24,387 nucleotides of DNA from a virus, in the IMG/VR virus record IMGVR_UViG_3300027850_000054, positions 1 to 24,387 of that record, one strand, 5' to 3'. The translations under genes were made by a program, and so were the position numbers. Under the pieces are notes generated by a model. The model did not search any database. It had not been told where the DNA came from and worked only from the letters and a program-made list of their open reading frames with translations. This document shows positions 1 to 24,387 of this stretch, piece after piece. Numbering within the stretch: the stretch's first letter is position 1; every line of letters starts with the position of its first letter.

Positions 1-150
1 GTCGTTGGATCGATTGAGATCATCGACGGGCAGATGCGTTTTACCGGTGATGCTGACGCTGCGGCTCTCGTTTTTTTCAATCAGTGCCTGAAACCGATGT
101 GCGATAACTATATTATGGAGCATATGGTCATTCAAAATGTATCCGATTAG
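1..150 (+). CDS. Partial CDS, C-terminal end of unknown protein
   Basis: An open frame runs from base 1 to a TAG at 148-150 and encodes the last 49 residues of a protein that begins outside the window. The visible part holds a GQMRFTGDADAAALVFFNQ stretch and ends MVIQNVSD. I do not recognise a family. It overlaps the next gene by 14 bases, so it probably belongs to the same transcript. Codon use looks like that of the following genes. It is too short to assign a function. Confidence 0.6.
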   Translation, partial: VVGSIEIIDGQMRFTGDADAAALVFFNQCLKPMCDNYIMEHMVIQNVSD

Positions 151-646
151 TCTCACCTTCTACACCACAGCCGGATTAGCCGATTTACGTGCGCAGATCT
201 TTAGCAAAGTCAGCGTCAGTGTTGGCGCTGCCATTAGTGCTGGCTTTATCGAGCCTGGCGCTGGCATGTATATTTGGTTTGGTGACGCTCCAGACGGACA
301 CGAGGGTGGCGTAAAAGTCTACAGCGCAGCATCACCGGCTGACATCCTGGCGGTACGGGATATTAACCCACGTGAGGTTGAGAACCTGGACGCCAAAGTT
401 AGTAGCGGCGTTGTGCTGAGTACGGCCGTTATGCAGGCAATGGCTGACACACTCCTGGGCCGCAGCGTGGCAACGGTGGAAGGCACAGCCAGCGCACACA
501 GTCTAGCCGAAATGATTCTTGGCTTACTGGAAAGCGCTACCGTTGGTACGGTGTGGACGATTAAGCGCACTGACGGCACAACGACATTCAGTACGAGAAC
601 GCTGGCGTTAGATTCTACGGCGCTACCTATCACAGGGGTTAGCTGA
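137..646 (+). CDS. Phage virion-associated protein, probable tail-fibre accessory protein
   Basis: This 169-residue protein starts at ATG 137, inside the end of the preceding gene. No classical Shine-Dalgarno is obvious, so translational coupling is likely. The C-terminal 70 residues (MADTLLGRS..., then TVWTIKRTDGTTTF and a final TLALDSTALPITG) resemble a small module I know from the ends of phage tail-fibre and surface proteins: a helix followed by beta hairpins carrying a threonine-rich strand. The N-terminal part is rich in Ala, Gly and Val with no transmembrane segment or signal peptide. Its neighbours are further small beta proteins, which fits a late structural function. The assignment is from pattern memory only; it could be an unrelated conserved phage protein. 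Confidence 0.6.
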   Translation: MYPISLTFYTTAGLADLRAQIFSKVSVSVGAAISAGFIEPGAGMYIWFGDAPDGHEGGVKVYSAASPADILAVRDINPREVENLDAKVSSGVVLSTAVMQAMADTLLGRSVATVEGTASAHSLAEMILGLLESATVGTVWTIKRTDGTTTFSTRTLALDSTALPITGVS

Positions 647-647
647 T

Positions 648-881
648 ATGCTTAGACGCTGGCTGTTTGCTGCCTTCCGGCGTATGCGCAAGGCACGCGC
701 AACGGGTAAGGCGTGCGCAAGTCTGAGCATGGCGACATCCGGCGCAACATTCGCCATACTGACAGCGGGCGGCACATTCGCCATGACGACATCCAGCGGC
801 ACGCTTGACTTGGACACCGCAACCGGCGCACTTGGTCTGACCGCACCAGGCGGCACAATTACGATTGAGGACTGTACCTAA
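648..881 (+). CDS. Small repeat protein, five 9-residue beta repeats
   Basis: A 77-residue protein beginning one base after the preceding stop. The first 22 residues are rich in Arg and Lys (MLRRWLFAAFRRMRKARATG). From residue 30 to 74 the chain is five consecutive 9-residue units of the form T-x-G/S-G-T-F/L-x-M/L-x: TSGATFAIL, TAGGTFAMT, TSSGTLDLD, TATGALGLT, APGGTITIE. Such regular alternation of Gly/Thr with hydrophobic residues suggests a short beta-solenoid or a trimeric fibre segment. The DNA shows matching near-repeats around GACATCC and CACATTCGCCAT. Its TAA shares a base with the ATG of the next gene. The function is unknown; a tail-tip or fibre role is inference from neighbours. Confidence 0.6.
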   Translation: MLRRWLFAAFRRMRKARATGKACASLSMATSGATFAILTAGGTFAMTTSSGTLDLDTATGALGLTAPGGTITIEDCT

Positions 882-1237
882 TGGCCGTTACAACTCAACT
901 GACCGTCAAGCCAGCCGAGCAAGGATCGGCCATTGTCACATGCTCGTTCACCGATGAACTAGGCGTGGCCGTCATTCCAAATGTCGGCACGCTGAAATGG
1001 ACGCTAACGGACGTTGCCGGCAACGTCATCAACAGCCGCAACCAAGTGGCGCTTACGTCTGCGGCAACCGTGAAAGTGGCGCTAGACGGATTAGACCTGG
1101 CCTACACGTCGACCGGCTGGGGACGCTACATTCTATTCGAATGCGAGTACGATTCGACAGACGGGGCTGGTCTTAACCTCAAGGCGCAAGGCTACTTCGA
1201 CATCGAAGTCATTTTGGCGATTAGGAAACGGGCATGA
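881..1237 (+). CDS. Ig-like/BppU-like phage structural protein
   Basis: A 118-residue all-beta protein. The order of motifs matches a common small phage protein: a strand followed by CSFTDELGVAVIPN, then LKWTLTDVAGNVINSRNQV, a central VKVALDGLDLA and a C-terminal strand pair around ILFECEYDSTDGAGLNLKAQ. This FTD-G-x-x-V-P...W-x-L-T-D-x-x-G-x-V-I-N-x-R pattern is familiar from genes near phage tail-fibre modules and resembles an immunoglobulin-like sandwich. The start uses a TAATG junction with the preceding gene and the end uses an ATGA junction with the next one, so the genes are tightly coupled. The biochemical role is unknown; a virion component or fibre-attachment protein is the best guess. 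Confidence 0.65.
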   Translation: MAVTTQLTVKPAEQGSAIVTCSFTDELGVAVIPNVGTLKWTLTDVAGNVINSRNQVALTSAATVKVALDGLDLAYTSTGWGRYILFECEYDSTDGAGLNLKAQGYFDIEVILAIRKRA

Positions 1238-1437
1238 CATTCATCAAAGAGTTTAACGCGCTGAGTCCAGATGGACAGAAGGCAATACTGATGGCGCTGA
1301 TTGGCGACCGTCCTGTACTCGCCAATCTTGAGATTGTCGGCAACGTTGAACGCATCGGGCCAATCGATAACTGGTTATGCTTCGGCAATTACGTCAACAA
1401 GCAGGACGGACCGGCTGTGATTAAGGCGAAGGAATGA
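1234..1437 (+). CDS. Small hypothetical protein
   Basis: A 67-residue protein, MTFIKEFNALSPDGQKAILM at its start, joined by ATGA overlaps to both neighbours (start at 1234 inside the previous stop, its own stop at 1435-1437 inside the start of the methyltransferase gene). I recognise no family. It has an amphipathic N-terminal helix and no cysteine cluster, signal peptide or membrane segment. The double overlap is the main evidence that it is real. It lies between a surface-protein block and a DNA-modification gene, so its role cannot be inferred from position. Confidence 0.5.
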   Translation: MTFIKEFNALSPDGQKAILMALIGDRPVLANLEIVGNVERIGPIDNWLCFGNYVNKQDGPAVIKAKE

Positions 1438-2963
1438 CTGAAAATAACAAGACGGTACACCTGTCGGAACTTGAACAGGACAGACGAAACGCCAACAAAG
1501 GAAGTCAACGTGGGCAAGCTATGCTTGAAGCTTCCTTTCGTAAATACGGCGCTGGCCGTTCGATTCTGATTGACAAGAAAGGCCGCATAATCGCCGGCAA
1601 TAAATCCGCCGAGCAAGCTATGAATATCGGTATGGAGGATGTGATTGTTGTCCAAAGTGATGGCACAAAGTTAATAGCTGTTCAGCGCACCGATTTGGAT
1701 TTGTACGAAGATGAGGCAGCACGAAAACTTGCTTATCTTGATAATCGCAGCAGCGAAGTTTCAATAACCTGGGATGCCGCCGAACTGTTTGCCGACATGC
1801 AATCCGGCATCGATTTCTCAGATGCGTTTAATACCGACGAATTGTCCGCCATGCTTGCGGGGCTGATTGAGAAAGAGCCGGTGCAAGACCCGGGTGCTGA
1901 TATTTCAAAGGCCGACGAACTCAGGGAGAAATGGCAAACTTCTACCGGCCAGCTATGGGCGCTTGGTGAACACAAGTTGATCGTGGGCGATTGCACGGAC
2001 AAGGCGACAGTGGAACGGTTGATGGGTGGAGAAAAGGCGGCGCTATGTCACGCTGATCCACCATACGGTATGGGCAAAGAAAACGAAGGCATTGCGAACG
2101 ATAACCTGTATCGGGAGAAGCTAGACGTATTCCAAATGCAATGGTGGCGCAACTGTCGGGCGCACTTAGACGATAACGCAAGCGCCTATATTTGGGGCAA
2201 CGCTGAGGACTTGTGGCGACTATGGTATTGCGGTGGATTAAAAGACAGCGAGCGGCTGACGTTCAGAAATGAAATTATTTGGGATAAGGGCGGTGGCGGC
2301 TTTGGTGTTGGTACTGAGCAGCAACGCAGTTATTTTCCAGAAGAAAGTTCTTTGTTTTTCATGCTGGGCGAACAGGGATTCAATAATAACGCTGATAATT
2401 ACTGGGAAGGTTGGGAGCCGATACGGGCGTATCTGGATGGTGAGCGGCTCAGGATGGGGTGGAGCAAGCCCGATGTTGAGCGAATTTTAAGGAGCACCAA
2501 CAAAACTCAGCATATTTTTAGCATCAGCCATTTTAATTTAATTACGGAAGTGGATTACCGCAAGCTGCGGCAAGCTGCGAATGGCGACGCCTTCAAGCGG
2601 GAATATGACGACCTCAAGCGGGAATATGACGACCTCAAGCAGGAATTCTACGCCACACGCGCCTACTTCGATAACACGCATGACAGCATGACGAACGTTT
2701 GGCGATTTAATCGGGTACAAGGTGAAGACAGGCACGGACACGCAACGCCGAAACCGGTTGAAATGGTAGAGCGTGCCATCAAGAGCAGTGCACCAACCGG
2801 CGCAATTGTCTACGTTCCATTTGCCGGAACGTTGCCGGAAGTGATCGCATGTGAGCAGAATAACCGGCGTTGTTTTGCAGTAGAACTTAACGCCGCCTAC
2901 GTTGCGGTTTGCTTGGAGAGGTTCTACTTGGCTACTAACAAAACGCCCGTCTTGATAGACTGA
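1434..2963 (+). CDS. ParB-like domain fused to N4/N6 DNA methyltransferase
   Basis: A 509-residue protein. Residues about 1-145 resemble a ParB/sulfiredoxin-type nuclease-like domain (a loop around GRSILIDKKGRIIAGN and a strand IVVQSDG). The rest is an amino-methyltransferase: catalytic motif DPPYG at residue 208, target-region sequences NEIIWDKGGGGFG and FFMLGEQG, and a C-terminal SAM-binding segment near residue 460 (YVPFAGTLPEVIACEQ, then AVELNAAYVAVCLERF). Motif IV before motif I is the beta-class order. Methyl transfer from SAM to adenine or cytosine in phage DNA is inferred from the family. The SAM motif is unusual: related enzymes usually show D/E-PF-x-G-S/T-G-T, while this one has VPFAGTLPE. 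A duplicated KREYDDL heptad lies at residues 388-401. The gene is more AT-rich than its neighbours and sits next to the terminase genes, a common place for phage modification enzymes. Confidence 0.88.
   Translation: MTENNKTVHLSELEQDRRNANKGSQRGQAMLEASFRKYGAGRSILIDKKGRIIAGNKSAEQAMNIGMEDVIVVQSDGTKLIAVQRTDLDLYEDEAARKLAYLDNRSSEVSITWDAAELFADMQSGIDFSDAFNTDELSAMLAGLIEKEPVQDPGADISKADELREKWQTSTGQLWALGEHKLIVGDCTDKATVERLMGGEKAALCHADPPYGMGKENEGIANDNLYREKLDVFQMQWWRNCRAHLDDNASAYIWGNAEDLWRLWYCGGLKDSERLTFRNEIIWDKGGGGFGVGTEQQRSYFPEESSLFFMLGEQGFNNNADNYWEGWEPIRAYLDGERLRMGWSKPDVERILRSTNKTQHIFSISHFNLITEVDYRKLRQAANGDAFKREYDDLKREYDDLKQEFYATRAYFDNTHDSMTNVWRFNRVQGEDRHGHATPKPVEMVERAIKSSAPTGAIVYVPFAGTLPEVIACEQNNRRCFAVELNAAYVAVCLERFYLATNKTPVLID
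2595..2636 (+). repeat. 21-base exact tandem duplication in methyltransferase gene
   Basis: Bases 2595-2615 and 2616-2636 are identical and encode KREYDDL twice; a diverged third unit begins KQEF at 2637. Being in frame, the repeat lengthens a predicted coiled helix between the target-recognition region and the C-terminal SAM motif. I recall similar repeated EYEDL-type heptads, in varying number, in other phage methyltransferases, so this is probably a tolerated length-variable spacer. Confidence 0.9.
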
Positions 2964-2992
2964 ACTTGCAGTAATAGAACAGTGGTAGAACA

Positions 2993-3355
2993 ATGAATAA
3001 AAATGGTACGCCGGGCAATCTAGACCCATTCAAAAAAGGGGACAAGCGCATCAATCGCAAGGGCAAGCCAAAATCATTCCTTGCCTTGCGTGAACTTGCG
3101 CAACAAATTGCGCACGAGGAAGTAACGCAATCAAGCGGCGATGCGCGCACGGTGACCGAGTTAATCCTGCGCAAGTGGGCCGGCAGCAATGACCCACGGT
3201 TGCAGATGGCCTTTGTTGATTACGCTTACGGAAAAACTAGCGCAACCGTTGACGTAAACCATACCGGAGAAGTGGAACAGAAGAACACCGGTTCTATTGA
3301 GATTAAGGTAATTAATTATCGTGCCCAGCTTGATGCTACCACAACTGAGGAATGA
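2993..3355 (+). CDS. Putative small terminase subunit (DUF5681-like N-terminus)
   Basis: A 120-residue basic protein directly upstream of the large terminase gene, overlapping it by 35 bases. The N-terminus (NGTPGNLDPFKKGDKRINRK followed by GKPKSF) matches the Gly-Asn-Pro/Lys-Gly-Arg-Pro pattern of DUF5681-like proteins, which often occupy the small-terminase slot. Helices follow around residues 30-75 (LRELAQQIAHEEV, VTELILRKWAG). This subunit normally binds the packaging site on phage DNA and regulates the motor ATPase. Here the role is inferred from position and the N-terminal motif, and the length is somewhat short for a small terminase. The gene begins at ATG 2993 with only a weak ribosome-binding site. 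Confidence 0.6.
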   Translation: MNKNGTPGNLDPFKKGDKRINRKGKPKSFLALRELAQQIAHEEVTQSSGDARTVTELILRKWAGSNDPRLQMAFVDYAYGKTSATVDVNHTGEVEQKNTGSIEIKVINYRAQLDATTTEE

Positions 3356-4553
3356 CCAACTTGCCATCGTCAATCATCCGGCCAAGCGCAAGAATTGCAC
3401 TTGTGGCCGGCGCTATGGCAAGTCTGTAATGGGCGGCGTGATTGTGGCGAACGTCCTGCGCCAACACGGTAAAGCGGCCTGGGTTGTGCCAACGTACAAA
3501 AACAGCCGTCCATTGTGGCGCTGGATTAGTTCAACGTTTGCGCCGTTAGCCACGGCAAAGTTGGCGAGCATCAGCAAGGCCGACCAGGTGATTACCACGT
3601 CACACGGCGGGTTTTTCGCCATCTACTCAGAGGAGAACATCGACGCCATGCGCGGCGAGTGGTTCCACGTTGTGGTCAATGACGAGGCGGCAAAGTTCAA
3701 AGAGGAAAGCCGCTATGATGTGATTGAACCGACCGTGGCCGATAGTGACGGCGAGATTTTGGACATCAGCACGCCTAGAGGTCGCAACTGGTTTTGGCGT
3801 GAGCACATGCGGGGCATGGACGGAACGCAGGATCGTGCGTCATTTCATGCGCCGACCAACGCCAACCCATTACCAAATATTCAAAAGGCGTTTCAACGGG
3901 CGCAAGAAGTTATGGCGGAAGATTCGTTCCGGCAGGAATGGCTAGCGGAATTCTTGGAAAGTAGCGGAAGTGTCTTTAGGAGTATTACGCCTTGCATGAA
4001 TGCACCGATGACGACGCCAGAACAGCACGCAGGACACAGAATTGTGGCCGGCTGCGATTGGGCGAAAATGCATGATTATTCTTCGTTCTCTTTTGGGTGC
4101 GTTACCTGTAGGCAAGAAGTTGCACGAGATCGCTTCAACAAAATTGATTACGCTTTTCAGGTGCAACGGTTGAAGATCATGTGCGACAAATGGAAGCCGG
4201 CAGCGGTGTTGACAGAATCAAATTCCATCGGTTCACCCATCCTGGAAAGCTTAGCCAGAATGGGTTTACCCGTCATCGGCTTTGAAACGACTGCTAGCAG
4301 TAAGCCGCCATTGATTGAAAACCTTGCGCTGGCATTTGAAAAACAAGAATGGCAATTTCAAGCCGATCCGATATGGACGGCAGAACTAGAAGCGTATGAG
4401 CGCAAGGTATCGGCCATAACGGGTCGCAGCCAGTACGGAGCGCCGGAAGGGTTACACGATGATACGGTTATTAGTAGGGCATTAATGCTATGGCAGGCGA
4501 CACGACCGGCCACATTCGGGACACTAATACAAGGCAAGGCCAAAGGTTGGTGA
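3321..4553 (+). CDS. terL: Terminase large subunit (packaging ATPase/nuclease)
   Basis: A 410-residue protein with the full two-domain layout. ATPase domain: Walker A GRRYGKS at residues 29-35, Walker B WFHVVVNDEAA with D121/E122, and coupling motif DISTPRG at 148-154. Nuclease domain (RNase H-like): first acidic residue in GCDWAKMHDYSSF (D246), second in LTESNSIGSP (E299) and third in GLHDDTVISRA (D380/D381). It cuts concatemeric phage DNA and pumps it through the portal. The longest reading starts at GTG 3321; ATG 3333 is an equally plausible start four codons later, and neither has a strong Shine-Dalgarno. The stop is one base from the portal start. The sequence alone does not tell whether packaging is by headful or cos. 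Confidence 0.93.
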   Translation: MPSLMLPQLRNDQLAIVNHPAKRKNCTCGRRYGKSVMGGVIVANVLRQHGKAAWVVPTYKNSRPLWRWISSTFAPLATAKLASISKADQVITTSHGGFFAIYSEENIDAMRGEWFHVVVNDEAAKFKEESRYDVIEPTVADSDGEILDISTPRGRNWFWREHMRGMDGTQDRASFHAPTNANPLPNIQKAFQRAQEVMAEDSFRQEWLAEFLESSGSVFRSITPCMNAPMTTPEQHAGHRIVAGCDWAKMHDYSSFSFGCVTCRQEVARDRFNKIDYAFQVQRLKIMCDKWKPAAVLTESNSIGSPILESLARMGLPVIGFETTASSKPPLIENLALAFEKQEWQFQADPIWTAELEAYERKVSAITGRSQYGAPEGLHDDTVISRALMLWQATRPATFGTLIQGKAKGW

Positions 4554-4554
4554 T

Positions 4555-6084
4555 ATGACATTTTTTGATTACATTCGTGCGCTGTTTAATCCGAAAGCGC
4601 AGCCACAGCCACAACCGCAATACCACACCCGCGCCTTACCTGGTGGCCGTGCGTCTAACGACAACGCCGAGGCCGTGAACTTCGCAACTTGGCTAGTGCA
4701 GCCGCCTTCCGGCTATCAAACCAATTGGTCGCTGATTAACCTGGACATGCGTTCAATTCAGGACTATTCACCAATCGACCTGATGGACCGGCTAGCCGAC
4801 CAGTCACCAGAAGTAAGCCGCGCGCTGTGGGACTTCCTGCGCATGTGTAACCCTGGCTGGGAAGCGAAAGCCAAGCGCCCAGGCAGCGACGTGGAAGACG
4901 AGCGCGGCAACAATGCAATCGAAGACTTTATGAAGGTCTTGGGTGCTCAACACGGCACGCCGGATGTTCTGATTGGCCGGCTAAATATGGGACCGTTTCT
5001 TCGCGGTGCGATCTGCGCTGAATTGGTGATGGATAAGCGAGGCCGGATACCGTTAGACATTGCCACACCAGACCCAGAGTCAATTCGCTTCCGCAAGCGT
5101 CAAGACGACGAACGGGGCGAAGTGTGGCAGGCGGGCCAGTGGCAAGGCGGCAACTTTAAGCCGCTTGATGTGCCGACGTTTGCTTACCTACCAATCGACC
5201 CGATGTTCGGCAGTCCATACGGCAGACCGATGGCGAATCCATCGCTATTTACTAGCCTGTTTATGCTCGGCATGATGCACGACCTAAAACGTGTCATCCA
5301 GCAGCAAGGCTATCCACGGCTTGATTTGACGGTTGACACTGAGAAGATTGCCGCCGGTGATGCTAGATTCGGCGCTGATCGTGCCGCTTTTGATACCTAC
5401 GTGCAGGCGGTTGTTAACAGTGTGACAAGCGCATTCAGTAGCCTTGAGCCGGACGACACCTACGTTCACACCGAGCACGTCACCGTTAATAAGCCGGTTG
5501 GTGCGCTGGCCGGCGGCGGACTGCAAGGCATCGACGCCGTGATTACGATGTTGGAGAGGCAAGCGGTACGTGCGCTGAAAACTATGCCGCTTATGCTTGG
5601 TATCACCGAAACAACCGGTGATACACAAAGCAATCGCCAATATGAAATATTTGCTGCTGGTATCAAGTCGATTCAACATTACACCGAGGCAGTATTAGAA
5701 CGATTATTGAAATTGGCACTTGAGGCACAGGGTATTCAGGTTGATGTTGAATTTAGGTTTGCTGAATTGCGCGCTGCTGAGGAATTGCGCGACCAGCAGA
5801 CCGAAACAATGAAAATTAACAATGCGAAGGCGAAAGAGGACCACGGCTGGATTTCGCATGACGAAGCAAGTGAGGAAGTGACCGGACACAAGGCAACCGG
5901 CACAGTCGCAGCGCCGGAAGTGGCGCCGGAAGTATTGCAGGACAATAACGATGGACAAGAAGCACTAAACCAAAACAGTGATCGGCTAGTGCTTCTCTCT
6001 GAACTACGAACGGTACGAATGGACGTGGAACAGGCGATGCAAACCATCAGCACGAACGGATATCACTCGACGCTAGATGCGTAG
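4555..6084 (+). CDS. Phage portal protein
   Basis: A 509-residue protein directly after the large terminase, the usual portal position, with typical portal length. Segments that look portal-like are SPIDLMDRLADQSPEVSRAL and LRMCNPGW near residues 75-105, a run of wing-type beta sequence (IATPDPESIRFRKRQ...), DPMFGSPYGRP about residue 220, and a long helical region after residue 360 ending in an Ala/Glu/Arg-rich stretch (FRFAELRAAEELRDQQTETM). The protein should form the dodecameric ring through which DNA enters the head and to which the neck binds. The C-terminal tail is a low-complexity linker with a small APEVAPEV duplication followed by an acidic segment, probably disordered. I cannot assign it to a specific portal subfamily. 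Confidence 0.85.
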   Translation: MTFFDYIRALFNPKAQPQPQPQYHTRALPGGRASNDNAEAVNFATWLVQPPSGYQTNWSLINLDMRSIQDYSPIDLMDRLADQSPEVSRALWDFLRMCNPGWEAKAKRPGSDVEDERGNNAIEDFMKVLGAQHGTPDVLIGRLNMGPFLRGAICAELVMDKRGRIPLDIATPDPESIRFRKRQDDERGEVWQAGQWQGGNFKPLDVPTFAYLPIDPMFGSPYGRPMANPSLFTSLFMLGMMHDLKRVIQQQGYPRLDLTVDTEKIAAGDARFGADRAAFDTYVQAVVNSVTSAFSSLEPDDTYVHTEHVTVNKPVGALAGGGLQGIDAVITMLERQAVRALKTMPLMLGITETTGDTQSNRQYEIFAAGIKSIQHYTEAVLERLLKLALEAQGIQVDVEFRFAELRAAEELRDQQTETMKINNAKAKEDHGWISHDEASEEVTGHKATGTVAAPEVAPEVLQDNNDGQEALNQNSDRLVLLSELRTVRMDVEQAMQTISTNGYHSTLDA

Positions 6085-6098
6085 AAAGCAGGCAACGT

Positions 6099-6329
6099 AT
6101 GAGACACATTAAAAACGAATTCGTATATGGGACGGCAGACGAGTACGACATGTTCAATACGGAAAAAATCAATGAGGCTTTGGCGTCCACGATTGCACGC
6201 AACGATAACCTGACCAACGCCGCGCTGATTCTCGCCAATAACGTTGCGGCGGTGATGAAGTATCACGGTTTCACATTTGACCAGGCGCTAAAGATTGTGG
6301 AATTGGCAACACGTGGAACAGGCGAATAA
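6099..6329 (+). CDS. Small hypothetical protein between portal and MuF genes
   Basis: A 76-residue protein preceded by an AGCAGG ribosome-binding site. It is predicted mostly helical, with EKINEALASTIARNDNLTNA and a C-terminal helix DQALKIVELATRG. I recognise no conserved family. The TAA overlaps the next ATG by one base (TAATG), pointing to coupled translation. Located between portal and minor head protein, it may be a small head component or an unrelated accessory gene. Confidence 0.55.
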   Translation: MRHIKNEFVYGTADEYDMFNTEKINEALASTIARNDNLTNAALILANNVAAVMKYHGFTFDQALKIVELATRGTGE

Positions 6330-6517
6330 TGGAACCTGATGGTGGCAAAATATATAATTCTTTTTTAGATGCGTTCAATGGGAGGGACGAGGAGTTTAGA
6401 CGAATTGGCGAAAGAATATTTATGAGACTCGTTACGGCTAACATGAAAAATAATACCGTTGACAATGGCGACGGCACATATACACACACGTTTAAGCCGA
6501 CGAAAGCAGGAGAATAA
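6329..6517 (+). CDS. Small hypothetical protein
   Basis: A 62-residue protein whose ATG shares a base with the preceding stop. The N-terminal half is a charged helix (FNGRDEEFRRIGERIFMRLV) and the C-terminal half reads NTVDNGDGTYTHTFKP, a beta hairpin with the NGDGTYT turn common in phage structural proteins. The coding sequence is visibly more AT-rich than the portal and MuF genes (about 42% GC in 6361-6420 by hand count). The function is unknown. Confidence 0.5.
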   Translation: MEPDGGKIYNSFLDAFNGRDEEFRRIGERIFMRLVTANMKNNTVDNGDGTYTHTFKPTKAGE

Positions 6518-6525
6518 CGGCTACC

Positions 6526-7359
6526 ATGCACCCAACTGACGCCGCATTACACGATCACCTATCACGCCTGCACGGTACGCTATCCGGCTTAATCGCCATC
6601 GAAGCACGCGCCATTACTATGCCGAAGCCAAGCAAGATGCCGTTAGCCGTGGCAATGACCGACGACCTTGTTCCGGTGCTTGAGGATTTGTATTGGTTCC
6701 CGTTTAGGAATGGCATTGGTGAAGCACCAGAGGACGAGGAGGAACTTAAGCCGTGGCTACAGCGCCAACTAGAGAAAGCGGTGGCGGTTGCGGCGTTGCT
6801 TGCGCTACTGCTACGCTTCCACAAGCGGGCCGTGAACTACGGCGGCACGATTGCACTAGAGTTGTTGGAGTTGGCCGGTAAGTTCAGCCTTACGAATAGC
6901 GAATATCTAGGATTGATTGACGAACGCGCAACCATGTTGGCGACTCCTTCGGCAGGCTCAGGAACCGGCGACATGAGTCTGATTGACACGACTGTCAATA
7001 ACCTGGCCATTGCCATTCCAGAGGCACGCAAAAGCAATGACGGGGTGCTAGCTGCGTTGGGCGCTTACATTGCCTATAGAGCGTTGACCCGTAGCGCCGC
7101 AATTGCCACGTTTGAAGTGCCGTGGGGCTTTGCGCAGGGCATGGGCTGGACGTACCAGAAGAACGGCGTCAAGCGCCTTATGTACGATGTAAATGGCGAA
7201 GGTTGTCCGCTGATATGCGCACCTCTGAACGGGCGCACAATGGACGCCGACAATATACCGGCTGAGTTAAGTCTGCCCAGGCATTCAAATTGTGACTGCG
7301 TGCATAGCCCTGTTTTAACTGGTTGGACAGCACCGGCAACGGTGTGGAAAGGAAAATAA
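6526..7359 (+). CDS. MuF-type minor head (head morphogenesis) protein
   Basis: A 277-residue protein. The C-terminal 50 residues carry the SPP1 gp7/Mu F signature: CPLICAPLNGRTM near residue 227, then LPRHSNCDCVHSPV about 30 residues later, matching the family pattern CPxC...L-x-G...P.H.x-C-x-C. MuF proteins are minor head proteins that bind the portal and help DNA ejection or assembly. The N-terminal 200 residues are helical. A 22-base copy of a dispersed repeat at 6945-6966 encodes an in-frame PSAGSGTG linker near residues 141-148. An AGGAG sequence 12 or so bases upstream is the likely ribosome-binding site, with ATG at 6526. Placement after the portal supports the call. Confidence 0.82.
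   Translation: MHPTDAALHDHLSRLHGTLSGLIAIEARAITMPKPSKMPLAVAMTDDLVPVLEDLYWFPFRNGIGEAPEDEEELKPWLQRQLEKAVAVAALLALLLRFHKRAVNYGGTIALELLELAGKFSLTNSEYLGLIDERATMLATPSAGSGTGDMSLIDTTVNNLAIAIPEARKSNDGVLAALGAYIAYRALTRSAAIATFEVPWGFAQGMGWTYQKNGVKRLMYDVNGEGCPLICAPLNGRTMDADNIPAELSLPRHSNCDCVHSPVLTGWTAPATVWKGK
6945..6967 (+). repeat. Dispersed ~21-base repeat, copy 1 (coding)
   Basis: The core CTTCGGCAGGCTCAG occupies 6947-6961 and is followed by GAACCG. Copies 2 (reverse, 8447-8467) and 3 (21797-21818) match it at 20 of 21 and 20 of 22 positions by eye. Here it lies in the MuF gene and is read in frame as PSAGSGT. See the findings for interpretation. Confidence 0.8.
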
Positions 7360-7361
7360 TC

Positions 7362-7571
7362 ATGGACTTCGTAAAACTAAATCATATTGCTAATGCACCA
7401 AGCGCCGAAGAATTCAATGCACTAATCGATGCGTTCAATGCGCTTACTGATGTTGTGTCAATTGTTGCGGGCGACAGTATGGCGTACATAGTGCGAACTG
7501 CTTCGTTGAGACGCAACGCAGACCCGCGTATCACGCACGCGAAAGACGACCGGCAAGCGAAGCCGGTGTAG
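7362..7571 (+). CDS. Small hypothetical protein
   Basis: A 69-residue protein starting at ATG 7362, three bases after the MuF stop, with an AAAGGA ribosome-binding site just upstream; an earlier in-frame ATG at 7323 lies inside the MuF gene and lacks this signal. The sequence MDFVKLNHIANAPSAEEFNA and LIDAFNALTDVVSIVAG suggests one amphipathic helix that may oligomerise as a coiled coil. The last 30 residues are basic (RTASLRRNADPRITHAKDDR). N-termini with an LNxxxNxPSxEEFNALI-like pattern recall small phage coat-associated or fibre-base peptides, but I cannot name a family. Confidence 0.55.
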   Translation: MDFVKLNHIANAPSAEEFNALIDAFNALTDVVSIVAGDSMAYIVRTASLRRNADPRITHAKDDRQAKPV

Positions 7572-7611
7572 CAGTCACGCTCCGATTGTCCTGTTCCGAA
7601 TGATTTACTAG

Positions 7612-7830
7612 ATGGATTGGAACGAAAAGATGAAGAATCTAACACCAAGAGAGCGGCAAATTTGCGCACTACTCCGAGACAAACCGGACTTGACACGCCG
7701 CGGGGTTGGTAATCAAATTGGCGTGTCTTACCATACGGTAAGCTTCCACTTGCGCGGCGTGTATGATAAACTAGGTGTGAGCAGTAGGCCGGAATTGGTG
7801 AAGAATCTGTGTACGGAAGCGAAAGGTTAA
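7612..7830 (+). CDS. LuxR/GerE-type helix-turn-helix DNA-binding protein
   Basis: A 72-residue protein that is almost only a DNA-binding domain. Residues about 10-66 match the GerE/LuxR C-terminal domain: LTPRERQICALLRD (the TxREx[QE]V[LI] start), the scaffold helix, then GNQIGVSYHTVSFHL with the recognition helix (canonical form A..L.vS..TV..H) and YDKLGVSSRPELV (canonical i..KL.v.sR.eL). No receiver, autoinducer or other sensory domain is present, so it is a solo DNA-binding domain that probably acts as a dimer. ATG 7612 has no clear ribosome-binding site; an internal ATG at 7630 has GGAACG upstream and would keep the whole domain. It sits in a small AT-rich island within the structural genes and lies upstream of tandem dyads at 8344-8376 that could be its operator (inference). 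Confidence 0.85.
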   Translation: MDWNEKMKNLTPRERQICALLRDKPDLTRRGVGNQIGVSYHTVSFHLRGVYDKLGVSSRPELVKNLCTEAKG

Positions 7831-7833
7831 GAC

Positions 7834-8142
7834 ATGAACACGTCACTAGATAATGGTTATGTCGGTTCTATCGATTTTATCAAGCAGGCTATGGAAAGCC
7901 GCATTGATGCTGGACGATTGCTATTGGAAGTTTCTCGCCAAATTCTTGGATACGAAATCACACTGAGTGACAGCCAGTGTATGGCGACTTTTACTTTACC
8001 ATTTGCAGATTACGAGAGTCGTCAAGATTTTAGCAGTCATGCAGATTTTATTGCTCGTCATCTCGTTGAGGATTACGCGAGAGAAAAATTTCTCATTAAG
8101 AAACAATACACGGTGGAAGAGTTGAGGAAGGTCGAAAAGTGA
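7834..8142 (+). CDS. Hypothetical protein in regulatory island
   Basis: A 102-residue protein with an AAAGGT ribosome-binding site just before ATG 7834. It has an N-terminal helix (IDFIKQAMESRIDAGRLLLE), a short beta segment (QCMATFTLPFADYESR) and a C-terminal charged helix (FIARHLVEDYAREKF). I recognise no family. The coding sequence is AT-rich compared with flanking structural genes (38% GC in 8041-8100 by hand count). Its stop overlaps the GTG start of the next gene by four bases (GTGA), so the two are probably made together, and both follow the LuxR-type gene closely. Confidence 0.55.
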   Translation: MNTSLDNGYVGSIDFIKQAMESRIDAGRLLLEVSRQILGYEITLSDSQCMATFTLPFADYESRQDFSSHADFIARHLVEDYAREKFLIKKQYTVEELRKVEK

Positions 8143-8339
8143 TAGACGGAAATAAATTGCAGGCAGCAAGAGATTTTCTTCTTAAGGAAAATGTCGTTTC
8201 ATTCGTTGATGATATGGATGCTTCATTTCCGGCACGGTTTGCCAAAGCGATGAGAGATGTGCCCAAGTGGGCACATGAGCGTAATGCTGGTGTAAGACCG
8301 GTTTTGGGAGCAAAAAAAGGGTCAGAGTCCGCCACTTAA
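8139..8339 (+). CDS. Hypothetical protein, GTG start
   Basis: A 66-residue protein beginning at GTG 8139 within the stop of the preceding gene. The chain is mixed-charge and helical: MIDGNKLQAARDFLLKENVV, then FPARFAKAMRDVPKWAHERN, and a basic C-terminus. No family is recognised. It is AT-rich (about 37% GC in 8161-8220) like the preceding gene and it ends two bases before the dyad cluster, so it may be the last gene of a three-gene accessory operon closed by the terminator at 8390. Short proteins paired with a DNA-binding protein could modulate it, but there is no direct evidence. Confidence 0.5.
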   Translation: MIDGNKLQAARDFLLKENVVSFVDDMDASFPARFAKAMRDVPKWAHERNAGVRPVLGAKKGSESAT

Positions 8340-8341
8340 AC

Positions 8342-8378
8342 ACCTACACGTTCGTGTAGCCTGCACATTTGTGTAGGT
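8342..8378. promoter_or_regulatory. Tandem 16-base dyads, operator-like or RNA-switch element
   Basis: Two related palindromes follow each other with a one-base spacer: CTACACGTTCGTGTAG at 8344-8359 (perfect) and CTGCACATTTGTGTAG at 8361-8376 (one G-T mismatch). The period is 17 bases. The outer arms ACCTACAC (8342-8349) and GTGTAGGT (8371-8378) are also complementary, so a long hairpin could compete with the two small ones in RNA. As DNA, two adjacent dyads look like a dimer-binding operator; the nearest candidate binder is the LuxR-type protein of 7612-7830. Binding is inference. Confidence 0.6.
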
Positions 8379-8389
8379 ACATATTAATC

Positions 8390-8445
8390 AGCCTAAATGA
8401 TATGTTAATTAACATATCATTTAGGCTTTTATTTTGCTTTTTTTT
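8390..8445 (+). terminator. Intrinsic terminator, 38-base perfect palindrome plus T tracts
   Basis: Bases 8390-8427 form a perfect palindrome with 19-base arms beginning AGCCTAAATGATATG and centred on TTAATTAA. It is followed by TTT, A, TTTT, GC and an eight-T run at 8438-8445. A stem of this length followed by U-rich RNA is a strong rho-independent terminator signature for plus-strand transcription. It separates the accessory island from the capsid genes. The A/T-rich stem is unusually long for a phage terminator and could also bind a protein as DNA. Confidence 0.8.
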
Positions 8446-8446
8446 A

Positions 8447-8467
8447 CGGTTGCTGAGCCTGCCGAAG
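8447..8467 (-). repeat. Dispersed ~21-base repeat, copy 2 (intergenic, inverted)
   Basis: On the minus strand this reads CTTCGGCAGGCTCAG followed by CAACCG; 20 of 21 positions match copy 1 in the MuF gene. It starts two bases after the terminator T run and ends eleven bases before the protease ATG, overlapping the leader of that gene. Confidence 0.8.
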
Positions 8468-8477
8468 CAAGGACACC

Positions 8478-9707
8478 ATGAACGAAATTGACGCCACAAA
8501 CTTAGTTTTTAGCGTGCCGGCGCGAGTCCTGCGCACTGACGTGCAGCGCCATAATGAACTATTGGCATTGGCGAAAGAGAAGCACATTTACGATCCGGCA
8601 ATCCTGAATGAGCGAACGCCGTTCTTTTGGAGTCTGGAAGCAACAAACACGCTGATTGATTCATATTACACACACATGACGATTGGCACGCTTGGTAACT
8701 TCCAGGCCGACGCGCGGTCGGGCGTGGCGTTCCTGCCCGGTCATCGGCACAGTGAATTACCCTTTGGCCGGTCGCTTGATGCGCAGATTGAAACGGCGAT
8801 CAATCCAGACCGAACACGGCTAACGGTTGATTTTTACACCATGCCTGGGCTGACATTGAACGCCATCAAAACCGATGACCTAATCGACGGCATTCGTTCC
8901 GGAATTCTCCACGACGTTTCTATCGGTTTTCACGGGGGCGATCACACCTGCAACATGTGTGGTCGCAGTATGTGGGACTGGGACTGTCCACACGTCCCAG
9001 GCATGAAGTACGAAGTAAAAGGCGGCGACAATGTGATGCGTATCGAACAGGCAACGTTTGCCGTCGATGGAGCGCACCTGTCAGAGGTAAGCAGCGTGTA
9101 TGACGGCGCAACGCCACGTGCCGAGATTATCAAAGCAGAACGCGAAGCGGCGGAAGGGCGAATGCGACCGGACGCCGTGCGCATTTTCGAGACTCGTTAT
9201 CGCATGAAATTGCCAGCCGCAAAACGTTCATTTGCTGGCGCAACTTTGGAGGGTAAGAAATTGGAATTTGAACAAATTGTAAATCAGGTTCGTGAGGTGC
9301 TCGGCATTGACGCAACTGCGGACGTGGCCGGTGCAGTCATTCAGGTCAACACCGAATTGATAAGCTTGCGCAGTGTCAAAGAGACGCTGACGCAAGCGCA
9401 GAAGAAAGTTGAAGAACTTACACCGCTAGCTGATGACGGGCGCGCTTATCGTAGCGACCTGGTGGCAGAAGCCTTAGCGCAAGGTGTACGGGCGTTTGGC
9501 GAGAAGTTCGCCACACAGACATACACCGATGTACTAGAACGCTCGTCGCTCGCCGTCATCAAGCAACTATCAGCCGACTGGCTGACGATTGGCGACAGTC
9601 GCTTCGCAGGTGGCCGACAGTCCACTGACGGCGGAGAAGGTGCGCCGGTCGTGGCAGACAAGCAACCTATCGGCGCACGTATCCCAAGCGCTGCGTACAA
9701 GGCGTAA
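8478..9707 (+). CDS. Prohead maturation protease with zinc site and C-terminal scaffold-like region
   Basis: A 409-residue protein. Residues 80-220 follow the HK97-type prohead protease pattern: candidate catalytic His in LPGHRHSELPFGR (H89/H91), Ser in HDVSIGF (S148), and the closing strand LSEVSSVYDGATPRAEI at 201-217. Between them lies a CxxC-x8-CxH group (C158, C161, C170, H172) that should bind zinc; I recall similar insertions in some phage proteases. Residues about 265-370 are mostly helical with a coiled-coil-like VKETLTQAQKKVEELTPLAD, which suggests a fused scaffolding part removed during maturation. The gene lies just before the decoration and capsid genes, as expected. ATG 8478 has AAGGA upstream. 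Protease assignment is good; scaffold function is inferred. Confidence 0.8.
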   Translation: MNEIDATNLVFSVPARVLRTDVQRHNELLALAKEKHIYDPAILNERTPFFWSLEATNTLIDSYYTHMTIGTLGNFQADARSGVAFLPGHRHSELPFGRSLDAQIETAINPDRTRLTVDFYTMPGLTLNAIKTDDLIDGIRSGILHDVSIGFHGGDHTCNMCGRSMWDWDCPHVPGMKYEVKGGDNVMRIEQATFAVDGAHLSEVSSVYDGATPRAEIIKAEREAAEGRMRPDAVRIFETRYRMKLPAAKRSFAGATLEGKKLEFEQIVNQVREVLGIDATADVAGAVIQVNTELISLRSVKETLTQAQKKVEELTPLADDGRAYRSDLVAEALAQGVRAFGEKFATQTYTDVLERSSLAVIKQLSADWLTIGDSRFAGGRQSTDGGEGAPVVADKQPIGARIPSAAYKA

Positions 9708-9717
9708 GGAGCCAACC

Positions 9718-10251
9718 ATGAAACAGAGATTAATTACCCTCGGCGTGTTGGTTGTCTTACTGATGTTTGCGGCGCTTATTCCGGTGGCATCGGTTCCAGC
9801 AAAAGCAGGCAACAGCAACTTCGACGCCATTGTCACTAGCGGCGATGTGACGGTTGGTGACGACTTGACGGTGGCTGATGTTGCCACCTTTGCCGCTGGC
9901 CTGACAGCCGCCGACCTGACGGCCACTGATGATGTAGTAATCGGTGATGATCTGACTGTGGCCGGCGACATGATACTGACCGCACCGGCGCGCGCATCAC
10001 TAAGCGCCACCCAGACGCTTGTGCTGGCCACTGCTAATGTACCAATCAGTAGCACGGCGTCTGCTGGGTTACTGCCAACATGTGCGGCGGGCAAAATTTT
10101 CTACATTCATAATGTCGGCACGCAGAGTATCATCATCACCGACAGCGGAACGTCCAAAATTGCTAGTACTTACACAATGGGCAATTCGGACTCAATCACA
10201 CTATTGGGCGTTGGCTCCAACTGCGTTGAACTCGCACGAGCAAATAACTAA
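9718..10251 (+). CDS. Predicted secreted beta-repeat protein inside capsid module
   Basis: A 177-residue protein starting at ATG 9718 after a strong AAGGAG site; an ATG further upstream at 9589 lies inside the protease gene and is rejected. The N-terminus is a textbook Sec signal peptide: basic n-region MKQR, a hydrophobic core LITLGVLVVLLMFAALIPVA and a likely cleavage after AKA at residue 30. The mature part begins with imperfect beta repeats (GDVTVGDDLTV, ADLTATDDVVIGDDLTV) that suggest a short beta-solenoid, then a C-terminal domain with two Cys (one in LPTCAAGK, one in GSNCVEL). It may be exported to the cell surface or, if not cleaved, be membrane-anchored. A virion decoration role is also possible from position. 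I do not recognise a family. Confidence 0.7.
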   Translation: MKQRLITLGVLVVLLMFAALIPVASVPAKAGNSNFDAIVTSGDVTVGDDLTVADVATFAAGLTAADLTATDDVVIGDDLTVAGDMILTAPARASLSATQTLVLATANVPISSTASAGLLPTCAAGKIFYIHNVGTQSIIITDSGTSKIASTYTMGNSDSITLLGVGSNCVELARANN

Positions 10252-10281
10252 GCGGCGCTGAATGCGCCAAAGGAATAGGAA

Positions 10282-10704
10282 ATGGCAGATCCACGTAGTG
10301 CAGTAGATTTTAAGGGCATTGGCTACGAAGCGCAGACATTTCTACACGACAATACCATCGTGTACAGCGCTACCGTAACCAATGGCAGCGTATCGGTTGG
10401 CCTTGCGGTCACGATTGAGACCGCCGAAACCGTGACGTTGGTCGGTGACGGCGAGGGCGTGCTAGGCAAGTTGATCAAGGTCGAGTCTGACGGCTTTTGC
10501 GTTGTGCAAACCGGCGGCTATATGACGCTACCAGGTGGTACAGCGGCAACCCTGTCCGTGCAAAAGAAGATCGTCGGTGACCTATTGGTGTCCGCCGAAG
10601 GCTACATCCGTGAAGTGGCGACGGCCACCGCCGCCGAGTTGGGTGTAGCGCGAGGCTTTATCGTTGACGCAGGCACAACCACGGCTGTTGTCGTCAAGCT
10701 TTAA
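10282..10704 (+). CDS. Head decoration/capsid cement-like protein (DUF2190-like)
   Basis: A 140-residue beta-rich protein upstream of the major capsid gene, with AGGAATAGGAA before ATG 10282. It is Gly/Val/Thr-rich with motifs SVGLAVTIETAETVTLVG, GEGVLGKLIKVESDGFCVVQ and a C-terminal GTTTAVVVKL. This resembles DUF2190-type small proteins that sit on the outer capsid surface as trimers and stabilise it. Length and gene order fit. The family call is by pattern memory. Confidence 0.7.
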   Translation: MADPRSAVDFKGIGYEAQTFLHDNTIVYSATVTNGSVSVGLAVTIETAETVTLVGDGEGVLGKLIKVESDGFCVVQTGGYMTLPGGTAATLSVQKKIVGDLLVSAEGYIREVATATAAELGVARGFIVDAGTTTAVVVKL

Positions 10705-10712
10705 TCAATCAG

Positions 10713-10730
10713 TGTGTGGCTTACCGCACA
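10713..10730 (+). promoter_or_regulatory. Stem-loop just upstream of capsid ribosome-binding site
   Basis: TGTGTGG (10713-10719) and CCGCACA (10724-10730) can pair as a seven-base stem with one G-U pair and a CTTA loop. The AAAGGA ribosome-binding site of the capsid gene begins directly after it. There is no T tract, so it is not a terminator. It may protect or expose the capsid message; this is inference. Confidence 0.35.
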
Positions 10731-10742
10731 AAGGAATTCTAG

Positions 10743-11972
10743 ATGGCAAACAAGACAAAGTTAGGCACTCGTGAATTGTGGTCGCAATTCAAAGAGAATC
10801 CACTTGATATGTACAAGGGCGTTGCACGTGAAATGAAAGAGGCCGGGATGGAGGAGGTTCCTACTCTGTCGCGGGTGCTCGAGGAGGTTAGTCCGTCTGA
10901 AAAGGGCGACGAACTCGATGCCTTTGAGCGATTGATGATGGAAGCTGGCATTCGTACCAGCAGCGATCCAATTATCGGCTATCACGCTAGCACCGGCGAT
11001 AAGTTTGATGAAAGCGCTGGCGGACGCGTTCTGTTTACAGAATTCGCATCGCGCAATTACCGCAAAGTTAGCCAGAACATGCACAAGCAAAATCGAGCCG
11101 TGCTACTGAGCGGAGACGCCACGGTTGGATCGTGGGAGCGACCCTATATTGAATCAGGGAAAATCAATCCTAGCCAACAAATTGCACCGCCGATCCCATT
11201 GTCCGAGTTGGTGGCGATGAGCACCGGCATCAATGGCGACACCTATCGCAGCTTTTACTTGACCTATGATGCTACGAATTTGCGCCAGTACCGCGTTGGC
11301 GAGAGTGCTGACATCCCCGTGGCTACCATCGTTGGAGCCACACGTGAAGTTAGTTTGAAGAAATACGGGCGCGGCATCAGTATCAGCTACGAAGCGCGTC
11401 GCCGTATGCGGATCGATAAGTTGGCTTTCTACATCCAGTGGATGGCCGTTCAGACTGAAATCGATAAGGTAGCGTCGGCACTTGACGTGTTGATTTTGGG
11501 TGATGGTAATTCGGGAACGGCTGCAACTACATCGAATCTGACCACGCTCGACGCAACAGCGACGGCGGGCACATTGTCGCTGAAGGGTTGGGAATCATTC
11601 AAAATGCTTTTTGAATCTCCCTACATTCTTACCACGGCGCTTATGCAAAAAGCGGTAGCGCTGCAATTGATTCTGCTCGACACCGGATCGGCCAATATCC
11701 CGTTGCCAACCGTGCGTTTGGCCGACACATTGACGATGATAAATCAGTTGGCGGAAGGTGTTCGTTACGGATACACGTCAGACGCTCCGGCGCTGAAGAT
11801 TGTTGGCCTAGACAAGCGGGTTGCGCTTGAGATGATTACCGAGATCGGGGCGGACATTGCAGAGATGGAGCGTGCGGCGAAAAACCAGACTGAAACGCTT
11901 TATCTGTCAGAGGTAATGGGATTTGCCATTAACGACAAGAATGCAACTCGTATCCTGGACGTAAATGCTTAG
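10743..11972 (+). CDS. Major capsid protein, HK97-fold
   Basis: A 409-residue protein in the capsid slot. The first ~95 residues are charged and helical (ELWSQFKENPLDMYKGVARE, EVSPSEKGDELDAFERLMME) and look like a delta domain that the upstream protease would remove. The body has typical HK97-fold features: an E-loop-like region after residue 105, a spine-helix stretch around RRRMRIDKLAFYIQWMAVQT, the LILGDGNSGTA turn, and a C-terminal A-domain segment ERAAKNQTETLYLSEVMGFA. It should assemble into the icosahedral shell with the portal at one vertex. Overall length fits an HK97-type capsid protein with a delta domain. The sequence directly shows a strong AAAGGA ribosome-binding site, suitable for high expression. 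Confidence 0.87.
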   Translation: MANKTKLGTRELWSQFKENPLDMYKGVAREMKEAGMEEVPTLSRVLEEVSPSEKGDELDAFERLMMEAGIRTSSDPIIGYHASTGDKFDESAGGRVLFTEFASRNYRKVSQNMHKQNRAVLLSGDATVGSWERPYIESGKINPSQQIAPPIPLSELVAMSTGINGDTYRSFYLTYDATNLRQYRVGESADIPVATIVGATREVSLKKYGRGISISYEARRRMRIDKLAFYIQWMAVQTEIDKVASALDVLILGDGNSGTAATTSNLTTLDATATAGTLSLKGWESFKMLFESPYILTTALMQKAVALQLILLDTGSANIPLPTVRLADTLTMINQLAEGVRYGYTSDAPALKIVGLDKRVALEMITEIGADIAEMERAAKNQTETLYLSEVMGFAINDKNATRILDVNA

Positions 11973-11982
11973 GGAGCCTGAC

Positions 11983-12240
11983 ATGACTGACTTTATCAAG
12001 GTCAAGGCGACCAACACCGATAGCAAGGTTGCCTTGTGGGAAAAGCATCCAGACCATCCAGGCGGAGAAGTGTTCGTAAGCGGCAACGGTGACGTGGTGG
12101 AAGTTGCCACTACCGTTGTCGTGCGTGCGGCCATCAAGAGCGGTGCGCTGGTTGAAGTACAGCCAGAGAAAGCCACAGAGGCACCACCAGTTATTAGCGC
12201 CGCACCACGGCCAGAAGGGTCGAAGACGGGTCGGCATTAG
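11983..12240 (+). CDS. Small head/neck-associated hypothetical protein
   Basis: An 85-residue protein; ATG 11983 is chosen because AGGGAG lies six to seven bases upstream, while the in-frame ATG at 11965 overlaps the capsid gene. The first 50 residues form a small beta domain (MTDFIKVKATNTDSKVALWE, HPGGEVFVSGNGDVVEV) with a helix VVVRAAIKSGALVEV. The C-terminal 30 residues are Pro/Ala-rich and probably disordered. Small proteins of this type often follow the capsid gene in siphoviruses; I cannot give a precise function. Confidence 0.6.
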   Translation: MTDFIKVKATNTDSKVALWEKHPDHPGGEVFVSGNGDVVEVATTVVVRAAIKSGALVEVQPEKATEAPPVISAAPRPEGSKTGRH

Positions 12241-12255
12241 GCGAAGGGATGCACA

Positions 12256-12657
12256 ATGGCCGTCACACTAGAAACTTACCAACTGTACCAGCCAGATGGT
12301 GAACTGGAAGCAACCTTGTTTCCCGATGCCGACATGGAAGCGAAGTTGTCCGGCTGGTTGGCGCAAGCAACCACGAAAGTGGAAGCGGACGCCGACATTG
12401 CCACCGCTGACCAGAATGACGCGGCGGCGGCATGGGTATACTACCGTGCCTATAGTTATATAGCGCAATGGATGCGCGCTGACCCTGAGCGCGTTACGGT
12501 AGGCGAGCGCACCGAATGGCTAGGTGCTGACCGTTCAAAATTCTTCGCTAGTCGGGCAGCATCATGGATTGATACGTTCAGCGGCTTTTCGACACCAACG
12601 GCGCGGGTTGCTTTCTTTGGATTAGCGCGGGCTGGGGTGCGCCATGTTAGATATTAA
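12256..12657 (+). CDS. Head-tail adaptor (connector) protein
   Basis: A 133-residue helical protein in the position of the adaptor that binds under the portal ring. The N-terminal part has acidic helices (ADMEAKLSGWLAQATTKVEA), then a Tyr-rich helix WVYYRAYSYIAQWMRADPER, which is typical for gp6/gp15-like connectors. The C-terminal end is an arm-like tail (FFGLARAGVRHVRY) that overlaps the next gene by 14 bases. The call rests on size, helical content and gene order. Confidence 0.6.
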   Translation: MAVTLETYQLYQPDGELEATLFPDADMEAKLSGWLAQATTKVEADADIATADQNDAAAAWVYYRAYSYIAQWMRADPERVTVGERTEWLGADRSKFFASRAASWIDTFSGFSTPTARVAFFGLARAGVRHVRY

Positions 12658-12973
12658 AGAAGGCGACTACCTGGTAGTGGGTGTAAATGAGTACCCAATC
12701 CGCTCCTGCGAGGAATGGACCTGGCGTTATGGACGAACATTCAAACGCATGACAACGGTGACGGCTAGCACAAAACGCAATCCGGCCATCGTAAGCGGCA
12801 AACGTGGCGCACCCGTAACCGAGTTGACCGGCGTTAAATGTACGCCACTCGACCCAATCAGCGCTGAGTTATCCAACCGGCTGGAACTGGAAACGCCGCA
12901 CGAATTGCTTGTGTCGTTTGCTGATGGCGGCAATGTGTTCTACCGATTGGTGCTTGAGGACTTAAAACGCTAA
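12644..12973 (+). CDS. Head closure (stopper) protein
   Basis: A 109-residue beta-rich protein that starts inside the preceding adaptor gene and ends at a TAATG junction with the next gene. MLDIKEGDYLVVGVNEYPIR at the N-terminus, a basic middle (TASTKRNPAIVSGKRGAPVT) and a final strand pair (HELLVSFADGGNVFYRLVLE) suit a small barrel like SPP1 gp16-type stopper proteins, which close the head after DNA packaging. Identification is by synteny and fold impression only. Confidence 0.55.
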   Translation: MLDIKEGDYLVVGVNEYPIRSCEEWTWRYGRTFKRMTTVTASTKRNPAIVSGKRGAPVTELTGVKCTPLDPISAELSNRLELETPHELLVSFADGGNVFYRLVLEDLKR

Positions 12974-13362
12974 TGGCGGCAATCAGCGCAGAAGTTGCAG
13001 GAATGGAAGCGGCACAATCGGCAATGGTGCGGGCGGTGAAAGCCACCGAAACCAAAGGCGAGCTTGGCAAAGTCATCCGTGACGCCACGGTTGAGCTACA
13101 TGCCTATGCGCGCTTAGTTACGGACAAAGATACCGGCACGTTGGCCGCTTCGCACTACATGCGATTTACCGGCAATGCGACCGGCGAAATCTATATCAAT
13201 CCAAGCGCACGCAATCCAAGAAGCAAGACACCGCCATCCGAGTATGGTCTTTATGAAAGTAACCGCGGCGGACGACACGCTTTTTATCAGCGCACGATTA
13301 CCGAGAGGGGACCAAGCGTAATGGATGCCGGAATTAATAGCATTAAGCAGGCGATGGGCTAA
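12973..13362 (+). CDS. Neck/tail completion protein (HK97 gp10-like slot)
   Basis: A 129-residue protein flanked by TAATG junctions on both sides. An N-terminal helix (AEVAGMEAAQSAMVRAVKAT) is followed by a domain with HAYARLVTDKDTGTLAASHY, which recalls the 'D-T-G-x-L-x-x-S' motif of HK97 gp10-like tail completion proteins, and a C-terminal helix. The motif and the position before the tail terminator support the call. It would join head and tail during assembly. Confidence 0.65.
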   Translation: MAAISAEVAGMEAAQSAMVRAVKATETKGELGKVIRDATVELHAYARLVTDKDTGTLAASHYMRFTGNATGEIYINPSARNPRSKTPPSEYGLYESNRGGRHAFYQRTITERGPSVMDAGINSIKQAMG

Positions 13363-13805
13363 TGGCATCTACATCACGCGAGGGCGCACGCAAGGCGTTT
13401 GCGGCACTGCTAGTCACATCACTAGTCACCACCAACGAAGTTGAAGCCGTCTATAACAACCAGGTGGGAGACTTCGGAGGCAAGGCGTCAGTAGTTGTCG
13501 TCACATCCGGCGGTATCATGCGCGAGAAACAGAACTTTGGTACATGCTGGCACAACACCTACCGCTTGGATTGCTACATCTTTGTACTGTACGCCGATCC
13601 AAATAGCAACTGGACCGAAGCCAACGCCGAAGACAAGATTGACGCTATTGAGGCGTTGTTTGCTGACGTGGTGATGACCGGCACAAGCGCCACATGGGAC
13701 GGTACGCCAACCTATGCCGAGCAAACAAGTTTAGGTGTGGTGGCGGTCGGCGGCGTGTCGTACCGGCGAGAATTAATCTCGATTCTACTAGAGAAAATGG
13801 AGTAA
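13362..13805 (+). CDS. Tail terminator protein
   Basis: A 147-residue alpha/beta protein located right before the tail-tube region. It begins with a helix (REGARKAFAALLVTSLV), followed by a YRLDCYIFVLYADPN strand and an acidic helix (EDKIDAIEALFADVVM), ending YRRELISILLEKME. This beta-sheet with two helices layout is the usual one for tail terminators that stop tube growth and bind the neck. Start TAATG overlaps the previous stop. Function is inferred from fold impression and order. Confidence 0.6.
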   Translation: MASTSREGARKAFAALLVTSLVTTNEVEAVYNNQVGDFGGKASVVVVTSGGIMREKQNFGTCWHNTYRLDCYIFVLYADPNSNWTEANAEDKIDAIEALFADVVMTGTSATWDGTPTYAEQTSLGVVAVGGVSYRRELISILLEKME

Positions 13806-13812
13806 CGATAAA

Positions 13813-14079
13813 ATGCTTAGATTTTTAGGGCGTGCCGATCCTGACAAGGAAAATCCGGAAGGTCGCTTGCTTACCTATTTCCCTGGCATTCCGGCGCGTG
13901 ACTTGACGGCTGATGAAGTCGAAGAACTCGACAAAGGCGTAAAAAACGACTTGTTGGCGAGCGGTCTTTACCGTGAAGTTGGCCGCAAGAAGGTGGAAGA
14001 CGAACACCTGACCAAATCTACGCCAAAAGTTGAGGATGTAATGCCGGTCAAGGAATCGGCAAAGGATAAATCTGCATGA
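13813..14079 (+). CDS. Small tail-region hypothetical protein
   Basis: An 88-residue protein with GGAG about ten bases upstream of ATG 13813. The first 55 residues look folded (LLTYFPGIPARDLTADEVEE, LASGLYREVG); the last 30 are highly charged (KVEDEHLTKSTPKVEDV...) and probably disordered. The FPGIPARDLT stretch recalls small proteins found before phage tail-tube genes, with no known activity. Its TGA overlaps the tail-tube start by four bases. Confidence 0.55.
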   Translation: MLRFLGRADPDKENPEGRLLTYFPGIPARDLTADEVEELDKGVKNDLLASGLYREVGRKKVEDEHLTKSTPKVEDVMPVKESAKDKSA

Positions 14080-15047
14080 CTATGACCTCAGAGATTCGTG
14101 CTCAAGCCGGATCGCAAGTTGCATTTGTTACAGGCGTGGCGCCGACCGTGGCACTGCGCGGTCTGGAAGAACTGTCGCTAAAAAGTGCTAACGATGTGGA
14201 AGTGATTGGCGACATGACCACAGGTTTGGCCGGTGGTGACACGGGTATTGTCAACAGTGTGGCAGCAACTGGATCGATGAAAGGTTGGGCGAGCTACGAA
14301 CACATCGCCTACTTCCTGGACAACCTATTCAGCAAAGCCACACCATCGGGCGCGGGTCCATACGTGCGCGCTTACGCCGCACCAGTGACAACCGCACCGA
14401 CGCCGCGCATTCTGTCGCTGACCAAAGGCGATAGCACGATTGGTGCTTACCAGATGGCTGGCGCGTTACTGAGTAGTTTCACCCTGCGTTTTGAACCGGC
14501 CAAGCGTACCGAAATGAGCGGCGACCTGATGGGTATTAGCCTAGTTGCTGATACGCTAGAAGTTCTAACACCCCCGGTGGTGACGCCAATCATGGCCAAT
14601 CACCTGGGTGCCATCAAGTGGGACGCATGGGCGGGCACGATGGGCACAACGGAGCTGGCTTTGTGTACGGTTCGTTTTGCTGAGTTGACGGTCACACCAG
14701 ACCGCGCTAGCCGCCTTTGTTTCGGTGCGTTGTCGGCGGGCAGTTATGTGGAAAAGCCGTGGCAGGGATCATTGAAGTTGGGTCTTGAGTTCAACGCCAC
14801 GACCAAGACAGACGTTGACGCCATCTTACTCGGCACGCTGACACAAAAACAAGTTGTATTGACCGCCACCAGTGGTACGCAAATTCTAAAGATTGAGTTT
14901 GCCGGTACGGTTGTCGATGAGATCGAAATCTTTGGCGATGATGACGGCGTGGTAACGGTAGACGTAACATTGGAACGCACCTATCACCCAACGTTTGCTA
15001 ACTGGCTGAAAGTCACAAGCACAAACAGCCTGGCAACATTAGCTTAG
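14076..15047 (+). CDS. Major tail (tube) protein
   Basis: A 323-residue beta-rich protein in the tail-tube slot, before the assembly chaperones. It opens MTMTSEIRAQAGSQVAFVTG; typical tube features are a strand-rich N-terminal half (KSANDVEVIGDMTTGLAGGD, GSMKGWASYEHIAYFLDNLF) and a second, similar half with VRFAELTVTPDRAS, FGDDDGVVTVDVTLERTYHP. Two related halves suggest a duplicated tube domain, as in pseudo-hexameric tubes made of trimers. No sheath gene is found beside it. It should polymerise around the tape measure. ATG 14082 (third residue) is an alternative start. Confidence 0.75.
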   Translation: MTMTSEIRAQAGSQVAFVTGVAPTVALRGLEELSLKSANDVEVIGDMTTGLAGGDTGIVNSVAATGSMKGWASYEHIAYFLDNLFSKATPSGAGPYVRAYAAPVTTAPTPRILSLTKGDSTIGAYQMAGALLSSFTLRFEPAKRTEMSGDLMGISLVADTLEVLTPPVVTPIMANHLGAIKWDAWAGTMGTTELALCTVRFAELTVTPDRASRLCFGALSAGSYVEKPWQGSLKLGLEFNATTKTDVDAILLGTLTQKQVVLTATSGTQILKIEFAGTVVDEIEIFGDDDGVVTVDVTLERTYHPTFANWLKVTSTNSLATLA

Positions 15048-15048
15048 C

Positions 15049-15063
15049 GCTCGGTAGCCGAGC
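15049..15063 (+). promoter_or_regulatory. Intercistronic stem-loop after tail-tube gene
   Basis: GCTCGG (15049-15054), a TAG loop and CCGAGC (15058-15063) form a perfect six-base stem that begins two bases after the tube stop codon. It is followed by AGAAAGACAAAG, not by T residues, so it is not an intrinsic terminator. It could slow 3' exonuclease and raise tube mRNA relative to chaperone mRNA; this is inference. Confidence 0.45.
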
Positions 15064-15081
15064 AGAAAGACAAAGCAGTAC

Positions 15082-15348
15082 ATGGTAACAGAAATTACGA
15101 TTACGCCGCCGGATAAATCGAAACCGGGCTATCTAAAGCGCCGCAAGGAAGGCATGAAGATCACCAAGCGGCTGACGGACGGTGACGACACCGCCATTGA
15201 TGATCTGGTTGACTTTGTGCTTAAAAATGCCACGGTCACAGGACCAGAAGGCGCTGACTTGCACGAAGCAATTATGGAGATGAGCCAAGAGGAATTTGAG
15301 TCCGTCTTCAATCCACCCGATGCAGTAAAACCTACGAACGGCGGCTAA
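15082..15348 (+). CDS. Tail assembly chaperone, first frame (gpG-like)
   Basis: An 88-residue acidic protein. It has a short beta start (MVTEITITPPDKSKPGYLKR), then an ARM-like helical core (TKRLTDGDDTAIDDLVDFVL, LHEAIMEMSQEEFESVF) and ends PPDAVKPTNGG. Length and helical content match the first-frame chaperone, gpG in lambda, that coats the tape measure before tube polymerisation. Immediately beyond its stop an open -1 frame continues the typical second part, so a longer fusion form is expected. It lies between tail tube and tape measure, the standard place. Confidence 0.8.
   Translation: MVTEITITPPDKSKPGYLKRRKEGMKITKRLTDGDDTAIDDLVDFVLKNATVTGPEGADLHEAIMEMSQEEFESVFNPPDAVKPTNGG
15326..15332 (+). 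promoter_or_regulatory. Candidate -1 ribosomal slippage site
   Basis: The zero-frame codons here are GTA AAA CCT. The run AAAA (15327-15330) lets a tRNA on AAA re-pair on AAA one base back. The -1 frame is open only from 15300 and has no ATG, so a slip must happen between 15300 and the zero-frame stop at 15346; this is the best site in that interval. It is not a canonical X-XXY-YYZ heptamer, since the A-site CCT would re-pair poorly on ACC. Confidence 0.5.
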
Positions 15349-15563
15349 TTCGGGACTGGCTGAGAAGCAAATCAGACCAGGTTCCCGAATGGTTGCCAGT
15401 TTTGTTGGTGGCAGAAAAGTGGCATGTGCCGCCGTGGGTTGTAGAGAATGACGCAACCCAAGAATGGTGGGACAGGTACGCCGCCTATAGCGAAGAGCTT
15501 GCCACGTTTGAGAAGAAGCGCCGCAAGAAAAAGGGCGACAACCTGACTACTAAAACGGATTGA
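15327..15563 (+). CDS. Tail assembly chaperone, second frame (gpT-like), reached by -1 frameshift
   Basis: The -1 frame relative to the preceding gene is open from 15300 to a TGA at 15561-15563. From the slip site it encodes about 77 residues, beginning TYERRLIRDWLRSKSDQVPE and containing VAEKWHVPPWVVENDATQEW, then a charged C-terminus with KKRRKKKGD. The E-K-W/Y-x-V/C-P-P-W segment is what I know from second-frame chaperones, which recruit tail-tube subunits. No ATG or convincing GTG/TTG with a ribosome-binding site exists, so the protein is most likely made only as a fusion of about 160 residues. The last 14 bases overlap the end of the minus-strand gene. Confidence 0.75.
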   Translation, partial: KTYERRLIRDWLRSKSDQVPEWLPVLLVAEKWHVPPWVVENDATQEWWDRYAAYSEELATFEKKRRKKKGDNLTTKTD

Positions 15564-16020
15564 CGCCATAGGGTGCAGCGTAGTCGATGAGGCGCAGGCG
15601 GGCATTGTTGATTGCATCAAAACAACTAGATCGCTCAGTGAGGAATGGTATCAAATCGAAAGCCGTAGCATTCTCGATCCTCTTGACACTTTCGGCTATA
15701 CCGGCCAGAGTCCCACAGCGAATTGCTGCGAATCGCAATTGAACGTGCAGGGCAAGCAGCGTAATTGGCGGCTCTTTCGCATCAATCGCCGTGACCATTG
15801 TGGTTAAGTTTTCATGTGCCGCAATAACACTGTCTAGCTTGTTTTTTCCAGACAAGAATCCGTTTGCGACATCGGCAAAATCGATAAGTGTATTTACTCG
15901 ATTACTAGCCAAATTCACATAGGCAAGGTTAGCGACCGGCATTGATTGAGCGGATGACGGTACAACCAACATCGCAGCCACGACAAAACCGGCGATAAAC
16001 ATCAGTGCAGAACGCAACAT
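15550..16020 (-). CDS. Predicted secreted protein, inverted accessory (moron-like) gene
   Basis: A 156-residue protein, the only well-supported minus-strand gene here. A strong TGGAGG ribosome-binding site lies four bases before its ATG (complement of 16018-16020). The N-terminus is a clear Sec signal peptide: MLRS, hydrophobic ALMFIAGFVVAAMLVVP, likely cut after SSA at residue 24. The mature part is mostly helical (LASNRVNTLIDFADVANGFL, LHVQLRFAAIRCGTLAG) with two Cys, C102 and C133, able to form a disulfide after export. I recognise no family and no catalytic motif. It interrupts the tail chaperone/tape measure order and has its own candidate promoter, like morons that alter the host surface or block superinfection; that role is inference. 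Confidence 0.75.
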   Translation of the reverse strand: MLRSALMFIAGFVVAAMLVVPSSAQSMPVANLAYVNLASNRVNTLIDFADVANGFLSGKNKLDSVIAAHENLTTMVTAIDAKEPPITLLALHVQLRFAAIRCGTLAGIAESVKRIENATAFDLIPFLTERSSCFDAINNARLRLIDYAAPYGVNPF

Positions 16021-16061
16021 AAAGCCTCCATTGTGTAGAAAATCGAATAAACCAGGGCTTT

Positions 16062-16070
16062 ATTATCGCA
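16062..16070 (-). promoter_or_regulatory. Candidate extended -10 promoter for minus-strand gene
   Basis: The minus strand reads TGCGATAAT here, a TGn extended -10 plus GATAAT (five of six against TATAAT). No good -35 box is present 17 bases upstream. Transcription would begin near 16055 and give a leader of roughly 35 bases containing the TGGAGG site. An inverted repeat, ATAAAGCC at 16019-16026 and GGCTTTAT at 16056-16063, brackets this leader. Confidence 0.4.
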
Positions 16071-16121
16071 CATAAGTTTGGGTTCCGCCACTTACCTTTT
16101 GCTTACTTCTTAATGTGAGAT

Positions 16122-19100
16122 ATGCCAGATTACAAACTAAGAATTATTGTCAATGGCGAAGATCGAGCCTCCCAGACATTCAAAAACATTGGTTCCTCGC
16201 TTGATGACTTCGGCAGCAAGGTCAAGGGCATTGGCGCCGGCCTATCTGTTGGCTTGACGGCTCCGCTCGTTGCGCTGGGTGCGGCAGCGTTTAAGGCTGG
16301 CACTGAACTAAATGCGGGCATGGCAAATGTGGCATCGCTGGGCGTTGCGTCAGATCGCGTACTGGAACTAAGAACCGATGTGCAAAACCTGGCAATTGGC
16401 GTGGCTAAGGATACGTCTGACATTGCCGGTGGCCTGTATCAAGTTATTTCCACTTTTGGCGACACCGCCGACACTGTAAAAATCCTCGAAATCAGCGCTC
16501 GCGCCGCCACCGCCGGTATAGCAACCACGTCTGATGCCATCTTGCTCGGTGGCGCTGTCACAAAAGCTTACGGCGACACCTCCGCTGCAGCTTACCAGCA
16601 CGTACAAGATTTGGCCTTTCAAACCGTTAAATTAGGCGTTACCACATTCCCCGAATTAGCCGCCAGTATGGGTAAGGTTATCCCGCTAACGGCGGCGCTA
16701 GGCGTTTCACAAGAGGAGACCTTTGCCGTAATGGCAACCGCTACCGGTATCACGGGTGGCGCAGCCGAGGTTACGACACAATTGCGCGGCATCATGCAAT
16801 CGCTGATGGACCCCACGGCAAAAACCACAGAACTATTCAAAGCGATGGGGATTGAATCCGGCAAGGTAGCGATTGAGCAACTAGGGCTACAAGGCACGAT
16901 AGAGCTACTTGTCAAGGCGGCGGAAGCTTCCGGCTTACCTTTGTCCGATTTCATCGGCTCTATTGAAGGTCAAACACTGGCCATGCAGTTGGCTGGCGGT
17001 TCACAAGAGCAGTACACAAAAAACATTGCCGCAATGGGCAAAGCAGCCGGCGCTAGCGATGCTGCATTCAAGGCACAAACAGAAGGCGTCAACGGTCTTG
17101 GTTTTGACCTCCAACAGGCTGGCATTAAGTTCAAGGTCTTCCTGCAAAACATCAACGATGCTATGGGACCGGCATTACTTCTAGTCGCTGACTTCCTCAC
17201 TCCGATAGGCGACAAGTTGTCATCATTGGCGCTTAGATTCAAAGAGATGGACCCGACTACCCAGAAGTGGATCGTTGGCCTTGCCGCCGCCGCCGCCGCA
17301 CTTGGGCCGGTATTGATTGCGGTAGGTGCAATGATTCCGGTGCTTGGCACACTAGCGACAGTGATTGGTGCATTGAAAAGCCCACTTGGTTTGGTGGCCG
17401 CGGGTATTGCCGCTGCATTCGTGTTCGACATTGGTGGCATTCGCACAAAATTTACGGAGTTGGTTAGCTGGATTAAAGGCAAGATACCAGCGGCACTTAC
17501 CACGTTGCAGGGCTTATGGGCGACTGGTTGGGCGGCACTTCCGGCAGCGCTGATTGCGGCTGACGCTGCGATTGCGCCAGTTATTGAAAATATCAATGCA
17601 GTTCTAGGGCAGATAGGTACTTTCTTCGCGCCAATTATTGATCGACTTGTGACAAGCATTAGTGGTTTTTCCATAGAGCTGCAAGGTATGGGTGACCACT
17701 TCGCTGAACTAAGTGCGGCCGCGGCGCCGCTGATCCCGATGTTTGGCGCGCTGGCGTTAGCTATCGGCGTTGGTTTGGGTTTAGTGGCGTTGACGGCAAT
17801 CAATCTATTGTCGGCCACATTTGACAACTTAGGTGCGGTAATCAAGATTGCGATTGACCAAGCCACTTTAATCCTAAACACATTCACAACGGTTGTCAGT
17901 GAGTTAGTGACAGGTGTTACCGCTCTAATCAACGGCGATTGGGCAACCGCTTGGACATCAGCACAGACTATTGCCAAAACATTCGGTACATTTTTCAGAC
18001 TATCACTTTCTAACCTGTTGTCATTTATTTCAGTTACCTTTGCGACCATCGGCACAACCATTAGCACAACATTAGCCGATTTGGGATTTACGGCCGTGGC
18101 CGCACAGGTGCAAACCGCCACTGACAAGGTGACAGCATTTGTGGATTGGCTCTCAAAGATTGTTAGCGGTGATATTTCTTTGAATCTCCAAACGCCGGCA
18201 TGGATTACCGACTTGATTGCGTGGGCATGGCCTACACTAGAATCCGTTTCGTGGGTAACAGATTTGACGGCATGGACGTGGCCAGTATTAGCCATATCTG
18301 ATTGGATTGTCACGTTGATGAGTTGGGTTTGGCCAACACTCGTGCCAATAGATTGGATTGTTACGCTTTTGACGTGGCAATGGCCTGGATTACCAGCTTC
18401 ACCGGCGTGGTTATCGTCTCTGCTCAATTTTCGTTGGCCTGCAATGCCAAGCGCTCCGGCTTGGTTGTCGTCGCTAATGGGTGGTGGCTCCACTTACGCC
18501 AGTGGTGGCAGCATTGGCGGACAATCAACCGGTACGCCATCATTCGGCGGCGGATGGACATGGGTCGGCGAACGGGGGCCGGAATTACTCAACCTCCCGC
18601 GCGGCTCACAAGTGCTATCCAACCAACAGTCGATGGGCATGATTGGTCAATTAGCCGGTGGAACAGGTGGACTAAACGCAGGTCAACAGGCTGGCTTTAA
18701 TGCTTTCGTGGCATCGCAGGGGCAGAAGGAAGCCGACAAAGCCGCCAAAGAGCTAAAGAAATCTGTCGATAAAATGGGCAAAACCATCGACAAATCAATC
18801 GATGACATGGCGCAAAAGCTCGGTAGTATCTTACAGAGTATCCCTGGCCTGTTCGGTACATCTTCCGTCACCGCTGACCAAATGAAGATGGGCGCGCTGG
18901 GCGTGCCACAGGATTTTGCCGACGATTACCTGAGACGACTAACCGACGAAGTTGTCAACGGCGTCGATTGGGCAAATGTGGACATCGCCGACGCCGCCGC
19001 ACGCGCTGGCATTGACCCGTCATTGCCACATGAAGCCATTTTGGAGATGTTCAAGGCGGCTTGGGGCGATAGTAGCCTATTCGCTAATGCCGCCAATCTA

Positions 19101-19979
19101 GACCTAATTAATCAAGATGCGGTGCAACAGGGCATCGACAAAGCTAATGCTCAAGCCGCCGGTAAAGCCAACATTATGGCGCTGTTTGGCATTGCGCCCG
19201 ACGAGGCGACGGCGCAGGCGGTGACGCTTGGAGCGTCGCTCCACACCGGCATTGCTCAAGGCATGACAGCGGGCGCAGGCGGCACAGGGCTAGGCACAAC
19301 GCTTGTATCGGGCATGGCAGGCGACATCACGCCGGAGAGCATGGCTCCCGTTGCGTCGGCCATTGCCAGTGGTTTGACGACCAATCTGTCCGGCGAGGAC
19401 GTGGCGTTTGGCACGGCGCTCGAAGGCGTAATCAATAAGCAACTAGAGGGTGAAGGCCTATTTAGTGGCACGGCGGGCATGATTCTTAAAAAGATTGCCG
19501 GTTACTTCACTGATCAGGAATTCGGCGTAGACCTGGTGGGAAACTTTGCCTCGATTTGGGTAACGCAGTTGGGCATACAAAGCGCCATTGACCATCTGTT
19601 GGATGTTGGGAGCCGCATTGCCGAAATCGTGTTCAAGGGGTTTCAAGCTAAATCAGATGAACTAGATTGGACCGGCGCTGTAAATGCCGCAGCTATTGGT
19701 GGACCAATTGCTGCGGCTACTACCATACCAGGCAACGCAAGCGGTACGAACTTCTGGAAGGGAGGTTTGACATGGGTTGGCGAACAAGGGGCAGAGTTAG
19801 TTAGGTTGCCGAGAGGTAGTGAGATTATGTCCAATCAGCGCAGTAGTGAGTACGTGAGCGACCGGTTAGATCGAGAAGTCACAGTTATTAACAATAACTT
19901 TTATAACACGATTACCAACCAAATCGATATTAATAAACTAGCCTACCAAGTGGCTGCGATTCAATCGAGGCGGCGCTAA
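16122..19979 (+). CDS. Tail tape measure protein
   Basis: A 1285-residue protein, the largest in the window. Residues about 1-60 hold a TMP start (YKLRIIVNGEDRASQTFKNI) and residues 80-300 a PhageMin_Tail-type domain (MANVASLGVASDRVLELRT, GVSQEETFAVMATATGITGG). Long hydrophobic segments lie near residues 383-440, 532-566 and 620-650; these may insert in the host membrane during DNA entry. A tryptophan-rich repeat block covers residues 694-785. Two copies of the W-V-G-E-x-G-x-E-L-x-x-L-P-R-G-S motif sit near residues 814 and 1218. By the usual rule of about 0.15 nm per residue the tail would be near 190 nm. The gene starts at ATG 16122 with a weak ribosome-binding site and ends in a TAATG junction. 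Confidence 0.92.
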   Translation: MPDYKLRIIVNGEDRASQTFKNIGSSLDDFGSKVKGIGAGLSVGLTAPLVALGAAAFKAGTELNAGMANVASLGVASDRVLELRTDVQNLAIGVAKDTSDIAGGLYQVISTFGDTADTVKILEISARAATAGIATTSDAILLGGAVTKAYGDTSAAAYQHVQDLAFQTVKLGVTTFPELAASMGKVIPLTAALGVSQEETFAVMATATGITGGAAEVTTQLRGIMQSLMDPTAKTTELFKAMGIESGKVAIEQLGLQGTIELLVKAAEASGLPLSDFIGSIEGQTLAMQLAGGSQEQYTKNIAAMGKAAGASDAAFKAQTEGVNGLGFDLQQAGIKFKVFLQNINDAMGPALLLVADFLTPIGDKLSSLALRFKEMDPTTQKWIVGLAAAAAALGPVLIAVGAMIPVLGTLATVIGALKSPLGLVAAGIAAAFVFDIGGIRTKFTELVSWIKGKIPAALTTLQGLWATGWAALPAALIAADAAIAPVIENINAVLGQIGTFFAPIIDRLVTSISGFSIELQGMGDHFAELSAAAAPLIPMFGALALAIGVGLGLVALTAINLLSATFDNLGAVIKIAIDQATLILNTFTTVVSELVTGVTALINGDWATAWTSAQTIAKTFGTFFRLSLSNLLSFISVTFATIGTTISTTLADLGFTAVAAQVQTATDKVTAFVDWLSKIVSGDISLNLQTPAWITDLIAWAWPTLESVSWVTDLTAWTWPVLAISDWIVTLMSWVWPTLVPIDWIVTLLTWQWPGLPASPAWLSSLLNFRWPAMPSAPAWLSSLMGGGSTYASGGSIGGQSTGTPSFGGGWTWVGERGPELLNLPRGSQVLSNQQSMGMIGQLAGGTGGLNAGQQAGFNAFVASQGQKEADKAAKELKKSVDKMGKTIDKSIDDMAQKLGSILQSIPGLFGTSSVTADQMKMGALGVPQDFADDYLRRLTDEVVNGVDWANVDIADAAARAGIDPSLPHEAILEMFKAAWGDSSLFANAANLDLINQDAVQQGIDKANAQAAGKANIMALFGIAPDEATAQAVTLGASLHTGIAQGMTAGAGGTGLGTTLVSGMAGDITPESMAPVASAIASGLTTNLSGEDVAFGTALEGVINKQLEGEGLFSGTAGMILKKIAGYFTDQEFGVDLVGNFASIWVTQLGIQSAIDHLLDVGSRIAEIVFKGFQAKSDELDWTGAVNAAAIGGPIAAATTIPGNASGTNFWKGGLTWVGEQGAELVRLPRGSEIMSNQRSSEYVSDRLDREVTVINNNFYNTITNQIDINKLAYQVAAIQSRRR
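18201..18479 (+). repeat. Tryptophan-rich 17/18-residue repeats in tape measure
   Basis: Six tandem units begin at W694, W711, W728, W745, W763 and W781 of the tape measure protein, with spacings 17, 17, 17, 18 and 18. A full unit reads like WITDLIAWAWPTLESVS or WIVTLMSWVWPTLVPID: W-[IV]-x-x-L-x-x-W-x-W-P-x-L. The fifth unit has F-R-W-P and the sixth is cut to WLSSLMGGG. The DNA copies are diverged, so the repeat is old and kept at protein level. Confidence 0.88.
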
Positions 19980-21277
19980 TGGCACATGTAGTTAGTTTGT
20001 ACGATGGCACAACAACACTAAATTTCACGCTGGCCGATGGTTGCATGATCATCGCCTACGACATGAAAGCGGACGGCAACGATACAATCGAAGTGCTGTT
20101 GACGGCAGCTAGCAAAACGGCGCTGCAGACGGTCATCAACAATATCGAACGCATGTTCATTGCCGCCAAGCGCCGTGCTGATACGCAGCGCGGGCCAAAG
20201 ATATACGTTAATTTTCAAGTTGACGCCGAAGCTTCATCAAATCGCAGTCTTGTCAAAAGCGGAAAATTAGAGCTCGATGAGTCGGCGCTAAAAAGTGGCT
20301 GGCCGAACATAAAAGTCGATGCACGCCTTTACATCGAGCGCGATCCGTGGTGGGAAGGACCAGAGACAGAATTACAACTAGCCTCCAAGGTCAGCACCAC
20401 ACCGGCGACGGGGGGTAAGAGTATCCACAATCAGAATGACAGTGGCGAGGGTAACTATATCCAAATCGCCGCTGCACAAGTCACCGGCACATTGCCAACG
20501 CCGGTCAAGATTCAGATGCAGAACACGTCAGGCGGCGCGCTGCAATATCCCGACCTTTACATTGCCACCAATAGCCAGAGCGACCCCGCCAACTTTGCCC
20601 ACATGCTTGAATGCGAGGCGAGGCTGGCGGGCGGCACAATTACAGTTAGTGCGGGCAGTAGTTCTGGCAACTATCTGGCGCTAACCGTCAACACGACGGC
20701 GGCGATTGCCATCCCGATTTCGGCGGCAACCGTGGCGGCGTGTAACGGGCGTCACTTCCGCATACTCCTGTATCAAGCATTGAATGTCACCGGCACAATT
20801 TACGTGACGCCACAGATTCGGGATAGCGCTAGCCTAAGCGCTTATGCGACCGGCGCCGAAATCAAATTGACATCCAGCGATTCAAGCAAACTCGTTGACT
20901 TAGGTTCGCTCCCCATTCCAGACGCGGGCGGCGATGCGACCGGATGGGGGGCATTGACGCTTTACCTATCGTTCCGTTCGCTCTCCTCGCAGACTTGGTA
21001 CGGCGATTGTATCCAGTTGACGCCAACGGAGAACGTGCGGCGATTGATTCAACGTGATGAAACGGTGGCGAATAACGATTACCTTATTGACGACCCGATT
21101 GACGGTGCAGCGTACCGGCTCAGTGGTTCGGTGAAATATCCAAATTTTATCGTACAGGAAGACCCGCCGACATTGTGGCCAAATCTATTGCAACGCGTGT
21201 ATTTTTTTAGTGGCATTGCGCCGGATAAGACAATGACGGTACGCATGTGGATAAGACCACGGCGGGAGACGGTATGA
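19979..21277 (+). CDS. Distal tail protein-like (Dit-like)
   Basis: A 432-residue protein directly after the tape measure. It starts MAHVVSLYDGTTTLNFTLAD; residues to about 150 form a beta domain with EVLLTAASKTALQTVINNIE and ARLYIERDPWWEGPE, as seen in distal tail proteins that form the hexameric ring at the tail end. The remaining 280 residues are a galectin- or carbohydrate-binding-like beta region (IPISAATVAACNGRHFRILL, WGALTLYLSFRSLSSQTWYG), which could bind the host surface or attach fibres. Start overlaps the tape measure stop by one base. Function is inferred from position and domain impression. Confidence 0.65.
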   Translation: MAHVVSLYDGTTTLNFTLADGCMIIAYDMKADGNDTIEVLLTAASKTALQTVINNIERMFIAAKRRADTQRGPKIYVNFQVDAEASSNRSLVKSGKLELDESALKSGWPNIKVDARLYIERDPWWEGPETELQLASKVSTTPATGGKSIHNQNDSGEGNYIQIAAAQVTGTLPTPVKIQMQNTSGGALQYPDLYIATNSQSDPANFAHMLECEARLAGGTITVSAGSSSGNYLALTVNTTAAIAIPISAATVAACNGRHFRILLYQALNVTGTIYVTPQIRDSASLSAYATGAEIKLTSSDSSKLVDLGSLPIPDAGGDATGWGALTLYLSFRSLSSQTWYGDCIQLTPTENVRRLIQRDETVANNDYLIDDPIDGAAYRLSGSVKYPNFIVQEDPPTLWPNLLQRVYFFSGIAPDKTMTVRMWIRPRRETV

Positions 21278-21296
21278 TTCGACAGGCTCATCAACC

Positions 21297-23324
21297 ATGA
21301 ACAAATACACCGTCGAATTTCGCAACCGAAGCTTTGATTTGGTCAAGGCTCCCGGCGTTGAAATTACACCAACCCGCTGGTCTGCGCACAGTAAGCGAGG
21401 ACCTCTAGATTGTGAGATTGAAGTGACCGGCCAATTGCCCGCATTGTGGGAAATGGCGCAATGGTTGCGCTACGAGCTAATCATCCGTAATGAGTTTGGC
21501 ACAAGATGTTGGTGGGGCTGCATGACCGGCATCGACATCACCAACGGTGCAACGACCATCGGCATATCACTGGATGAGATGTACAACCGTGTCGCCGTGC
21601 GCTACTCCTACGAGGCACCAGGCGGGCAACTGTCCGGTGAAACGGCTTGGACAGACGACGCAGCCAGTGTTGCTGTTTACGGCATCAAGGAATTGATGCA
21701 AAACGAATCAGAGACAACGCCAGCCGAAGCCGCCGACTTGGCAAGCACGATCCTCGATTACAAAGGCTTACCAATCGGCACGGTTGCGTTTAGCGGTCCT
21801 TCGGCGAGCTCAGGAACCTCGGCAGAAGGGCAACCTACCGCACGCATCTACGGTAAGGGCTGGGTTGATACGCTCGCGTGGCGCTATCTCAATATCCCAC
21901 AGGGCCGCATCCTGCACGAAGACGGCGGCACGGAGCAGACAATGGGATACGGCTTTACTGAGTCGCTAGGGTTTAAGCGCCACGAAAACACGATTCACTC
22001 GTTGACGGGTAAATTCTTAGATTTGCCGGTTGGCGCAAGGATTGAGATCAGCGGCCTTGCATCCAACAATGGCACATTCACGGTAAGCCAAGCCACGGGT
22101 GACGCGGTCGCAACCTACACCGCAAGCACGATCAGCTTTGAAGTATCGGATGATATTTTGGACGGCGCAAGCGGGCTTGGTTTCGTGCGCAACCATGAAT
22201 TAATTTACGTCACCGGCTCATCGGGCAATAGTGGCTATCACCGCACCGATGGCGCAGAAGTCAATCACGTCACTACTGATACCGCTTACGGTGGTGTGAT
22301 GAGCAATGAGGATGCGGGACCAAGCGTCACGATTGATCAGGGCAATAGTATCGTGGTGGAAGAAAACGTAATCACGGCGGTACCAAGTGCAACGGCTACG
22401 GTGGTAGCGCACGGTAAAAAGATTGATCAGACATTCACATTGACCGAGGCTGGCAGCTTTACGATTGGTGAGGTGATTGTCCGTCTACGTAAGGTTGGCA
22501 CACCGACCGGTGGCGTGACGGTTGGCTTACGCACCGATACGGCGGGCGTTCCAAATTTCCCCGCCGTTGAAGCGATTACGGTGGCGGCGGCTGACATTTC
22601 CGAGGACATGGACGATATTCTATTTGTCTTTGCGCACACATCATCCGTCACTTTCGGCACCACCTATCACATTGTGGTCGAAGTGGCTGGCGGTGTGGAC
22701 TCGGCCACTGGCTATTACATGGTTGATGTAGATGAATCGGAAGGCTACACCGGCGGCACGCTCAAGGTATGGACTGGCTCGGCATGGGTAGCACGTTCGC
22801 CCGCCGCTTCGCTATCATTCCAAATTTGGGGACACCAACAAACGACCAGCCAGATTACAACGCTTGTATCGACCGCCGGCCAATTCGGCTTGGACGTGGA
22901 CATCCGCAACGCTTCGGGCAAATACACCAGGCAATACCGAGACGGCGTCAGCGATGCGCTGACAGAGCTAGACGCACTCTTGGACCGTGGCACAACCAAC
23001 GACAAACGACTGATGGTGCGCTTACCTGTTGGCGGGCGCACGATGATTATCGAAGAGGAACCGGCGGCAGCGCCAAACAATGATTTGATTTGGCGCTCTG
23101 ATGCCAAACTGTATTGGCCGACCGGCGCACCGTTTGAGCCTGGTGTGTTGCCCGTGGCTAGATGGGTTACGTTGGCGGATGTTCCAGCCAGTGTCAACAG
23201 CGTGGCGAAAATATCGCCGGTCTTTGTCGAGCAGGCGGCGTATGATGCTACCGGCGAACGGCACGAAATAACGCCACGGGGCGCAAGAAGCGTATGGGAT
23301 TTGGGCAAGATAATTAATGGCTGA
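21297..23324 (+). CDS. Tail hub/baseplate-like protein with inserted beta domain
   Basis: A 675-residue protein after the Dit-like gene. Residues 1-110 (VEFRNRSFDLVKAPGVEITP, LRYELIIRNEFGTRCWWGCM) and 515-675 (FGLDVDIRNASGKYTRQYRD, VGGRTMIIEEEP) look like a hub split in sequence. Between them are a module with DLPVGARIEISGLASNNGTF near residue 245 and a beta-sandwich at about 365-512 (QTFTLTEAGSFTIGEVIVRL, VGTPTGGVTVGLRTDTAGVP, GTTYHIVVEVAGG, final LSFQIWG). The latter resembles jelly-roll domains of surface and carbohydrate-binding proteins. A copy of the dispersed repeat encodes PSASSGT at residues 168-174. The protein probably forms the tail tip with added adhesion domains. Eight bases overlap the next gene. 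Confidence 0.6.
   Translation: MNKYTVEFRNRSFDLVKAPGVEITPTRWSAHSKRGPLDCEIEVTGQLPALWEMAQWLRYELIIRNEFGTRCWWGCMTGIDITNGATTIGISLDEMYNRVAVRYSYEAPGGQLSGETAWTDDAASVAVYGIKELMQNESETTPAEAADLASTILDYKGLPIGTVAFSGPSASSGTSAEGQPTARIYGKGWVDTLAWRYLNIPQGRILHEDGGTEQTMGYGFTESLGFKRHENTIHSLTGKFLDLPVGARIEISGLASNNGTFTVSQATGDAVATYTASTISFEVSDDILDGASGLGFVRNHELIYVTGSSGNSGYHRTDGAEVNHVTTDTAYGGVMSNEDAGPSVTIDQGNSIVVEENVITAVPSATATVVAHGKKIDQTFTLTEAGSFTIGEVIVRLRKVGTPTGGVTVGLRTDTAGVPNFPAVEAITVAAADISEDMDDILFVFAHTSSVTFGTTYHIVVEVAGGVDSATGYYMVDVDESEGYTGGTLKVWTGSAWVARSPAASLSFQIWGHQQTTSQITTLVSTAGQFGLDVDIRNASGKYTRQYRDGVSDALTELDALLDRGTTNDKRLMVRLPVGGRTMIIEEEPAAAPNNDLIWRSDAKLYWPTGAPFEPGVLPVARWVTLADVPASVNSVAKISPVFVEQAAYDATGERHEITPRGARSVWDLGKIING
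21797..21818 (+). repeat. Dispersed ~21-base repeat, copy 3 (coding)
   Basis: TCCTTCGGCGAGCTCAGGAA followed by CC matches copy 1 in the MuF gene at 20 of 22 positions; the two differences are the AG/GA swap in the centre. It is read in the same frame as copy 1 and gives PSASSGT, a flexible linker between two domains of the hub-like protein. Confidence 0.75.
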
Positions 23325-24387
23325 ACAATCAATCACGCAGTTATTCAGACAGCTAGACCCGCTCTTTGTGCAGAAATATGGCGCACAATGGAAGCGCACT
23401 GTGGCACCAGCTACGGTGACGCCGTCTACGGGCGCGGGCGCAGCAAGTACGGCATTGACGCAACATTCTGCACTGGATTGGATTGAGGCACACCCGACAA
23501 AAGACAGCGCCGTCAACAAAACACGCACCTACTATAGCATTAATTTTGGCATTATCGGCGGCGTTGGGGTGGACGAGTCGAATAATATCCTTGCCATGCT
23601 GAACACGGTTGGTCTGACCGGCGGCGGAACGTGCGTCATTTGCGCTACCAATCCGGCTGACCCAATCCATTTCGCCAAGACCGTCAGCATCTACTATTCC
23701 AACGTGCATGTGGTATTCCCACCCGGCCAGAGTATCACTTTTGCGGACAAAGGCTCCTTCCGCATCATGGGCGACTATGCCCAGATTACGCGCAAAGTTG
23801 ACGGCGCGGCGATGAAGCTGCAAAGTGCCTCAACCGTCGTCAGTAACGAAACTGTCTTTACATTGTCGGCCACAGACACGGCATTGATGGATGCGGAAGC
23901 AAATCCGGCGCTGCGCATTGTGCGCGTAGGCGATAAGCTTGTTGTCAGAGGCCAAAATGATATTACTGGTAAGTCGCTCGAAAAAGACAATAGTTTTGTC
24001 AAGGCACTGGCAAAGCCGGGCAGCTTTTGGCAGATTACGTATGTGGATGAGTTGGACTACACATTCCAACCAACCTATCCGGCTAGTGAGTGGACGGCTG
24101 ACTTAACGACCGGCACAACTATTTACGTAATCAATGGCAGCTTGATTACGGTCAACACGACGTTAAATACGACAACGGTGACGGTTGTCGATGGTAGCGT
24201 GTTTGTGGTCGGCAACATGGTCGAAATTAGCGACAATCGCAACGAATACGCCATGAATGCCAGCGCTATCACCGGCGCAGGCAATCCCTACAAAAATCCG
24301 GCCAACCTTGAGCAGGCGCAAATCATCGCCATCGCCGGCAATGTGCTCACGCTCGACCATGCGCTATGCCGGACATACAGCACGACG
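23317..24387 (+). CDS. Partial tailspike/tail-fibre protein, beta-helix type
   Basis: An open frame from ATG 23317 runs to the window end without a stop (357 codons seen). The ATG overlaps the end of the preceding gene by eight bases. After a ~60-residue N-terminal adaptor (MAEQSITQLFRQLDPLFVQK...) comes a region typical of parallel beta-helix spikes: IIGGVGVDESNNILAMLNTV, GGGTCVICATNPADPIHFAK, then SIYYSNVHVVFPPGQSITFA, with the pattern of short strands that coils in pectate-lyase-like folds. Later segments alternate strands and turns (TVTVVDGSVFVVGNMVEISD). It is likely the receptor-binding or polysaccharide-degrading tail protein. Active-site residues cannot be judged from the partial sequence. 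Confidence 0.7.
   Translation, partial: MAEQSITQLFRQLDPLFVQKYGAQWKRTVAPATVTPSTGAGAASTALTQHSALDWIEAHPTKDSAVNKTRTYYSINFGIIGGVGVDESNNILAMLNTVGLTGGGTCVICATNPADPIHFAKTVSIYYSNVHVVFPPGQSITFADKGSFRIMGDYAQITRKVDGAAMKLQSASTVVSNETVFTLSATDTALMDAEANPALRIVRVGDKLVVRGQNDITGKSLEKDNSFVKALAKPGSFWQITYVDELDYTFQPTYPASEWTADLTTGTTIYVINGSLITVNTTLNTTTVTVVDGSVFVVGNMVEISDNRNEYAMNASAITGAGNPYKNPANLEQAQIIAIAGNVLTLDHALCRTYSTT

Follow-up and report, generated by a model that had tools for sequence, protein, structure and literature searches.

Between the tail assembly chaperone gene and the tape measure gene of an uncultured virus of bacteria, we find an inverted gene, which we call P0001, for a protein predicted to be exported. 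The window (the whole stretch of DNA that was analysed) is a virus record 24,387 bases long, the plus strand of which carries the head and tail operon of a siphovirus. To judge from sequence comparison, P0001 is very probably cargo of a variable slot, and its description as moron-like cargo is well supported. For the whole, the explanation we lean towards is that of an accessory gene with its own promoter, the product of which would be exported and would block the entry of a second phage's DNA.

Position and coding evidence

PHROG matches in the window identify terminase, portal, major capsid protein, tail tube and tape measure. The features around P0001 are the following.

15082..15348, plus strand: tail assembly chaperone frame 1 (G-like), after the tail tube, with 62.5% identity to the related phage L015
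15330..15563, plus strand: chaperone extension in the -1 frame (GT-like), with 77% identity and the same slip site in L015
15550..16020, minus strand: ORF P0001, 156 aa, ATG start, predicted exported helical protein, with a codon score within the gene range
16122..19979, plus strand: tail tape measure protein, 1285 aa (PHROG_991 E 2.3e-58; PF10145 E 1.8e-20)

The upstream neighbour of P0001 is a -1 frameshifted G/GT-type chaperone that ends at 15563. Its -1 frame is open over 15300-15563, with a probable slip A_AAA_C at 15327-15331, and both the slip site and the GT-like extension are conserved in L015 (IMGVR_UViG_3300043411_001126). Because the -1 frame stays open to 15563, P0001 and the chaperone share 14 nt, tail to tail; P0001 points away from the tape measure gene. 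It takes up the sole gap that the frameshifted chaperone and the tape measure gene (16122) leave between them. On the plus strand this gap (15564-16121) is filled by no ORF of 60 aa or more, and over P0001 the three plus frames contain 4, 6 and 14 stops. The preliminary description had proposed a minus-strand gene spanning 15550-16121 between chaperone and tape measure. The coordinates and the PHROG and PF10145 matches confirm this arrangement, and the boundary at 15550 and the strand stand, but the ORF ends at 16020 and the rest of that span includes the candidate promoter region.

The length of the ORF is weak proof of coding, since spurious minus-strand ORFs antisense to real genes reach 507 aa in the window. 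We scored ORFs by codon usage, with a model that had been trained on 23 trusted genes of the window, each gene being left out in turn for its own scoring. P0001 scores 0.102 bits per codon, near the bottom of the range of the trusted genes (0.091-0.371, n=23) and above every other minus-strand ORF of at least 80 aa (0.075 or less, n=27). An earlier concern that codon statistics might look non-coding is thus answered by a gene-like score. The position-specific GC of P0001 dips at codon position 2, as in genes, and the GC of the slot is 0.47 vs 0.525 for the window. P0001 is almost certainly a real gene.

Two other features of the operon deserve mention. At 8390-8427, a hairpin with a perfectly paired stem of 17 bp and T runs after it (z -6.7) is a strong terminator located between 8139-8339 and the protease-like gene (8478). 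A plus-strand gene at 9718-10251, placed between the protease-like gene and the gene preceding the capsid gene, has a signal-peptide-like N-terminus (MKQRLITLGVLVVLLMFAALIPVASVPAKAG). It has homologs in L015 and in three other phages described below (L008, L010 and L012), and the L012 copy also starts signal-like; from these sequences, an exported protein seems to be conserved inside the head module.

Expression signals

16025..16030, minus strand: ribosome-binding site TGGAGG in the sequence, 4 nt from GGAGG to the ATG
16062..16070, minus strand: candidate extended -10 promoter TGCGATAAT, about 41 nt 5' of the ATG

The strong TGGAGG site that had been noticed before is found at 16030-16025. 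Extended -10 matches like TGCGATAAT occur only four times on both strands of the window, the P0001 site included. The candidate promoter has no good -35, which is why a two-hexamer scan does not list it, and since the motif type was picked after seeing the site, we take it as support and not as proof. Consensus scans and folding find no terminator near the P0001 stop, in agreement with what had been reported. In its minus-strand orientation, P0001 would be antisense to late transcription. A reading of the region as a source of RNA finds no support, as Rfam gives no match there.

Predicted export, fold and homologs of the product

15949..16020, minus strand: predicted signal peptide, residues 1-24 (MLRSALMFIAGFVVAAMLVVPSSA, followed by QS), with a hydrophobic core and an S-x-A cleavage motif
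15553..15948, minus strand: mature part, 132 aa, predicted four-helix bundle (AlphaFold2 from single sequence, low confidence)

The N-terminus of P0001 presents the features of a Sec/SPase I substrate: a basic residue (R3), a hydrophobic core (19-residue mean hydropathy of 2.29) and small residues at -3/-1 (S22-S23-A24, then Q25). This hydrophobic core is the strongest among all window ORFs of at least 60 aa and, together with the SSA24 motif before QS, it agrees with the signal peptide that had been proposed. On these features the product is predicted, with good confidence, to be exported. For the mature protein, the single-sequence AlphaFold2 model has four helices with a mean pLDDT of 65.9. 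This low-confidence model fits the earlier picture of a helical protein with two cysteines, which are C102 and C132. Foldseek finds no meaningful fold match for the P0001 models; the hits that it returns (14-3-3 and others) have E > 0.2 with low-confidence models, and we dismissed them.

We find no homolog of P0001 beyond the same phage in IMG/VR, in phage and plasmid records or among PDB sequences, and no family in Pfam, PHROGs, NCBIfam or PADLOC, so the preliminary statement that no family was known for it holds throughout these collections. Weak Pfam and PDB matches, AvrPto among them, fall far below the cut-offs and were dismissed. A search of phage records for homologs in the same slot, as had been suggested, gives only an identical copy. 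This sole other copy lies in a contig 100% identical to the window over 17 kb, which is the same phage and therefore does not count as independent evidence. By these searches P0001 is an orphan, without membership in a known family.

Content of the slot in related phages

15541..16118, no strand: variable slot; DNA homology to L015 breaks at 15540 and restarts at 16119

The window and L015 have in common the region from the prohead-protease-like gene through the start of the tape measure gene, with identities of 90% for the tail tube, 89-91% for two adjoining tail proteins and 76% for the tape measure N-terminus; the DNA of the tail block is about 76% identical. In L015 the slot lacks P0001; it contains an ORF of 66 aa, a hairpin, a ribbon-helix-helix (RHH) gene of the Arc/HicB-like kind and a strong terminator (z -5.7). 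The coding signal of these ORFs is weak, and the RHH gene rests on a Pfam match. Unlike P0001, the L015 cargo has two hairpin terminators. L015, the closest relative, thus has both flanks with other cargo between them, which is the absence from the same locus in close relatives by which a moron is recognised. As a separate observation, just 5' of the L015 tape measure gene (7225-7335, plus strand) there is a promoter-like TAGACA-17-TATACT with a strong terminator about 60 nt later, a pair that could make a short RNA.

A sister lineage, with capsid proteins about 56-64% identical, has a different tail module. In L008, L039, L037 and L040 the order is chaperone, gp10-like gene and tape measure, and cargo is absent as far as the contigs reach (those of L037 and L040 include only the end of the chaperone). 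Two other sister phages do carry cargo.

L010, 14606-15841, plus strand: N6/N4 DNA methylase, inserted precisely where the gp10-like gene has its overlapping start codon
L012, 6192-6416, minus strand: 74-aa membrane-protein ORF, directly 5' of the tape measure gene

The methylase of L010 is absent from L008, while the adjoining tail proteins of the two are 93-98% identical. The L012 ORF has an AAAGG ribosome site, a strong membrane helix followed by a coil and a gene-like codon score (0.225); L011 and L013 are identical to L012 across the 10-11 kb that they share with it. From its sequence, the L012 product is a candidate exclusion protein itself. The distant tape measure relatives L029-L032 were read as well, but they are too remote to inform the slot.

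Because the cargo varies across relatives, we regard the stretch before the tape measure gene as a recurrent cargo site, and P0001 as cargo and not as part of the tail machinery. Taken together, P0001 and the L012 ORF place inverted envelope genes in this slot at least two times. The suggestion of a moron-like gene is upheld by the different cargo in L015, by the sister phages with none or with other cargo, and by the precedent of HK97 gp15.

Lifestyle and host

The 64-kb record of L008 has a 127-bp terminal repeat and so is probably complete. A Pfam search finds no tyrosine integrase or serine recombinase in ten records, namely the window and nine relatives, which are mostly fragments but include the apparently complete L008. 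The lysogen setting in which the gene had been placed gains nothing from these records: as no integrase is found in the relatives, there is no support for a role in lysogens such as a classic moron has. Scans of bacterial and archaeal genomes, with the tape measure protein and with the capsid alignment as queries, find no prophage relatives. L008, together with L018-L020, encodes an HTH repressor-like protein, an FtsK/SpoIIIE-like protein and a TnpB-like transposase. In view of the first two, these phages may have a plasmid-like prophage state. Exclusion may also act during lytic growth.

Proposed role and alternatives

In the explanation that we lean towards, P0001 would be a moron-like accessory gene in the variable chaperone/tape measure slot of a siphovirus, read from its own candidate promoter on the opposite strand. 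With such a promoter, it would be made apart from, and probably before, the late tail operon. The product would be exported via Sec, and the signal peptide would most likely be cut after residue 24. This would leave a small helical protein in the envelope, with a C102-C132 disulfide possibly locking the mature form. Its most likely task during infection would be to block the DNA entry of a second phage at the envelope, perhaps through contact with the tape measure protein of that phage or with an entry factor of the host, as gp15 and Ltp presumably do. Of the parts of this explanation, action in the envelope is likely. Action in superinfection exclusion we propose tentatively, by analogy, on the basis of the slot position and the predicted export.

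The strongest alternative, which we hold somewhat doubtful, is that P0001 is an exported accessory protein with another envelope role (stress protection, remodelling or fitness cargo) that leaves other phages unaffected. The slot carries cargo of several kinds (a methylase, an RHH regulator and a membrane protein) and so does not prescribe exclusion, and P0001 has no PADLOC match. Against this other role, the closest functional precedent in the slot, HK97 gp15, is an exclusion protein. It is improbable that P0001 is a virion or lysis protein (a SAR-type or periplasmic lysis factor) inverted by chance. Lysis factors are common among small exported helical phage proteins, but lysis genes normally lie on the late-transcribed strand, P0001 has no lysis family match in Pfam, PHROG or NCBIfam, and it is missing from the slot of L015, which has the same module. 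Least probable is a non-coding P0001 ORF in a spacer or a source of antisense RNA; no homolog is known and long spurious minus-strand ORFs do occur in the GC-balanced DNA of the window, but this is the sole long open frame in the gap, it scores above the 27 spurious minus-strand ORFs, the ribosome site, signal peptide and promoter motif are all in register with it, and Rfam has no match.

Taken as slot cargo, P0001 adds a new predicted exported-protein family to those known between chaperone and tape measure, and inspecting the gap 5' of the tape measure gene becomes a cheap rule to find candidate exclusion proteins. A bolder reading, which we consider unlikely, is that in these phages the stretch preceding the tape measure gene serves as a dedicated docking site for envelope proteins that block entry by tails similar to those of the phage itself, the genes being inverted so that the proteins are made early and separately from the late operon. 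If so, each slot protein would be matched to the tape measure types that it recognises.

Comparison with known systems

In the coliphage HK97 (NC_002167), gp15 lies between a -1 frameshifted chaperone and the tape measure gene; its annotation is that of a moron product, and a terminator follows it. P0001 resembles gp15 (8203-8391) in being accessory, in occupying the same slot and in encoding a small envelope-targeted protein, which for P0001 means predicted export. They differ in that gp15 has 62 aa, the plus strand, one membrane helix with a coil and a terminator, whereas P0001 has 156 aa, the minus strand and a cleavable-looking signal; we find no local alignment between the two at E up to 100. 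In orientation, P0001 is closer to the HK97 "reverse moron" gp23 (NC_002167 14715-14975), also a minus-strand accessory gene in a plus-strand tail operon, although gp23 is located before the J gene and has an annotated terminator.

HK97 gp15 and TP-J34 Ltp reportedly both prevent the injection of DNA, a block that is overcome by changes in the tail tube or tape measure genes (PMC10883804). Ltp is exported, as P0001 is predicted to be, and its reported target is the tape measure protein of the incoming phage (PMC10883804, PMC3952083). Ltp is a lipoprotein, whereas P0001, the first cysteine of which is residue 102, has no lipobox. The L012 ORF, which comes from a related phage, is like P0001 an inverted envelope-protein gene ahead of the tape measure gene, but differs from it in layout, which is the helix and coil of HK97 gp15; between the L012 ORF and gp15 we detect no homology. 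P0001 occupies the place of gp15 and, by analogy, may work like it. With inverted envelope genes found twice in the slot, in P0001 and in L012, the gp15 arrangement of HK97 may belong to a more general pattern.
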